Shown here one piece after another: positions 1-64,000 of a stretch of 64,000 bases of DNA. A model generated the notes under the pieces. It ran no database searches and had not been told where the DNA came from. It was given only the letters and a program-made list of their open reading frames with translations. Source of the stretch: Methylocystis sp. MJC1 (GTDB lineage: Bacteria; Pseudomonadota; Alphaproteobacteria; Rhizobiales; Beijerinckiaceae); NCBI RefSeq assembly GCF_026427715.1, contig NZ_CP107559.1:124001-188000 (forward strand), given 5' to 3'. Position 1 is the stretch's first letter. Every line of letters starts with the position of its first letter. The translations under genes were made by a program, and so were the position numbers.

Positions 1-18
1 AAGCGGACACTATCGCCG

Positions 19-390
19 ATGTCGCGCAACGATGACGATCCGCCGGCTCTCCGGCGCCGACGCCGATCCTGGTCTCTCGAAGAGAAGCGCCGGATCGTCG
101 AGGAGAGCCTTGAGGACGGAGCTTCGATCGCCGAGGTTGCGCGACGGCACGACCTCAACACCAACCAGCTCTTCACCTGGCGCCGGCAGTTCGGCGTCGA
201 TCTGGCTGCGCCGCAGGACCTCGCGCCGATCCTGCCCGTGACGATCACGCCGGACACAGTGGGGGAGCATTCCGCTCCGGGGCCGACCGGCCAGATGGAG
301 ATCGTCCTCGCCGAGGGTGACCGGATCCTCGTGTGGTCCGATGTCGAGGCAGCCGCGCTGTCGCGGGTCGTGAAGGCGCTGCGGCGATGA
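19..390 (+). CDS. tnpA: IS66 TnpA (Orf1), HTH protein
   Basis: A 123-residue accessory protein of IS66 transposition. The N-terminal half has the family helix-turn-helix: a WSLEEKRRIVEES stretch, then EVARRHDLNTNQLFTWRRQ, which is typical of the Transposase_8 type of fold. Such proteins probably bind DNA or assist TnpC; their exact role is not settled. The stop overlaps the tnpB start (ATGA at 387-390), which indicates translational coupling. The ATG at 19 is the only early start, and no upstream sequence is available for a ribosome-binding site. Confidence 0.9.
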   Translation: MSRNDDDPPALRRRRRSWSLEEKRRIVEESLEDGASIAEVARRHDLNTNQLFTWRRQFGVDLAAPQDLAPILPVTITPDTVGEHSAPGPTGQMEIVLAEGDRILVWSDVEAAALSRVVKALRR

Positions 391-734
391 TCCCGTTGCC
401 GGCGGGCTGCCGCGTCTGGATCGCCACCGGCCACACCGACATGCGACGCGGCATGCAGGGCCTCGCCCTTCAGGTGCAGGAGCAGTTGAAGCGCGACCCG
501 CACGCCGGCGATCTCTACATTTTCCGCGGGCGCAGGGGCGACCTCGCAAAAATTCTCTGGCATGATGGCGTCGGACTGTCGCTGTATGCAAAACGCCTCG
601 ATCGCGGAAAGTTCATATGGCCCTCGGCGACGGCGGGCGCGGTGTCGATCTCGGCGGCGCAGATGGCCTATATGCTCGAAGGGATAGATTGGCGAAATCC
701 GCAAATGACCTTTCGGCCGCAAAGCGCGGGGTGA
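387..734 (+). CDS. tnpB: IS66 TnpB (Orf2)
   Basis: A 115-residue IS66 Orf2-like protein. Recognisable family segments are the PAGCRVWIATGHTDMRRGM opening, a YIFRGRRGD stretch and the L-Y-A-K-R-L-D-R-G-F-W run. The start at 387 overlaps the tnpA stop by four bases and gives the conserved N terminus, so longer upstream starts are rejected. The protein is needed for IS66 transposition in characterised members, but its biochemical role is unknown. It appears intact. Confidence 0.9.
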   Translation: MIPLPAGCRVWIATGHTDMRRGMQGLALQVQEQLKRDPHAGDLYIFRGRRGDLAKILWHDGVGLSLYAKRLDRGKFIWPSATAGAVSISAAQMAYMLEGIDWRNPQMTFRPQSAG

Positions 735-804
735 ATCGCAAAAAATCCAGGGCGGAGGCATTTTGGGGCGCCACAAATCGCAAGATATGTGATTCACTTC
801 GCCT

Positions 805-2415
805 ATGGACGCTGCTGCCCAGGCCCTTCTCGACGAAAATGCTGCGCTGAAAGCAGAGTTGGCCGTCGCACGGGCGAAGGCGTCGGAAGACACGGCGCTG
901 ATCGCCGCGCAAAAGCTTCAGATCGCCAAGTTGCAGCGGCAGATCTACGGGCAAAAGTCGGAGCGCGCTGCGCGGCTGATCGATCAGTTGTCGCTCGAGC
1001 TCGAAGAGCTGGAAGCGAGCGCGACGGAAGATGAGCTCGCGGCGGAGCAGGCGGTCACGAAAACCACGCTGGTCGCGGGCTTCACGCGCAAACGGTCCGA
1101 GCGCCACACATTCCCGGAACATCTACCGCGCGAGCGCGTCGTAATCGAGGCGCCGACGAGCTGCGCTTGCTGCGGCGGATCGCGGCTGCGGAAGCTCGGC
1201 GAAGACGTGACGCAGACGCTGGAGACGACGCCGCGTCAGTGGAAAGTGATCGAGACCGTGCGAGAGAAATTCTCCTGTCGGGACTGCGAGAAGATCACAC
1301 AGGCGCCGGCGCCGTTCCATGCCGTTCCGCGCGGCTGGGCGGGGCCAAGCCTTCTGGCGATGATCGCCTTCGAGAAGTTCGGCCAACATCAGCCGCTGAA
1401 CCGTCAGGCGGAGCGCTATGCGTTGGAAGGCGCGCCGATCTCCTTGTCGACCATGGCCGACGCCGTCGGCTCCATCTGTGCGGCGCTGGATCCGCTGCGG
1501 CGTCTCATCGAGGCGCATGTCCTGGCCGCCGAGCGCCTACACGGCGACGACACCACGGTTCCCGTGCTGGCGAAGGGCAAAACCGACACGGGTCGGTGCT
1601 GGGTTTATGTCCGCGACGACGCGCCCTTCGGCGGCGCCGGGCCGCCGGCGGCCATCTTTTATTACTCACGCGACCGCAAAGGCGAACATCCGCAGGCGCA
1701 TCTGGCGGGATATGCTGGCATCCTGCAGGCCGACGCCTATGACGGCTACAACAGGCTCTACCTAGCGGACCGCAAGCCGGGCCCGATCCGCGAGGCGGCG
1801 TGCTGGGTCCATGCGCGACGCCCCTTCTTCGCCATGGCTGATCTGGATGAGAACGCGCGACGCAAGGCTGCTGGCAAGAAGGAAATCCCTTTGTCGCCCA
1901 TCGCGATCGAGGTGGTGCGTCGCATCGACGCGCTGTTCGAAATCGAGCGGTCCATCAATGGAAAGAGCGCGGAAGAACGCCTGTCGGTCCGCCAGATGCT
2001 GAGCCGTCCATTGGTCGATGATCTGCGGATCTATATGCGCGAGCAGGCGGCCAGGCTCTCGCGCGGGCACGACCTGGTCAAGGCTATCAGTTACATGCTC
2101 AAGCGCTGGGCCGCGTTCACGCTTTTCCTTGAAGACGGACGCGTGTGCTTGTCCAACAACGCTGCAGAACGAGGGCTAAGAGGCATCGCGCTGGGAAGAA
2201 AATCGTGGCTGTTCTGCGGGTCCGATCGCGGAGGGCAGCGCGCTGCGGCCATGTATAGTCTCATTGTCACGGCCAAAATGAATGGCGTCGATCCGCAGGC
2301 ATGGCTCGCAGACGTTTTGTCCTGTATCGCCGCCCATCCCGCACATCGGCTTGAAGAGTTGCTGCCCTGGAACTGGGCGATACAAGGTCCGGTAATCTCC
2401 GCTCGTGCAGCTTGA
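805..2415 (+). CDS. tnpC: IS66 transposase TnpC
   Basis: A 536-residue DDE-type transposase of the IS66 family. Visible parts in order are an N-terminal coiled-coil and leucine-rich segment (about residues 10-80), a zinc-finger-like CACCG...CRDC block (about 115-160), the catalytic core with GDDTTVPVL and the [10 protein letters not shown] motif, and a C-terminal [17 protein letters not shown] block that contains the catalytic Glu. A final LPWNW tail is family-typical. It is full length with no frameshift, so it may be active. Confidence 0.93.
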
Positions 2416-2417
2416 TC

Positions 2418-2651
2418 ATGCACGTCAACAAAGTCTCTCACGTCACGACAATCAATCGGGTCGCCTCGGACCTCGGCGAAAACGAGGATTGGCTGTTCGA
2501 CGTCGCCGCCGAGATGGAGCCCGAGGACGGGCTCATATGGGTGTCGGGGATCGGCGACGACGCCGTGATGGCCTTCACCGACTTCGGCGTCGAGAATTTA
2601 ATCGAACTAATCAAAATGCATAAAAACGATCCGACGCTCCTCAGGCGCTGA
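2418..2651 (+). CDS. Small acidic protein downstream of IS66 tnpC
   Basis: A 77-residue ORF that starts two bases after the tnpC stop; a TTG at 2412 is an overlapping alternative. It is acidic, without membrane segments or cysteines, and reads like a folded alpha/beta protein (DWLFDVAAEMEPEDGLIWVSG). No family is recognised. It lies inside the inferred IS66 boundary (tip near 2694), so it is probably a passenger or accessory gene of this element. Coding status rests on position, tight spacing and sensible composition. Confidence 0.55.
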   Translation: MHVNKVSHVTTINRVASDLGENEDWLFDVAAEMEPEDGLIWVSGIGDDAVMAFTDFGVENLIELIKMHKNDPTLLRR

Positions 2652-2700
2652 AACAGCCCGACTGCATCGCCTGCGGCCTACGCCGGATGGCTACCGAATG

Positions 2701-2856
2701 TCTGAACATTACATTCATTGGTTCCAGACGCTAGCCGAGGCGCGATGTCTCATCGAAGCATGGAGGATCGACTACAACGAGAGCCGGCGTCACATGGCCC
2801 TTGGTAATATCCCGCCGAGCGAATACGCTTTGCGGGCAGTCAGTTCGACAGCATGA
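2701..2856 (+). pseudogene. IS3-family orfB C-terminal remnant
   Basis: The frame starting at 2701 reads about 51 residues to a stop at 2854-2856. It matches the end of IS3-type OrfB integrases: a TLAEARCLIEAWRIDYNE segment followed by RRHMALGNIPPSEYAL. The catalytic core is missing, since IS66 copy 1 abuts its 5' side. It is a dead fragment of an element different in sequence from the IS407-type element at 3992-11978. Confidence 0.8.
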
Positions 2857-2916
2857 TAGGTTCAAACGCCGTCGGAAGCTAACTCTGGTCCTGGACCACC
2901 GTTCACAAGCGCTTCA

Positions 2917-2968
2917 GCAATGGGCCGGACTCTAATCCAAGCTGGAGGAGTTTTTCAGGGGCAGGTCA
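2917..2968. repeat. Solo end of the IS407-type element
   Basis: These 52 bases are identical to 11927-11978, the orfA-side end of the IS3-family element described below, in the same orientation. The tip ends in CAGGGGCAGGTCA. No orfA follows on the left, so this is a truncated second copy or a deletion relic directly upstream of the capsule-type permease gene. Confidence 0.85.
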
Positions 2969-2990
2969 GTTAGACTAAAGAACAGAGACA

Positions 2991-3905
2991 TTGAATAGCC
3001 CTGAAAATCAGGCCATAGGTACTCGCGCGACAGGGGCGCCTGGTCCCAGCGCATGTTCTCTGTTCCGCCACTATTCAGCTATAGTGCAACCCTTATCAGA
3101 CGTTCTGCAAGAGGGGCTCGTGTCAGCGCATCTTCTACCCAAGTTAAGTGAATTTGGCCGAATTATCTCGGTGATCCTACTGATGGATATGAGAACGCGT
3201 TTCGGCGCCAGCTTTTTTGGCTATCTTATTGCTATCGGTTGGCCGCTGAGCCATCTCGTCATCATCTCGGGCGCTTATCTCCTGAGGAACTATGTCGCGC
3301 CTGTCGGCGAGAGCCCGGCTGTTTTCGTCGCAACGGGAGTCGTGCCATACATCCTCTGTCTTTATCCTGGCAGAATGCTTGGTATGGCCGTAATTCAGGG
3401 TCGCTCGCTGCTGAACATGCCGATCCTCAAGCCTGGGCATCTGATCGCCGCGAGATGGATATTGGAGGTACTCAACGCTTTCATTGTCTTGGGTTTGTAT
3501 TTGTTGCTTATGTATTCGCTCGATATCGATTTTCTCCCGGCAGACTACTTTGTCGCCGCCCAAGCAGTTCTTGCTGCTGTTTATCTTGGCGTAGGAATTG
3601 GAGCGCTTAATACTGTCGCTTGCGCGGTATTCGGACACTTTTTCCTTCTAGCCTTTACTATGGTGACAGTTCTTCTATATATTGCTTCCGGTGTGTACGT
3701 GCCGTCTTACACATTTAGTGAAGAGATGCGTGAGTATTACTCCTATAATCCGCTTTTCCAGATCGTGGAATGGCTACGCTCGGCGTATTACACGAGCTAT
3801 GATCCCGCTATGGTCGATAAATTCTACGTAATCGAAGTCGCTTCAATCTCTCTTGCTCTTGGCCTACTAGGGGAGCGTTTTTTTCGCGGAAAATTTCTCT
3901 CCTGA
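2991..3905 (+). CDS. ABC-2 type polysaccharide export permease (KpsM-like)
   Basis: An integral membrane protein of the KpsM/BexB/CtrC group, the inner-membrane channel of capsule or surface-polysaccharide ABC exporters. About six hydrophobic segments are visible from residue 60 on. The family-like MRTRFG stretch comes before the first of them, and the end reads NPLFQIVEWLRSAYY. The TTG at 2991 gives 304 residues; the family is nearer 260, so a later GTG near 3119 is possible. The ATP-binding partner and any export genes are absent. Codon use is visibly more AT-rich than in its neighbours, and it lies between IS debris, so it looks like a transferred, stranded gene. Confidence 0.75.
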   Translation: MNSPENQAIGTRATGAPGPSACSLFRHYSAIVQPLSDVLQEGLVSAHLLPKLSEFGRIISVILLMDMRTRFGASFFGYLIAIGWPLSHLVIISGAYLLRNYVAPVGESPAVFVATGVVPYILCLYPGRMLGMAVIQGRSLLNMPILKPGHLIAARWILEVLNAFIVLGLYLLLMYSLDIDFLPADYFVAAQAVLAAVYLGVGIGALNTVACAVFGHFFLLAFTMVTVLLYIASGVYVPSYTFSEEMREYYSYNPLFQIVEWLRSAYYTSYDPAMVDKFYVIEVASISLALGLLGERFFRGKFLS

Positions 3906-4009
3906 TGTCGCTCTTGAGGAGGGAGGCTTGTTCGAGCTCCGGGGTCAAAGGGATGCCAGCTTCGATGCTCGCTGCAGCGTTCGATAGCCCGTGACCTGCC
4001 CCTGAACTT

Positions 4010-4304
4010 TCATCCAGCAATAATTAGAGTCGGAGCGTTTGATACGCCCGAGGGCGCGGATGTAGCAACAGGCGATCGGCGGAGCTGGTCGGGGTTGCGC
4101 AGCCGATCGCCTGTTGCGGTGAGATTGGCCGCATAGTCCGCTGGCGTCGCGTAGCCGAGCGAAGAATGCGGGCGTCGATGATTATAGTCGCTTACCCATT
4201 CGCCGATCTTCGCCCGCGCGTGGTCGAGGCCGAAAAACAGCGTCTCATTCAGAAGCTCATCGCGCATGCGCCCGTTGAAGCTCTCGCAAAAGCCGTTCTG
4301 CATC
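4010..4304 (-). pseudogene. IS3 orfB, C-terminal piece
   Basis: Residues from MQNGFCESFNGRMRDELLNE through DYNHRRPHSSLGYATPADYA to the stop at 4010 form the last third of an IS407-type OrfB integrase, including the catalytic Glu region. It is cut at TCTGCATC (4297-4304), one copy of the 8-bp duplication made by the IS66 insertion. Its missing upstream part continues at 8276. Confidence 0.9.
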
Positions 4305-4409
4305 GTAAGACCGTATGTCCGCTTTTGCGACTGAGGTGGCTCGCCCTACGCTGTGCGAGCGAGGGTTGCTCGGCGATCCGAGCCGATCCTCAGCGCAGGA
4401 GGGCGAGCC

Positions 4410-5519
4410 ATGGAGCAGTCTACAGAGATTTTCGTCGGGATCGACGTTTCGAAGGCGCGTAACGCGGTTGCAGTCGCTTCCGGCGGGCGAAGCGGCGAGG
4501 TGCGTTTTGTCGGGGAAGTGGATTCGTCTGTCGAAAGCATGCGCCGCCTCATCAAGCGCATTACGGCCAAACATGCGGATGCGCATTTTTGCTATGAAGC
4601 CGGGCCGACCGGTTATGGCCTGAACCGGCTCATCGTTTCGATGGGGTTCCCTTGTTCCGTGGTCGCGCCTTCTCTCATTCCGCGCAAGGCGGGCGATCGG
4701 GTCAAGACCAACCGTCGCGATGCGGTTGCGCTCGCCAGGTTGCTTCGGGCTGGTGAACTGACAGCCGTGTGGGTTCCGGACGAAAGTCATGAAGCGATGC
4801 GCGATCTCGTGCGCGCAAGAGCCGCGGCGGTCGAAACGCTGTGTGTGCATCGTCAGCAGGTGAGCGCATTTATGCTCCGGCACAGTCGGATTTTTCCGCG
4901 CAAGACCGCTTGGGGCGCTCGTCATCTTCGCTGGCTTCAAGAACAGAAATTTGATCATCCGGCCCATCAGATCGCGTTGCAGGAGATGGTCGAAGCCGTG
5001 AGAATCTCTAAGGAGCGCGTGGAGCGTCTCGAGGCGGCGATCGAAGAGTTCCTACCCGAATGGTCGCTGGCGCCTGTGGTCCAGGCGCTCCAGACCCTAC
5101 GAGGGATCGATCTGATCGTAGCCGTTACCTGCGCCACGGAGCTTGGCGATCTGAGTCGCTTCGAAAATCCGCGTCAGCTCATGGGCTATCTCGGTCTGAC
5201 GCCGAGTGAGCGCTCGACGGGCGACACAGTTCGGCGTGGCGGCATCACCAAGGCCGGCAATGGTCGCGTGCGGCATCTGCTGATCGAAAGCGCCTGGACC
5301 TACCGCCATCCACCACGGATCGGAAAATTGAAGCTCTACAAACTCGAAGCCGCGCCGCCGCGCGTAAGAGAGATAGCGTGGAAAGCGCAGACCCGCCTAA
5401 CAGCACGATATCGCGCGCTCAGTGCACGCGGCAAAAGAACGACCGTCGTCTGCGCCGCAATTGCGCGGGAGCTTGTTGGTTTCATGTGGTGCGTTGCAAA
5501 GGAGGCGCAAACCGCCTGA
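4410..5519 (+). CDS. IS110-family transposase, IS1111 subgroup (copy A)
   Basis: A 369-residue DEDD/serine-type recombinase. The N-terminal RuvC-like domain opens with FVGIDVSKARNAVAV; the family Asp residues recur in the YEAGPTGYGL and KTNRRDAVALARLL regions. The C-terminal Tnp20-like domain has LRGIDLIVAVTCATELGD and the GYLGLTPSERSTGD serine region. The ATG at 4410 follows an AGGAGGG ribosome-binding site and is preferred over an upstream in-frame ATG at 4353. It is intact; copy B differs by one residue (Arg to Lys near the C terminus). Confidence 0.93.
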   Translation: MEQSTEIFVGIDVSKARNAVAVASGGRSGEVRFVGEVDSSVESMRRLIKRITAKHADAHFCYEAGPTGYGLNRLIVSMGFPCSVVAPSLIPRKAGDRVKTNRRDAVALARLLRAGELTAVWVPDESHEAMRDLVRARAAAVETLCVHRQQVSAFMLRHSRIFPRKTAWGARHLRWLQEQKFDHPAHQIALQEMVEAVRISKERVERLEAAIEEFLPEWSLAPVVQALQTLRGIDLIVAVTCATELGDLSRFENPRQLMGYLGLTPSERSTGDTVRRGGITKAGNGRVRHLLIESAWTYRHPPRIGKLKLYKLEAAPPRVREIAWKAQTRLTARYRALSARGKRTTVVCAAIARELVGFMWCVAKEAQTA

Positions 5520-5800
5520 GACGCAACACAGGCAATTGATTATCCGCTCGCGCATGGGCGGGGACTGGATCTCGGCGAGGGGAATACCCGTCACACGCTT
5601 TGTGGCCGGCAACAGCCGACGCCCGCTGTAAGATAGGGACAGCCCCAGACGCATTTTCGGGAATGCGGTAACCAACCCGCGCATAAGAGCTTGATCACCG
5701 ACGTCTTTCAGATCCAGTCCCTACCCCTGCGCGACAACCGTCCTTCCACGCCGCTTCCCGTGGCGTGAAGTCGCTCGTCAAATTTGTTGACAGCGGACAT
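5520..5800 (+). ncRNA. Candidate guide (seek/bridge) RNA region of IS1111 copy A
   Basis: About 280 bases between the transposase stop and the right subterminal repeat hold no ORF of their own but are conserved in copy B. They include potential stems such as CACGCC/GGCGTG near the end. IS1111-type elements are known to express a targeting RNA from the non-coding stretch downstream of the transposase. This assignment rests on position and family knowledge; I have not folded the RNA. Confidence 0.4.
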
Positions 5801-5878
5801 AAGAGCGCTGTTGCGGTCCCACCTTCCAACCGATGCTGAAAGCAGCGAGTCTGATCTCCTGATTTGGAGATAAGGCTT

Positions 5879-6304
5879 GTGTCCAGACTTGACCCTACGC
5901 TTGAGCCTAATGGCGGAGCGGTGCGCCGGATCGAAGTGATCACGGGCGGCGGCGAACGTCGTCGACGATGGTCGGTTGCGGAGAAGGCGCAAGCCGTCGA
6001 AGAGTCGCTTGCGCCTGGCGCGGTGGTTTCAGTTGTCGCGCGACGGCATGGGCTGGCGCCGCAGCAATTGTTTTCGTGGCGACGAAAGGCGCGACGGCAA
6101 GCGGAACTCGATGCTGTTTCATTTGCGCCGGTTGTTGTCGAGCGACGAGAGGAAGCGCCCGTCGCTCTGGGGTCGGAGAGCAGACCGGTTGCTCGCCCGC
6201 ACGTGATTGAGCTCGCAATTGACGGTGCAAGCGTCTGGATCTGGCGTGACGCGCCCATGGGCATGGTCACGGCGATTATCGACGCCTTGAAGGCGAGTTC
6301 ATGA
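5879..6304 (+). CDS. tnpA: IS66 TnpA (Orf1), copy 2
   Basis: A 141-residue IS66 Orf1 with the HTH signature RRRWSVAEKAQAVEESL followed by VVARRHGLAPQQLFSWRRK. The GTG at 5879 is chosen because GGAG lies about ten bases upstream; a TTG at 5864 would give five more residues. The stop overlaps tnpB (ATGA at 6301). It differs clearly in sequence from copy 1, so it belongs to a different IS66 subtype. Confidence 0.88.
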   Translation: MSRLDPTLEPNGGAVRRIEVITGGGERRRRWSVAEKAQAVEESLAPGAVVSVVARRHGLAPQQLFSWRRKARRQAELDAVSFAPVVVERREEAPVALGSESRPVARPHVIELAIDGASVWIWRDAPMGMVTAIIDALKASS

Positions 6305-6657
6305 TCGGGCCGACAGGCGCGATCCGCGTCATGGTGGCGACGAAGCCCGTCGACTTCCGAAAGGGCGCCGAGGGCTTGGCTGCGCTGGTCCGAGAGACGA
6401 TGCAGGCAGATCCTTTTGACGGCGCTGTTTATGTGTTCCGCGCGAAAAGGGCTGATCGCATCAAACTGGTGTTCTGGGACGGCACGGGCGTCTGTCTCTT
6501 TGCCAAGCGGCTGGAAGATGGCGAGTTCCGCTGGCCGAAGATCGAAGACGGGGTGATGCGGTTGTCCGCGGCGCAGTTTTCGGCGCTGCTGGAGGGGCTC
6601 GACTTTCGCCGCGTGCGCGCGGCGAAAGAGACGGCGGCGCCGACCTTGCCGGGATAA
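6301..6657 (+). CDS. tnpB: IS66 TnpB (Orf2), copy 2
   Basis: A 118-residue IS66 Orf2 protein. Family segments are VMVATKPVDFRKGAEGLAAL, VYVFRAKRADRIKLVFWDG and LFAKRLEDGEFRWP. The start overlaps the tnpA stop by four bases. It is intact. Confidence 0.92.
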   Translation: MIGPTGAIRVMVATKPVDFRKGAEGLAALVRETMQADPFDGAVYVFRAKRADRIKLVFWDGTGVCLFAKRLEDGEFRWPKIEDGVMRLSAAQFSALLEGLDFRRVRAAKETAAPTLPG

Positions 6658-6726
6658 GCCGCGACACAGTGAATCAGGGCATCGAAGAACGTCGAAAGGC
6701 GGCGGAAAATATGGTCTTCTGCGACT

Positions 6727-8262
6727 ATGGCGCAGGCGATCGAGACGCTTCCCGACGATCCAAACGAACTGAAGGCGATGCTGCTTGCCGAGCGGGCGCG
6801 CAACGAGCGTCTCGTTCAGATCATCAAGGAGATGCAGCGCCATCGCTTTGGACGGCGCGCCGAGACCCTTCCCGAAGACCAGATGCTGCTCGCGCTCGAA
6901 GAGGTCGAGCAGACGGAAGCGGGCGCCGCGGCGGAGGGGGAAGCCAAGTCCGCCGCCGAACGTGAAAAGGCGGCCAGAAAGCGCCGCACGAACCGTGGCG
7001 CGCTACCTGCCCATCTCCCGCGCATCGAAACCATCATCGACATCGAGGATAAAGCCTGTCCTTGCTGCAAGGGCGCGCTCCACCAGATCGGCGAAGATGT
7101 CTCTGAGCGGCTCGACGTCGTGCCAGCGCAGTTCCGCGTGCTGGTGACGCGTCGACCCAAATACGCTTGTCGCGCCTGCGAGGGCGCGGTCGTGCAGGCG
7201 CCGGCCCCGGCGCGGCTGATCGAAGGCGGCTTGCCGACGGAGGTGACAGTCGCACATGTGCTCGTTTCCAAATACGCCGATCATCTTCCGCTTTATCGCC
7301 AAGCACAGATCTACGCCCGGCAGGGGATCGCCCTCGACCGTTCGACGCTCGCCGACTGGGTTGGTCGCGCCGCCTGGCATTTGCGGCCCGTGCACGAGCG
7401 GCTTCTGGAACACATCAGATCGTCGACGAAAATCTTCGCTGACGAGACAAGGGCGCCGGTGCTCGACCCCGGGCGCGGGCGTACCAAGACTGGCCAACTT
7501 TGGGCTTATGCGCGTGACGACCGGCCATGGGGCGGCGCCGATCCGCCAATCGCAGTCTATGTCTATGCGCAAAACCGAAAGTCCGAGCAGCCGCTCACGC
7601 ATCTTGCTGGCTTCACGGGCGTCGTGCAGGTCGACGGTTACGCCGGCTATCGCGCGCTGACGCAGAAGAACAGCGTGTCGCTCGCCTTCTGCTGGTCTCA
7701 CGTCCGCCGGCGCTTCTACGAACTCGCCGCAGCAGGTCCCGCGCCGATCGCCAGCGAGGCTCTGGCGCGCATCGGCGAACTCTACGCCATCGAGAGCGAC
7801 ATCCGCGGCCAAAGCGCCGGCAAACGTCGGGACGCGCGGCAGGAGAAATCCCGCCCCATCCTCGACGCGCTCGAGCCATGGCTGCGTGAAAAACTCGCGC
7901 TGATCAGCCAGAAGACCAAGCTCGCCGAGGCGATCCGCTACGCGCTCTCGCGCTGGGACGGCCTGACACGCTTCATCGACGACGGGCGCATCGAGATCGA
8001 CTCCAATGTCGTCGAACGTGCAATCCGTCCCATCGCCCTCAATCGGAAAAACGCTCTCTTCGCGGGTTCGGACGGAGGCGGCGAAAACTGGGCGATCGTC
8101 GCCTCGCTCATCGAGACCTCCAAGCTCAATGGCGTCGATCCGCTGGCCTACATCGCTGACGCTCTTTCTAAGATCGTCAACGGCCATCTCGCAAGTAAGC
8201 TCGACGAACTGATGCCTTGGGCCTATGCACAATCCGCCGTGGCCTTCAAAGAGGTGGCCTGA
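6727..8262 (+). CDS. tnpC: IS66 transposase TnpC, copy 2
   Basis: A 511-residue IS66 transposase. Visible parts are a coiled-coil N terminus with an FGRRAETL segment, a zinc-finger-like CPCCKG...CRACEG block (about residues 115-155), the DDE core (FADETRAPVLDPG, VQVDGYAGYRAL), and the C-terminal SNVVERAIRPIALNRKNALF stretch with the catalytic Glu. The tail ends LMPWAYA. It is full length, and it probably remains functional although the left element tip is interrupted by the IS1111 guest. Confidence 0.93.
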   Translation: MAQAIETLPDDPNELKAMLLAERARNERLVQIIKEMQRHRFGRRAETLPEDQMLLALEEVEQTEAGAAAEGEAKSAAEREKAARKRRTNRGALPAHLPRIETIIDIEDKACPCCKGALHQIGEDVSERLDVVPAQFRVLVTRRPKYACRACEGAVVQAPAPARLIEGGLPTEVTVAHVLVSKYADHLPLYRQAQIYARQGIALDRSTLADWVGRAAWHLRPVHERLLEHIRSSTKIFADETRAPVLDPGRGRTKTGQLWAYARDDRPWGGADPPIAVYVYAQNRKSEQPLTHLAGFTGVVQVDGYAGYRALTQKNSVSLAFCWSHVRRRFYELAAAGPAPIASEALARIGELYAIESDIRGQSAGKRRDARQEKSRPILDALEPWLREKLALISQKTKLAEAIRYALSRWDGLTRFIDDGRIEIDSNVVERAIRPIALNRKNALFAGSDGGGENWAIVASLIETSKLNGVDPLAYIADALSKIVNGHLASKLDELMPWAYAQSAVAFKEVA

Positions 8263-8275
8263 AAACAGCGGTTAC

Positions 8276-8311
8276 TCTGCATCGGCTTGCCCGGCGCGAT
8301 GTAACGCCATG
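8276..8311 (-). pseudogene. IS3 orfB, middle piece (about 12 codons)
   Basis: Read on the minus strand this is TGG CGT TAC ATC and so on, coding WRYIAPGKPMQ, the expected link between the N-terminal OrfB piece (ending GGIE at 9687) and the C-terminal piece (starting MQNGF at 4304). It is trapped between IS66 copy 2 on the left and the IS110-type element on the right, and proves that all three pieces came from one gene. Confidence 0.85.
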
Positions 8312-9687
8312 TATGGATGCCCCCGTTCGTGCAAGAAGTTTTTGAGCGGTTCGACCACGTGATCGGGTGCGGTCATGTATCAGGCCTTCATATGCGGCCC
8401 AATACGTGACCGCTAGCCGGTATGGAGATATGTGGGCCTGGCGCAAATCATTCGAACGAGTCTTGAGCTCTATGGCGTTAATTGCGTTTCCGGGCCCGGA
8501 TCTGACCGATCATTTGACCTTACCGTTCGTCGACCTCCTCACACGCCCGACGTTTCCCAAGTCACGGAGTCTGATTGTCGATCAGGACACCGCAACCGCA
8601 GGAACTCGGAAATCTTCTCCCTTCGCCAGCATGGCCCAGACCGAGCGCGCCATATTGTTGGCGAGCGCAATCGCCACCAGCATCTTTGGTTTGCGCGACA
8701 GCATGCGCTGCAGCCAGCTTCCCTCCGGCGCACCCTTCCGCAAGGCGGAGCGAACGACGGCCATCGCGCCGATGATCAGCAGGCGGCGAATATCGCGCTG
8801 GTCCATCTTTGAGATTTTCCCGAGAACCTGTTTGCCCCCGGTCGAATGTTGCCGGGGGACAAGCCCAAGCCAGGCGGCGAAATCGCGCCCTCGGTTGAAG
8901 ACATCCATTGGCGGCGCGAAAGTCTCTATCGCTAGGGCCGTGATTGGGCCGACGCCAGGCATAGTTTGCAGACGCCGTGTCGTTTCTCCGTATGCGGCTT
9001 CGTGAACCGTCACCTTCTCAAGGTCGGAGATCTTTTTCGACAGCCCTTCGATCTGATCAAGGAAGGCACGCGCCAGTTCCACGACGAGCAATGGAAACGG
9101 TGTTGTTTGATCCTCGACCGCCGCTTCAAGAACTTTAACGTTCGCCGTCCCCTGAGCGGCGACGACGCCGTGCTCCGACAAATGACCGCGGAGCGCGTTA
9201 ATCAGCTGCGTACGCTGCCGGATCAAAAGATCCCGCGTCCGAAAAAGCATGGCGCGGGCCTGCTGTTCCTCGGTCTTGATCGCGACAAAACGCATCGTCG
9301 GTCGACTTGCAGCCTCAGCGATAGCTTCCGCGTCGGCCGCATCGTTCTTTTGGCGCTTGACGAAAGGTTTGACGTAGGCGGGTGGGATCAATCGAACCTC
9401 GTGCCCGAGGTCGCGGATGGCTCGCCCCCAATGGTGGGCGCTTCCGCAGGCCTCCATGGCGACGATGCAGCGTGGCTGCTCGGCAAAGAAGGCGAGAACT
9501 TTTTCTCGGGAAAGCTTCTTGCGGAAACCCACGCCACCATCGGCGAGGGCGCCATGCGCCTGGAAGGACCGTTTTGCAAGATCAAGACCGATGATGCTAA
9601 CCTTTTCCATAGATGCTCTCTCCGTTCGTTGCGAAAACATCACCACCTTGGCACATCGATGCCGTCAGGAGGGGGCATCCACTCCAT
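8311..9687 (-). mobile_element. IS110-family element B inside IS3 orfB
   Basis: Subterminal inverted repeats TGGATGCCCCC (8314-8324) and GGGGGCATCCA (9671-9681) bracket a single transposase gene. OrfB coding resumes on both sides, with an ATG present at both junctions, so the insertion appears to have duplicated or shared a short core. The ends are given to within a few bases. The longer non-coding part (8325-8581) lies downstream of the transposase, as in element A. Confidence 0.82.
8582..9610 (-). CDS. IS110-family transposase (element B)
   Basis: A 342-residue DEDD-type recombinase. The RuvC-like N terminus reads SIIGLDLAKRSFQAHG, with VAMEACGSAHHWGR and NDAADAEAIAEAASRPTMRF following. 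The C-terminal domain has MPGVGPITALAIETF and AAWLGLVPRQHSTGGK. The ATG at 9610 follows GGAGAGAGC and is preferred over the longer ORF start. It is intact. It is only distantly related to the element A transposase and closer to element C. Confidence 0.92.
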   Translation of the reverse strand: MEKVSIIGLDLAKRSFQAHGALADGGVGFRKKLSREKVLAFFAEQPRCIVAMEACGSAHHWGRAIRDLGHEVRLIPPAYVKPFVKRQKNDAADAEAIAEAASRPTMRFVAIKTEEQQARAMLFRTRDLLIRQRTQLINALRGHLSEHGVVAAQGTANVKVLEAAVEDQTTPFPLLVVELARAFLDQIEGLSKKISDLEKVTVHEAAYGETTRRLQTMPGVGPITALAIETFAPPMDVFNRGRDFAAWLGLVPRQHSTGGKQVLGKISKMDQRDIRRLLIIGAMAVVRSALRKGAPEGSWLQRMLSRKPKMLVAIALANNMARSVWAMLAKGEDFRVPAVAVS

Positions 9688-10299
9688 CATTCGATCCCGC
9701 CTTCGCTTGCCCAGGACAGGATGGCGTTCGAGGTGAACTCCGTCCCGTCGTCGGAAACGATCATGCCCGGCTTGTCGCGTCGCCGGATCAGCGCGGACAG
9801 CTCACGGGCGACGCGCTTTCCCGAGATCGACGTATCGGGGATCGCCGCCAGACATTCGCGCGTGACGTCGTCGACGATGTTGAGGATGCGAAAGCGCCGG
9901 CCACAGGCGAACTGGTCATGCACGAAGTCCAGAGACCAACGCGCATTCGGCTTCGCCTCGACGAGGATCGGCGCCCGCGTCCCAACGGCGCGGCGTCGGG
10001 AGCGGCGCTTGCGCACCGTGAGCCCTTCCTCACGATAGAGCCGGTAGATGCGGTTCTTGCCGGACCGCTCGCCTTGCTGACGCAGCAGGACGAACAGCCG
10101 CCGGTAGCCGAAGCGGCGGCGAGAGTTGGCGAGTTCTCGAAGCCTTTCGCGCAGAGCCGTATCGGCCTGACGCTTCGGGGCATAGCGGACCGTCGTGCGG
10201 TCGACGGCGACGATGCAGCAGGCCCGACGCTCCGACAGGCCCATCACGGCCCGAAGATGCGCGACGGCTTCGCGCCTGACGGCGGGCCCTACCATTAAT
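9687..10299 (-). pseudogene. IS3 orfB, N-terminal piece
   Basis: About 203 codons starting MVGPAVRREAVAHLRAVMG. It contains the HTH_21 segment (RRFGYRRLFVLLRQQGE) and the integrase core with WSLDFVHDQF (first catalytic Asp) and VSDDGTEFTSNAILSWA (second Asp). It is broken at GGIE by element B. The start lies at the A-rich shift site shared with orfA, where element C is inserted, so normal frameshift fusion with OrfA is no longer possible. Confidence 0.9.
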
Positions 10300-11654
10300 G
10301 GGATGGTCCGTCCCGTCCTCCCGCCTCATACTGAGGCATTCGGGACGGAGAAGGTTTCCCCATGACATTGCGCAACAAACCCCGCGATGCTGAGGTCTAC
10401 GGCGTCGACATCGGCAAAACCGTTTTCCACGTTGTCGGCCTCGATGCGGCCGGCAAGCCGATCCAGAAGGCAAGCTTTCGGCGCGACACGCTGCTGAAGT
10501 TCTTTGAGGCAGCCAAGCCTGCGCTCGTCGACATGGAGGCCTGTGCCGGCTCGCAATGGCTTGCTCGAAAAATCCTGGCCTTGGGCCACAAGGTTCGGAT
10601 TGTTCCGGCGCAGTTCGTGAAGCCCTATGTCAAATCAAATAAAAGCGACATCATCGACGCAGCCGCCATCGCAGAAGCCGTCACACGACCAACGATGCGG
10701 TTTGTGGAGGTGAAGTCCGTTGCGCAGGCCGATTTGCAAGCGCTTCATCGCATTCGCGATCAGATGATGACCGCACGAACCCGACTGATCAATCAGATGC
10801 GCGCCTTCTGTCTCGAATGCGGCGTCGCGATGCATCAGGGCGCCGGCAAGTTCAAAGCAGACTTTCCGCGCATCATCGCTGACGAGGGCAATGATATCAG
10901 TGCGGCGATGCGACGCCTCCTTCTGGATCTTTTCGAGGATTTGAAACGCCTGGAGTTGCGAATCGGCCAAGTGACTAAGGAAATCGAAGCGATCGCCGCA
11001 GTCGACGACCGAGCTCGGCGTCTGATGACCGTGCCCGGCATCGGCGCGCTCGCTGCAACCGCCATTGTCGCTACAGCGGGTGACGGACAACAGTTCAAAA
11101 AAGCACGCGACATGGCCGCTTGGCTCGGCCTTGTGCCGCGGCAATTTTCGACGGGCGGCAAGACCACGCTGCTCGGTATCAGCAAGCGTGGCAACCAGTA
11201 CGTGCGCGGGTTACTCGTCCACGGGTCGCGATCATGTCTATTGCATCTCGACCGCTCACGTGATCGTCTCGGCGCGTGGCTCGATGCCCTGCAACGACGG
11301 ATGCACAACAACAAGGTCGTCGTCGCCCTCGCGGCGAAAATCGCCCGCATTGTCTGGGTCATCCTGACCCGTCCAGGCGCGTTGTACGAACGCCATCAAC
11401 CCATTCCGGCTTAAATCGCCGGAGTTCAGACTGCGAGGTTCGGGATAGTGATGACGAAACAGTTGATCGGCGTGTCGTAAACCCTGTGCAAAAAAAACGG
11501 GCTTCTTGCCCGAACCATTATTTGGGAACGATACGTGCGGATCTCATCATGGCCTGGCCGCAACAGCGATCCACTCGCGAGAGGCCGGATACATTTAAGC
11601 AGACTGCATCGTCAGAACGAACGCGACCCTTGCACGGACGGGGCGGACCATACA
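10298..11654 (+). mobile_element. IS110-family element C between IS3 orfA and orfB
   Basis: Inverted repeats ATGGTCCGTCCCGTCC (10303-10318) and GGACGGGGCGGACCAT (11636-11651) match at 15 of 16 positions and enclose one transposase gene. Outside them the IS3 sequence resumes: orfB start on the left, orfA end with its A-run on the right. The long non-coding part (11415-11635) is downstream of the transposase. The ends are precise to a few bases. Confidence 0.85.
10362..11414 (+). CDS. IS110-family transposase (element C)
   Basis: A 350-residue DEDD-type recombinase. Motifs are VYGVDIGKTVFHVVGLD at the N terminus, VDMEACAGSQWLARK, and SDIIDAAAIAEAVTRPTMRF in the RuvC-like domain. The C-terminal domain has TVPGIGALAATAIVA and AAWLGLVPRQFSTGGK. 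The ATG at 10362 follows GGAGAAGG. It is intact and shares many residues with the element B transposase. Confidence 0.93.
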   Translation: MTLRNKPRDAEVYGVDIGKTVFHVVGLDAAGKPIQKASFRRDTLLKFFEAAKPALVDMEACAGSQWLARKILALGHKVRIVPAQFVKPYVKSNKSDIIDAAAIAEAVTRPTMRFVEVKSVAQADLQALHRIRDQMMTARTRLINQMRAFCLECGVAMHQGAGKFKADFPRIIADEGNDISAAMRRLLLDLFEDLKRLELRIGQVTKEIEAIAAVDDRARRLMTVPGIGALAATAIVATAGDGQQFKKARDMAAWLGLVPRQFSTGGKTTLLGISKRGNQYVRGLLVHGSRSCLLHLDRSRDRLGAWLDALQRRMHNNKVVVALAAKIARIVWVILTRPGALYERHQPIPA

Positions 11655-11914
11655 TTTTTTCCCAGAAGCTCCCGGAGCGCCGCCGCTTCCAGCATCTGAT
11701 CCGCCAGCAGCTTCTTCAGCTTTGCATTCTCCTCCTCCAGCGCCTTCAGACGCTTCGCTTCCGAAACGTCCATGCCGCCGAATTTGGCCTTCCAATTGTA
11801 GAGCGTCGCTTCCGAAACCGCGTATTTGCGCGCCAGATCCGCGACCTTCGCGCCCGCTTCCTGCTCCCGCAAAATCCCGATGATCTGCTCTTCCGTGAAC
11901 CGCTTCTTCTTCAT
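11612..11914 (-). pseudogene. IS3 orfA (HTH protein), 3' end replaced
   Basis: This begins MKKKRFTEEQIIGILREQEA, with the HTH (VADLARKYAVSEATLYNWK) and a leucine-zipper-like stretch (LKALEEENAKLKKLLADQM), which is the typical IS407 OrfA of about 88 residues. The last native residues are LRELLGKN at the A6 slippery run (about 11654-11660). Beyond it the frame runs into element C, so the normal OrfA end and the shift into OrfB are lost. Confidence 0.85.
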
Positions 11915-11978
11915 CTCGTCCGTCCTGCAATGGGCCGGACTCTAATCCAAGCTGGAGGAGTTTTTCAGGGGCAGGTCA

Positions 11979-12164
11979 CCCGCCCAGCGAAGCGGTGCGC
12001 TACCTCGCGGGAAACGTAACGGTGGCGGACGTCTGGAAATTTAATGCGCCGATACGGGCGGAGCCGGAGGTAGTAAGGGCTCGTCCGAGAATAACTGAAC
12101 CGAGGGCGCTTCTGGATGCGGTCTGGCGATTCCTCGGCGAATCGGAATCGTTTAGCCTTCTGGC
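11979..12164. other. Non-coding junction after the IS3 element
   Basis: It starts with the right copy of the 4-bp duplication CCCG. No supported gene is present. The last 90 bases (about 12076 on) probably belong to the left end of the ISAzo13-type element whose transposase starts at 12165, but no inverted repeat could be paired because the other end is missing. Confidence 0.5.
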
Positions 12165-13025
12165 GTGATCGACGAATCGGCCATTCGCTCGCGCTTCGAG
12201 GCGCTCGCTCCACTCCTGGACGAGCGGGCGCTTCGGCGCTTTGCTGCGGCCGAGGCGCAAGCGGCGGGACGTGGCGGAATCGCCGCGGTGTCGCGGATCA
12301 CCGGGGTCGCGCGCAGCACGATCGGGCGCGGGGTCAACGAGCTGCGCGCCGGCGAGCCGTGCGACGCGTCTCGCGTTCGGCGTCCGGGCGGCGGACGCAA
12401 GCCGCTGGTCGAGACGGATCCCACTCTGCGTGACGATCTGCGTTCCCTCGTCGAGCCGGACGCACGCGGTGATCCGCAATCGCCGCTGCTTTGGACCTGC
12501 AAGAGCCTGCGCACGCTCAGCGAGGCCTTGCGCGATATGGGGCACAGGATCGGCCGCACGCGGGTCGGCGAGCTGCTGCACGAGCTCGGCTTCAGCCTGC
12601 AGGCCAATCGCAAGACGCGCGAAGGCTCGGATCATCCGGATCGGGACGCGCAGTTCCGCTACATCAATGATCGCGTCAAGGAAGCGCTGGCCGCAAACGA
12701 GCCGGCGATCTCGGTCGACACCAAGAAGAAGGAGCTCGTCGGCGACTTCAAGAATCAAGGGCGCGAATGGCGCAAGAAGGGCGCGCCCGAAGAGGTGCGC
12801 GTGCACGACTTCGTCATTCCCGAACTCGGACGCGCGGTTCCTTATGGCGTCTACGACATCGCCGACGACGCCGGATGGGTGAGCCTCGGCGTCGATCACG
12901 ACACCGGCGCCTTCGCGGTCAATGCCATCAGAAGCTGGTGGCTGGAAATGGGCCGCGCGCGCTATCCAAACGCCAGGCGCCTTCTGATCATCACTCCGGC
13001 AGTTTGCGGGCTTGACCGCACCTAA
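12165..13025 (+). pseudogene. ISAzo13-family transposase, truncated
   Basis: The reading frame gives 286 residues of an ISAzo13-type transposase. It contains an N-terminal HTH (GGIAAVSRITGVARSTIGRG), the RPGGGRKPL linker, and the core start SVDTKKKELVGDFKNQGREW with VYDIADDAGWVSLGVDHDT. Family members are near 400 residues and continue after the ARRLLI motif with an Asp-Gly-Gly-Gly-Ser catalytic region. Here the frame turns into unrelated residues right after RRLLIITP, so the C-terminal third with catalytic residues is gone. Confidence 0.85.
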
Positions 13026-13276
13026 TAACAGCCGCCTCAACTCGACAAGAGCGGCCATGTCGACGCGCGGCGCGCCGACGGTCATCCCGGCACAGATCGC
13101 GGGATCAAGCATCCAACTGGCCATCGAGATAACGACGCCGGCTGGCCCCAAGACTTTAAGAAACTGGCCGGTCGCTCTCTGCTCCACTCGGCGGACAGAG
13201 ACTTTGCAGCCAAAATATGGATGCCATTTGTAATAAAGTTCCGCCTCCTGCCCGACATGGGCAGAATGAACTGGGG
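13026..13276. other. IS debris without a recognisable gene
   Basis: This 251-base stretch lies between the broken ISAzo13 and IS66 transposase genes. No frame resembles a known protein. It probably consists of fused remnants of mobile elements. Confidence 0.4.
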
Positions 13277-13483
13277 ATGGCCATTACGCGCAAGAACTCA
13301 CTATTCGCCGGGCCCGCTAGCGGCGGGCGGACGTCGGCGACGATCGCCTCGCTGCTCGCAACCGCCCGCCTCAATGACGTTGATCCAAACGCTTGGCTCA
13401 CTCAGACTCTCGAGCGCATTGCCGCCGGCTGGCCAAACAAACAAATCGACGCACTGCTGCCCTGGAACTTCTCACAAAACTGA
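13277..13483 (+). pseudogene. IS66 tnpC C-terminal remnant
   Basis: About 68 codons match the extreme C terminus of IS66 transposases: ITRKNSLFAGPASGGRTSAT, then ATARLNDVDPNAWL and the terminal ALLPWNF. The catalytic core is absent. It is the third of four IS66-family traces in the window. Confidence 0.85.
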
Positions 13484-13806
13484 CGGGGCGCGGAGGACGC
13501 TTACGGAAAGCCCCGCACGCTCGGCCAGCTCTGTCGTCGCTTCGGTCCAATGCGAGCGCGTCGAATGAGCTGCCAAGCATCACAACCGCGTCGTGGCTGT
13601 AGCGGGAATTGGAACGGTCGCCGGCTTGGCCACAGTTGTTTCGCTTCGACGATTTACGGGGCGCTCCCTGCGCATTTTCGACAAAGTCGTTAACGTGACA
13701 ACGCTCTCGAAGGGTCGCGCACCCCATTGCAGCTGAAATCCGGAACCATGCGTACAGGTGGAGCGTTCCCCTGGAGAATCGCGAGTTTTCGTCACGGGAG
13801 CCTTCG
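13484..13806. other. Intergenic region upstream of the di-haem cytochrome gene
   Basis: A 323-base stretch with no supported ORF. It must hold the promoter of the gene at 13807; no convincing -35/-10 pair or operator was recognised. Confidence 0.4.
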
Positions 13807-15390
13807 ATGTCACTCGATTGGAGAAGGAAATACGGGAAAACCGTGGCGGGGATCATTCCTGCTGTCGCGCTCAGCGCTCTGGCCGGAAGCGTGGCGCTAC
13901 TTACCTCCGCTGAGGACGCGAGATCGCAATCGCCCGCTGACGCGGCGCGCGCAGATGCTATCGCAGTGGCGCAGACTCCCAAGGAAGCTCCAATGGAGCG
14001 GCCGGAACAGAAGAAAACGGCCCACGACCTTTCCGATGTCTTCAACCCGAGCAATGCGTCGCCCTCGTCGGAGGCTTTGGTCAATCAACAAGATCGCGGA
14101 CAGATGCTTGGTTTCGATTTCTACCGCGACCCGCTTGGAGCGATGAAGCCGGGAACGACATTCGAGGACGTTTACAAGGCCGGCGTCGCCAATAAGCCGA
14201 AGGCCATGGCGACCCAACGCAAGCTCCTCGAAAGCCGGTACAACCTCGAACCGAACCTCGATCCGGTTGTCAAAATGTCGCGCGGCAAGCCACTAGCCGT
14301 CGGCCCTGCCGCGAAATTGCCAGCGGGAATGAAATGGGAATCTCTGGCCGAGTTGGGCCCGGCCGAGATTCGCGAGCGGGACATCTTCCCTTACAAAGCG
14401 CTGCCCCATGTCGCGCAAGGGGGTGGGTTAGGCGGCCAGGTTTTCCCCGAGATGCAGATCAAAATGTTTCCGCGGTTAGAGAGGTATGACGTCGAATTCG
14501 ACCTCCCTGAGGCCTTTCTGCCCGAGTTTCCGCCGGCGATGTTTCTGCAGAACCGGCCCGAACTGGGCGACGTCTCCCGAGGCGAAGTCGTCTCGATCAA
14601 CAACTATTACCGCTTATTCAAAGACATCTTGACGCCCGTGCAGCTCGATGGCTTGCGTTTGCTGTTAACGCCATTCCCTCAAGAAGAATTCAACCCGACC
14701 GACGATCGCAAGACGGCCCAACCCAGCTTGGGGGTGACGTGCCTCGATTGCCATGTGAATGGTCACACGAGCGGTCAATTCCACATCAATCCAGACACTA
14801 GGCCGGAGCCGCGGCGTCTGCGGCTGGACACTGTCAGTTTGCGCGGCTTGTTCAATCAGCAAATTCACGGATCGAAACGGAGCTTACGTTCGGTCGAGGA
14901 CTTCACCGAGTTTGAGCAGCGAACCGCTTACTTCAATGGCGATGAGATACACGCCATCAAGAAGGGCATGAATATTTTGGACCGAATTCACGTTTCGCAT
15001 ATGGCCCAGATGCAGAACATGTTTGATTTTCCGCCGGCGCCGAAACTAACCGTCGCGGGCAGGCTCGACCCGGCTAAGGCGACGGCCAGCGAAATCGCCG
15101 GCGAGAAATTGTTCTTTGGCAAAGCGCAATGTTCTACCTGCCATCCCGCGCCGTCTTATCTGGATAACCAGATGCACGACCTCCATCTCGAGCGATTCCT
15201 GAAGAACGAGGCAGGAGATGGACCGATTAAAGCGTTCACGTTGCGAGGCATCAAAGACAGCCCGCCTTATTTCCACGATGGCCGGCTTTTGACGCTGGAA
15301 GACACTGTGGAGTTCTTCAACCTCGTCCTCGAACTCCGACTCACTTCCGAGGAGAAGCGCAATTTGGTTGACTTCATGCGGCAATTGTAG
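13807..15390 (+). CDS. Periplasmic di-haem cytochrome c (peroxidase/MauG-like)
   Basis: A 527-residue secreted protein. A basic N terminus and hydrophobic stretch (about residues 9-33) form a signal peptide. Two covalent haem sites are visible: CLDCH at 312-316 and CSTCH at 442-446. The C-terminal half, with KAFTLRGIKDSPPYFHDGR and LEDTVEFFNLVL, is typical of the di-haem cytochrome c peroxidase/MauG superfamily, in the long subgroup often labelled cytochrome B6 in databases. That label is misleading, because there are no b-type membrane helices. It probably handles periplasmic electron transfer or peroxide; the substrate is unknown. GGGAG precedes the ATG. It is monocistronic between IS debris and kdp. 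Confidence 0.8.
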   Translation: MSLDWRRKYGKTVAGIIPAVALSALAGSVALLTSAEDARSQSPADAARADAIAVAQTPKEAPMERPEQKKTAHDLSDVFNPSNASPSSEALVNQQDRGQMLGFDFYRDPLGAMKPGTTFEDVYKAGVANKPKAMATQRKLLESRYNLEPNLDPVVKMSRGKPLAVGPAAKLPAGMKWESLAELGPAEIRERDIFPYKALPHVAQGGGLGGQVFPEMQIKMFPRLERYDVEFDLPEAFLPEFPPAMFLQNRPELGDVSRGEVVSINNYYRLFKDILTPVQLDGLRLLLTPFPQEEFNPTDDRKTAQPSLGVTCLDCHVNGHTSGQFHINPDTRPEPRRLRLDTVSLRGLFNQQIHGSKRSLRSVEDFTEFEQRTAYFNGDEIHAIKKGMNILDRIHVSHMAQMQNMFDFPPAPKLTVAGRLDPAKATASEIAGEKLFFGKAQCSTCHPAPSYLDNQMHDLHLERFLKNEAGDGPIKAFTLRGIKDSPPYFHDGRLLTLEDTVEFFNLVLELRLTSEEKRNLVDFMRQL

Positions 15391-15726
15391 GCTCGACGCA
15401 GCAACCATGCTCACGTGCTCCCGTTGACTTCCTCCTGACGGCCAAGCTCCCCCGATGGCGCGGGGGCGGGGATTGCTGCGGAGCAACCCAACGCATCGTG
15501 TCTCGAAGCAGATCGAAAGCGACTGCCATCTGAAAAAGAACAGGCCAAAAGTCAGCGGATTCACTGATCTTTGGCGGTAGCGCCTTGCTTCTCTGTCGTT
15601 GAGACCTTCTCCCGAAAAATCCTAATGGCTTCCTTATGTCTTTTGCCGCCACCCTCCATCGTGTCTGATCGGTCCCCTCGGCGACAAGCTCGAACGGACC
15701 GATGATGCAGGCCATGGAGTTGTGTC
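15391..15726. other. Intergenic region upstream of the kdp operon
   Basis: A 336-base stretch without a supported gene. The kdp promoter and KdpE operator are expected here by analogy, but no specific site could be identified by eye. ORFs on the minus strand have no recognisable content. Confidence 0.4.
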
Positions 15727-15837
15727 ATGCCGGAGCCAATCTTCGCGTTAGGCCTCTTCGCCTTTGTATTCACCGTAGGAAACAATCTCGTCCACGAGAT
15801 CAAATCGCGGCGGAATAGAAAGACCCCGCGCGGTTGA
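15727..15837 (+). CDS. 36-residue membrane mini-protein upstream of kdp
   Basis: The frame encodes a short protein: one hydrophobic stretch (ALGLFAFVFTVG) followed by a strongly basic tail (KSRRNRKTPRG). It ends 11 bases before the next mini-ORF, in line with kdpF, and GGAGGCG precedes that next start. The topology suggests one membrane helix with a cytoplasmic positive tail. No family is recognised. Support comes from the tight spacing and membrane-protein composition. Confidence 0.45.
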   Translation: MPEPIFALGLFAFVFTVGNNLVHEIKSRRNRKTPRG

Positions 15838-15848
15838 GGAGGCGACGA

Positions 15849-15932
15849 ATGCTCGACTTTGTCTATGTCGCCCTGGGCGTCGTTCTTTTTGTTGTCGCCG
15901 CCGCCTATGCGCGCGCGTGCGGCCGTCTTTAG
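15849..15932 (+). CDS. 27-residue single-helix protein upstream of kdpF
   Basis: It reads MLDFVYVALGVVLFVVAAAY and ends ARACGRL, a single transmembrane helix almost filling the protein. A GAGGAGGCG ribosome-binding site lies just before the ATG, and the gene ends 13 bases before kdpF. Similar mini-proteins ahead of kdpF occur in other alphaproteobacterial kdp operons to my recollection. It may be a second KdpF-like subunit; this is inference. Confidence 0.6.
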   Translation: MLDFVYVALGVVLFVVAAAYARACGRL

Positions 15933-15945
15933 AAGGAGCGGCGGC

Positions 15946-16032
15946 ATGTCGGAACCAGCCATCGGCTTGATCGTGGCCGTTCTTCTCGGTGTCTATCTCG
16001 CCTACACGCTTCTGCGTCCCGAAAAATTTTGA
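15946..16032 (+). CDS. kdpF: KdpF, small subunit of the Kdp K+ ATPase
   Basis: A 28-residue single-helix protein (MSEPAIGLIVAVLLGVYLAY, ending TLLRPEKF). The closing LLRPEKF is the hallmark of KdpF, which stabilises the KdpABC complex in the inner membrane. AAGGAGCGG precedes the ATG. It lies directly ahead of kdpA. Confidence 0.9.
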   Translation: MSEPAIGLIVAVLLGVYLAYTLLRPEKF

Positions 16033-16065
16033 TGAGGGAGGCCCGGCTCCGTCCGGGTGTTCGCC

Positions 16066-17775
16066 ATGACCGCAATTGGACTGGCGCAGATCGCCATCGT
16101 CCTTGTCGCCGTGATTGCCGCGGCCTTGCCGCTCGGCGCCTATATCGCCCGCGTCATGGGCGGGGAGCACACGGCGCTCACGCTCGCGCTCGCGCCGATC
16201 GAGCGCGGCTTCTATAAATTATCCGGCGTCGATCCTGCGCGCGAGCAAAATTGGCTTGCCTATGCGATGGCGATGCTCGCCTTCAGCATCGTCGGTTTGC
16301 TGTCGCTCTATGCATTGCAGCGGCTGCAAGGCATTTTGCCCCTTAATCCGCAAGGCTTCGCCGGCGTGCCCGCCGACCTCGCCTTCAATACCTCGGTCAG
16401 CTTCGTCACCAATACGAACTGGCAGAATTACGCCGGCGAGACGACCATGAGCCATCTGACTCAGATGCTCGGCCTCACCGTTCATAATTTCGTCTCCGCC
16501 GCGACAGGACTTGCGATGGCCTTTGCGCTGGTGCGCGGCTTCGCGCGCAGCGAATCTTCGACGCTCGGCAATTTCTGGGTCGATCTGACGCGCGCGACGC
16601 TTTACGTGCTGCTGCCCATGTCGATCGTCCTGGCGCTCGCTTTTGTCGCGCTCGGCGTTCCGCAGACGATTGCGGCCTCCACCCAAGCGACGACGCTCGA
16701 AGGCATTGATCAGGTGATCGCGCTCGGGCCTGTCGCCAGCCAGGAGGCGATCAAGGAGCTCGGCACGAATGGCGGCGGCTTCTTCAACGCCAACTCCGCG
16801 CATCCCTTCGAAAACCCCAACGCGCTTTCCAATATGCTGGAGATATGGGCGCTTCTCGTTATTCCCTTCGCGTCGGTCGTCGCCTTTGGGCGCGCGGTTC
16901 TCGACGCCCGCCAGGGGCGCGCCGTCGCGACGGCGATGGGGATCGTGCTGCTCTTTGGCGCGCTTTTCGTGTATTGGGCGGAAGCGGCGGGCAATCCGCT
17001 TCTGACGGACATCGGCGTCGATCCTTCGCCCGGCAATATGGAAGGCAAGGAAGTCCGCCTCGGCGTCGCAACCACCGCCCTTTTCGCCGCCGCGACGACC
17101 GGAACAAGCTGCGGCGCGGTCAACGCCATGCACGACTCTTTTACCCCTCTCGGCGGTCTGCTGCCCATGTTCAACATGCTGATGGGCAGCATTGCGCCGG
17201 GCGGGGTCGGGGCGGGGCTTTACGGTTTCCTCATGCTGGCGGTCATCGCCGTCTTCGTGGCCGGTCTGATGGTCGGGCGCACGCCGGAATATCTCGGCAA
17301 GAAGATCGAAACGCGCGAGATGAAGCTCGCCATGCTTGCGGTGCTGATCTACCCGCTGACCGTTCTGGGCTTCACCGCCGCGTCCGTCATGCTCCAGGCA
17401 GGCCTCGCCAGCATGAACAACGCCGGGCCGCACGGATTGTCCGAGGTTCTCTACGCCTTCGCCTCGGCGAACGACAACAATGGCTCCGCCTTCGCGGGTC
17501 TCTCAGGCAACACGCTTTGGTATAACACCACGCTCGGCGTGGCGATGTTCGTCGGCCGCTTCCTCTTCGTCATTCCGCTGCTCGCGATGGCGGGCTCCTT
17601 TGCGGCGAAGAAGAAGGCTGCGGCCTCGGTCGGCACATTCCCGACACACGGCCCGCTGTTCATCGGCCTGCTGCTCGGCGTGATCGTCATCCTCTACCTG
17701 CTGCAATATTTCCCGGCGCTGGCGCTCGGCCCGATCGTCGAGCACTTGCTCATGACCGCCGGCAAAACCTTCTGA
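16066..17775 (+). CDS. kdpA: KdpA, K+-translocating subunit
   Basis: A 569-residue polytopic membrane protein with about ten helices, homologous to SKT-type potassium channels, and the part of KdpFABC that binds and moves K+. Filter-like repeats are visible: [54 protein letters not shown] and [14 protein letters not shown]. The ATG at 16066 fits the conserved start and follows GAGGGAGG; a GTG at 16057 would add three residues. kdpB starts 14 bases after the stop. Confidence 0.96.
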
Positions 17776-17788
17776 TTGGAGCACGCTC

Positions 17789-19897
17789 ATGTCCTCGAAA
17801 GTCGCCGCTCCCGGCTTGTTCGACGCCGCGATCATCAAACGCGCCAGCATCGACGCCTTCAAGAAGCTCGATCCACGCCTGCTGGCGCGCAATCCGGTTA
17901 TCTTCGTCACGGAAATGGTTTCCGCGCTGGTCACGGGCTTTTTTGTGCGAGACCTCATCGCCCAAAATGGCCAGGCCTTCTTCTCGGGCCAGATCGCAGC
18001 CTGGCTCTGGTTTACCGTGCTGTTCGCCAATTTTGCCGAGGCGGTGGCGGAAGGGCGCGGCAAGGCGCAGGCCGACGCGCTGCGCAAGACCCGTAGCGAC
18101 ACGCAGGCCAAGCGACTCATAGACCCCTACGGCGAAGCCGGCATGAAAGAGGTCTATCAGGGCGTCTCGGCGCTCGAGCTGCGCGTCGGCGATGTCGTGC
18201 TCGTCGAGCCGGGCGATCTCATTCCCGGCGACGGCGAGGTGATCGAAGGCGTCGCCTCTGTCAACGAGTCCGCCATCACCGGCGAGTCTGCTCCGGTCAT
18301 CCGCGAGGCCGGCGGCGACCGTTCCGCCGTCACGGGCGGCACGACTGTCTTGTCCGATTGGATCAAGGTCAAAATCACCGCCGCGCCCGGCTCGACTTTC
18401 ATCGACCGCATGATCGCGCTCGTCGAGGGCGCGCAGCGACAGAAGACGCCCAACGAGCTGGCCCTCTCCATTCTGCTGTCCGGCCTGACGATCGTCTTTC
18501 TCATCGTCTGCGTGACGCTGTGGCCGCTTGCAGTCTATTCGGGCGCTTATCTCTCCATCACCGTGCTCATTGCGCTGCTCGTCTGCCTGATTCCGACGAC
18601 GATCGGCGGGCTGCTGTCGGCGATCGGCATCGCCGGCATGGACCGGCTCATCCGTTTCAATGTCGTCGCCACCTCGGGACGCGCGGTGGAAGCGGCGGGC
18701 GACGTCGATACGCTGTTGCTCGACAAGACCGGCACGATCACTTTCGGCAACCGCATGGCCGACGAATTCGTGCCGGTTGGCGGCGTCTCGGAGCATAGGC
18801 TTGCCGAAGCGGTGCTGCTGGCGTCGCTCGCCGACGAGACGCCGGAGGGCCGTTCGATCGTCGCGCTGGCGACGAGCCGTTACGGTCTCGAGGCCCCGAC
18901 GCTCGGCGCCGAGGCGACGATCGTTCCCTTTTCGGCGCATACGCGCATTTCGGGCGTCGATCTTCCTGGCCGGTCGCTGCGCAAGGGCGCCGTCGACGCG
19001 GTGCTCGCCCAGGCGACGCCTGCGGTCTCCGAGTGGAACGGGGTCGGGACGACAACGCTTTCTCCCGGCGTGGTTGATCGCTCGCGTGTCGAATTCGATC
19101 AGGCGGTCGAGCGCATTTCGCGCGCTGGCGGAACGCCGCTGGCGGTGTCGGAGAACGGCCGGCTGCTCGGCGTCGTGCATCTGAAAGACATCATCAAGCC
19201 CGACATAAAAGCGCGTTTTGCAGCCCTGCGCGCCATGGGGATCAAGACGGTCATGGTGACCGGCGACAATCCCATCACCGCGGCGGCGATCGCGGGGGAG
19301 GCGGGCGTTGACGACTTCATCGCCCAGGCGAAACCCGAGGACAAGCTTGCCTATATCCGAAGGGAGCAGCAGGGCGGGCGCCTCATCGCCATGTGCGGCG
19401 ACGGCACGAATGACGCGCCGGCGCTGGCGCAGGCGGATGTCGGCGTCGCCATGCAGACCGGCACGCAGGCCGCGCGCGAGGCCGGCAATATGGTGGACCT
19501 CGACAGCGATCCGACGAAGCTTATCGAGATCGTGCAGATCGGCAAGCAGCTTCTGATGACGCGCGGCTCGCTGACGACCTTCTCCATCGCCAATGACGTC
19601 GCGAAATATTTCGCGATCATTCCGGCGCTTTTCGTCGCCGCCTATCCCCAGCTCGAGACGCTCAATGTCATGAAGCTGGCGTCACCCCAATCCGCGATCC
19701 TTTCGGCAGTCATCTTCAACGCGCTCATCATCATCGCGCTCATCCCGCTCGCTTTGACGGGCGTCGAATATCGCCCTGTCGGCGCCGCCGCGCTGCTGCG
19801 TCGCAATCTGCTGATTTACGGACTTGGCGGGATCATCGTCCCCTTCGTGGGGATCAAGGCGATCGACCTCGTCGTCTCTCTTCTTCATCTCGCTTGA
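17789..19897 (+). CDS. kdpB: KdpB, P-type ATPase subunit
   Basis: A 702-residue P-type ATPase that supplies energy to KdpA by ATP hydrolysis. The actuator motif [10 protein letters not shown], the phosphorylation motif DKTGTITFG (Asp near 312), the nucleotide-binding KGAVDAV region and the hinge [20 protein letters not shown] are all present. The length is close to the family norm of about 680-700. Hydrophobic segments flank the catalytic part as expected. TTGGAGCAC precedes the ATG. Confidence 0.97.
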
Positions 19898-19907
19898 GGA
19901 GGCAAGA

Positions 19908-20507
19908 ATGCTTTCCCAACTTCGCCCCGCAATTGTCATGATGGCGCTGTTTACCGCCCTCACAGGCGTCCTCTATCCGCTCGCCATCACTGGCGTCTCT
20001 CAGCTCGTCCTCGCCGAGCGGGCCAATGGCAGCATGATTGAGCGCGACGGCGTGATCGTGGGATCGTCGCTCATCGGCCAGAACTTCACGTCCGAGCGCT
20101 ATTTCCACGGGCGCCCCTCGGCGACCGTCGGCTATGATCCCTCCGACGCCAGCAAGACCGTGGACGCGCCTTACAATGCCGCGAACTCTTCCGGCTCCAA
20201 TCTCGGGCCGACATCGAAGAAGCTCGTCGACCGCGTCAATGCGGCAATCGAGTCTGAATTTGGGGCGGGACGTATCGATGTCGTCGCAGCGGACACTGTG
20301 ACGACCTCGGGGTCGGGCCTCGATCCCCATATCTCGCCGCAATTCGCGCTGGCTCAGATACCCGCCCTCGCCAAGGCGCGTGGGCTCGGCGAAGATCGGA
20401 TGCGCCTCCTCGTGGAAGAGCATACCGAAGGGCGGCTCATGGGCGTGATCGGCGAACCGCGCGTTAACGTCCTCCTGCTCAACATTGCCCTCGACGCGCT
20501 AAAATAG
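19908..20507 (+). CDS. kdpC: KdpC, assembly subunit
   Basis: A 199-residue protein with one N-terminal membrane helix (residues 7-30) and a periplasmic domain. Family stretches are QNFTSERYFHGRPSA, SGSGLDPHISPQFA and the ending VNVLLLNIALD. It stabilises the KdpAB complex. The ATG at 19908 follows TTGAGGAGGC and lies ten bases after the kdpB stop. Confidence 0.96.
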   Translation: MLSQLRPAIVMMALFTALTGVLYPLAITGVSQLVLAERANGSMIERDGVIVGSSLIGQNFTSERYFHGRPSATVGYDPSDASKTVDAPYNAANSSGSNLGPTSKKLVDRVNAAIESEFGAGRIDVVAADTVTTSGSGLDPHISPQFALAQIPALAKARGLGEDRMRLLVEEHTEGRLMGVIGEPRVNVLLLNIALDALK

Positions 20508-20534
20508 ACGGAGAGCAGGCGGAGCTAAGAAGCC

Positions 20535-23234
20535 TTGTCGCGGGACGAGTTCGATCGCCGCCCTGACCCCGACGCTCTCCTCGCCTTGAGCGAGAAGGAG
20601 GGGCAGGGCAAGCTGCGCGTCTTCCTTGGCGCGGCGCCGGGCGTTGGCAAAACCTACGCCATGCTCTTGCGCGCCCGCGCGGCAAAGGCCGACGGTCTGG
20701 ATATTGTGGTCGGCCTTGTCGAAACGCATGGCCGCGCCGAGACGCAAGCGCTGCTGGAGGGGCTCGACGTCCTGCCGCGTCGGCGCAGCGAGTATAAAGG
20801 GCGCGCGATCGATGAATTCGACATCGACGCCGCCCTCGCGCGCAAGCCCCAGCTCATCGTCGTCGACGAGCTCGCCCATACCAACGCCCCCAGTAGCCGG
20901 CATCCGAAACGATGGCAGGACGTCGAGGAGTTGCTTCAGGCGGGAATCGACGTCTGGACAGCGATGAATGTCCAGCACCTCGAGAGTCTTGCCGATGTTG
21001 TCACACGCATCACAAGCGTGGCCGTTCGGGAGACGGTGCCCGACCGTCTGTTGCAGGACGCCAACGACGTCATTCTGGTCGACATCACGCCGGACGAGCT
21101 TCTCCAACGCCTGAAAGAGGGGAAGGTCTATGTTCCCGAGACAGCCAGGCGGGCGACGCAGAACTTCTTTACGCCGCGAAATCTGACCGCTCTGCGCGAG
21201 CTTGCCCTTAGGCGAACGGCCGAGCGCGTCGACGATCAGATGGTCGATTTTCTGCGCCAGGGCGCGATCGAAGGGCCCTGGGCGACGTCGGAGCGCCTTC
21301 TGGTTTGCGTCGGACACGACAGGACGTCGCTCGCCGTCGTGCGCGCCGGCGCACGCCTCGCCACTGGCCTCAACGCCCCGTGGATCGCGCTTTATGTCCA
21401 AGTTGCAGGCCAGGAGGAGCGGTCCGCTGAGACCGTGCGGAATATCGACGCCGCTCTACGGTTGGCCGAGCGGCTCGGAGCGCAGGTCGAACGCCTATCC
21501 GGCGACGATCTCGCGGCGGAAGTTCTCAAATACGCGCGCCGCGAGAACATCACTCAGATTGTTCTCGGCCGCTCGCGCGCCGGGCGCCTGACGCGACTCC
21601 TGGGACGATCTTTCACCGAGGAAATTGTCCGGCGATCGAAAGACATTGCTGTCCATGTGGTGGTGGACGATATCGGAACGACCGCGCCTCGGCCCCGTCG
21701 ATGGCGATTGGCGACTATTTCTGAGGCAGGGGTTTCGGTGCTGGGGGCTATTGGCGCAGTCTCGCTCACCGTCGCTTTTGGCTATTTGCTCGATTACTGG
21801 CTACATCCGCCCAATCTGTCCGTCGTCTTCCTTCTGCCTGTCGTCCTGTGCGCCGCCCAATTCGGGCTCATTTCCGCGATCGCGGCCGCCATCCTATCGT
21901 TTCTCGCCTGCGACTTCTTTTTCATCGAACCGCGATATGTGTTCACCATTTCCGAGCCTCAGGAATTTTTGGCTTTGGTCGTCTCCCTGGTCGTTGCGGT
22001 GATCACCGGCACGCTGGCGAGCAAGATGCGCGACCAGGCCCAGAAGATGAGGCGACGGGCTCAGGGGGCGCAGGCGCTCTTCGAATATTCCCGCAAACTC
22101 TCCGCCGCCAAGGACCTCGACGAAGTCCTCTGGGCCGCCACGATGCAAATCCAGAAGGCCCTGAACGCGCCATGCGTCGTCATGATGATGCCCAACGACG
22201 GCGCACTGCGGCTCGGCGCCGCCTGGCCGCCTTTGGACCAGCTCGACGCCGGCGAAGCCGCCGCGGCGCGCTGGGCGCTCGAAAAGGGAGAAGCCGCCGG
22301 GTGGCGGACAGGAACGCTCCCAAGCGTCCGGTTCCAATTCCGCCCGCTTGCGACGGCGCGCGGCGTGCTGGCCGTTTGCGGCGTCGAGCCCCGACATCCG
22401 AGCGAACCCTTTTCCGCCGAGGAGGAAAGCGCCCTGACATCGTTGATCGAGCAGTCATGCGTCGCGATCGACCGGTCGATGCTGGTCGGCGAGTCGATCC
22501 GGGCGGCGGCGCTGGAGGAGAATGAAAAGCTGCGCACGACGCTGCTCGCCTCTCTCTCTCACGATTTGCGCACGCCCCTCACCTCCATCACCGGGGCGGT
22601 GACTAGCCTGCGACAGTTGGGCGAAAAACTGCCGGAGGCCGATCGCGACGATCTCTTGTTGTCGATCGAAGAAGAAGCAGGGCGGCTCAACCGCTTCATC
22701 GCCAATCTGCTGGATATGTCCCGCATCGAATCGGGCGCGCTCTCGCCGCGTCGCGATCTTGTCGACGCCGCGGATGTCATCCGGCGAGTGGTCGAAAGAT
22801 GCAAAAAATCGTTTCCAACCCAGAAAATCGGGATCAGCGTCGCCTCCGATCTCCCGCCGATCCGCGGCGACGCCAATCTGCTCGAACAGGTTCTGTTCAA
22901 CCTCGTCGACAACGCGCATAAATATGGCGGAGAGACCGGCGCGATCATTCATGCGCGTCGTGAAAACGAAGATGTCGTCGTCACGGTGACGGACGAGGGG
23001 CCTGGCGTGAAGCCCGCCGATTTGGAGCGCATTTTCGAGAAATTCTATCGAAGCGGCCGCGTCGATGGGCGCAAAGCGGGCACGGGTCTCGGCCTGTCGA
23101 TATGTCGCGGTTTGGTGAGCGCAATGGGAGGGACCATTGTCGCTCAGAGCCCTGCGATCCGGCGAAAAGGAACGCGGATCGTTATGCGTTTCCCGGCGGC
23201 GTTACAGCCCGAACGGCAGGAAATCGTCGCATGA
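20535..23234 (+). CDS. kdpD: KdpD, osmosensitive K+ sensor kinase
   Basis: An 899-residue sensor kinase. Domains in order are the KdpD N-terminal nucleotide-binding domain with Walker A GAAPGVGKTY (about residues 33-42) and VVDELAHTNAPSSRH; a universal-stress-like domain (about 250-370); four membrane helices (about 400-510); a GAF-like region; and the histidine kinase core with SLSHDLRTPLTSITG (His near 676), an N box (LVDNAHKYGG) and GTGLGLSICRG. It starts at a TTG preceded by GGAG; no better ATG gives the conserved N terminus. It overlaps kdpE by ATGA, so the two are translationally coupled. Confidence 0.95.
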   Translation: MSRDEFDRRPDPDALLALSEKEGQGKLRVFLGAAPGVGKTYAMLLRARAAKADGLDIVVGLVETHGRAETQALLEGLDVLPRRRSEYKGRAIDEFDIDAALARKPQLIVVDELAHTNAPSSRHPKRWQDVEELLQAGIDVWTAMNVQHLESLADVVTRITSVAVRETVPDRLLQDANDVILVDITPDELLQRLKEGKVYVPETARRATQNFFTPRNLTALRELALRRTAERVDDQMVDFLRQGAIEGPWATSERLLVCVGHDRTSLAVVRAGARLATGLNAPWIALYVQVAGQEERSAETVRNIDAALRLAERLGAQVERLSGDDLAAEVLKYARRENITQIVLGRSRAGRLTRLLGRSFTEEIVRRSKDIAVHVVVDDIGTTAPRPRRWRLATISEAGVSVLGAIGAVSLTVAFGYLLDYWLHPPNLSVVFLLPVVLCAAQFGLISAIAAAILSFLACDFFFIEPRYVFTISEPQEFLALVVSLVVAVITGTLASKMRDQAQKMRRRAQGAQALFEYSRKLSAAKDLDEVLWAATMQIQKALNAPCVVMMMPNDGALRLGAAWPPLDQLDAGEAAAARWALEKGEAAGWRTGTLPSVRFQFRPLATARGVLAVCGVEPRHPSEPFSAEEESALTSLIEQSCVAIDRSMLVGESIRAAALEENEKLRTTLLASLSHDLRTPLTSITGAVTSLRQLGEKLPEADRDDLLLSIEEEAGRLNRFIANLLDMSRIESGALSPRRDLVDAADVIRRVVERCKKSFPTQKIGISVASDLPPIRGDANLLEQVLFNLVDNAHKYGGETGAIIHARRENEDVVVTVTDEGPGVKPADLERIFEKFYRSGRVDGRKAGTGLGLSICRGLVSAMGGTIVAQSPAIRRKGTRIVMRFPAALQPERQEIVA

Positions 23235-23920
23235 ACAAGCTGCGCGTCCTCATTGTGGATGACGAGCCGCAGATCAGGCGGGTCTTGAGACCCTCCCTGA
23301 TCGCGAGCGGCTACGAGGTGCGGGAAGCGGCGAACGGCGATGAAGCGCTGTCGCAAGTTTCCGAAAGCATGCCGGACCTTGTGATTCTGGACCTCGGCCT
23401 TCCGGACATGGACGGCAAGGAGGCGCTACGCAAGCTGCGGCTCATGACGACGAAAACGCCTGTCATTATTCTTTCGGCCCGCGAGCGGGAATCCGAAAAG
23501 ATCGCGGCGCTCGATCTCGGCGCGAATGATTATGTCGAAAAGCCTTTCGCCATGGGCGAGCTCCTTGCGCGCATGCGCGCGGCGCTCCGCCTTGCGCGTG
23601 GCGTGGACGCGGAACCAGCGATCGTTACCGCTGGCGCCTTATGGGTGGATATTCCCAAGCGGCTCGTGGCCAAGAACGGGCAAACCTTGCGTCTAACACC
23701 AAAGGAATTCGACCTTTTGACGATTCTCGCACGTAACGCCGGGCGGCCGCTCACGCATCGGGAGATACTCCGCGCCGTGTGGGGGGCGTCGCATCAGGAC
23801 GATGTGCAATATCTCCGCGTCTTCGTCGGCCAACTACGGGCCAAAATAGAGGACGATCCCGCGACGCCTCGGATTGTTCTTACCGAGACGGGGATAGGCT
23901 ATCGCTTCATCGCTGATTAG
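23231..23920 (+). CDS. kdpE: KdpE, response regulator
   Basis: A 229-residue OmpR-type regulator. The receiver domain has the acidic pair in LIVDDEPQ, the phospho-accepting Asp54 (VILDLGLPDMDG) and Lys in DYVEKPF. The C-terminal winged helix reads LTPKEFDLLTILARNAG and VFVGQLRAKIEDDP. It activates kdp in response to low K+ or osmotic stress with KdpD. The ATG at 23231 overlaps the kdpD stop. It is the last gene of the operon and convergent with nasA. Confidence 0.96.
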   Translation: MNKLRVLIVDDEPQIRRVLRPSLIASGYEVREAANGDEALSQVSESMPDLVILDLGLPDMDGKEALRKLRLMTTKTPVIILSARERESEKIAALDLGANDYVEKPFAMGELLARMRAALRLARGVDAEPAIVTAGALWVDIPKRLVAKNGQTLRLTPKEFDLLTILARNAGRPLTHREILRAVWGASHQDDVQYLRVFVGQLRAKIEDDPATPRIVLTETGIGYRFIAD

Positions 23921-23990
23921 CGAGGGTGGTCCGAATGTTCCAGTTCGGTGGCGCTACTGCACGAGCCGGCTCTGGGGCGCTCCGAGTTCT

Positions 23991-26687
23991 TCATTTCCGC
24001 GCCGAGGCGATCAACCGCGCGATTTCTGGCAAGCAGGAGCCGCAATTCGTGCCAGCGCCGAGCTTTGAGCCGATCTCGCCTGTGGTCCGGCATCCGTCCT
24101 TGGCCGCGGAGTCGATGCGCGCTGCGCCGACTCCAAAGCACGCACAAACGATCGGACCTTCCAAATCCTCGCCGACACGCGACGAGAGAAGTGCGAGTCG
24201 TTGGCGTCCCTCAACTCTTTCGTGAGCGAATATATCGATCGCCGCATCCCAGCAAGGCGATTCCGTTCCCGCATGAAGCACAAAAATTGGCTTGTTTTCC
24301 ACAAAGGCGGCCGCACGAAAAAGCCCGCGCGCGGGATCGGCGCATTCGACAACGTCATGCGTAGCTTCGCGATGCAGGAGCGGAAGCCATTCATGCGCCC
24401 GTAGATCGCTAGCCAAACGATAGGCAAAACCGCCGTCGATCGTAATCCGGCTCCACCAGAAATCTTCTGGCAACGCAATTGTCCGTCGGACGAGGAGGAA
24501 GCCTTCGGCGGCGAAATTATGAGGGGTGACGTCGGCGGGCGTCGCCTTCATTTCGGGCTGGCCGGAAACGGGATCGGCGAAGGGCGCGACGAGGGCCCCG
24601 ATGCGCGCCCGCGCGGCGGTCTCGTTGGTCCAGTGAATGGGCGCGAAGATGCTCCCCTCCGGCTGGCGATCCGTCACGACGACGCGAAGCGCGCAGGCGC
24701 CATACGCAGTTGAGACGCGCGCGAATCCTCCATCCGCGAGGCCACAGATCGCCGCGTCTTGCGGGTTGATCTCGACGAAGGGCTCCGATAGATGGCGGGC
24801 AAGACGCGGGCTTGCGCCCGTGCGGGTCATCGTATGCCACTGGTCGCGAATGCGGCCCGTATTCAGACGCAACGGATAATCTCGTGAAATCGCGGTCGCG
24901 AGTGCCGGCGGCGCCGGCGCGACGAAGGCGGCGCGCCCATTTTCTCGAAAGAACCCGCCCTCCGCGAAGAGGCGCTTGGTTCCTACCGCTGCGCCAGCGC
25001 GAAAAGGCCAATGTGTGGGCTCCAGCGCGTCATAGGCTTCATCGCTCAGCGTCGCCAGCCCGCCGATATCGAAATCGCGCTTTCCGTCATTCTCGAAGGC
25101 TGAAAGCGCCGCATGTTCTCGGAAAACCTCGGCGGCGGACCGGAAGTCGAAACCCGAAAAACCCATTGTTTTGGCGAAATCGCAGAACACGCGCCAATCC
25201 GCCCGCGCTTCTCCCGGCGCCGGGAGAAAGGCGCGTTGGCGGGAAATGCGGCGTTCGGAGTTGGTAACTGTGCCGTTCTTTTCGCCCCAGGCCTGCGCAG
25301 GCAGAAGAATATGCGCGCCGCTATTGATGGTGTCGTTGGACAGCACATTGTCGGAGACGACGAAAAGTTCGAGCCTCTCCATCGCGGCGCGCGCCGCATC
25401 CGCATCCGGCATGGAGGCGGCTGGATTGGTGCCCACCACCCAAAGCGCTTTGATCTCTCCCTTGGCGATGGCGTCGAACATGTCGACCGCCTTGAGCCCC
25501 TCATGCTCCGCCATGCGCGGCGCGTTCCAGAAGCGGCGCACACGGTCGATGTTTTTGGGCTCGAAACCCATATGCGCCGCGAGGCTGTTTGCGAGGCCGC
25601 CGACCTCGCGCCCGCCCATGGCGTTTGGCTGACCGGTGAGCGAAAAAGGCCCGGCCCCGATTTTTCCGATGCGACCGGTTGCAAGATGGCAATTGAGGAT
25701 CGCATTGACCTTGTCCGAGCCCTGCGCGGATTGGTTTACGCCTTGTGAAAAGAGGGTGACGGTCCGCTCCATGCACGCGAACATGTCGAAAAAACAAGTG
25801 ACATCGCTTTCGCCGAGGCCGGTGATCGCCGCCGTTTCCGCCGCGGTCGCCGTGAGGCGGAAGGCGTTGGCGAGAGCCGTGTCAAAACCCTCGGTGTATT
25901 TTTCGATGTAATCGCAGTCGATCGCGCCAGCGCGGGCGAGATGTGCGAGCAAGCCGGAAAAGAGAGCCTGATCCGACCCTGGCGATATTTGCAGGAAGAG
26001 ATCGGCGTTCTCCGCGGTCGCCGTGCGACGCGTGTCGATGACGACCAGTCGCGCGCCGCGCTCCTCTTTGTTGCGCATGATGCGCCGGAAGACGATGGGG
26101 TGGCACCAGGCGGCGTTGGAGCCGACAAGAACAATGAGATCTGCTTCGTCCAGATCCTCGTAACAACCCGGCACTGTATCGGTTCCGAAGGCGCGCTTGT
26201 GACCTGCGACGGTCGAGGCCATACAGAGACGCGAATTGGTGTCCACGTTGGCCGAGCCAAGGAAGCCCTTCATCAGCTTGTTGGCGACGTAATAATCTTC
26301 GGTCAGCAATTGCCCCGAGAGATAGAACGCGACCGCGTCCGGGCCGTGACGCTCGATAACGCGCGTAAAACCCCGAGCGGCTTCTGTCAGCGCGTCGTCC
26401 CACGAGATGCGCGCGAAACCACGTTCCCTGCGACGCATCGGATAAAGCAATCGTCCGTCGAGGGCCAATGTCTCGCCCAAAGCCGACCCTTTGGAGCAGA
26501 GCCTTCCGAAATTCGCCGGATGCGCCGGGTCGCCCGAAATAGTCGCACCTGCGCCATCTTGCGCGGCCAGCACGCCGCAGCCGACGCCGCAATACGGACA
26601 GGTCGTGCGCGTCGCAGTGGGCGCGGCGCGACTGGTTTCCAACGCACAGCAGGCGGTGGACGACGGCATCGTCTCGGCGTCGAGCAT
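23991..26687 (-). CDS. nasA: Assimilatory nitrate reductase, catalytic subunit
   Basis: An 898-residue cytoplasmic molybdopterin enzyme that reduces nitrate to nitrite. The N-terminal [4Fe-4S] site uses Cys30, 33, 37 and 64 (CPYCGVGC...CSKG). Cys155 in TNSRLCMAST is the likely Mo ligand. The molybdopterin-binding segments (VVGTNPAASMPDADAA, LNTGRIRDQWHTMTRTG) are present. A C-terminal BFD-like [2Fe-2S] domain with CACFGVG and TNCGSCLPE marks the assimilatory NasA/NasC type. The ATG at 26687 overlaps the stop of the upstream flavoprotein gene (TGATG), replacing a much longer spurious frame. It is the last gene of the nrt-nas operon. Confidence 0.95.
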   Translation of the reverse strand: MLDAETMPSSTACCALETSRAAPTATRTTCPYCGVGCGVLAAQDGAGATISGDPAHPANFGRLCSKGSALGETLALDGRLLYPMRRRERGFARISWDDALTEAARGFTRVIERHGPDAVAFYLSGQLLTEDYYVANKLMKGFLGSANVDTNSRLCMASTVAGHKRAFGTDTVPGCYEDLDEADLIVLVGSNAAWCHPIVFRRIMRNKEERGARLVVIDTRRTATAENADLFLQISPGSDQALFSGLLAHLARAGAIDCDYIEKYTEGFDTALANAFRLTATAAETAAITGLGESDVTCFFDMFACMERTVTLFSQGVNQSAQGSDKVNAILNCHLATGRIGKIGAGPFSLTGQPNAMGGREVGGLANSLAAHMGFEPKNIDRVRRFWNAPRMAEHEGLKAVDMFDAIAKGEIKALWVVGTNPAASMPDADAARAAMERLELFVVSDNVLSNDTINSGAHILLPAQAWGEKNGTVTNSERRISRQRAFLPAPGEARADWRVFCDFAKTMGFSGFDFRSAAEVFREHAALSAFENDGKRDFDIGGLATLSDEAYDALEPTHWPFRAGAAVGTKRLFAEGGFFRENGRAAFVAPAPPALATAISRDYPLRLNTGRIRDQWHTMTRTGASPRLARHLSEPFVEINPQDAAICGLADGGFARVSTAYGACALRVVVTDRQPEGSIFAPIHWTNETAARARIGALVAPFADPVSGQPEMKATPADVTPHNFAAEGFLLVRRTIALPEDFWWSRITIDGGFAYRLASDLRAHEWLPLLHREATHDVVECADPARGLFRAAAFVENKPIFVLHAGTESPCWDAAIDIFAHERVEGRQRLALLSSRVGEDLEGPIVCACFGVGAARIDSAAKDGCRTTGEIGSKLGAGTNCGSCLPEIARLIASARK

Positions 26688-28276
26688 CAATAAACGTCCT
26701 GCTGGTAGCGCCCGGATTTCTTCAGCCCGTTCACGAAGGCGATGGCTTCGTCGACGCTGCGCGCGCCGAACTCCGACACGACGTCGACGAGCGCGCGCTC
26801 CACATCCTTCGCCATGCGCTGGGCGTCCCCACAGACGTAAAAATGCGCGCCCTCGGCGAGCCAGGCCCACAATTCGCGGCCCGACTGGCGCATGCGATCC
26901 TGCACGTAGAATTTTTCCTGCCCGTCTCGCGACCATGCGAGCGAGAGGCGCGTGAGGAGGCCGGCCGCTTTCATGGTTTCGAATTCGTCGGCGTAGAAGA
27001 AATCACAGGCCGCGCGCTGGTGACCGAAGAAGAGCCAGTTCTTCCCCTTCGCGCCTTTGGCCGCGCGCTCCTGCAGGAAGGCGCGGAAGGGCGCAACGCC
27101 TGTGCCCGGGCCCACCATGACGATGGGCGTTTCCGGATCATCGGGCAGGCTGAAGCCATGCGCCGGTTGCACATAGGCCATCAAGGTCTCACCCGGCGCG
27201 ATCCGTTCTGCGAGGAAAGTCGACGCGACGCCGAGACGCTTGCGCTTGCCGACGACATAGCGAACCGCGTCGACGGTCAGCGACAGCCGACGCGGCGTCG
27301 CGTTGGGAGAGGACGAGATGGAATAGAGCCGGGGTTGCAGAGGCTCGAGCGCTTCGACGAAAGCTTCCGGATGCGGGCGTGCGCTCGGGAATTTTTGAAG
27401 GACGGCGAGCGCGTCGAGCGTGGCGGCGTCGCCATCCGGGTCGTCGCCATGCGCCAGAAGCCGCGCCTTCTCGCGTTGCGCGCCGCCGGTGACGAAGGAA
27501 ATGAGCTCGAAAAGCGTATCTGGCGCCGGCGAGAGCGAGACGTCGCACTGCAGGACTTCTCGCAAGGTCTTGCCGCGCACAGGCGTAAGATGGGAGGCTC
27601 CGAGCATGGCGATGATCTGATCGACGAGGCCAAGTTCGTTCTTCGCGAAGACGCCAAAACTGTCGCCGGCCTTGTAATCGAGCGCGCTTTCGCGGAGATC
27701 GAATTCGACGTGCCAGGTTTCTTTTGCGGATCCCTCCCCGTTGAGGCGACGGCGCGAAAGAAATGTCGCTGGCGCCGGATTATCGCGGGAGCGGCCCGCC
27801 GCCAATGACGTTATCGCAGGCTCGCTCGGGCGCGGAGTTGTGCGCTTGGACGGCTCCTCCAGCTCGGCCGCAAGCGATTTCAGCATGCGCGCCGTCTCCT
27901 TGCCGCCTGGCGCGCAAAGATTGAGCCTTGCTTCCTTGCGAGCGACGAGCGCGTCGGCGTAACTCGCGCAATTATACCCGCATTGTCCGCAATCCTGCTG
28001 CGCCATGGCGGCCATCATGCGCCGGCGCAGCGGACGTCCTTCGGCGAGCGCCATGCGGTCGTCGAGGGCGAGGGTCTGGTCATGCCAGGGAGCTTCGCCG
28101 TCATCCTCGACCGGGGCCGGCATGACGGCGGCGTTGGCCTGCGGCGAGAGCGGCGTCACAAGCGCATTGTCTGGCGCAACGAGGGCCACAAAGAAGCCGT
28201 TCAGCCAGGCGCGCTGTTCGGGCGAGAAGGGCGCGCTTTCGGGGATGAGACTCTGTGGCGGAGCGATGTGGTTCAT
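26687..28276 (-). CDS. CysJ-like FAD/NADPH reductase with Fe-S domain
   Basis: A 529-residue flavoprotein resembling the reductase half of sulfite reductase alpha subunit (CysJ) but without a flavodoxin domain. An N-terminal cysteine cluster (DCGQCGYNC, then LNLCAPGG about 20 residues later) looks like a [4Fe-4S] domain. FAD binding is shown by RLYSISSSPN, and the pyridine-nucleotide site by VMVGPGTGVAPFRAFLQER and a C-terminal FYVCGDAQRMAKDVE. Its place between nirA and nasA, overlapping both, suggests it passes electrons from NADPH to nitrite or nitrate reductase. Which one is not shown by sequence. Confidence 0.82.
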   Translation of the reverse strand: MNHIAPPQSLIPESAPFSPEQRAWLNGFFVALVAPDNALVTPLSPQANAAVMPAPVEDDGEAPWHDQTLALDDRMALAEGRPLRRRMMAAMAQQDCGQCGYNCASYADALVARKEARLNLCAPGGKETARMLKSLAAELEEPSKRTTPRPSEPAITSLAAGRSRDNPAPATFLSRRRLNGEGSAKETWHVEFDLRESALDYKAGDSFGVFAKNELGLVDQIIAMLGASHLTPVRGKTLREVLQCDVSLSPAPDTLFELISFVTGGAQREKARLLAHGDDPDGDAATLDALAVLQKFPSARPHPEAFVEALEPLQPRLYSISSSPNATPRRLSLTVDAVRYVVGKRKRLGVASTFLAERIAPGETLMAYVQPAHGFSLPDDPETPIVMVGPGTGVAPFRAFLQERAAKGAKGKNWLFFGHQRAACDFFYADEFETMKAAGLLTRLSLAWSRDGQEKFYVQDRMRQSGRELWAWLAEGAHFYVCGDAQRMAKDVERALVDVVSEFGARSVDEAIAFVNGLKKSGRYQQDVY

Positions 28277-30024
28277 TTTGAAATCTCCGCATCGGACAGA
28301 CGGCGGATTGTCTCCGTGTCCAGGCGCCGCGCGAAAGCGACGAATGTCTCCGCGTCATTCAGGCGAGCGCCGCGATAGGCGCGCAAAATTGCGGCGACCG
28401 TCTTCGGCGCGTCCTCGGCCTTCACGTTGAGGAAAAGCTCGCGCGCTATGCCCGCCGCTTCTCCAAAGCCGCCGCCCGCAAGAATGTGATACCCAGCGAC
28501 CGCGTCGCCTTCGTCATTGACCGGAACGCGCGCGCCGATAAGGCCGATGTCGCCGATGTAATGCTGCGCGCAGGAATGATGACAGCCGGTGAGATGGATG
28601 TTGATCGGCGTGTCGATCGGCGCAGTCGCGTCACAATGATCCGCGATCGCCGCCGCGTCCTGTTTGGTGTCCGCGGCGGCGAAACGACAGCCGAAACTTC
28701 CGGTGCAGGCGACAAGGCCCGCGCGAATGGGCGAGGCCTGCGTAGATAATCCCAAGGCCTCTATCGCTTCGACGGCGCGCGCCACATCGTCATTCTTGAC
28801 GCCGGTGACGAGCACGTTCTGCCAGACGGTAAGCCGCAAGCAGCCGTCGCCGAAAGAGCGAGCGATATCGGCGAGGCCGCGGGTCTGCGCGGGCGTCAAG
28901 CGGCCGAGCGGCAAGGCGACGCCGATCCAGTTAAGTCCCGTCTGTTTCTGCTTATGCACGCCGATATGCGCCTGACGATCCTGGCGCGGCCGCGCAGCTA
29001 TCGCGTCTATCGGCGCGCGCGTAAGGGAGCGGCCCAATTTCTCCTCGACCACTGCCAGAAACTTATCGACACCCCAGGCGTCGAGCACATATTTGAGTCG
29101 TGCTTTGGCGCGGTTCGTGCGGTCGCCATGCTCGATGAAGACACGCAGGATTTTATCCGCGACTCCGACAGCCTCCTCAGGCCGGACAATCACGCCAGTG
29201 TCGCGTGCAAAGTCCTTGTGGCCGGTAATGCCGCCGAGCGTCAGGCGAAAGTAGACGCCCGGCGCGATCCCATGCCCGTCGAGGATTTCTACCGCCTGAA
29301 AGCCGATATCGTTCGTGTCCTCCAGCGCGCCGATGAGTCCCGCGCCGTCAAAGGCGATGTTGAATTTACGCGGCAAACCGTAAAGCGAACGGTCATTCAG
29401 GATATGATGATGCATGGCGCGCGCATAGGGGCGCGTATCGATCAGCTCCTGAGGGTCGACTCCCGCCGTTGGCGTGCCGGTTATGTTGCGAACATTATCC
29501 GCGCCAGAGCCCTTGCTCCAGAGCCCGAGATCCTGAACGGCTTCCACGATCGTGGCGGCGTTCCGAGGTTCGATTTGTCGAATCTGGAGATTGGCGCGAG
29601 TCGTTACATGCAGATAGCCCCCGCCCATCGCTTCCGCGAGGTCGGCGAGGCCGGCGAACTGCCAATGGGTCAGCGCGCCATTCGGAATGCGAAGGCGCAG
29701 CATGTATGCGGACTGCGCCGGCGCGACATAGAAGAGGCCATAGTAGCGCCAGCGAAAATTCTCCGCGGGCTTGGGCGGCGCGTTCTCGTTCGCCTGTTCG
29801 ACCAGACGCGGATAGGCGTCGAAAGGATGCTCCTCTCGCTTCCATTTTTCCTGATCGGTCAGCTTGCCGCCGACCGCGACGGCGTGGTCCTGCGCTTCTA
29901 AATGCGCCGCGTCCGGCCCCATGGGTTTCGGCGTTGCCGTCGCGGCGCGGCCCCCGTGCGCAAAAAGGCCGGCGGCGAAGCCTTCGAGATAGCGTTTCTG
30001 ATCGAGTGTGAAATCAGCCGACAT
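28273..30024 (-). CDS. nirA: Ferredoxin-type nitrite reductase
   Basis: A 583-residue sirohaem and [4Fe-4S] enzyme of the NirA family, which makes ammonium from nitrite in six electron steps. Two ferredoxin-like repeats are visible (MLRLRIPNGALTHWQFAGLA and IGVALPLGRLTPAQTRGLAD). The cluster ligands are in ACTGSFGC and LTGCHHSCAQH; sirohaem-contacting THVTTRANLQ-like and RKFNIAFDG segments are present. The stop overlaps the next gene (ATGA). An assimilatory sulfite reductase is the alternative reading, but the operon with nrt and nasA favours nitrite. Confidence 0.88.
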   Translation of the reverse strand: MSADFTLDQKRYLEGFAAGLFAHGGRAATATPKPMGPDAAHLEAQDHAVAVGGKLTDQEKWKREEHPFDAYPRLVEQANENAPPKPAENFRWRYYGLFYVAPAQSAYMLRLRIPNGALTHWQFAGLADLAEAMGGGYLHVTTRANLQIRQIEPRNAATIVEAVQDLGLWSKGSGADNVRNITGTPTAGVDPQELIDTRPYARAMHHHILNDRSLYGLPRKFNIAFDGAGLIGALEDTNDIGFQAVEILDGHGIAPGVYFRLTLGGITGHKDFARDTGVIVRPEEAVGVADKILRVFIEHGDRTNRAKARLKYVLDAWGVDKFLAVVEEKLGRSLTRAPIDAIAARPRQDRQAHIGVHKQKQTGLNWIGVALPLGRLTPAQTRGLADIARSFGDGCLRLTVWQNVLVTGVKNDDVARAVEAIEALGLSTQASPIRAGLVACTGSFGCRFAAADTKQDAAAIADHCDATAPIDTPINIHLTGCHHSCAQHYIGDIGLIGARVPVNDEGDAVAGYHILAGGGFGEAAGIARELFLNVKAEDAPKTVAAILRAYRGARLNDAETFVAFARRLDTETIRRLSDAEISK

Positions 30025-30025
30025 C

Positions 30026-31240
30026 TCAGGCCGCCTCTCTCAATTGCGGCGCCTCGAACACGAGCTCGTCGCGTATTGTGGCGATGTTGTTCCCGGTGCG
30101 GATGAGGTCGAGATAGGCGCTCGCGCTGCTCGTGTCGCCGATGAGAACCGCCCCCTTGAGGCAATCGCCCTCGATCACGAGCTTGCGATAGACGCCGAGG
30201 CGCGGATCCTTGCAGACGATCTCGCAAAGGCCCTCGCCGGCGATGAAATCGCCGGCCGAGAAAACACGCACGCCAGAGACTTTCAGATTGGTCGCGACGA
30301 GGCTGCCGTGATAAACGGCGTCCGCTCCCGCAAGGCGGGCGGCAAGAACCCGCGCGTGCTCATAAGCCGGCTCGACGAGCCCGTAGCACTGGCCACGATG
30401 CTCTACGCATTCGCCGATGGCAAAAACATTTGCATCGCTGGTCGCAAGACCGTCGTCAACAACGACGCCGCGATTGACCGCAAGGCCGCCTGCTTTCGCA
30501 AGCTCGACATTGGGGCGGACGCCGACCGCGAAAACGACGGCGTCGGCGGGGAGGGAGCGGCCGTCCTCGAACTCCACGCGTTCAACGCAGCCATCGCCTC
30601 GGATATGCGAGGCGTTGGCCCGCAACATGACCCGGACACCCTTCTCTTCGACCATGCGATGCAGGATGGCCGCGCCGGCCTGATCGAGCTGACGTTCCAT
30701 CAGCCGGTCCATCACATGGGCGAGCGTCACGCGCGCGCCGCGCTTCACGAGGCCATAGGCCGCCTCGAGACCGAGCAGGCCGCCGCCGATCACCAGAACG
30801 CTGGCTCCCTTGGCGCCGAGTCGCGCCAGCGCCTCCACATCCTGCATGTCTCTGAAGGTATGGACGCCTGGCAGGTCCGCGCCCTCGATCGGAAGGCGCA
30901 TGGCGCGCGATCCCGTCGCGAGGACGAGCTTGGAATAGGCGATGCGCTCTCCATCTTCGAGGACAAGAACGCGCGAGGCCGTGTCTAGCCGCACCGCTTT
31001 TTGTCCGGTCGTAATTTCGACGCCATTTGCGCGCCACCACTCACGCGGCTTCAGCACGATGTCGTCAAGTCTAACTTCGCCGGTCAGCGCCGAGGAAAGA
31101 AGCACGCGATTATAAGCCAGGCGCGGCTCTTCGCCTATGACGTGGATTGCATAGCGACCGGGAGCCGCCGCGATCAGTTCGTCGACGAGGCGGGTCGCCG
31201 CCATGCCGGCGCCGACAATGACGAGCGTTTCCTTTTCCAT
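30026..31240 (-). CDS. FAD-dependent NAD(P)H oxidoreductase (NirB N-terminal type)
   Basis: A 404-residue two-dinucleotide-fold protein like the first third of NirB and like rubredoxin reductases. The FAD motif VIVGAGMAATRLVDEL opens the protein, SVLVIGGGLLGLEAAYGL is the NAD(P)H site, and ANVFAIGECVEHRG is the second FAD motif. The sirohaem part of NirB is absent, so it cannot reduce nitrite alone. In many nas operons such proteins feed electrons to NasA, which is the favoured role. It lies one base upstream of nirA and 12 bases downstream of nrtD. Confidence 0.82.
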   Translation of the reverse strand: MEKETLVIVGAGMAATRLVDELIAAAPGRYAIHVIGEEPRLAYNRVLLSSALTGEVRLDDIVLKPREWWRANGVEITTGQKAVRLDTASRVLVLEDGERIAYSKLVLATGSRAMRLPIEGADLPGVHTFRDMQDVEALARLGAKGASVLVIGGGLLGLEAAYGLVKRGARVTLAHVMDRLMERQLDQAGAAILHRMVEEKGVRVMLRANASHIRGDGCVERVEFEDGRSLPADAVVFAVGVRPNVELAKAGGLAVNRGVVVDDGLATSDANVFAIGECVEHRGQCYGLVEPAYEHARVLAARLAGADAVYHGSLVATNLKVSGVRVFSAGDFIAGEGLCEIVCKDPRLGVYRKLVIEGDCLKGAVLIGDTSSASAYLDLIRTGNNIATIRDELVFEAPQLREAA

Positions 31241-31252
31241 CGGCGCCGCTCC

Positions 31253-32047
31253 TTACGCTGCTTCGACATAGCGATGACGCTCGTATAGGAATTGCAGAAC
31301 CCGCTGACGGCATTCCAGATAGATTGGATCCGTCGCCAGCGTGATGCGGTCGCGCGGGCGTCGCAGGGGGACGTCGAGAATCTCACCAATCGTCGCCTGG
31401 GGACCATTCGTCATCATCACGATGCGATCGGAAAGCAGCACGGCCTCGTCGACATCATGGGTGATCATCATGACCGTATTGCCGAAGCGCTCCTGCAGCT
31501 TCATGACCTGATCCTGAAGATGCGCGCGCGTGAGCGCGTCGAGCGCGCCGAAGGGCTCGTCGAGCAGAAGAACCTTCGGCTGCATGGCGAGCGCCCGCGC
31601 AATGCCGATGCGCTGCTTCATGCCGCCAGAAATTTCGCTGGGACGCTTGTCTTTCGCATGGGTCATCTGGACGAGCTCCAGATTATGCATCGTCCATTCG
31701 TGACGCTTTGCGCGTGTCGCCGTTTTGCCGAATACCTTGTCGACGGCGAGGCGAACATTTTCGTATGCCGAGAGCCAGGGCAGCAGGGAATGGTTCTGGA
31801 AAACGACCGCGCGGTCGGGACCGGGCGAATTTACCTCTCGGTCTTCCAGCAATACGCCCCCGCTCGTCGAGCTGGTGAGGCCGGAGACGATATTGAGAAG
31901 CGTGGACTTGCCGCAGCCCGAATGGCCGATGATCGAGACGAATTGCCCTTTCTCTACTTTCAGGCAAACATTGTCGAGCACCTTGGTCACGTTCGCGCCC
32001 CGCGTAAAAACCTTGACGACGTTTTCGATGCTGAGATAGCTGCTCAT
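31253..32047 (-). CDS. nrtD: Nitrate ABC transporter ATP-binding protein
   Basis: A 264-residue ATPase of the NrtD/SsuB/TauB group. Walker A is GHSGCGKST, the signature is SEISGGMKQR and Walker B is LLLDEPFGALD. The ATG at 32047 gives the conserved start YLSIENVVKVF, follows an AGGAGAGAAG site and replaces a longer frame that reads back into nrtB. With NrtA and NrtB it imports nitrate or nitrite. Confidence 0.93.
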   Translation of the reverse strand: MSSYLSIENVVKVFTRGANVTKVLDNVCLKVEKGQFVSIIGHSGCGKSTLLNIVSGLTSSTSGGVLLEDREVNSPGPDRAVVFQNHSLLPWLSAYENVRLAVDKVFGKTATRAKRHEWTMHNLELVQMTHAKDKRPSEISGGMKQRIGIARALAMQPKVLLLDEPFGALDALTRAHLQDQVMKLQERFGNTVMMITHDVDEAVLLSDRIVMMTNGPQATIGEILDVPLRRPRDRITLATDPIYLECRQRVLQFLYERHRYVEAA

Positions 32048-32058
32048 TTCTTCTCTCC

Positions 32059-32949
32059 TCAATTTGCCTGCGCGCCACGGGTCGCGAGATTTCCGATGAA
32101 GGCGACAAAGCGGTCGAGGATGAAGCCGGTGAGGCCGATATAAATCAGCGCGACGAAAATGTCGGGAAGGCGCGACGAGTTCCACGCGTCCCAGATGAAG
32201 AAGCCGACGCCGACGCCGCCCGTGAGCATTTCAGCCGCGACGATTGCGAGCCAGGATAGGCCGACGCCGATACGAAGACCCGTGAAAATGTAAGGCGCAG
32301 CGGAGGGGATCATGATTTTCCAGAAGAACTCGATGTGATTAAGCTGCAGGACGGCCGCGACGTTTCGATAATCCTGCGGGATGTTACGGATGCCAACCGC
32401 TGTGTTGATGATGATCGGCCATATCGACGTGATGAAGATCACGAATATTGCGGAGGGTTGGGAGTCGCGGAAAGCTGCGAGCGAAATAGGCAGCCAGGCG
32501 AGCGGCGGCACGGTGCGCAGCACCTGGAAGATCGGATCAAGGCCACGGGTCGCCCATTGCGACTGTCCGACAAAGGCCCCGAGCAGAATGCCGGCGACGC
32601 TCGCGAGACCAAAGCCGACGCCGACGCGTTTCAATGAGATGAGCACGCGCCAGCCGAGGCCTATATCCTGAGAGCCGGCTTCGTAGAACGGATGCATGAT
32701 CAGCTCTTTCGCCTCGCTCCAGATGCGTAGGGGCGAAGGGAGGGCTGACATCGGGCTCATGCAGAGGAGTTGCCAGACGAATAGTAGGAGCGCGAGAGTG
32801 ACGAGCGGCGGAATCGTGGCGGCGAAGAAGGTCTGGATGTTCGCCTTGTATTTGATCAGCAGCGGGATGGGCCGACGGCGATATGCCTCTTCGATCTCTT
32901 CGTCGTAGAAGGCAGCCGAGCGGTCGTTGTTGGCGAGCGGCATGGTCAT
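32059..32949 (-). CDS. nrtB: Nitrate ABC transporter permease
   Basis: A 296-residue inner-membrane permease with about six helices and a BPD_transp_1 domain. The coupling region with VPPLAWLPISLAAF (the EAA-type loop) and the GVGLSWLAIVAAEMLTG segment are typical of the NrtB/SsuC/TauC group. It lies 15 bases after nrtA. Confidence 0.93.
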   Translation of the reverse strand: MTMPLANNDRSAAFYDEEIEEAYRRRPIPLLIKYKANIQTFFAATIPPLVTLALLLFVWQLLCMSPMSALPSPLRIWSEAKELIMHPFYEAGSQDIGLGWRVLISLKRVGVGFGLASVAGILLGAFVGQSQWATRGLDPIFQVLRTVPPLAWLPISLAAFRDSQPSAIFVIFITSIWPIIINTAVGIRNIPQDYRNVAAVLQLNHIEFFWKIMIPSAAPYIFTGLRIGVGLSWLAIVAAEMLTGGVGVGFFIWDAWNSSRLPDIFVALIYIGLTGFILDRFVAFIGNLATRGAQAN

Positions 32950-32964
32950 GTCTTTATCGCTCCC

Positions 32965-34278
32965 TTAAACTGCGGCGCGCTTGATGGACTGGCTCTTGAG
33001 ATAGTCGAGCGGCTTGTCTGGGTCGAAGACCTTGCCGTCGAAGAAGGTCTCCTTGCCGCGCGAGGTCGAGGTCGGGATGTCTTTCGCAGAAACGCCCGCA
33101 ATTTTTGCGGCCTCGCGCCAGAGATCCTCGCGGTTCACCTTGTCGACGACGGCCTTAATGTCCGTCTTGGCGTCGAGCTTGTTCCAGCGGATGTCTTCGG
33201 TGACGAACCAGGCGTCGTGGCTCTTGAATGGGTAAGAGGCGTTGTCACGCCAGAACTTCATACCGAACTTCGTACCCTTTGCGCTGCGCCCATTGCCGTA
33301 ATTAATATCGCCCTTCAATCGGCCGATAATGTCGGTCGCTGGGACGTTGAACCACTGACGGCGTCCAACGATTTCCGCCAGCTCCGCCTTGTTTTCGGGT
33401 TTATCACACCATTGCTGCGCTTCGATCACAGCGGCGACGAGCGCCTTCGCCGCCTTCGGATTTTTGTCGACCCATTCGGCGCGCATGCCGAGGGATTTTT
33501 CAGGATGCTTGAACCAAAGTTCGCCGGTCGTGCAGGCTGTGTAGCCGACGCCTTGATTAACGAGCTGCTCGTTCCATGGCTCGCCGACACAGAAGGCGTC
33601 CATATTCCCGACTTTCATATTCGCGACCATTTGCGGCGGGGGGACCACGATGGTCGAAACATCCTTGTCGGGGTCGATGCCTGATGCGGCGAGCCAGTAG
33701 CGCATCCACAGATCATGCGTTCCACCGGGAAAGGTGACGGCGACTTTGATCTCCTTGCCTTCGGCCTTCTTCTTGGCGAAGACGGCCTTCAGCGCATCGG
33801 CTTTCACCCCGGCCTTGAAATCCTTGTATTCGTTGGAAACGGAAATTCCTTGACAATCAAGATTGAGGCGGGCGAGGATGTACATTGGCGTCGGCGCATT
33901 GTTTTGCGTCACCTTGCCGGTTGAGATCAGATAAGGCATCGGCGTGAGAATGTGTGCGCCGTCTATGCCGTTGTTGGCGCCGCCCAGCACCGTATTGTCC
34001 CGCGAGGCGCCCCAGGAAGCCTGCTTGACGACCTCGACGTCGGGCATGCCGTATTTGGCGAAAAGCCCCTTTTCTTTTGCGATAATCAGCGGCGCTGAAT
34101 CGGTCAGCGCAATATAGCCGAGGATTGCCTTCGTCGTTTCGGGCCCCGCACCCTCCGCAAAGACGCCACTCGGCAAGTCGACGGCGGAGGCGACAAGCGA
34201 GGCGGCGGCGCCTTTCAAAATGCTCCGGCGATCGAGACGCATCGGTGCGGGATTGGAATTGCCGGGCGTGTTCGACAT
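32965..34278 (-). CDS. nrtA: Nitrate-binding protein of the ABC transporter
   Basis: A 437-residue periplasmic solute-binding protein of the NrtA/CmpA type. The N terminus has a Tat signal (LDRRSILKGAAASLVASAV). Family segments include GYIALTDSAPLIIAKEKGLF, VTFPGGTHDLWMRYWLAASG and DAFCVGEPWNEQLVNQGVGY. It is the first structural gene of the operon nrtA-nrtB-nrtD-FAD protein-nirA-CysJ-like-nasA, and is preceded by the ANTAR leader and a sigma-54-like promoter. Homology to NasS next door is clear, but NasS lacks the signal peptide. Confidence 0.95.
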   Translation of the reverse strand: MSNTPGNSNPAPMRLDRRSILKGAAASLVASAVDLPSGVFAEGAGPETTKAILGYIALTDSAPLIIAKEKGLFAKYGMPDVEVVKQASWGASRDNTVLGGANNGIDGAHILTPMPYLISTGKVTQNNAPTPMYILARLNLDCQGISVSNEYKDFKAGVKADALKAVFAKKKAEGKEIKVAVTFPGGTHDLWMRYWLAASGIDPDKDVSTIVVPPPQMVANMKVGNMDAFCVGEPWNEQLVNQGVGYTACTTGELWFKHPEKSLGMRAEWVDKNPKAAKALVAAVIEAQQWCDKPENKAELAEIVGRRQWFNVPATDIIGRLKGDINYGNGRSAKGTKFGMKFWRDNASYPFKSHDAWFVTEDIRWNKLDAKTDIKAVVDKVNREDLWREAAKIAGVSAKDIPTSTSRGKETFFDGKVFDPDKPLDYLKSQSIKRAAV

Positions 34279-34319
34279 CGCGTTCCTCTTTCATCCATCT
34301 TGCGGCTTGCGCCGAAGAC

Positions 34320-34401
34320 AAAAAAAAGCCGCTGTCCGAGACGGTCCGTTAGCGGACGGTTCGGAACAGCGGCGTTGCTGCATGGGTCCTGCGCTGGACC
34401 C
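34320..34401 (-). promoter_or_regulatory. ANTAR (NasT) antitermination leader with intrinsic terminator
   Basis: On the minus strand, hairpin P1 is GGGTCC-AGCGCA-GGACCC (34401-34384) and P2 is CAGC-AACGCC-GCTG (34380-34367). Both hexaloops have A at position 1 and G at position 4, the known ANTAR recognition pattern. The 3' arm of P2 is shared with a terminator stem (GCCGCTGT pairing with ACAGCGGC, 34373-34328) followed by eight U. NasT binding to P1/P2 would block the terminator and let nrtA be transcribed. Structure is read by eye. Confidence 0.88.
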
Positions 34402-34431
34402 CGCGCCGGGAGTGGCGCTTCGGCTTATCTT

Positions 34432-34447
34432 TGCAAGCGGGGCGCCA
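34432..34447 (-). promoter_or_regulatory. Sigma-54 promoter of the nrt-nas operon
   Basis: The minus strand reads TGGCGC-CCCGC-TTGCA, matching the -24/-12 consensus TGGCAC-N5-TTGCA at all but one position. The predicted start of transcription is about 34420, just before the P1 hairpin. This implies control by RpoN and probably NtrC under nitrogen limitation. Confidence 0.75.
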
Positions 34448-34580
34448 TCTCCTGTTGCGCATTGAAAGCCCAGGAAAACAGGCGTTCTGAGAGGCTTGGC
34501 GGCTTTTCTCCCTCTCTGGCGCGCAGCGCGCTTAGGCGGCGGGGCGCCTAGTCTTTAGGCCGCACGCTCGAAAATTGACG

Positions 34581-35726
34581 TCAAGGCGCCGAGCGGATCG
34601 CGAAAGAATTGAGATAACCTTCGATGTTTCCCGCATCGCAGACAGGTCCCGAAAAGGCGACGATGGGCGCTGCTTCGACAGGGGCCAGCCTTGTTGCAGC
34701 GTTGAAGAAAGCGGGAGTGAAGACGCCTTGCGCGGTACGTAGCGCTTCTTCGGATCTATCCGCTTGTCCCCATCGCCGCATTTGTGCGTAAAGCCAAGCG
34801 GCCTGAGAGGCGTCCGGGCGCCCCGACTCATAATCACCGAAGATAAGGTAATTGGTGGTCTCGGCGTTTCCGAGCAAACGCCCATCGAGCGCCCGGCGCA
34901 AGGAGTCGATGTCGGAGCCGACGCGGTCGGGTCGCGCAAGGAGCGCGGCGACTTCCTCGCGGTTCGCTCGCGCGCGAATGTAGTCGCCTGCTTTCAGACA
35001 CGCGCGGATGAGCGCCTCGACGAGTTGCGGCTCGCTGTCTGCAACCTGTCGACGAAACGCCAATGTTTTTTCCGGCGCCGGATGAAAGATCGCGGGGCCC
35101 GGATGCAGGATGACGCCGATGCCCATTCCTTCCGCGACCGCGTTCCAAGGCGCGCCGACGCAGAACCCATCGACATGCCCCTTGGCCAAATTCTCGACCA
35201 TGTAAGGCGGCGGCAGAACGACGAGTTGCACGTCGCTGTCGGGATCGACGCCGCCTTCCGCCATCCAGTAGCGTAGCTGGTAATTATGCGTCGAGAAGGG
35301 AAAGGTCATGCCGAAAGTGAGCGGCTCGGCGTTGCGCTTTTGCCGGGATGCTACGACCGCCTTCAAAGCACGCGCGCTGATCAATGGATCGCCAAGATCG
35401 CCGTCCGCCGCGGCGACAAGGCTTGCATGAAGGTCTGGCGAGATAGTGATGGCGTTGCCGTTCATGGCGAGATTCATTGCCGCTATGACAGGCGCGCGCA
35501 CATGGCTCAAGCCCAAGGTTGATGCGATGGCCATTGGCGCCAAGAGATGCGCGGCGTCGTAATGGCCGATCGCGAGCCTGTCACGAACATTCGACCAAGA
35601 AACCTCGCGCACAAGTTCGATATCGAGCCCTTCAGCCGCGGCGAAGCCCTTGTCGACGGCGACGAAGAGACTGGCGGCGTCGGCGAGCGGAATGAAGCCG
35701 ACCTTGATTTTGCGATCCGCGTTCAT
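34581..35726 (-). CDS. nasS: NasS, nitrate sensor
   Basis: A 381-residue cytoplasmic protein homologous to NrtA (VGFIPLADAASLFVAVDKGF, TFGMTFPFSTHNYQLRYWM, GFCVGAPWN) but with no signal peptide. NasS proteins hold the ANTAR protein NasT inactive until nitrate binds. The ATG overlaps the nasT stop by four bases, so the two are made together. The gene lies upstream of the nrtA leader on the same strand. Confidence 0.9.
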   Translation of the reverse strand: MNADRKIKVGFIPLADAASLFVAVDKGFAAAEGLDIELVREVSWSNVRDRLAIGHYDAAHLLAPMAIASTLGLSHVRAPVIAAMNLAMNGNAITISPDLHASLVAAADGDLGDPLISARALKAVVASRQKRNAEPLTFGMTFPFSTHNYQLRYWMAEGGVDPDSDVQLVVLPPPYMVENLAKGHVDGFCVGAPWNAVAEGMGIGVILHPGPAIFHPAPEKTLAFRRQVADSEPQLVEALIRACLKAGDYIRARANREEVAALLARPDRVGSDIDSLRRALDGRLLGNAETTNYLIFGDYESGRPDASQAAWLYAQMRRWGQADRSEEALRTAQGVFTPAFFNAATRLAPVEAAPIVAFSGPVCDAGNIEGYLNSFAIRSAP

Positions 35727-36361
35727 TTCAGTAGCTCCGAAGCCGTAATGATGGACTGCGCGATTTCGGAAATTTTTTTGCTCTCGCGCATAGCCGCGCC
35801 ACGCAATAACTTGTAGGCCTCGTCTTCCGAGAGTTTCTTCGCCTTCATCAGAATGCCTTTCGCGCGATCGATCGTCTTGCGTTCTTCAAGATCCGAGCGC
35901 GCGCGCTCCAACTCGTTCTGTAACTTGGCGAAGGCGTTGAAGCGCGACACGCAAAGGTCGAGGATCGATTTGATCCGCTCTTTCTTCAGCCCGTCGACGA
36001 TATAAGCGGAAACGCCGGCGTCGACAGACGCTTGAATGGAGGCCGCGTCGGATTGATCCACAAACATGGCGACGGGCCGACGGACGGCGCGGCTCACCTG
36101 AAACATCTGTTCAAGTTCGTCGCGAGAGGGATTCTCGAGGTCGATGAGAATGACGTCGGGGTCGATCGCATAGACCCGCTTCAGCAGGTGGTGGCGCTCG
36201 GCGATGTGTTCGACCTCGATGAAGCCGGCTTCGCGTAATCCTTCCTTGAGGATGGCGGCGCGGATGGGACTCTCGTCGATGATGACAATTTTCACGGGCG
36301 GGGCGGGGGTAGTGACGGCGGCTCTAAGCTTCGGCTTCACTGACGCTATAGAGATGTCCAT
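35723..36361 (-). CDS. nasT: NasT, ANTAR-domain antiterminator
   Basis: A receiver-like domain (VKIVIIDESPIRAAILKEGL, then DPDVILIDLENPSRDELEQ) is followed by a coiled coil and a C-terminal ANTAR domain (RKTIDRAKGILMKAKKLSED, then AYKLLRGAAM). ANTAR domains bind paired hexaloop hairpins in RNA. The ATG at 36361 gives 212 residues; start choice is uncertain, with an upstream in-frame ATG near 36412 and a GTG just before VKIVIID. A possible sigma-70 promoter, TTGACG-N17-CACAAT, lies at 36372-36400; it would fit one of the later starts better. The targets are the two leaders at 34320 and 37818. Confidence 0.9.
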   Translation of the reverse strand: MDISIASVKPKLRAAVTTPAPPVKIVIIDESPIRAAILKEGLREAGFIEVEHIAERHHLLKRVYAIDPDVILIDLENPSRDELEQMFQVSRAVRRPVAMFVDQSDAASIQASVDAGVSAYIVDGLKKERIKSILDLCVSRFNAFAKLQNELERARSDLEERKTIDRAKGILMKAKKLSEDEAYKLLRGAAMRESKKISEIAQSIITASELLK

Positions 36362-36623
36362 CGGTTGCTCAATTGTGCAATGCATCCAACAGCGCGTCAA
36401 CGATTTTGACAACTGCTACATTGCCTAGCGTAACCCCGACGAGGATGCATGGAGTCTCCTGATAGCGTCGCACTCGGGCGAGCCTTGCTGAAAGCCAGGG
36501 GCGTTGATCATCAGCCGACCTACACAGCGATAGGCGTTGCGCCAAAGCGGCGCCGAGCACTGTTGATCGACACCGCGAACGTCCCTGGTTGAAAATCTTG
36601 GATTGCGGCGCGCTGGAAGGGCG

Positions 36624-37763
36624 CTAGATTTTCACTTTGAGCTGCATGCTTGCCTGCCAGTTCTTCATGATCTGCGGCCCATTGAGGTTTTGATAAACGG
36701 GCAAACCCGCTTCCACGCCGAGCGACCAGTTTTCATAGCCAACGAATCTCCCGCTAACGGTCGCTCCGCCGAAAAGCTCGACACGCTGTCCGCCATAAAA
36801 GAGCGGATTGCTCGGCACAGCCGCTCCGCGAATCTCCGGATCCCAGCCGCGGATCGGCCCTTGCAGCGAAGCGCTGGCGCGGAAAGTCGTGGTGAGTCCT
36901 GGTATCCAAGTGTACCCGCCCCAGCCGCTCAACTCATGGAGATCGCCCCAAAGATAGCCTTGCGGATTGGGACCGAGGGGAAAACGCCCACGATAAGACG
37001 CCCCCCAAGACCATGGGCCGAGATACCCCGCATAGACCACGCCCGGCATGATGTCGAATGTGCCTGTCCCGAGCTGCATGCCATAGAAGCCGCGAATGTT
37101 CTGCACCGTCCGGTTCGGCAGAATAAAGTCGTTGAAGGTGGCGGTGTTGCTGCCGGTCGGAAAGGAGAAGCCGAGAGAGATTTGGACGCGATTGATGTCG
37201 TCCTGATAGACGCGATAGACGCCGGATAAGGCGAAGTCGGAGAGGCTCGCTGTCGTCGGGTAGTTTCTCGCAAGCGGGAGGATCCCACTTGCCCCCTTGA
37301 ATACGATGGTATCGAGGCTCTTTTCGGCCATGCCGGCGTTGAGCACGACGTTGAAGTCCCTTGTCACACCGTAACTAAGGCCGAGGATTTGCGTCCGGAA
37401 AGCGATGTTCTGCGGAACGATGCGTACGGTCTGAGTCGGGTTGAGGAAGAATGGCACCGTTGAGACGATGTATTCATTCGAAACCGTTCGGGTCCCCATT
37501 TTAATGCCCGAGAGGTTTCCAATGGTGGGGGTGATCGAGACGACCAGCTTGCCGGCAGCCGGCATGTCGACGCCGAAAACGCCTATCGGCCCGGGTGGCG
37601 GCGCTGGAGGGGCCGCCGGCGCCGCGGGCGCTGGGGCGGGAGTGGCGAGCTTTTTCTCAAGGTCCGAAGCTTGCGCGCCGAGCGCAACAAGAGAGAGCGT
37701 TGCGCCTGCTATAGAGCGTCGCGCGCAAAGGCGTACATGGGAGAAATGGCGTCCCTTCTTCAT
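36624..37763 (-). CDS. Outer-membrane beta-barrel protein, probable nitrate-regulated channel
   Basis: A 379-residue exported protein. The ATG at 37763 gives a basic signal peptide ending ALGAQAS, followed by a Pro/Ala-rich linker. The rest alternates polar and hydrophobic residues with many Gly and aromatic residues and ends in an amphipathic strand (WQASMQLKVKI). It resembles the transporter family PF13557 (once named MetA-pathway of phenol degradation), which are outer-membrane barrels. A sigma-54-like promoter and ANTAR leader upstream place it under the same control as nitrate uptake. A role as a nitrate or nitrite pore is inference. Confidence 0.75.
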   Translation of the reverse strand: MKKGRHFSHVRLCARRSIAGATLSLVALGAQASDLEKKLATPAPAPAAPAAPPAPPPGPIGVFGVDMPAAGKLVVSITPTIGNLSGIKMGTRTVSNEYIVSTVPFFLNPTQTVRIVPQNIAFRTQILGLSYGVTRDFNVVLNAGMAEKSLDTIVFKGASGILPLARNYPTTASLSDFALSGVYRVYQDDINRVQISLGFSFPTGSNTATFNDFILPNRTVQNIRGFYGMQLGTGTFDIMPGVVYAGYLGPWSWGASYRGRFPLGPNPQGYLWGDLHELSGWGGYTWIPGLTTTFRASASLQGPIRGWDPEIRGAAVPSNPLFYGGQRVELFGGATVSGRFVGYENWSLGVEAGLPVYQNLNGPQIMKNWQASMQLKVKI

Positions 37764-37817
37764 CGTCAGCCTGCCGGTTCGTCGTGCGCCCAAGCATTCT
37801 GCGAAGGCGTCGAGCAC

Positions 37818-37907
37818 AAAAAAAAGCCGCTGGCCGATAAGCCGTCGCCAATTGGCGACCGTGCTATCGGAACAGCGGCGTTGCTGATTGTGACCCGCCT
37901 TTGGGTC
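37818..37907 (-). promoter_or_regulatory. Second ANTAR antitermination leader with intrinsic terminator
   Basis: On the minus strand, P1 is GACCC-AAAGGC-GGGTC (37907-37892) and P2 is CAGC-AACGCC-GCTG (37886-37873). Both loops have A1 and G4, and P2 is identical to that of the nrtA leader. The terminator stem (GCCGCTG pairing with CAGCGGC, 37879-37826, with an inner CCGATA/TATCGG stem) is followed by eight U (37825-37818). The barrel gene starts about 55 bases further on. Confidence 0.87.
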
Positions 37908-37936
37908 CATCCACGTGTGTGGCTGGGACGAAGCTG

Positions 37937-37951
37937 GCAAATATTAAGCCA
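37937..37951 (-). promoter_or_regulatory. Sigma-54 promoter of the barrel gene
   Basis: The minus strand reads TGGCTT-AATAT-TTGC, with exact -24/-12 spacing and the invariant GG and GC. The predicted start is near 37925, shortly before the ANTAR hairpins, as in the nrt operon. Confidence 0.65.
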
Positions 37952-38244
37952 AGCAGCTGCTTGTATTTAATTACGCAAATAAATCAGCGAGGTACAAAGT
38001 TTGACCCTGGCAGCTTACGCGCTGCCTCGCTGGGCGCGGTATCGTCGTTGTGGCGAAAAAGCGTGCAGCCTGCCGCCAATTTGCCTGCTGGTATGTTTCC
38101 CAAGCGGCGTGATTTCGTCGCCGAAGGCCAGGCGCACGTAAGCGGGCAAAATCCTTACGCTGAAATTCTAAGCTGCGCGGATTCGCGCATCGCTCCAGAA
38201 TACGCCTTCGACGCGTTGCGACCCCTTCGACAATCTCGCGAGTC
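37952..38244. other. Intergenic region between the barrel and a hypothetical gene
   Basis: About 290 bases beyond the barrel promoter. No frame resembles a known protein. UAS sites for NtrC are expected near here but none was picked out with confidence. Confidence 0.35.
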
Positions 38245-39093
38245 TCACGGTCGCACCCCTCGCCGCTCTTTCCAGCGTGACGCGAGCTGTTGCCAGCGCG
38301 GGGACTCGATCTTGGCGCGGCGAGAAAGTGGCTTGCGGGCGTCGCTGGCGCGCGTCGAGGGCTCCGGCGCAGGAAGAGGCGCGTGCGTTTCTGTGTTACT
38401 CTCCGGCTCGTCGACAAGGCTCGCGATTATCTCTTCGATGGTGCGCTTGCGAGGTTTCGTCGTTTTCTTCGCCTCGACGACGCGAGAATCTTCGAAAGGC
38501 GGCTTTTCTGGCTTTCGGAGCGCAATTTTCTTAGCTTTCCGAGGTTTCTCCGGATTATCTCGCGTGATCGGCGCTTTGGGCTTCCTGGGCGCCGGCTCGA
38601 GATGCGCCTCAATCTGCGGCGTCTCCTCAACGACGGATTCCAAGATACGCCCGCCCTCCCATGGGCGCTTGCCGGGGATTTCGAGGTGCGGTTCTGACGG
38701 GTCAGGATAGGGGGTCTCAATCGGAACGCGAGGCAGTTCTGGCGATCTGGCCGGGCTGGCGATCGGCGCGCGCGGATGGTGCTGCGGAGGCTGCGAACCA
38801 CCTTTCCGAACGATCTCAACGGTGAAGCTACGCGAGCGCCCCTTGAAGCCCTGGATGTCTTTCAAAATGCGTTTCAACGGTGTTTCCTGTGGGAGAGCAG
38901 CAAGTCGAGGGGGAGGGTCGGCGCCCGTCGCAGGGTTGAACTGCCGGGGAGCGCCCTCATACTTCAGACTCTGAGTATCATGACATGGTTCTACTCTGTT
39001 GCCTGCTGTGGTTCCATCGCTGAGCGCAGCAGCAGAGGCAAGAGCAAGCGCGGAGAAACGTTCTGGCAGACCAATCGGCAAGCCGTCGCCCAT
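38245..39093 (-). CDS. Hypothetical Pro/Lys/Glu-rich protein
   Basis: From the ATG at 39093 the frame gives 282 residues; the ORF is open to 39180. The middle and C-terminal parts are rich in Pro, Lys, Arg and Glu with few hydrophobics (for example EKPRKAKKIALRKPEKPP), suggesting a disordered protein; the end reads WQQLASRWKERRG. No family is recognised. The region near ETPLKRILKDIQGFKGRSRS could be a short helix. It could also be a chance frame in GC-rich DNA; the composition makes that only moderately likely. Confidence 0.4.
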   Translation of the reverse strand: MGDGLPIGLPERFSALALASAAALSDGTTAGNRVEPCHDTQSLKYEGAPRQFNPATGADPPPRLAALPQETPLKRILKDIQGFKGRSRSFTVEIVRKGGSQPPQHHPRAPIASPARSPELPRVPIETPYPDPSEPHLEIPGKRPWEGGRILESVVEETPQIEAHLEPAPRKPKAPITRDNPEKPRKAKKIALRKPEKPPFEDSRVVEAKKTTKPRKRTIEEIIASLVDEPESNTETHAPLPAPEPSTRASDARKPLSRRAKIESPRWQQLASRWKERRGVRP

Positions 39094-39238
39094 TTCGGAT
39101 AGGTGACGCCTGACGCACTGTCTATAAGTATTTATGGACGCTGTCACGTTAAAGACTAAGTGGCAATTCCCGCCGGACAAGGCACGACCCGATCGCCCGT
39201 GGAGCTAATAAACGCAACCGCTTCCGCCTCAGATCGGA

Positions 39239-39268
39239 GGGCTCCCGATCGTCGCCGATCGGGAGCCC
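39239..39268 (-). terminator. Strong hairpin downstream of the aldehyde dehydrogenase gene
   Basis: A perfect 12-bp stem, GGGCTCCCGATC with GATCGGGAGCCC, around a six-base loop, about 75 bases after the dehydrogenase stop. There is no U-run, so it may end transcription inefficiently or protect the 3' end. Confidence 0.5.
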
Positions 39269-39341
39269 TGCCCGTAAACGACAGAATACATTCGGGCTCG
39301 AATGCTGCCTCTGTTGAAGCTTCGACAAGAATTCAGTTGAA

Positions 39342-40859
39342 TTAAAAAAAGCCAACCTTGTTCGGATTGTAGGAGACCAGCAGGTTCTTCGTCTGTTGGT
39401 AGTGACCGAGCATCATGTGATGGTTCTCGCGGCCTACGCCCGATTGCTTGTATCCCCCGAAGGCCGCATGCGCAGGATAGGCGTGGTAGCAATTGGTCCA
39501 GACGCGCCCGGCCTGAATGGCGCGGCCCATGTGATAAGCGCGGTTGACGTTGCGTGTCCAGACGCCAGCGCCGAGGCCAAAGATCGTGTCATTGGCGATC
39601 TCCACTGCTTCTTCGTCGGTGTCGAACACCGTGACGGAAAGGACCGGACCGAAAATCTCCTCCTGGAAAATGCGCATTTTGTTATGGCCGCGGAGCACGG
39701 TCGGCTGCACGTAATTTCCGCCGGCGAGATCGCCTGGCAGCTCCGCCTTGCCGCCGCCGATCAGCAGTTCGGCGCCTTCCTTGCTGCCGATGTCGATATA
39801 GGAGAGGATCTTGTCCATCTGTTCGCGAGACGCCTGCGCGCCGACCATTGTCTTCTCGTCGAGCGGATCGCCCTGCACGATCGCGCCCACGCGCTTCAGG
39901 GCCTTTTCCATAAAGGCGTCGTAGATCTTTCGCTGCACGAGGGCGCGGCTAGGACAGGTGCATATCTCGCCCTGGTTCAAGGCGAACATGACGAAACCCT
40001 CCAATGCCTTGTCGAGGAAGGCGTCGTCCTCGGCCATCACATCAGCAAAGAAGATATTGGGCGACTTGCCGCCGAGCTCCAGGGTCGCGGGGATCAGACT
40101 ATCGGCCGCATAGCCGGCGATCAGCCGGCCCGTCGACGTCTCGCCAGTGAAGGCGATCTTGGCGATCCGTTTGGAAGATGCAAGCGGCTTACCGGCCTCG
40201 AGGCCAAAGCCATTGACGATATTCACGACGCCCGGCGGCAACAGGTCGGCGACCAGCTCCGCCCAGATCAGAATTGAAAGTGGCGTTACCTCAGCCGGCT
40301 TGAGGACGACGCAATTGCCGGCCGCGAGCGCAGGGGCGATTTTCCAAGCCGCCATCAATAGCGGGAAGTTCCAAGGGATAATCTGGCCGACAACGCCAAG
40401 CGGCTCGTGAAAGTGATAGGCAATGGTATCCTGATCGATCTCCGAAACGCCCCCTTCCTGAGCGCGTATTGCCGACGCGAAATAGCGGAAGTGATCAATC
40501 GCCAGCGGTACGTCGGCTTTGGTGGTTTCTCGGATCGGCTTACCGTTGTCCCAGCTCTCGGCTTCGGCGAGGATGGTGAGATTCTGCTCCATGCGGTCGG
40601 CGATACGGTTTAGAACGCGCGCGCGTTCGGCGACGCTGGCTCTGCCCCACGAGTCTTTCGCCGTATGGGCGGCGTCGAGCGCCAGCTCTATATCCGCTGC
40701 GTCCGACCGCGCAATCTCGCAGAGGATCTGCCCGTTAACTGGAGACGGATTCTGGAAATGTCGGCCATTCGCCGACTCCATCCATCGGCCTCCTATAAAG
40801 TTCCCGTAACGCTCTTTGAATTTGGGTTGAATCGAACGGATGAAGGCTGGTTTGTTCAT
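39342..40859 (-). CDS. NAD+-dependent aldehyde dehydrogenase (AldB/ExaC type)
   Basis: A 505-residue soluble enzyme that oxidises an aldehyde to the acid. The catalytic Cys300 lies in [11 protein letters not shown] and the general base Glu261 in [11 protein letters not shown]. The NAD fold reads [19 protein letters not shown] and [17 protein letters not shown]. The GEICTCPSR form is typical of the acetaldehyde dehydrogenase AldB/ExaC group that works with PQQ alcohol dehydrogenases. A TGTCGCA palindrome lies about 105 bases upstream. With xoxF nearby it may remove the aldehyde that XoxF makes; the substrate is not proven. Confidence 0.92.
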
Positions 40860-40964
40860 GGGGGTTTCCTCGGATTGTCACGCGCCGTTCTCCGGCGTCG
40901 CCCGAGGAAATTCTACCCATAGAGCTTCGTCCGCTAGCGTCGGACGAAAAGCCTCAGCGCCGCC

Positions 40965-40982
40965 TGTCGCAATTTTGCGACA
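40965..40982. promoter_or_regulatory. Palindromic operator upstream of the aldehyde dehydrogenase gene
   Basis: TGTCGCAATTTTGCGACA, two perfect 7-bp half-sites around four A/T bases. A near-identical site lies at 42170. It is probably the target of the GAF-Fis regulator encoded between them. Confidence 0.7.
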
Positions 40983-41020
40983 CTCGAGCGCGTTCAATTT
41001 TCGAACCCGAACGCGCGCAG

Positions 41021-41046
41021 AAAAATGGTCGCCCAAGAGCGACCAT
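41021..41046 (-). terminator. Intrinsic terminator of the regulator gene
   Basis: On the minus strand, ATGGTCGC-TCTTGG-GCGACCAT is followed by a short U-run (41025-41021), about 22 bases after the regulator stop. It separates regulator transcription from the dehydrogenase gene. Confidence 0.75.
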
Positions 41047-41068
41047 GTTCTCAGTTTTCAGGCGCTTC

Positions 41069-42037
41069 TCAGTGCGTATTCGAAATGCTGAGCTTGTTCA
41101 TCTTACGGTGCAGCGTCGCTCGGCTGACGCCGAGCAGCTTGGCCGCGGCCGACACATTACCTTCGGCGCGGGCGAGCGCCCTGCGGACCGCGCCGCGTTC
41201 GGCTTCGATAAGCTCTGCCTCCCCACCGACGCCCTTCGGCAGGAGGAGATCGACGGCCGGTAGTTGCGCGGCGATGCGGGCGTCGGAAATATCGAGCTCT
41301 AGCCTTGCTGATCGGGTCGCGCCGATAATGAGGTCGTGACGATCCACCGCGAGCAGCGAGGCGCCATTCCGGCCGGCGCTGGGCGACAAAAAAATGCGCG
41401 CCTCGGCGAAGAATTGGCGGAAATTCAAAGCTTCGATCGCTCGCGCGGCATCGGCCAGGGCCACTGCGACGAGGCCGATAAGCCCCTCGGATTTGATTTC
41501 GCGACCGCAGGAAACGTCAAGAGCAGCGGCGAGCCTGCCTTGATGGTTGTAAATGGGGGCAACGGTACAGCTCAAGCCCGTATGACGGGCGCGGAAGTGC
41601 TGGTCGCGATGGATCGTGAGCGCACGGGCTTCCGCGAGGCAAGTGCCGATGCCATTCGTGCCCTCGCGCGCCTCGCTCCACATCGCGCCGAGCCGCAGAC
41701 CCCAGCCTTGAAAGATAGCCTCGTCGGCGCCGCGTCCTTCGATCGGCACGCCGTCCTTGTTGGTCAGCAGCACGCAGCAACCGAGCTCGGCGACGGCGCC
41801 GAACAGCCGATCGATTGGCGCTTGCGCGACCCGCGCCAGGGGCTCGAGCTCTTCACGCGCCTGGCGCAGCTCGGCTTCAGTGAGGACGTCTGGCGCGCGG
41901 CTCTGACCAGGATCGAGCCCGTATACCGTCATCGAGCGGCGCCAGCTCGCAGCGATTGCCGATGTCGCAGGCGCGATCTCGTTCTGGACGACCGAGCGCA
42001 CCAGATCCGTGTGCGTATGTGGGATCCGTCCCTCCAT
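41069..42037 (-). CDS. GAF-Fis transcriptional regulator (AcoR-like, no AAA+ domain)
   Basis: A 322-residue protein. The N-terminal part resembles the sensor region of AcoR-type activators, with a GAF domain including EGTNGIGTCLAE, HTGLSCTVAPIYNH and GRLAAALDVSC. The C-terminal Fis-type HTH reads GNVSAAAKLLGVSRATLHRK. The sigma-54-contacting AAA+ domain with GAFTGA, which normally separates the two, is missing, so it should regulate sigma-70-type promoters. It is divergent from xoxF and flanked by its presumed palindromic operators, and probably senses an alcohol or aldehyde. Confidence 0.82.
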   Translation of the reverse strand: MEGRIPHTHTDLVRSVVQNEIAPATSAIAASWRRSMTVYGLDPGQSRAPDVLTEAELRQAREELEPLARVAQAPIDRLFGAVAELGCCVLLTNKDGVPIEGRGADEAIFQGWGLRLGAMWSEAREGTNGIGTCLAEARALTIHRDQHFRARHTGLSCTVAPIYNHQGRLAAALDVSCGREIKSEGLIGLVAVALADAARAIEALNFRQFFAEARIFLSPSAGRNGASLLAVDRHDLIIGATRSARLELDISDARIAAQLPAVDLLLPKGVGGEAELIEAERGAVRRALARAEGNVSAAAKLLGVSRATLHRKMNKLSISNTH

Positions 42038-42169
42038 CGAAGGTCTCCGGGAAAAAAGAAGGAGCGAGTATAAGCGCTTTCTAATCGAGATGCACGCTGC
42101 TCCAGCGCAGCCGCCCGGGGCCCAGGAAACCGCCTTGCATTCGGGGTCGCGCGGATCGATGCGAAAAAT

Positions 42170-42187
42170 CGTCGCAGAATTGCGACA
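42170..42187. promoter_or_regulatory. Palindromic operator between the regulator and xoxF
   Basis: CGTCGCAGAATTGCGACA, differing in one half-site end base and in the spacer from the site at 40965. It is 133 bases upstream of the regulator start and 192 bases upstream of xoxF, so it may serve both divergent genes. Confidence 0.65.
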
Positions 42188-42378
42188 CGCGGCGTCGCAT
42201 TGCTCCGCGCCCCACTAGCGGCCGAGGCCGTCCTGTTTGAAGTTCCCTTGGCACGAGCCGGCAATACGGTCCTCTGCTCCTCCCCGCGATAGACAGCGCA
42301 CGTTCTCCCAGGCGTGCGCTGTCGATCCATCATGGGAGACGACCGCTTTCAAAAGATGCCGGGCCACGGAGGAAAGCC

Positions 42379-44274
42379 ATGAACAAGTTCTTGGTGTCGT
42401 CGTCTCTTACAATGCTGGCGCTCGCATTAGGCTATGGCGCACGCGCCGACGAGTTGCTTGAATTGCAAAAGGACCCGACACAGTGGGTGTCGCCCACGGG
42501 GGATTACGCCAATCTCCGCCATTCGGCTCTCAAGCAAATTACGACCGAGAATGTCGGCAAGCTCGTCGTCGACTGGCAGTTCTCAACCGGCGTATTGCGG
42601 GGCCACGAAGGCGCCCCTCTGGTGATCCATAACATCAAGATACCTGCCGAGGAAAAGGACGGCGCGGTCGTCAAGCAAGCTTACACGACCGACGTGATGT
42701 ATCTGCATACGCCTTTCCCCAATGTCGTCTACGCCCTCGACCTCAAGGACCGCGACCACAAGATCATTTGGAAATATGCGCCGCAGCAGGACGCTTCGGT
42801 CATTCCGGTGATGTGCTGCGACACCGTGAACCGCGGCCTCGCCTATGGCGACGGTAAAATCTTCCTGGCGCAGGCCGATACGACGCTCGTCGCTCTCGAC
42901 GCCGCGACAGGCGCTTCGGCGGGCGCAAGCAAAGACAAGCCGATCTGGTCGGTTAAATTCGGCGATCCTTCGAAAGGCGAGACGTCAACCGCTGCGCCGC
43001 ATATTTTCAAGGACAAGGTCGTCGTCGGCAATGCCGGCGGCGAATATGGCGTGCGGGGCCAGATCAGCGCCTATGAGGTCAAGACCGGCAGACTGATATG
43101 GCGCGGCTATTCGACGGGTCCGGACAGCGACACGCTGATCGACCCTGAAAAGACGACGCATCTCGGTAAGCCCGTGGGTAAGGACTCCGGGATCAATACC
43201 TGGCAGGTCGATCAATGGAAGTTGGGTGGCGGGACGACCTGGGGGTGGTACAGCTATGATCCGGAGCTGAACCTCATCTACTATGGAACGGGCAATCCAT
43301 CGACCTGGAATCCGGTGCAGCGGCCCGGCGACAATCGCTGGTCCATGACGCTCTGGGCGCGTGATCTCGACACCGGCAAGGCGCGTTGGCTCTACCAGAC
43401 GACGCCCCACGACCAGTGGGATTATGACGCCGTCAACGAACTTCTGTTGGTCGATCAGGAGATCGGCGGCAAGAAAGTGAAGACGGCTGTCCACTTCGAC
43501 CGCAATGGGTTCGGTTACACCCTCGACCGCGTCAACGGCGATCTGCTCGTCGCGGAAAAATTCGATCCGGCGGTCAATTGGGCGACCAAGATCGACATGG
43601 ACAAAGCGTCAAAGACCTACGGCCGCCCGATTCTCGACGAAAGATTTTCGCCGGAAAAGAACGGCGAAGACGTCACGACGCAAGGCGCCTGCCCGACGCT
43701 TGGCTCCAAAGACGAGCAGCCCGCGAGCTACGACCCGAATACGGGGCTTTTCCTCGTTCCGACAAACCATGTCTGCATGGATTTCGAACCGTTTCGCGTG
43801 AGCTACTCGGCTGGTCAACCCTATGTCGGCGCCTCGGTGGAAATGTTCCCTGCGGACCGCGACAAGGGCGAAACCCACACGGGCAATTTCATTGCCTGGG
43901 ACGCCAGGAAGGGAAAGATCGTGTGGTCGAACAAGGAGCAGTTCTCCGCGTGGTCGGGGGCGGTCTCCACCGACGGCGGCGTGACGTTCTACGGCACTCT
44001 CGAAGGCTATCTCAAGGCGGTCGACACCAAGACCGGCAAGGAGCTCTATAAACACAAGACGCCTTCCGGCATCATTGGCAACGTCATCACCTATGAGGTC
44101 GAGGGGAAACAGTATGTCGCGGTGCTATCGGGCGTCGGCGGCTGGGCCGGCATCGGCCTTGCGGCCGGCCTTACCAAGAGCAACGACGGTCTTGGTGCGG
44201 TCGGCAACTATCGCAGCCTTTCCAATTACACGGCGCTGGGCGGCGTGCTGACCGTCTTCTCGCTGAGGGAATAA
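42379..44274 (+). CDS. xoxF: XoxF-type PQQ methanol dehydrogenase
   Basis: A 631-residue periplasmic quinoprotein with a signal peptide (residues 1-23). The eight-bladed propeller repeats and the vicinal Cys146-Cys147 ([10 protein letters not shown]) are present. The catalytic Asp348 and the extra Asp350 lie in [12 protein letters not shown]; the second Asp is the lanthanide ligand that separates XoxF from calcium-type MxaF. Glu222 and Asn306 fit the other metal ligands. It oxidises methanol or related alcohols and passes electrons to a cytochrome c. xoxG and xoxJ are not adjacent. It is longer than XoxF5 (about 600) through an insert near residues 88-103; the clade was not assigned. GGAGGAAAGCC precedes the ATG. 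Confidence 0.92.
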
Positions 44275-44301
44275 AATCCGGATTAATTGCGACGGAGTTC
44301 T

Positions 44302-44346
44302 CGCTCGGCGCCTCGGTCACACCGTAGCGCCGAGCGCAGCTCTTTT
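44302..44346 (+). terminator. Probable terminator of xoxF
   Basis: The perfect 10-bp stem CGCTCGGCGC with GCGCCGAGCG (44302-44311 and 44327-44336) lies 28 bases after the xoxF stop, followed at short distance by TCTTTTG. The U-run is weak and slightly displaced. Confidence 0.6.
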
Positions 44347-44505
44347 GATTGGTGTTGAACTGTTTCGATTCCTCAACTGTACTGCGTTGGGCGCGTCCAC
44401 CCACCCCCTCCCGTAAGGGAAGGGCGGACTGCGAAGCGGTCCGGGTGGGATAGCCTGGACCTGCAGGAGCCCTGCTTCACCCGATCGCCTCTCCCGGCGC
44501 TTCGA

Positions 44506-44900
44506 TCAGAACTCCACCCGCAGCGAGCCGAGGAACGTGCGCGGCGCCCCGGTCGTGATCGTGGAGCGGCTGCTCGCAGACGGATAATAGACCGTGTCGG
44601 TGATGTTCTTAACATTCAGCTGCGCGGTGACGGTGAAGTTTTCAATCTTTGTCGTATAGGCCACCATGCCGTTGAGCAGCGTATAACCCGGCAAGACGAA
44701 ACTGTTCGCCGTGTCGCCGAGCTGATCCGAGCTCGCGGAAACGCTGCCGGCGAGGCCCAGCCCCCCCGAATGCGCCGTCGGCGTCATATTTCACCCAGAG
44801 GTTCCCATAATTGCGCGGGCTGCCCGGCAATATGCTGCCTGCGACAGCGAGTTGCCTTTTACAGGCGGTGAGCGGATCAATCGCCGCGATGCGCTTCTTC
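44506..44900 (-). pseudogene. TonB-dependent receptor, C-terminal remnant with frameshift
   Basis: The last part of a siderophore-type outer-membrane receptor is readable: SPRNYGNLWVKYDADGAFGG in one frame, then after a run of seven C (about 44760-44766) LGLAGSVSASSDQLGDTA, PGYTLLNGMVAYTTKIENF, LNVKNITDTVYYPSA and the terminal FLGSLRVEF in the next. The plug domain and most of the barrel are missing upstream. The 5' limit is approximate. GC-rich low-complexity DNA separates it from xoxF. Confidence 0.8.
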
Positions 44901-45096
44901 TGTTCGTTCCGCCTCGTTGCCGTCGCTGTCGTTAACTTGGCTCGGCCCAAAAGGCGCGGTGGCAAAAGCGAGAAAAAACGGAACAAGCGCCGAAATTCAC
45001 GCCTTGCTCGGCGCCTCCGCACCGGTTATTTACAACACGTATATAACGGTGTGCCGCCGTTAAGTCGAATTGCCGGTGGTTGGAAGGACTGTGACA

Positions 45097-46149
45097 ATGA
45101 ACGCTACTTATAGAGTTGCCGTCCCTCCCCGCTTCAAACTCGGGCTTTCCGGATGCGGAGGCGGACTGGAATCCGTTTCCACCTCGCAACTCCTAGACTT
45201 GGCCGAAAAGGCGGAGGCGCTTGGCTACGACGCGCTCTGGATAAACGAGGAGCACTTCCAAGGTAGCGTCGTCGAAGTCGAGGGCCGTCGTTGCCACTCT
45301 CCCATCGTTCTTGCCTCGGCCATACTGTCGCGCACGAAGACTTTGCGCGTCGGGTTCTCGGTCCTTTTGCTCGCCTTGCACCATCCGGTCCGGCTCGCGG
45401 AGGAAATTGCGACATTGGACGTGCTATCCAATGGCCGGGTCGATTTCGGCATTTCTCGCGGAGGCAACGGGCGCTATCTCGAAGTGTATGGCGTAGAGCC
45501 CGAGAGCGTGGCGCAGCGCTTTCAGCATACGCTGGAGTTCGTTCTGCGCGCTTGGGGAGACGATAAGGTCTCGTTCGGCGGAAACGCTTATTCCATTGAG
45601 CCCAAGCCGATACAAAAGCCGCATCCGCCCGTCTTTATCGGCACCTATACGGACGAGACGGCTGGATGGACCGCGCAACAAGGACATGGCCTCATCTGTC
45701 ACGGCATTACCAGTATGGAAAATCAACGCAGATTGATGAAAGCCTTTGTTGAAGCGGGCGGAGATCCTGCCACGGCTCCTTTTGGACGCTTTGTCTATGT
45801 CGCGGAAAGCGATGAGCTCGCGCGAAAGGAATTGTGGCCCACAGTCGAAAAGCTCACGGAGCGCCTGCGCGGATTCAGACTATTCGACCGCAGCGGCGTT
45901 CTTCAGGAACGGGACCTCGAACCCGAGACGTTTTACAACGAAATGGTTATCGCTGGCGGACCGGCGACATGCGCTGAAAAAATACTCGATCTGAACAGGG
46001 AGCTCGGCGTGTGTTACCTCAACGCGCTCAGCGCATTTTTTGGCTTCCTGCCGCTACCGCTGCTGGAAAAATCATTGGAGCTGCTTGCAAGGGAGGTAAG
46101 ACCGCTGGTGGAGAAGCGCCTCATGGCAGGCGTGGAGCGAAGCTCTTGA
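45097..46149 (+). CDS. Luciferase-like flavin-dependent monooxygenase
   Basis: A 350-residue TIM-barrel protein of the bacterial luciferase/LLM class, which uses reduced FMN or F420 (FMN far more likely here). Family segments are LGYDALWINEEHF, LRVGFSVLLLALHHPVRLAEE, LSNGRVDFGISRGGN and PHPPVFIGTYTDETAGW. The ATG at 45097 follows GGAAGG; an upstream in-frame start is possible. The 3' end overlaps the convergent ATPase gene by 29 bases. Because it faces a metal-chelate uptake operon, a role in modifying or breaking the chelator is suggested; the substrate is unknown. Confidence 0.85.
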   Translation: MNATYRVAVPPRFKLGLSGCGGGLESVSTSQLLDLAEKAEALGYDALWINEEHFQGSVVEVEGRRCHSPIVLASAILSRTKTLRVGFSVLLLALHHPVRLAEEIATLDVLSNGRVDFGISRGGNGRYLEVYGVEPESVAQRFQHTLEFVLRAWGDDKVSFGGNAYSIEPKPIQKPHPPVFIGTYTDETAGWTAQQGHGLICHGITSMENQRRLMKAFVEAGGDPATAPFGRFVYVAESDELARKELWPTVEKLTERLRGFRLFDRSGVLQERDLEPETFYNEMVIAGGPATCAEKILDLNRELGVCYLNALSAFFGFLPLPLLEKSLELLAREVRPLVEKRLMAGVERSS

Positions 46150-46897
46150 TCGACGCGTGCGTCAGCTCTAGCAGATCAGCCTCGTAAGCAGCGCCCATTG
46201 CGTCGAGCGAGCAAACGTCTTTAGCTGCCCCGACGCCGAGTAAGCGTCCATTCTTGAGCAAGGCGACCTTTGCGCCGAGGAGGAAGGGATGATCAGGCGC
46301 GTGAGTTGTCATGAGCACCGTCTTGCCTGACTGCGCCAGTTCGCGCGTCAGAGCGAGCACGCGGCCCTGATTGGCCAAATCAAGGCTCGATGTCGGTTCG
46401 TCCATCACAAGTATCGGCGCATCCTGCGCCAGCGCCCGCGCAATAAGAACCAATTGCCGCTCGCCGCCAGAGAGGTGATTGATGGATCGGCGGGCCAGGT
46501 GCGAGACGCCAACCCGGCTCAGCATGGTGTCGGCAATTTCCCAGTCTGCCCGTGTTGGGCCGCCCAAGCCAGAAACATGCGGTATCCGGCCCAAGAGAAC
46601 CATGTGTCGCGCCTCGAAGGGAAACATTACGTCACTGGACTGCGGAACATAGGATATGAGCTTTGCTCGAGCGGTATGAGAAAGCTGCGTGGCGTCGTCG
46701 CCCAATACGCGAATGCGCCCGCGAGTTGGAGAAATATCGCCCAGCAGACATTTGATCAGCGTCGTTTTTCCCGCGCCGTTTGGGCCGAGCACGCACAAAA
46801 TCTCTCCCCTCCCGACGCTAAAGGACACGTCCGCCAGCGCCTCGCGTTCGACTGCAGGCCTACGGAAGGAAATATGTTCGAAAACGACGGCGTTCAT
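46121..46897 (-). CDS. FecE-type ABC transporter ATPase
   Basis: A 258-residue ATPase with Walker A GPNGAGKTT, signature LSGGERQL and Walker B LVMDEPTSSLD. It belongs to the iron-siderophore/B12/haem importer group. Its start overlaps the permease stop by four bases. The 3' end overlaps the luciferase-like gene on the other strand. Confidence 0.93.
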   Translation of the reverse strand: MNAVVFEHISFRRPAVEREALADVSFSVGRGEILCVLGPNGAGKTTLIKCLLGDISPTRGRIRVLGDDATQLSHTARAKLISYVPQSSDVMFPFEARHMVLLGRIPHVSGLGGPTRADWEIADTMLSRVGVSHLARRSINHLSGGERQLVLIARALAQDAPILVMDEPTSSLDLANQGRVLALTRELAQSGKTVLMTTHAPDHPFLLGAKVALLKNGRLLGVGAAKDVCSLDAMGAAYEADLLELTHASIKSFAPRLP

Positions 46898-47934
46898 TGC
46901 CAGTTCCGTTGGCCAAAGCGTATGAACAGGAAGAGAAAGAACGGCGCGCCGATCAAGGCGGTCAGAACGCCGAGCGGAATTTCGGCTTCAAACCCGCTGC
47001 GCGCCAGATCGTCAACCCCGAGCACAAACAGACCTCCCATCAGGAAGGTGGACATCAGAAGCTTGCCCGGCTTCAACCCGAAAACCGACCGGGCCATATG
47101 CGGCACGAGCAGACCGACCCACCCCACAATGCCCGCGACGCAGACCGTGGCGCCACTCATGATAGTTGCACAGACAATGACGGTGAAGCGCAGCTTCTTT
47201 ACATCGACGCCGAGACTCGCGGCTTCCGCGTCGCCGAGTGAAAGAAGGCTGAGCCGCCAACGAAGTGCGAAAAGGATTACCGATCCCGCGAGAACAGGAA
47301 TTGAAACCGCAATAGCCTCTTGGACGCCAATCTTTGACAGGCCGCCCATGAGCCAGAAGGTGATTGAGGCAAGAATCTCCACTGGGTCAGCGACATATTT
47401 GACGATCGAGATGAGCGCCTGGAAAAGCGCGGACGTCACCATGCCGCAGAGGACCAGCGTCACGATCGAAGCGCCCCTGATCGCTCTGTGCGCGGCGTAA
47501 GCGATCAGCACTGCAATGAAGCCTCCCACAAAGGCTGAAGCTTCGACAATGATGAGGGGTTGTCGAAGCAACATCGCGAGCGAAGCCCCAAATCCCGCGC
47601 CTGCAGAAACCCCGAGCAGCGCAGGGGACGCCATGGGATTACGAAAGATTGTTTGATACGCGGATCCTGCCACCGACAGGCCTGCGCCGACCATTACCGC
47701 TGCAATCACGCGAGGAAAGCGCACTTGCAGCACAATTGTCTCCGCGATAGCCGGGGGCTGGCTATTCCAGGGAACGAGTTTTCGGCCAAGCACTTCGATG
47801 ACGGTCGCGACTGGCAGGGGGTACCGTCCCAACGCGAGAGAACCGACGGCCAGCGCCAAAAGCAGCATCGATAGGAAAAGGACGGCGCCATAATCTGCGC
47901 GATTATCGGCCGCTTGAACCTGCAAGGATTTCAT
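46894..47934 (-). CDS. FecCD-type ABC permease
   Basis: A 346-residue inner-membrane permease with about ten helices. The family segments LPRVIAA-like (VRFPRVIAAVMVGAGLSVAG), NPMASPALLGVSAGAGFGAS and GWVGLLVPHMAR are clear. The ATG at 47934 lies inside the 3' end of the binding-protein gene (32-base overlap). Such permeases import ferric siderophores, haem or cobalamin. Only one permease gene is present, so it should act as a homodimer. Confidence 0.93.
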   Translation of the reverse strand: MKSLQVQAADNRADYGAVLFLSMLLLALAVGSLALGRYPLPVATVIEVLGRKLVPWNSQPPAIAETIVLQVRFPRVIAAVMVGAGLSVAGSAYQTIFRNPMASPALLGVSAGAGFGASLAMLLRQPLIIVEASAFVGGFIAVLIAYAAHRAIRGASIVTLVLCGMVTSALFQALISIVKYVADPVEILASITFWLMGGLSKIGVQEAIAVSIPVLAGSVILFALRWRLSLLSLGDAEAASLGVDVKKLRFTVIVCATIMSGATVCVAGIVGWVGLLVPHMARSVFGLKPGKLLMSTFLMGGLFVLGVDDLARSGFEAEIPLGVLTALIGAPFFLFLFIRFGQRNWQ

Positions 47935-48928
47935 CGATCCGCTCGTCGTTGAGATGGATATGGAAGAAGCGGTCGTAGAATCTCGCCATCTCCGCACGTA
48001 ATTCGCGCTGTCCGAAAATCGCGGGGTGAAATATCGTTGCAGCCCACAGCACCGTCAAAGGCTGCTCCACAGTCCGGTTCGCCCATAGATGCGCACCTGC
48101 CGGCGCGACATAAACCCTCCGGTCTCGAACAGCCGCAACCTCTTTGAGCCGCGGGTCATCGAAGGCCATCTGCCTTTCGCTCATATCCGCGACGATGATG
48201 ATCTGCGGGTTCCAGGCAAGTATCTGTTCGATGGAAAACGTAAAGCTTTCTTGGGCGCGGCCATTGTCGGTCACGCTGAGGCCCCCGGCGCGGGGGATCC
48301 ACCATTCGGCGATTTTGTGAGGTTGGGTAAGGCGTTTCAGGTTCAGGTAAAGAACCCGCGGCGGGGAGGCCGTTTGAGAGTCTATTCGACGCGTGACGTC
48401 GCCGATCATCTTGTCGAACCAGTCCTGATAAGCGAGCGCTTCCTGCTCCCTGTAAAAAACTTGGCCCAAAAACTTCATTACCGCCTTTACGTCGGCGGGC
48501 GCCGTCCACTGGAGAAAGGCCACCGGAAGCCCCAGGCTCCGCAGCGACTCGGCCGTGGCGCGGTCCATCGTCAGAACCAGATCCGGCTGCAACGATATGA
48601 TCGTCTCTACAGCCAGCCCTTTTTCAGCGCCTTGCACGATCGGCTTCGCCGCCAAACCGGGAGCGAAGACAAAATGTATCTTGCGACTGAGTTCGGGCGG
48701 AACGCCGTTGGCGACAACCGATTGCTCTCCCAGCGCGAAAAGAAACGAGTTGATGACAGGCACGGCGCCGAGGGTCACGACACGCTCGACATGGTCGGGA
48801 ACCTCGACTGTCTGCCTCGACATGTCGATGATCGTCCGCGCTTGAACGTCCGACGCGTCAGCGAAAAACGCGATCGCGGAGACAACCGCCCCCGCGATCG
48901 CGTTACGAAATGGAAGAGCTTGGAGCAT
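47903..48928 (-). CDS. Periplasmic metal-chelate binding protein (FecB/BtuF type)
   Basis: A 341-residue exported protein: a signal peptide (residues 1-30, ending VQA), then TIIDMSRQTVEVPDHVERVV, typical of class III binding proteins, and segments SLQPDLVLTMDRATAESLRS and AWNPQIIIVADMS. It delivers a chelate from the outer-membrane receptor to the FecCD-type permease. It starts directly after the TonB receptor stop. Confidence 0.9.
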   Translation of the reverse strand: MLQALPFRNAIAGAVVSAIAFFADASDVQARTIIDMSRQTVEVPDHVERVVTLGAVPVINSFLFALGEQSVVANGVPPELSRKIHFVFAPGLAAKPIVQGAEKGLAVETIISLQPDLVLTMDRATAESLRSLGLPVAFLQWTAPADVKAVMKFLGQVFYREQEALAYQDWFDKMIGDVTRRIDSQTASPPRVLYLNLKRLTQPHKIAEWWIPRAGGLSVTDNGRAQESFTFSIEQILAWNPQIIIVADMSERQMAFDDPRLKEVAAVRDRRVYVAPAGAHLWANRTVEQPLTVLWAATIFHPAIFGQRELRAEMARFYDRFFHIHLNDERIDEILAGSSGR

Positions 48929-51286
48929 TCAGAATTTGGCCGTCAGGCCCGCGAAGATCGTTCTCGGGGGGCCCGCAAAATAAGAGGTGCTGTTGAGGTT
49001 TGTTTCATTGACTGAGATCGCGCCTATATAGCGCGTGTCGAAAAGATTGCGGATACCGGCGTCGAGAGTGAGCGAGACGGGGAGACTGATCTTTCTGTTG
49101 ATCTCATAGGACGCGTTGAGGTCGACCACGCAATAGGGGGAAACGGACTGGCTATTGTCGGCCAGGCCATAACGGGTGCTGACGTAACGGATCACAGGCG
49201 TGAACTGGAAGCCGTCGCGATAATAGGTCACTGCGAATTTCGCTTGATACTTTGGCGCATAGGGGGCTTGTTTTCCCCCGATAAGCGCCACGGAATTGGA
49301 GCCTGTCGCAATGTTGGCCTTGTAAGTCTCCGAGGCTGCGGTCAGGCTGCCTGTCAGCGTCAGCCAATCGGTCGGTCGCCAAGCGGTTTCGATTTCGACC
49401 CCATAGCCCGTGGTCGCGGCGTTGCTTTGATAATAGCTCTGCCCGACGGCCGCATCAAAGACCAGAACTTCCTTCTTGTGCGTCCAGAAGCCGAAAAACG
49501 TCGGCACGACGGTGAGGTTTCCGGATTGATACCTTGCGCCAAAGTCGACCGCGTCGACCATCTCGGGCCGGATCATATTCATCAGGCTCTGGAGCGTCAT
49601 GCCTTTTTTCAAGAAAGACGCTTCGGCGCTGTTGAATGAACTTGCCTGCGGCCCCCAGTCGGGGCGGCCGGTCTTGCGGCTGTAGCTGGCGTTGACGCTC
49701 CATTCGTCTGACAGCTGATGGCGGATCCCGAGGTTCGGCAGCCAGTCATGAAAATAGCGGGCTTTCGCGGTCGCCGCTGGGTCGGCTGCCGGACCATAGG
49801 CCCAAACGTCCCCATAAGAGACGTCTGGAAGGCCCGCTGTCTTGAAATATTGCATTTCCGGCGTGCCTTGGATGAGCAGACGAACGCCGCCGCTGATTGT
49901 CGTGGGTCCCCAATCCTGCGTGTATTGCAAGAAAGGACTATAGAATTCGTGATTGCCCAACCGGGCGAGCGTCGAATAGTTCGCGAACTGCATCGCGCCG
50001 AACGGCGTAACGTTGTATAGGCGCTGACCGAGCGGCGGGGGTTCCGGCTTTGTGCTTTGACCCCAATATCCGAGCAAAAAATGACCGTCCCAGGGGAACT
50101 TCTTATGATATTCGGCAACGCCTCCGATATTGTAGTTGTTGATTGGCCAGAGCTGCACTCTGGCTCCAGCCGTCGTTAGTTGATATCCTTGATTTCGCCA
50201 ATAGTAAGGCTTCAATATTAACGTATCTGTCGGCGTGATGTTGTAGGAAATTTCTGAAAAAATGACATTGTCGACGTGGCGCACGCGATTGAATTGATAG
50301 TTATTGACGTCGGTGGCCGGCTTGCCTGTAAACGCGGTTGTGTAGTCATACCACGCCCATTTCGCCAGATTTTGTGTTTGCGCGAAAGACAGCGGCGAAT
50401 AGCTGTAGGCCCTTTGATCGTTATGGATCAAATATAGATTAACGTTGAGCTTGTCGCCGATCGGCTGTGAGACGCCCAGCATGACGTTCTCGCGCCGCGC
50501 GTCGCCCTCGCCCTTCCATTTGTTGGCGTCCGCGAGAGAGCCGGACACGAAGATAGCGCCGCCGCTCGCCAGACGTCCTGTGTCAATGCGCCCATAAGTC
50601 CGCCAAAATCCGTTCGAACCAGCGGCCTGAGTCAGCGTGCCTCCGGATTTTTCTTGCGGTGCGAGAACCCTGAGATCAAGAGAACCTGCCGCGCTGGAGA
50701 ATCCTAAGCCCTGGTTGGCCTGCAGGCTTCCTCGGTAGAGGTTGATTTCAGCGACATTGTTTAAGTCGACGAGGTCCGCGCCTCCAACGATGCCCGCGAT
50801 CGGCAGACCATTTATATTTCGGGACAGGAAGAAATCAGAAACGCCCCTGACAGTGATGCTCCTGTTGAACGACAGCCCGAAAGGATCGCCCGAGTCCTCG
50901 ATAACGCTGGGGAGCAGATCCAACGGCTTATAGGAGCTGGCCTGAGCGGGCCCCCCAAGCAGTCTGATGCCTTCTCTCCCGACGGAGCTCATGGGATTAG
51001 GGGCGCGGCTGCGGACAGCCGTAAACAGCGGATCGCCCGGCCGATCGGTCCGGGTCATGCTGATTTGATCTCCCGACGGACTTCCGACCGCTTGGCCAGA
51101 TTGGGAGGCAGCAGCAGCCTCTGACGCGCCGCGAGCCGCTGGCTTCGGTTTTGCTCCTTGCGGCTTGTTTATCTCGATGGGCGGAAGAGTTTGCTGCGCG
51201 AGCGCCGCCCCGCCGAGCGGGAGGAAAGGTAGCAAGGAGACGCCGCGTAAGACAAACGAAGCTTTCCAGAGTTTACCGAGCGCCAT
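48929..51286 (-). CDS. TonB-dependent outer-membrane receptor
   Basis: A 785-residue receptor. The ATG at 51286 gives a signal peptide ending AALAQ; a linker rich in Pro, Lys and Ala follows. The plug domain has RSITVRGVSDFFLSRNINGL and AEINLYRGSLQANQGLGF; the barrel ends in the terminal Phe (TIFAGLTAKF). It heads an operon with binding protein, permease and ATPase. The ligand is unknown. No B12 riboswitch was seen upstream. The region before the start is unusually AT-rich (TATATATCTGACATATAAT). Confidence 0.93.
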   Translation of the reverse strand: MALGKLWKASFVLRGVSLLPFLPLGGAALAQQTLPPIEINKPQGAKPKPAARGASEAAAASQSGQAVGSPSGDQISMTRTDRPGDPLFTAVRSRAPNPMSSVGREGIRLLGGPAQASSYKPLDLLPSVIEDSGDPFGLSFNRSITVRGVSDFFLSRNINGLPIAGIVGGADLVDLNNVAEINLYRGSLQANQGLGFSSAAGSLDLRVLAPQEKSGGTLTQAAGSNGFWRTYGRIDTGRLASGGAIFVSGSLADANKWKGEGDARRENVMLGVSQPIGDKLNVNLYLIHNDQRAYSYSPLSFAQTQNLAKWAWYDYTTAFTGKPATDVNNYQFNRVRHVDNVIFSEISYNITPTDTLILKPYYWRNQGYQLTTAGARVQLWPINNYNIGGVAEYHKKFPWDGHFLLGYWGQSTKPEPPPLGQRLYNVTPFGAMQFANYSTLARLGNHEFYSPFLQYTQDWGPTTISGGVRLLIQGTPEMQYFKTAGLPDVSYGDVWAYGPAADPAATAKARYFHDWLPNLGIRHQLSDEWSVNASYSRKTGRPDWGPQASSFNSAEASFLKKGMTLQSLMNMIRPEMVDAVDFGARYQSGNLTVVPTFFGFWTHKKEVLVFDAAVGQSYYQSNAATTGYGVEIETAWRPTDWLTLTGSLTAASETYKANIATGSNSVALIGGKQAPYAPKYQAKFAVTYYRDGFQFTPVIRYVSTRYGLADNSQSVSPYCVVDLNASYEINRKISLPVSLTLDAGIRNLFDTRYIGAISVNETNLNSTSYFAGPPRTIFAGLTAKF

Positions 51287-51551
51287 AATACCCCCAAGCA
51301 CACGAAATTCGCTATATATATCTGACATATAATTAAGCTGAGTCCAAGCTCAAAAATGCCACAGTCGCAAAGATCATCTGCTCAGCCGCGCGGCAGAGCT
51401 GCTTTCTGACAAGGCGCCGACTAGACCGTTTGCCTATTCAACAGACGAAAGACCGTATGTCCGCTTTTGCGACTGAGGTGGCTCGCCCTACGCTGTGCGA
51501 GCGAGGGTTGCTCGGCGATCCGAGCCGATCCTCAGCGCAGGAGGGCGAGCC

Positions 51552-52661
51552 ATGGAGCAGTCTACAGAGATTTTCGTCGGGATCGACGTTTCGAAGGCGC
51601 GTAACGCGGTTGCAGTCGCTTCCGGCGGGCGAAGCGGCGAGGTGCGTTTTGTCGGGGAAGTGGATTCGTCTGTCGAAAGCATGCGCCGCCTCATCAAGCG
51701 CATTACGGCCAAACATGCGGATGCGCATTTTTGCTATGAAGCCGGGCCGACCGGTTATGGCCTGAACCGGCTCATCGTTTCGATGGGGTTCCCTTGTTCC
51801 GTGGTCGCGCCTTCTCTCATTCCGCGCAAGGCGGGCGATCGGGTCAAGACCAACCGTCGCGATGCGGTTGCGCTCGCCAGGTTGCTTCGGGCTGGTGAAC
51901 TGACAGCCGTGTGGGTTCCGGACGAAAGTCATGAAGCGATGCGCGATCTCGTGCGCGCAAGAGCCGCGGCGGTCGAAACGCTGTGTGTGCATCGTCAGCA
52001 GGTGAGCGCATTTATGCTCCGGCACAGTCGGATTTTTCCGCGCAAGACCGCTTGGGGCGCTCGTCATCTTCGCTGGCTTCAAGAACAGAAATTTGATCAT
52101 CCGGCCCATCAGATCGCGTTGCAGGAGATGGTCGAAGCCGTGAGAATCTCTAAGGAGCGCGTGGAGCGTCTCGAGGCGGCGATCGAAGAGTTCCTACCCG
52201 AATGGTCGCTGGCGCCTGTGGTCCAGGCGCTCCAGACCCTACGAGGGATCGATCTGATCGTAGCCGTTACCTGCGCCACGGAGCTTGGCGATCTGAGTCG
52301 CTTCGAAAATCCGCGTCAGCTCATGGGCTATCTCGGTCTGACGCCGAGTGAGCGCTCGACGGGCGACACAGTTCGGCGTGGCGGCATCACCAAGGCCGGC
52401 AATGGTCGCGTGCGGCATCTGCTGATCGAAAGCGCCTGGACCTACCGCCATCCACCACGGATCGGAAAATTGAAGCTCTACAAACTCGAAGCCGCGCCGC
52501 CGCGCGTAAGAGAGATAGCGTGGAAAGCGCAGACCCGCCTAACAGCACGATATCGCGCGCTCAGTGCACGCGGCAAAAAAACGACCGTCGTCTGCGCCGC
52601 AATTGCGCGGGAGCTTGTTGGTTTCATGTGGTGCGTTGCAAAGGAGGCGCAAACCGCCTGA
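51552..52661 (+). CDS. IS110-family transposase, IS1111 subgroup (copy B)
   Basis: A 369-residue transposase identical to copy A except for one Arg-to-Lys change near the C terminus (base 52579). The ATG at 52552-type position of copy A corresponds here to 51552, with the same AGGAGGG site. Near identity implies recent transposition, recombination or gene conversion between the copies. Confidence 0.93.
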   Translation: MEQSTEIFVGIDVSKARNAVAVASGGRSGEVRFVGEVDSSVESMRRLIKRITAKHADAHFCYEAGPTGYGLNRLIVSMGFPCSVVAPSLIPRKAGDRVKTNRRDAVALARLLRAGELTAVWVPDESHEAMRDLVRARAAAVETLCVHRQQVSAFMLRHSRIFPRKTAWGARHLRWLQEQKFDHPAHQIALQEMVEAVRISKERVERLEAAIEEFLPEWSLAPVVQALQTLRGIDLIVAVTCATELGDLSRFENPRQLMGYLGLTPSERSTGDTVRRGGITKAGNGRVRHLLIESAWTYRHPPRIGKLKLYKLEAAPPRVREIAWKAQTRLTARYRALSARGKKTTVVCAAIARELVGFMWCVAKEAQTA

Positions 52662-52942
52662 GACGCAACACAGGCAATTGATTATCCGCTCGCGCATGGG
52701 CGGGGACTGGATCTCGGCGAGGGGAATACCCGTCACACGCTTTGTGGCCGGCAACAGCCGACGCCCGTTGTAAGATAGGGACAGCCCCAGACGCATTTTC
52801 GGGAATGCGGTAACCAACCCGCGCATAAGAGCTTGATCACCGACGTCTTTCAGATCCAGTCCCTACCCCTGCGCGACAACCGTCCTTCCACGCCGCTTCC
52901 CGTGGCGTGAAGTCGCTCGTCAAATTTGTTGACAGCGGACAT
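52662..52942 (+). ncRNA. Candidate guide (seek/bridge) RNA region of IS1111 copy B
   Basis: The counterpart of 5520-5800 with one base change (T at 52768). It is non-coding and lies downstream of the transposase, where IS1111-type elements encode their targeting RNA. Not folded. Confidence 0.4.
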
Positions 52943-53020
52943 AAGAGCGTGATCGAATGACCGCCTACAGCGCAGCGCGCAGAGTTGGTTAGGCGCCCAC
53001 CAGCGAAAGGTGGACACCAA

Positions 53021-53143
53021 ATGGCTGCGGTGAAGGATGGTTTTGGCGCGCAGCGGCGGCCGTGGAGCCTTGCTGAGCGCCCGCGGCTTGTCGATGAAAC
53101 TTTGGCGCTAACGACGCGCCGGCGTTTGGCTCGTGCGTAGCGC
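53021..53143 (+). pseudogene. IS66 tnpA remnant
   Basis: The frame from ATG at 53021 reads QRRPWSLAERPRLVDETLAL and stops at a TAG. RRPWSLAER.RLV.E.LAL matches the start of IS66 Orf1, and the following DNA keeps degenerate traces of its HTH in another frame. It is heavily decayed. It matters because it identifies the DNA next to IS1111 copy B as an IS66 left end. Confidence 0.65.
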
Positions 53144-53225
53144 GACGATTGTTTTTCGCAGTCTGGACAGACCCTAGCCCCAAGGGCACAACCGAAAAAC
53201 TACACCCGAGGATTGAGAGAAAAGA

Positions 53226-53927
53226 CTATCGGGCGCGTGGGCCCTCGCCGCGATCGACGCGCGTCGCGATCCAGACGACATGCCGGGCTCCGCCTTGTCC
53301 CCCGTTGGCGCGCACCTTGATCTCCTCGACGCCGAACCCGGCGTTGTGGAGTCGCTGTGTGAAGCTGCGGTCCGGGGCGCACGACCAAACGGCCAGGACG
53401 CCGCCGGGACGCAAGGCTTTACGCGCGGCCGCCAATCCCGCCTTGTGATAAAGCCCGTCATTGGCTTCGCGCGTCAGACCCTCGGGGCCGTTATCGACGT
53501 CGAGGAGGATTGCGTCATAGGACCCGCGCCCCGAATGGATGAGGCGGCCAACATCCGTTTCCTGGATCGAGACGCGCGGATCCGTCAGACTCGTCCCGTG
53601 TAATTCAGCCATTGGACCGCGCGCCCACGCCACCACGGCAGGAACGAGCTCCGCGACGACGACTCGCGCCTTTGGATCGAGGACTCCAAGCACGGCGCGC
53701 AAAGTAAAACCCATCCCAAGCCCGCCGATGAGGATGCTCGGCCCTGGGCAGGAACGAATTCTCTCACATGAGAGCGTGGCGAGCGCTTGTTCGGATCCGC
53801 TCAAACGGCTGTTCATGAGTTCATTGTTGCCGAGCATGATCGAAAATTCGGCTCCCCGGCGCATCAGTCGCAGCGCGCCCTCGCCGCCAGGTATTTGCGC
53901 CGTGTCGATCAAAGACCAGGGAATCAC
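53226..53927 (-). CDS. Spermidine-synthase-like protein
   Basis: A 233-residue Rossmann-type protein similar to polyamine synthase and SAM-methyltransferase folds. SILIGGLGMGFTLRAVL is the nucleotide/SAM-binding loop, VVVAELVPAVVAWARG follows, and YDAILLDVDNGPEG is the acidic motif. It is shorter than true spermidine synthases, so the substrate is uncertain. It lies 10 bases downstream of the DUF938 gene and is probably co-transcribed with it. Confidence 0.8.
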   Translation of the reverse strand: MIPWSLIDTAQIPGGEGALRLMRRGAEFSIMLGNNELMNSRLSGSEQALATLSCERIRSCPGPSILIGGLGMGFTLRAVLGVLDPKARVVVAELVPAVVAWARGPMAELHGTSLTDPRVSIQETDVGRLIHSGRGSYDAILLDVDNGPEGLTREANDGLYHKAGLAAARKALRPGGVLAVWSCAPDRSFTQRLHNAGFGVEEIKVRANGGQGGARHVVWIATRVDRGEGPRAR

Positions 53928-53937
53928 GTTCGCCTCT

Positions 53938-54588
53938 TCAGCTCGTCAGACATGTATTCAACGCCCTCGTCGGCTGCCCCGACGCGGCGCTGCGGCGAAA
54001 GATCAGACTTAGATTATTCGCCGGCATTTCCACAATCTCGGGTCTTTCGAAGCCTGCCTGGCGGCCAAGGTCGGCCACCGTTTCGAGATCACGAACGCCC
54101 CATGAGGGATTTTGAGCGCAAAGGCCCGCGTCGAATTCAGCATTGCTCGACGCGGTATGCGCGCCGCCCCGCTTATAGGGGCCATAAAGATAGAGCGGCG
54201 CCCCTACCGGCAGAATCGCTCCTGCGTTGTCGAACAAGCCCTCGGTCGCCGCCCATGGCGAAATATGGACCATGTTGATGCAGATGACGGCGTCGGCCCG
54301 CTCGATTGGCCAGGGCGCGCTCGCCGCATCCAGAGCGAGCGGCGCCCGCACATTCTTGACGCCGGAGGATGCGATCCACACCGCGACGCTCGCGCGGGCC
54401 TCTGGGCTGGGGTCCGATGGCGCGAATGTCAGGTTTGTCAGCCGGGCCGCGAAATGAACGACATGTTCGCCGGAACCGCTCGCGACCTCCAACACGAGGC
54501 CCTGTTTTGGTAGTACCGCGGACAAGACATCCAGGATGGGCTTTCGGTTGCGGGCCGCCGCGGCCGAGAAGAGGCGATTGTCGCTCAT
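53938..54588 (-). CDS. DUF938 family SAM-dependent methyltransferase
   Basis: A 216-residue protein with AAARNRKPILDVLSAVLP at the start, the SAM-binding VLEVASGSGEHVVHFA and the family segment INMVHISPWAATEGL. These are hallmarks of DUF938, predicted methyltransferases of unknown substrate. The ATG at 54588 gives the conserved start; the longer frame reads back through the upstream gene. It lies five bases after the DUF188 gene. Confidence 0.88.
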   Translation of the reverse strand: MSDNRLFSAAAARNRKPILDVLSAVLPKQGLVLEVASGSGEHVVHFAARLTNLTFAPSDPSPEARASVAVWIASSGVKNVRAPLALDAASAPWPIERADAVICINMVHISPWAATEGLFDNAGAILPVGAPLYLYGPYKRGGAHTASSNAEFDAGLCAQNPSWGVRDLETVADLGRQAGFERPEIVEMPANNLSLIFRRSAASGQPTRALNTCLTS

Positions 54589-54592
54589 GCGC

Positions 54593-55066
54593 TTATCCAG
54601 ATTCCATTGACGAACGTTTCCTTCTTTCGCGGGCGATCGTTTGATCCAGGGCTTGAAGGAACCGGGAACGGTTTGTCGAGGAAAATGGGGGCGGACCGCT
54701 GGTCCTCTCGCCCGTCGAGCGGATGTGCTCCATGAGAGAGCGCTGTGCGAGAGCCAAGCCGATCGAATCCTCTGTAAAGGCGCGCCCATAGGGCGCAATC
54801 GCGTGCGCCTCTTTAGCCAGCACCCTCGCGGCCAGGGGGATATCACTCGTGACGACCACATCGCCGGCAACGACATGTTCCGTGATCCAGTTATCGACGA
54901 CGTCCGCGCCGGCGTCCACGATTGCCCTCACAATCAGAGGCGATGTGGGGATTTGCATGAAGCTGTTAGAAACCACGAAAGTCTGCAGTCCGTAGCGGAC
55001 GGCGATCTTGTAGGTCTCCTCCTTCACAGGGCAGGCGTCGGCGTCGATGTAAATCTTAATGGTCAT
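54593..55066 (-). CDS. YaiI/YqxD family protein (DUF188)
   Basis: A 157-residue protein: IKIYIDADACPVKEE at the start, VVTSDIPLAARVLAKEA and GRAFTEDSIGLALAQR in the middle. The acidic residues fit a PIN-like nuclease fold, but the function is unproven. The ATG at 55066 gives the conserved N terminus. It is the first gene of a three-gene minus-strand operon. Confidence 0.9.
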   Translation of the reverse strand: MTIKIYIDADACPVKEETYKIAVRYGLQTFVVSNSFMQIPTSPLIVRAIVDAGADVVDNWITEHVVAGDVVVTSDIPLAARVLAKEAHAIAPYGRAFTEDSIGLALAQRSLMEHIRSTGERTSGPPPFSSTNRSRFLQALDQTIARERRKRSSMESG

Positions 55067-55431
55067 CAAGCATGATAGCACCTCGACGACGACTTTCGCC
55101 AACGCAAGCGCGTTGTTCCGGTTTCCGCCGATATCGGCGGTCTTTGGGTTGCGAGGGAATAAGAAACGCCGCTTTCAATGCTTTTAGCTTCGGCGTGCTC
55201 TGTGCTCCCCCTTGGTGACGCGAGATAATCTTCCACAGCTCCGGTCGGGCTACGCACTCCCTCCGTCACGCCGATAACGGCACAAAATGCATGCCCAAAG
55301 AGGGGGCCCTCTTCGGCGCCGATCTGGGGTCCCGTCCAATGCTGATTGACATCCTATCTCCGGCTTGGTGCCCATAAAACCTATTGCGAGGATGGGCAGC
55401 AAGAAGCCAAGCACAAAATTCTGACCAGCCT
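55067..55431. other. Intergenic region with a perfect palindrome
   Basis: 365 bases without a supported gene. CCGCCGATATCGGCGG (55125-55140) is a perfect 16-bp palindrome upstream of the DUF188 gene; its role is unknown. The rest shows no recognisable feature. Confidence 0.4.
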
Positions 55432-56529
55432 TTACGCGTTCAGGCGGCTTTGCGGATCGTTTGGCGAGGCCCGCAGGCGCGTCGCAAACCAAGCGGTCGC
55501 CGTCACAGCCCAAGCCGTAAGCGCGATCCACGCGAAACCTGCCGCCGCGCTTTTCAGGAGAGGCAGCCCCGTCACCAGCCCGAGACGAAAAGTGGCCACC
55601 GAATACATCCCCAGGGGGAACACCAGACTCCAGAGCGCTTGAGTATAAAAGAATGGCGCAATGGCAATCGCGTACTTCCAAAAGCTTAAAAGCATCAAGA
55701 GCGGGATCAGCCAGGTCGCCCACGCCCAAGTGAAGAAAGTCGCAGCCTCGATGAGGGGCCGTAGCGAATGCAAGAGCGGCAGCGCAGGGCTTCCACACAG
55801 AAGCAGCGTCGAGCCAGCATTGGCGCAGATCGCCGCCGCTCCCATGGTCACCCAAATGGCTGGGGTCACATCGTCTCGATCAACGGGAAAAAAGAAAAAG
55901 CGGTAAGAGAAAAGCGTGATGAAGATTGCGTACAGCGCGAGGCCGATCCCCCACAGCGCATGAAGCGGCAGGAAAACAAGCGCGCTCAATTCCTCGTTTG
56001 CTGACGTGGCCAACGCTCCAAGGATTACAACTGACTCAGTCGCGACGATGGCGAGTAGCCAGCCGCCCCGAATAATATCGGCGGCTTCGGCCTCGGCGGG
56101 TAGACTAAGCACGCAAAAGCTGAGGTAAATGAGCGTTAGCCAAAGGCCCGAGTCGGCGACCCAGAACCAAAGAGCCGCTTCGCCAAAACCCCGCAAAGCG
56201 CCGCCCGCGCCGATGACGTTGGCGCCGGCAATAAGTGCGAAAAAGCCAAAGACGCGGCGCCGGTCGGTCAAATTGGCCCATACGACGCGTGGGAAACAGA
56301 AAATCCGAAGAAGGAAGATGGCGAGCAAGCACAGAAAGGTAGTGACATTCGTCGCAAAGAGCCCGCTCGCTAATAGCTTCTGATCAGATAAGGCCAGGGC
56401 GTCCGAGACAATTCCTGTCGCCATCACAAAGGTAAAGCAGCTCGGTTCAAGCCTCTCTATCCAGGCGAGGGGTCCACGGCGCGGTGGAAACGACTTCCCA
56501 TCCTTAAATTCCGGCATCAGCGTATCCAT
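55432..56529 (-). CDS. TDT/SLAC1-TehA family membrane channel or carrier
   Basis: A 365-residue polytopic protein with about ten hydrophobic segments. The opening LEPSCFTFVMATGIVSDAL and the WAWATWLIPLLMLLSFWKY region match the tellurite-resistance/dicarboxylate transporter family, which includes TehA, Mae1 and the plant anion channel SLAC1. It probably conducts small anions; the substrate cannot be named. The ATG at 56529 is chosen; an ATG 12 bases later is possible. The gene stands alone, divergent from nsrR. Confidence 0.82.
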   Translation of the reverse strand: MDTLMPEFKDGKSFPPRRGPLAWIERLEPSCFTFVMATGIVSDALALSDQKLLASGLFATNVTTFLCLLAIFLLRIFCFPRVVWANLTDRRRVFGFFALIAGANVIGAGGALRGFGEAALWFWVADSGLWLTLIYLSFCVLSLPAEAEAADIIRGGWLLAIVATESVVILGALATSANEELSALVFLPLHALWGIGLALYAIFITLFSYRFFFFPVDRDDVTPAIWVTMGAAAICANAGSTLLLCGSPALPLLHSLRPLIEAATFFTWAWATWLIPLLMLLSFWKYAIAIAPFFYTQALWSLVFPLGMYSVATFRLGLVTGLPLLKSAAAGFAWIALTAWAVTATAWFATRLRASPNDPQSRLNA

Positions 56530-56878
56530 GACCCGCGCACAAACCGGCGTTTCGCAGCCGGCGATGAATAGATCGGAATGAACCTGCGCCCGGGAGCGGC
56601 TGGACCGGTCACCGGAACGTCGCATGCCACGTCAGGAGGCTTTCTGCTTGGCTGCTTGGCGACGACCTGCCGTGGGCAGGCGCCCTGCGGTAGGAGGCGT
56701 TGATGATTTTCCCGTCACCTAGGGCGTTCGTACAGCGTCAGCATTCCCCTCCCCTAAAGAGGCATCCATGATACTTCTTTTAGAGACCAATCGTTTCTAT
56801 TTCAATCGGGGGATTTCTGACATTACAGCGGGCTATCCCCGGATTTCAGAATTTCAAATACCGTGTTAATCTTTGGCT
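56530..56878. other. Divergent intergenic region between the TDT gene and nsrR
   Basis: 349 bases without an ORF of note. The half next to nsrR is AT-rich and should contain its promoter. ATTTCAAATACCG, close to the start, weakly resembles NsrR half-sites. No FNR box (TTGAT-N4-ATCAA) was found. Confidence 0.35.
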
Positions 56879-57310
56879 ATGCGCCTAACCACATTCACTG
56901 ATTATGGGCTACGCGCCCTCATCCTGCTCGCCGACCGCAGGCCCGACGTCCTGAGCGCGGCTACGATTGCCGACCATTTCGAGGTCTCGCGACACCACAT
57001 GGCGAAGGTGCTCCAGGAGCTTGCCGCCGCCGGATTTGTCGAGGGCATCCGCGGCGCGCAGGGTGGCGTTCGATTGGCTCGGGACCCACGGGACATTCGT
57101 ATCGGCGACGTTATCCGCACGCTCGACAATCAGCCGCTGGTCGAATGTTTTAGCACGCAAGGCAGCAACTGCGCGCTTTTGCCGCGATGCCGGCTCAAAG
57201 GAATGTTGGCGCGCGCCGAGCAGGGCTTTTTGAGGGAACTCGACCGATTCACATTGCATGACTGCCTCGATAAAGCGCCCTCCGTTACCGCCCTCGATCT
57301 GTCGCTTTGA
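56879..57310 (+). CDS. nsrR: NsrR-like Rrf2 regulator, NO sensor
   Basis: A 143-residue Rrf2 protein. MRLTTFTDYGLRALILLADR is the classic NsrR start, followed by a winged helix (EVSRHHMAKVLQELAAAGFV). Cys90, Cys98 and Cys104 bind the Fe-S cluster that reacts with NO. The ATG at 56879 is preferred over a TTG six bases earlier. It lies 110 bases upstream of hcp and probably represses it until NO appears. Confidence 0.9.
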   Translation: MRLTTFTDYGLRALILLADRRPDVLSAATIADHFEVSRHHMAKVLQELAAAGFVEGIRGAQGGVRLARDPRDIRIGDVIRTLDNQPLVECFSTQGSNCALLPRCRLKGMLARAEQGFLRELDRFTLHDCLDKAPSVTALDLSL

Positions 57311-57368
57311 AGAAAAGCTTGCCCTGCGACGGCGCGGCAGCTTGACTCCTTCCCTATTAATTACGCAT

Positions 57369-57386
57369 TCTAGATACCTATTTAGA
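57369..57386. promoter_or_regulatory. Possible NsrR operator upstream of hcp
   Basis: TCTAGATACCTATTTAGA, an imperfect palindrome (7 of 9 paired positions) in an AT-rich stretch about 35 bases before the hcp start. It has the spacing and AT bias of Rrf2/NsrR sites; the assignment is tentative. Confidence 0.4.
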
Positions 57387-57420
57387 CGCCAAAACCGGCG
57401 TCGGGAGGCAGGAGAGGCGC

Positions 57421-59085
57421 ATGTTCTGTTATCAATGCGAGCAGACGTACCGGTCGGATGAAGGCGCTGGCTGCGCGGGTGCAAAAGGCATGTGCGGAAA
57501 GGACGCGGCGACCGCGGATCTGCAGGACATCTTGCTTTATGTCTGCGAGGGGATCGGCCAATATCTGCATCGGGCGCGCGGATTGGGGGCAAGGGACATC
57601 GAGGCTGATCGCTTCATCCTCTTCGCCTTTTTCACCACGCTGACGAACGTCAATTTCAATTCCATGAAATTCGTCGAACTGATCCAACAGGCCTCCCTCA
57701 CACGCGATCGGGCGAAGGCCCTCTACGAAAAGGCGTCATTCGCTGCCTGCAAATATCCTGAGACGCTCTCTGGGGCGGCCGCTTTTGTGCCGGCCAAGGA
57801 CATGAGCAGTCTTCTCGCCCAGGCTTCGGAGGCGGCCGTGAGGAAGGGCGCGGAGGTCTTCGGCGAAGACATCGTCGGCCTGCGCTCGCTCATCCTTTAT
57901 GGTCTCAAGGGCATCTGCGCCTATGCCTATCATGCGCGAGTCCTTGGGCAAGAGCGCGACGCCATCTATGAGGCGATCGAACACGCCCTCGATGTCCTCG
58001 CCAGACGGGAGAGCGATATTTCGGCCCTCCTTGACGAAGCTCTTTCGATCGGCCGCGCCAATTTCATCGCCATGGAGGCGCTCGACGCCGCCAACACAGG
58101 GACATTTGGCGCGCCTGCGCCCACAAGTGTCCGCGTGACGCCGATCAAGGGCAAGGCCATTCTCGTCTCTGGTCACGACCTGAAGGACTTGCACGCGATC
58201 CTCGAGGCGACGAAGGACAAGGGGATCAATGTCTACACCCATGGCGAGCTGCTGCCGGCCCACTCCTATCCGAAGCTGAAGGCATATCTGCATCTCGTCG
58301 GCAATTACGGCGGAGCCTGGCAGGATCAGCAGAAGGAATTCGCCGAATTCCCAGGTCCGGTCGTCATGACTTCCAATTGCTTAATCGAGCCGCAGCCCCG
58401 TTATCGCGGACGCATCTTCACAGCGGGGCCAGTGGGCTGGGCGGGCGTCCGCCACATCGCCAACGAAGACTTTTCGATTGTCGTGCAGGCCGCCCAGGCC
58501 CTGCCTGGCTTTGCCGAGGACGCGCCCGTGAAGACGATTACCATTGGATTTGGCCGCGATACCGTGCTCGGGGTCGCGGATAAGGTGATCGACGCGGTGA
58601 AGGCCGGCGCCATCCGTCACTTCTTCCTCATCGGCGGCTGTGACGGCGCGGCTCCAGGGCGCAACTACTACAGTGAATTCGCCGACGAGGCCCCGAAGGA
58701 CACGGTAATTCTGACGATAGGCTGCGGCAAATACCGTTTCAATAAACACGACTTGGGGACCATCGGTGGGCTGCCGCGCCTTCTCGACATGGGCCAATGC
58801 AACGACGCCTATTCGGCTCTTATCGTCGCGACAAAATTGGCGGAGGCCTTTGGCGTAGGCGTCAACGAACTGCCCTTATCCTTGATCGTCTCTTGGTTCG
58901 AGCAGAAAGCAGCCGCGGTGTTGCTGACTCTGCTGGCGCTCGGCGTGCGCAATGTGCGGCTGGGTCCGACGCTGCCGGCATTCCTCACCCCCGCGCTTGT
59001 CGATGTGCTGGTGGAGAAATTCGGCATTCAGCCGGTCGGCGAGGCCAAGGCCGATATTGAAGCGTCTTTGAGCCGCGCCGCTTAA
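57421..59085 (+). CDS. hcp: Hybrid cluster protein (hydroxylamine reductase / NO reductase)
   Basis: A 554-residue Hcp. The N-terminal cysteines C3, C6, C18 and C25 have the spacing of class II Hcp proteins (C-x2-C-x11-C-x6-C), which carry a [2Fe-2S] cluster. Hybrid-cluster ligands appear in [31 protein letters not shown] and the QCNDAYSA region. It removes NO or hydroxylamine in the cytoplasm. AGGCAGGAGAGGC precedes the ATG. It forms a unit with nsrR and the following reductase. Confidence 0.95.
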
Positions 59086-59096
59086 TGCTCCTCATC

Positions 59097-59122
59097 ACGG
59101 ACGCCCGCGATCGGGCGTCCGT
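59097..59122 (+). terminator. Perfect hairpin between hcp and its reductase gene
   Basis: ACGGACGCCC-GCGATC-GGGCGTCCGT, a 10-bp perfect stem with a six-base loop in the 55-base gap. There is no U-run, so it may attenuate read-through or protect the hcp message rather than stop transcription. Confidence 0.45.
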
Positions 59123-59140
59123 CTCGCGACGGAAACCCGC

Positions 59141-60169
59141 ATGTTCAAAGTCAGCCTAATTACGCGCGATGGCGCGGCGATCACCTTCGACGCCGAGCCT
59201 TCGGAAACCTTGCTCGACGCCGCAGAGCGCTCCAGCATCTACCTCCCATCTTCTTGTCGGGAGGGCGGTTGCGGCGCCTGCCGTGTTGGCCGAGATCACG
59301 GCGACGTCGAACTCCTGCCTTACAGCGGTTCGGCGCTGAGCGATGTGGAGCGGGATTCCGGCGATATTCTCCTCTGCCGCGCCCAGGCGCGAAGCGACCT
59401 CGCCTTGCACGCGCCTTTTGACCAAGCGGCAGTGGGATACGCGCCGATTCCAGAGAGACGAGCGGTCATTTCCGAGATCGCGCCCGCCGGATCGGGCGCA
59501 GTGCGCCTTGTTCTGCAATATGAGGACAATGCAGCTTTCGGCCGCGCCGCCCAGTTTACCGCCGGACAGTTTGTCGAGCTTTCGTTACCCGACGGTGCTG
59601 CGAAGCGCTCCTATTCTCTCGCCAATACGCCCAACTGGGACGGGACGCTCGAGTTTTATATCCGACTTCAGCCAAACGGCGCCTTCTCAAGCTATTTGAA
59701 GGACAGAGCTGCGCTTGGCGATACTCTGCTTGTCCGCGGGCCGCAGGGCCAGTTTACCGCTGATGAAGCGAGCGCAGCGGAACGCTGGTTTGTCGCGGGC
59801 GGCACCGGCCTTGCTCCGGCGCTCTCCATGCTCCGTCAAATGGCGGAGTTCGGTGATGGACGCGGCTGCCGTCTGTTCTTTGGCGTTAACCGGGTCGACG
59901 AGCTTTTCGCTTTGGATGTCATCGAAGACCTCAAAAAAGCGCTGCCCCAGCTAATCGTCACCACATGCGTCTGGAAACCTGAGGCGCAGTGGGAGGGTTT
60001 TGTGGGCACGCCCGCCCAGGCGCTCACCCACGCGCTTACGGGAGTAGCAGAACTGCCGGATATCTATGTTTGCGGTCCGCCGCCGCTTATCGCGGCGACT
60101 GAGAGCGCTGCCTTGGCGGCTAACGTCGCTCACACGCGTATCTTCAGCGAGAGGTTCACCCCCGCCTGA
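59141..60169 (+). CDS. hcr: NADH oxidoreductase, MmoC-like; probable Hcp reductase
   Basis: A 342-residue three-domain flavoprotein. The N-terminal plant-type [2Fe-2S] ferredoxin uses Cys39, 44, 47 and 79 (CREGGCGAC...LLC). The FAD domain has KRSYSLANTPNW and the NAD domain VAGGTGLAPALSMLRQM and DIYVCGPPPLI. Domain order and length match MmoC, the reductase of soluble methane monooxygenase, and benzoate-dioxygenase reductases; E. coli Hcr instead has its ferredoxin at the C terminus. Position just after hcp suggests it reduces Hcp. The gene name is by role, not orthology. Confidence 0.8.
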   Translation: MFKVSLITRDGAAITFDAEPSETLLDAAERSSIYLPSSCREGGCGACRVGRDHGDVELLPYSGSALSDVERDSGDILLCRAQARSDLALHAPFDQAAVGYAPIPERRAVISEIAPAGSGAVRLVLQYEDNAAFGRAAQFTAGQFVELSLPDGAAKRSYSLANTPNWDGTLEFYIRLQPNGAFSSYLKDRAALGDTLLVRGPQGQFTADEASAAERWFVAGGTGLAPALSMLRQMAEFGDGRGCRLFFGVNRVDELFALDVIEDLKKALPQLIVTTCVWKPEAQWEGFVGTPAQALTHALTGVAELPDIYVCGPPPLIAATESAALAANVAHTRIFSERFTPA

Positions 60170-60214
60170 ACGAAGCGCTAGCCAAACTCTCGGCTCAACC
60201 AAGAGCCCAGCAGC

Positions 60215-61936
60215 TCAAGCCGCGCCTTTGGCGTCTGCCAGAGGCAGAGTGAAGCTAAAGACCGCTCCGCCTTCCGGATTCGCCTCCGCCCATAAGCGGC
60301 CGTGGTGCGCTTCGATGATCGATCGGGAAATCGACAGTCCAACGCCCATTCCGGTTGCCTTTGTCGTTTTGAAGGGTTCGAACAACGTTTCTTGGATTTG
60401 CGCCGGCAACCCGGGTCCTGTGTCGCACACGTCTGTTCGGACCATGCCTGCATCCGTCGTTGATATCGACAGAGTGAGCTTGCGCTCCGGGGCTTCCCGC
60501 ATCGCCTCGATCGCATTGCGAACCAGATTGACGAGAACCTGTTGGATCTGAATCTTGTCGGCAAGCACGCGGTCGTCGAGGGCGTCCACACGGAAGCTGG
60601 CTTCGACGCCGGTAAGCCCCCCTGCCGAAACCGCATCATAAGCGTCTCTAACCAGTTCGTGCATGCTTTGAAGGCTTACGTCCGGTTCGCCACGAATTGC
60701 GAAAGCCCTCATGCCGCTGACAACCGCTCCCGCGCGCGCCACTTGCTCGGAGGCCTTATTCAAGGCGTCCGCGACGTTGAGGGGCTTGAAAAGCGATCGT
60801 CCAAGAAGCCTCTGAGCAGCGCTGAGATAAGCTGCGATTGCGGTCAGCGGCTGGTTGATCTCATGCGACAGAGCCGCCGCCATCCCTCCCATCGCATCCA
60901 ACCGATCGGCCCGCAGCTTCCGCATTCGGGCCTCGGTTTCCACCCTCTCGGTCAAGTCGCGCACGACGATCACGAAGAGGCGCTGATCGCGGTCAACAGT
61001 TTCCGTGACGGCGCACTCGAGCGGGAACACGAGGCCGTCCTTCCGGCGCCCCTGAGTCTCGTGGACCACCGCGCCGGCGCCTTGACCCGCGTCCTGCGGA
61101 CAATCGCCCAGGGGGACGAAACGGCTTTGTTGGGGAGACAGAACGCCGACGTTCTCGCCAATGAGATCGTAGGGCGCGTAACCAAACATTCGCGTCACAG
61201 CTGGATTTACGGAGAGGATGTTTCCCGAAGCATCCGTCGTGATGATGCCGTCGCAGACGCCTCCGATCGTGGCGCGCAGCCGCGCCTCGCTCTCTCGCAG
61301 CCCCTGCTCGATCCGCTGCCGAGAAAAGCTTTTCGACGCCTTCCAGCCGTCGCCCTCCTTGGTGAGAGCGAAGTCATGGGTGGCGATGACGTCGAAAATC
61401 TCGCTCATGCTCCACTTCTCGAGCGGGTAGGTGCAAAGGGCGAGGATGCGTTTCGAGCCGACGATGCGGTCTATGGCGGCCTCGTAGCGGACGAAGTCCG
61501 CCCAATCGTCGCGCGCAAGCGAGAAGGTGCTCGCAGTGACGCGCATGCCGTCAAACCCGCGATCGAGCGCTGTAACCAACTTGCCCGCCACTTTTTCCAA
61601 GGCGCGGTCAGGGTCAAATCGTTCGCCGTACCAATCGTCAAAGTCGACGATCTCAATCTGGCCGCTGGCCAAATATCCATCAAGTTCTGGCACAAGCTCG
61701 CGCAAGGCGGCCTCCGCCTCGACCGCTCTCAACGATTCTGACGTGATCCACACGCAAAATTCATTTGCCGCCAGCCCGTGCGCGAGATAAGGCGCGACTG
61801 TCTCCAGAAGCTCGGGGGCGGTGTCGTATAGCAGGCAGAAATGCGTGCCCCATGGCGCATCGCCTACTGCGCTGAGCCCGGTCTTCCGCGGCAGTTCTTG
61901 AACTGCATCCTGAGTCGAAAGGTCATTCATCCGCAT
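60215..61936 (-). CDS. MEDS-PAS sensor histidine kinase
   Basis: A soluble kinase of about 573 residues, with no membrane segments. The N-terminal MEDS (DcmR-type sensory) domain reads WGTHFCLLYDTAPELLETVA. A PAS domain (GGVCDGIITTDASGNILSVN) with a PAC-like end follows. Then come a FixL-type HisKA domain with AALSHEINQPLTAIAAYLSA and an ATPase domain (LVNLVRNAIEAM, GMGVGLSISRSIIEAHHGRL). MEDS domains occur in regulators of C1 and chlorinated-methane use. No response regulator is adjacent. The ATG at 61936 is chosen among several close starts. Confidence 0.88.
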   Translation of the reverse strand: MRMNDLSTQDAVQELPRKTGLSAVGDAPWGTHFCLLYDTAPELLETVAPYLAHGLAANEFCVWITSESLRAVEAEAALRELVPELDGYLASGQIEIVDFDDWYGERFDPDRALEKVAGKLVTALDRGFDGMRVTASTFSLARDDWADFVRYEAAIDRIVGSKRILALCTYPLEKWSMSEIFDVIATHDFALTKEGDGWKASKSFSRQRIEQGLRESEARLRATIGGVCDGIITTDASGNILSVNPAVTRMFGYAPYDLIGENVGVLSPQQSRFVPLGDCPQDAGQGAGAVVHETQGRRKDGLVFPLECAVTETVDRDQRLFVIVVRDLTERVETEARMRKLRADRLDAMGGMAAALSHEINQPLTAIAAYLSAAQRLLGRSLFKPLNVADALNKASEQVARAGAVVSGMRAFAIRGEPDVSLQSMHELVRDAYDAVSAGGLTGVEASFRVDALDDRVLADKIQIQQVLVNLVRNAIEAMREAPERKLTLSISTTDAGMVRTDVCDTGPGLPAQIQETLFEPFKTTKATGMGVGLSISRSIIEAHHGRLWAEANPEGGAVFSFTLPLADAKGAA

Positions 61937-62240
61937 AGCTACGCTTACTCTGAAGCAACGCTCGTTTCTCGCCATCCCCTTCGATCCCATAGCGAAGAAG
62001 ACTTATGGAAATTAAAATCACTATACCAGATACCCATATCAATGCGACAGCCTGACGCGGAGATAGACCTCGAGCGTGAAGGCAAGTGGTATCAAGGGCG
62101 CCCCTGAGTCGTCTTGCCAATTCGCCTCGCCTGAGCAGAAGCTTAGCGTGTGGCCTCTGACTCGACATCCGCGGCACGTGGGGGGTAACGGCCCCACAAG
62201 GGCCAGCTCTGGCGTCGCCGCGGTCGCATCGTCGCTTGCC
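61937..62240. other. Intergenic region between kinase and PLP-enzyme genes
   Basis: 304 bases upstream of the kinase. It is AT-rich near 62000-62045, where the kinase promoter is likely. No hairpin or operator was recognised. Confidence 0.35.
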
Positions 62241-63527
62241 CTACGCGCTCATAGAAAAGGCTTGGTCAAGGTCCGCGATTAGATCGTCAACGTGCTCAAT
62301 TCCGATCGACACGCGGATCAATGAAGGCGTTATGCCGATTTCTTTGCGCCCCTCCGCTGTGAGCCCAGAATGAACGGTCGTCGCAGGGTGACAGATTAAG
62401 GATTCAGTTCCCCCGAGGCTGACAGCCAGCTTGAAGAGCTCGAGTCGATTCAGGAAGGCGAAAGCCTCAGCCTGTCCGCCCGCGATTTCGAACGAGAAGG
62501 TCGAACCGCCCGAAACTGATTGGCGCTCCATCAGAAGCCGAGTCGGGTGATCGGCTGGCAGCAACGCAGGAAAATGGACGCGCTCGACTTTTGGGTGTTT
62601 GGAAAGAAACTTAGCGACAACGACGGCATTGCTTGCCGCCCGCTCCATTCGCAGGGACAGAGTTTCCAGCGAGCGCGTCAGCATCCAGCAGGAATGTGGA
62701 TCGAGTTGCGTGCCGATCGCGCTGCGCATAGCCCGAATTGGCTTCAGCTCCATCGACGAGCCGACAATTGCTCCGCCAATGAGGTCGCTATGGCCCCCGA
62801 CATATTTCGTGAGCGAATAAAGTGACATATCTGCGCCATGTCGAAGGGGTGACTGAAAAACAGGGCCCAGCAGAGTGTTGTCGCAGCAGACCAGGGGGCG
62901 GGATCCCTGGCGACGCGCGATGTCCTCCGAAATGGCGCGCACAAGAGATATATCCACAAGGCTGTTCATCGGGTTCGACGGCGTCTCGATGAAGATCATA
63001 GCGATCCGCGCATTGCGGCCGGCTTGTTCGGCGGCGGCCCGAATGTTTTGCTCGTTCATTCCGTCTGTAAATCCAACTCCCTTGATTCCGAAAGGAGCGA
63101 GGGTTCTGCTGATGAGAACCTCGGTTCCGCCATAGAGTGGACGGCTATGCAGAATGACCTCTCCGGGCTGTGCGTAAGCAAGGATCGCAGTGGTGATTGC
63201 CGCCATGCCTGAGGCGAAGACGAGAGCGCTCTCGGCGTTTTCATGAATTGCCAGCCGATCCTCAACGATTTCTAAGTTCGGATGGTTGAAGCGAGAGTAG
63301 ACGAGGCCGGGTTGCCTCTCGGGCGGAGCCGTTTGTCGCCCGGCCATATAGTCAAAAAAGTCGCGCCCCTGCTCCGCTGTTTGGAAAACGAAGGTGGACG
63401 TTAGAAATACGGGTGGCTTGACAGATCCCTCCGAGAGAGCAGGATCATAGCCGTAGCCGAGCATCAACGTCTCTGGTTCCAGCGCGCGCTGGCCAATTTT
63501 CGTCTTGTGGTAGCGAACCGGATCCAT
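62241..63527 (-). CDS. Cystathionine gamma-synthase family PLP enzyme
   Basis: A 428-residue PLP-dependent enzyme of sulfur amino-acid metabolism. The cofactor lysine is Lys241 in SLYSLTKYVGGHSDLIGG. Other family parts are YSRFNHPNLEIVEDRLA, FASGMAAITTAILAYA, ETPSNP and SLGGTESLICHPATTVHSG. It could be a methionine gamma-lyase, cystathionine gamma-synthase or O-acylhomoserine sulfhydrylase; sequence alone does not decide. It is a single gene, with no SAM or other riboswitch obvious in the sequence before it. Confidence 0.88.
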   Translation of the reverse strand: MDPVRYHKTKIGQRALEPETLMLGYGYDPALSEGSVKPPVFLTSTFVFQTAEQGRDFFDYMAGRQTAPPERQPGLVYSRFNHPNLEIVEDRLAIHENAESALVFASGMAAITTAILAYAQPGEVILHSRPLYGGTEVLISRTLAPFGIKGVGFTDGMNEQNIRAAAEQAGRNARIAMIFIETPSNPMNSLVDISLVRAISEDIARRQGSRPLVCCDNTLLGPVFQSPLRHGADMSLYSLTKYVGGHSDLIGGAIVGSSMELKPIRAMRSAIGTQLDPHSCWMLTRSLETLSLRMERAASNAVVVAKFLSKHPKVERVHFPALLPADHPTRLLMERQSVSGGSTFSFEIAGGQAEAFAFLNRLELFKLAVSLGGTESLICHPATTVHSGLTAEGRKEIGITPSLIRVSIGIEHVDDLIADLDQAFSMSA

Positions 63528-63755
63528 AGCGAAAGCCTTTCGGCCATCTGTCTAGGCGTTAAACTTTCATATAGCGAGCAGTACAGGGGTGGGAGTTTGG
63601 TCGGGTGACCGAGTTACTCGGATACCAGATGCTCATGTTGCCGTGGCTCAGGCGCTGTTGCTGACGACGCGCCCGCGCCATTGAACGCCGCCCTATCGGC
63701 GATGCGACCGGCGCCCCGACCGCGAAGGTGGCGGCGGGGCGTTTTGCTGTTTATG
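63528..63755. other. Intergenic region before the last partial gene
   Basis: 228 bases. GC-rich inverted stretches (for example CGGCGCC...) are present, but no gene or convincing terminator was found. Confidence 0.3.
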
Positions 63756-63998
63756 TCACCGAGGCTTATACCAAGGGACAAAGAAGCCAAAAATGCCCGA
63801 GAGCACCGCGAAGACGACGACTGACGCTGCAATTATTGGGATTTCGCCGGTTCCCCACCAGGCGAGGATGAATCCGAGAACTGCGCCCGCCGCAGCACAG
63901 ATGAACACGCTGGGGGTCAGGTCAATGTCAAAATCGACCACGCCGCCATATTTGTCTCGCTCTTTTTGAGGTGTGCGGGACTCTCCCTTTGGGTCGTC
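63756..63998 (-). CDS. Small membrane protein (5' end beyond the window)
   Basis: The C-terminal part has two hydrophobic segments (VFICAAAGAVLGFILAWWG and IIAASVVVFAVLSGIFGFF) and ends PWYKPR. The frame is open to the window edge with a plausible hydrophilic N terminus (KERDKYGGVVDFDIDLTPS), so the gene probably starts outside; a GTG at 63941 would give 61 residues. No family is recognised. Confidence 0.55.
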   Translation of the reverse strand, partial: DDPKGESRTPQKERDKYGGVVDFDIDLTPSVFICAAAGAVLGFILAWWGTGEIPIIAASVVVFAVLSGIFGFFVPWYKPR

Positions 63999-64000
63999 GT

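Follow-up and report, generated by a model that had tools for sequence, protein, structure and literature searches.

A predicted outer-membrane barrel gene of Methylocystis lies behind a putative NasT-responsive leader and is a candidate member of the nitrate assimilation regulon

The gene for a predicted outer-membrane beta-barrel protein of 379 amino acids (positions 36624 to 37763, minus strand, of the 64,000-nucleotide stretch of Methylocystis DNA that was analyzed and is referred to here as the window) was found to have the same set of control elements as nrtA, the gene for the periplasmic nitrate-binding protein. In both cases, a -24/-12 (sigma-54-type) promoter is followed by two hexaloop hairpins with A at position 1 and G at position 4 of the loop (A1/G4) and by a terminator that shares an arm of the second hairpin, P2, as a sequence-only reading of the same DNA had described. 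Judging from these elements, it is very likely that the barrel gene is under the control of NasT, and the explanation that probably best accounts for the observations as a whole is that the gene belongs to the nitrate assimilation regulon, with a product that most likely functions as a nitrate/nitrite pore.

On the minus strand, the barrel gene is followed directly by nasT, then by nasS, and then by nrtA-nrtB-nrtD and the genes for a NirB-like reductase, NirA, a flavoprotein, and nitrate reductase. The gene nasT (35723 to 36361; the start is uncertain, and the frame is open to 36412) encodes an antiterminator with Response_reg and ANTAR domains, in agreement with the earlier placement of NasT beside the barrel gene. 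The next gene, coding for a nitrate/nitrite sensor of the NMT1_2 family (34581 to 35726), was named nasS because it adjoins nasT and its product is similar to NrtA. The gene nrtA (32965 to 34278), also of the NMT1_2 family, was named by its place before the genes for the nitrate ABC permease NrtB (32059 to 32949; TIGR01183 over cutoff) and ATPase NrtD (31253 to 32185; TIGR01184 over cutoff, start uncertain). The remainder of the nas operon (23991 to 31240) codes for the NirB-like reductase, NirA, the CysJ-like flavoprotein, and, as the last protein, nitrate reductase, which was named from its sequence, the others being named by family scan. All of these genes are on the minus strand.

The putative promoter of the barrel gene (TGGCTTAATATTTGC, 37937 to 37951, minus strand) was located by pattern scan. 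It is followed on the same strand by hairpin P1 (gaccc-AAAGGC-gggtc, 37892 to 37907), identified from the hexaloop motif, folding, and covariation, by hairpin P2 (cagc-AACGCC-gctg, 37873 to 37886), and by the intrinsic terminator (37818 to 37879); the likely coding start is the ATG at 37763. The terminator stem (37879 to 37826) is directly followed by eight T residues (37825 to 37818), and its 5' arm begins within the P2 loop and takes up the P2 3' arm, the terminator thereby excluding P2. When the whole leader was folded, P1 and the terminator were formed (-51.3 kcal/mol; z score, -4.36). Folding without the terminator 3' arm gave P1 and P2, a fold that as a whole was not clearly more stable than shuffled sequences (z score, -1.37). 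The two A1/G4 hexaloop hairpins, together with a P2 3' arm common to the terminator, are the features by which ANTAR targets are recognized.

The nrtA leader (34320 to 34402, minus strand) likewise consists of P1 (gggtcc-AGCGCA-ggaccc), P2 (cagc-AACGCC-gctg), and a terminator, behind a -24/-12 promoter found by pattern scan (TGGCGCCCCGCTTGC, 34433 to 34447, minus strand). The earlier claim that the loop and stem of P2 are identical in the two leaders was borne out, as 20 nucleotides through P2, CAGCAACGCCGCTGTTCCGA, are the same in both, and no third site with three or fewer mismatches to this block is present in the window (0.01 expected). The full leader motif occurred twice in the window and in none of 200 first-order Markov surrogates, which, with the low expectation for the P2 block, rules out that the leader arose by chance. 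No Rfam family matched within the window at gathering scores. The -24/-12 pattern alone is at chance level (5 sites in the window versus 3.17 expected), and the weight of the site derives from its place rather than from the number of such patterns. A TGGC-N7-TTGC sequence of the kind expected for a sigma-54 promoter stands ahead of the barrel leader, and in its strict form this pattern starts 50 to 77 nucleotides ahead of P2 in 28 of the 31 leaders compared, which are distinct though related (L041, L050, and L060 lack it); it was found in none of 93 control stretches taken from farther upstream.

These 31 leaders were collected from loci of relatives, and by our reading of the loci by eye, 24 precede barrels and 7 precede nrtA or other nas genes; the set is one of related sequences and includes the loci in which the leader was first sighted. 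Three of the five P1 pairs show two-sided, compensatory changes, and in P1 and the lower terminator stem, 97.5% of cells pair, compared with 36 to 56% when the partners were slid. The P2 stem is invariant and the lower terminator stem is without two-sided change, so that both represent conservation rather than covariation. A covariance model (R1) built from the 31 leaders returned two places in the 4.54-Mb genome at an E value of 0.01, the leaders of the barrel gene and nrtA. A search of the genome for the ANTAR domain (PF03861) gave one protein, NasT, which is thus the only ANTAR protein found that could read both leaders. The predicted combination of sigma-54 transcription and ANTAR antitermination, already proposed in the sequence-only reading, is strongly supported by the conservation, the P1 covariation, the two-site genome search, and the linkage to nasT.

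An ANTAR protein was present in 29 of the 37 genomes of the genus that were searched, and a barrel match was located approximately 0.5 to 1.4 kb from the ANTAR domain in all 29 nasT-bearing genomes (compared by eye). The leader precedes the nasT-side barrel in 26 of them. In G001 and G013 it is unreadable, the contig breaking off within the barrel match or 66 bases ahead of it, and in G032 no leader was found in the readable 0.23 kb, within which similarity to a sister gene stops. A second nasT in G025 (L123) lies beside nrtA, with no barrel within the 8 kb read. In G035, one of the 26, the nasT-side barrel gene is interrupted, with separate pieces on contig C26 (3105 to 6049), and the genome holds another copy; the interruption suggests that the nasT-side barrel is not indispensable in G035. 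Another broken copy of a leader-led barrel, with an internal stop, was noted in G005 (contig C2, 42296 to 43088). Among the eight genomes of the genus without an ANTAR protein, five have no barrel, and G007, G010, and G027 have only distant barrels (44 to 47%). G010 and G011 lack an ANTAR protein yet have a leader before nrtA, so nasT may be missing from drafts.

The genus to which G079 belongs, a second one within the same family, has a barrel in 8 of 10 genomes, and all 8 have the leader approximately 0.1 kb ahead of one barrel copy. In the rest of the class, no leader was found directly before such a barrel in 190 genomes, G000 apart (two lists compared by eye), of which 30 have a barrel of the same family and 14 have the leader; in G415, barrel and leader share a contig and are separated by 36 kb. 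A sample of 150 genomes contained 17 leader sites outside both genera, and 14 of the 16 that were read precede nitrate assimilation genes. Of the remaining two, L108 is truncated by the end of its contig, and the weak site L128 has no nitrate assimilation genes behind it. In some Methylocystis, further NasT-type leaders were observed (L104, L105, L106, and L122); the first nucleotide of their P1 loop is T rather than A, and they precede a 573-amino-acid protein that was assigned to MFS_1 in L105, the locus scanned. In L110 to L112, no gene for a 573-amino-acid protein follows the leader, and the first long frames in L110 and L112 include a 477-amino-acid saccharopine dehydrogenase-like protein (scanned in L110).

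The product of the barrel gene is, with high probability, an outer-membrane barrel, as had been proposed; this assignment draws on a distant profile match of the PF13557 type and on natural gene fusions. The N terminus resembles a signal peptide when inspected by eye. The more specific label PF13557 was sustained only as a remote profile-to-profile relation. The protein in the window had no Pfam match, PF13557 included (its gathering score was not reached), and no NCBIfam match, and Pfam, NCBIfam, and PDB sequence searches with the barrel and 64 relatives gave no informative family. A profile of the 64 relatives did align with five PF13557-matching proteins (hhalign probability, 98.4%; E value, 9e-15), with the C terminus in common, and gave no signal against three other PF13557 proteins, the set that finds PDB entry 4rl8. 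Relatives in L031 (the paralog in the same genome, L031:8948-11137), L041, L050, and L061 are joined to OMP_b-brl barrels within a single polypeptide, and a 1,519-amino-acid frame in L051 (7344 to 11903) combines POTRA, ShlB, the barrel, and two OMP_b-brl stretches. Fusion to OMP_b-brl and to POTRA/ShlB barrels fits an outer-membrane barrel. The protein in L060 was also taken as a multibarrel protein, from its long tail only. Many relatives are named "alpha-amylase" in public records, a label for which nothing in this analysis gave support. The pI of the mature protein is 9.4, with the end of the signal peptide judged by eye. Net charge did not differ between 18 leader-linked and 24 other barrels (P = 0.14; last 330 residues, with 14 of 56 domains dropped as shorter than 340 residues), and there was no sign of anion selectivity in this comparison.

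Barrels of another family, PF13372 ("alginate export family"), were found in NasT-linked nitrate loci of other bacteria, and they are not detectably related to the Methylocystis barrel (hhalign probability, 0.8%). An ANTAR protein and a PF13372 barrel were both present in 30 of 299 genomes of the phylum, and in 10 of these 30 the two genes are within 25 kb on one contig (compared by eye). Nitrate uptake or reduction genes surround the barrel in 9 of the 10; in G177, the nas genes seen were confined to nasT and nasS, approximately 19 kb from the barrel. The family of G371 (Thalassotalea) was chosen because the pattern had already been seen in G371. Among its 26 ANTAR-bearing genomes, 22 (all except G616, G661, G624, and G652) contain a PF13372 barrel no more than 25 kb from the ANTAR gene; these counts share ancestry. 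In 16 of these 22 loci, nrtD and the barrel gene are direct neighbors in the same orientation; of the other 6 barrels, 2 adjoin nasT or nasS (L178 and L188) and 3 occupy other places within the nas locus (L190, L192, and L195). The barrel in L145 is approximately 1.7 kb from nirB. A visible ANTAR leader heads the barrel-containing nrt operon in L146, L147, L150, L180, and L189; since none is visible in the other PF13372 loci, either the scan is insensitive or leaders are absent there. The PF13372 barrels in nas loci were catalogued as L144 to L154 and L178 to L195.

Paralogs of the Methylocystis barrel that lie away from nas genes are mostly leaderless. This is true of L031, L033, L035, L038, L040, L045, L047, L051 to L053, L056, L061, L062, and L067 and of the second copy in L059, and a nas-type copy in L016 (a contig of G035) also lacks the leader. 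Leader-led barrels without nasT in the stretch read were found in L034, L036 (only 10.6 kb), and L048, which suggests that the control follows the barrel; the leader-led barrel of L057 has nrtABD and a partial match to nasS as neighbors. When presence of the leader was mapped onto a tree of 54 barrels (L029 and L023, at contig ends, were omitted), 6 changes were required, compared with 17.9 in shuffles, a clustering that near-copies inflate. The leaderless paralogs in L033, L035, L038, L045, and L047 are 57 to 59% identical and lie near genes for a second NMT1_2-type ABC importer (family scanned in L033). A double-barrel paralog in L061 (5173 to 10384) is 1.3 kb upstream of two genes which we take to be pmoC- and pmoA-like.

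These paralogs bear on two other explanations of the leader. Given the strand and order common to the barrel gene, nasT, and nasS, the leader might serve to autoregulate nasT-nasS, with the barrel gene a mere passenger between the leader and the regulator. This was judged unlikely, indeed improbable, because of the leader-barrel units without nasT in the stretch read, and also because the barrel stays at nasT in all 29 nasT-bearing genomes though paralogs lie elsewhere. It is still less probable that the hairpins are a relic or act constitutively, leaving the barrel gene outside nitrate control. In Bradyrhizobium, narK-bjgb-flp rose in a nasT mutant, with hairpins predicted for narK and bjgb in that report (PMC6759348), and thus a predicted leader hairpin is no guarantee of activation by NasT. 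Against a relic stand the covarying P1 pairs, the retention of P2 and the terminator in 31 distinct leaders, and the absence of the leader from most paralogs off the nas loci.

The identity of the solute is less certain than NasT control of the barrel gene. Passage of nitrate or nitrite is the reading that we somewhat favor, because the only co-target found is the nitrate importer/reductase operon and the linkage is almost perfect, and the PF13372 barrels that other bacteria have in their nas loci strengthen it. Leaderless barrels of the same family in other contexts and the similar net charges weaken it, and selectivity for nitrate in particular appears doubtful. Ions as small as nitrate might in any case cross the outer membrane through general porins. 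A less probable possibility, which deserves some weight, is that the NasT-controlled barrel carries another solute needed during nitrate use (for example, molybdate, iron or copper complexes, or a hydrophobic or organic nitrogen compound) or acts as an exit for nitrite. Paralogs in the same genomes lie beside a different NMT1_2-type ABC importer, which suggests that members of the family do not all serve a single solute. In addition, the crystal structure of the COG4313 channel Pput2725 and the transport work reported with it point to hydrophobic solutes (PMC4493636), a result that counts against nitrate as well as in favor of another solute; a solved COG4313 structure is PDB 4rl8, found by database search. 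Against another solute stand the finding that the genome has just one further leader of this type, that of the nitrate importer/reductase operon, and the position of PF13372 barrels right after nrtD in most of the Thalassotalea-family loci, which points to the importer's own substrate.

With nitrate or nitrite as the preferred solute, the following mechanism can be proposed. Under nitrogen limitation, sigma-54 RNA polymerase, presumably activated via NtrC, would start the barrel transcript. In the absence of nitrate and nitrite, NasS would hold NasT, and the leader would fold into the terminator. When nitrate is present, NasT would be freed to bind the P1 and P2 loops and keep P2 folded, allowing transcription to run on into the barrel gene and perhaps into nasT-nasS, which would create a positive loop. 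The product would insert in the outer membrane and most likely admit nitrate and/or nitrite to the periplasm for NrtA.

The crossing of the outer membrane by nitrate is a step that is rarely assigned, and a barrel that shares the RNA switch of the importer is a concrete candidate for it. The PF13372 parallel makes the question of a nitrate pore a general one. We consider it an evenly balanced question whether many Gram-negative bacteria have a dedicated, nitrate-induced outer-membrane pore that supplies the NrtA importer, with unrelated barrel families having been recruited on two or more occasions (PF13557-like in Methylocystis and the second genus, PF13372 in other Pseudomonadota). The names "alpha-amylase" and "alginate export" given to the genes might be why such a pore has gone unassigned, and these two misleading database names would then be corrected. 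The candidate can be tested where methanotroph genetics works; gene deletions and insertions have been reported in one type I and one type II methanotroph, the latter being Methylocystis parvus OBBP (PMC9942187). A literature search, mostly of open-access papers, gave no report of a NasT-controlled outer-membrane barrel, a result that speaks weakly for novelty. Searching 5.39 million open papers for phrases such as "nitrate porin" yielded a single, unrelated paper, and a word search of the main text of a Methylocystis proteome paper (PMC9600857) gave nothing on the barrel protein.

Among known systems, the COG4313/PF13557 channels, such as Pput2725, resemble the barrel and its C terminus remotely by profile and differ in that the protein described here has no direct Pfam match. 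The PF13372 loci are similar in having an outer-membrane barrel in a NasT-linked nitrate locus; those barrels usually come after nrtD, whereas the Methylocystis barrel gene is the first gene behind its own leader. In its two A1/G4 hexaloops, the overlap of P2 with the terminator, and the nitrogen genes downstream, the leader follows the dual-hairpin rule given for targets of EutV, NasR, AmiR, and NasT by Ramesh et al. in 2012 (PMC3369931). The target in Methylocystis is an outer-membrane barrel gene, whereas the main text of that study does not contain the words "outer membrane" or "porin." Among the surveyed Bradyrhizobium genes that were lowered in a nasT mutant, a clear hairpin is stated only for coxS and nirA; among the raised genes tabulated in the same account, the one seen listed as an "outer membrane protein" is blr1311 (PMC6759348). 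The nasT-nasS pair and a leader before nitrate uptake and reduction genes are common to Methylocystis and the NasS-NasT systems of Paracoccus (PMC5424462, PMC3795266) and Bradyrhizobium (PMC6759348). Unlike those systems, as far as these accounts describe them, the Methylocystis locus has a second NasT-type leader, which stands ahead of the barrel gene.
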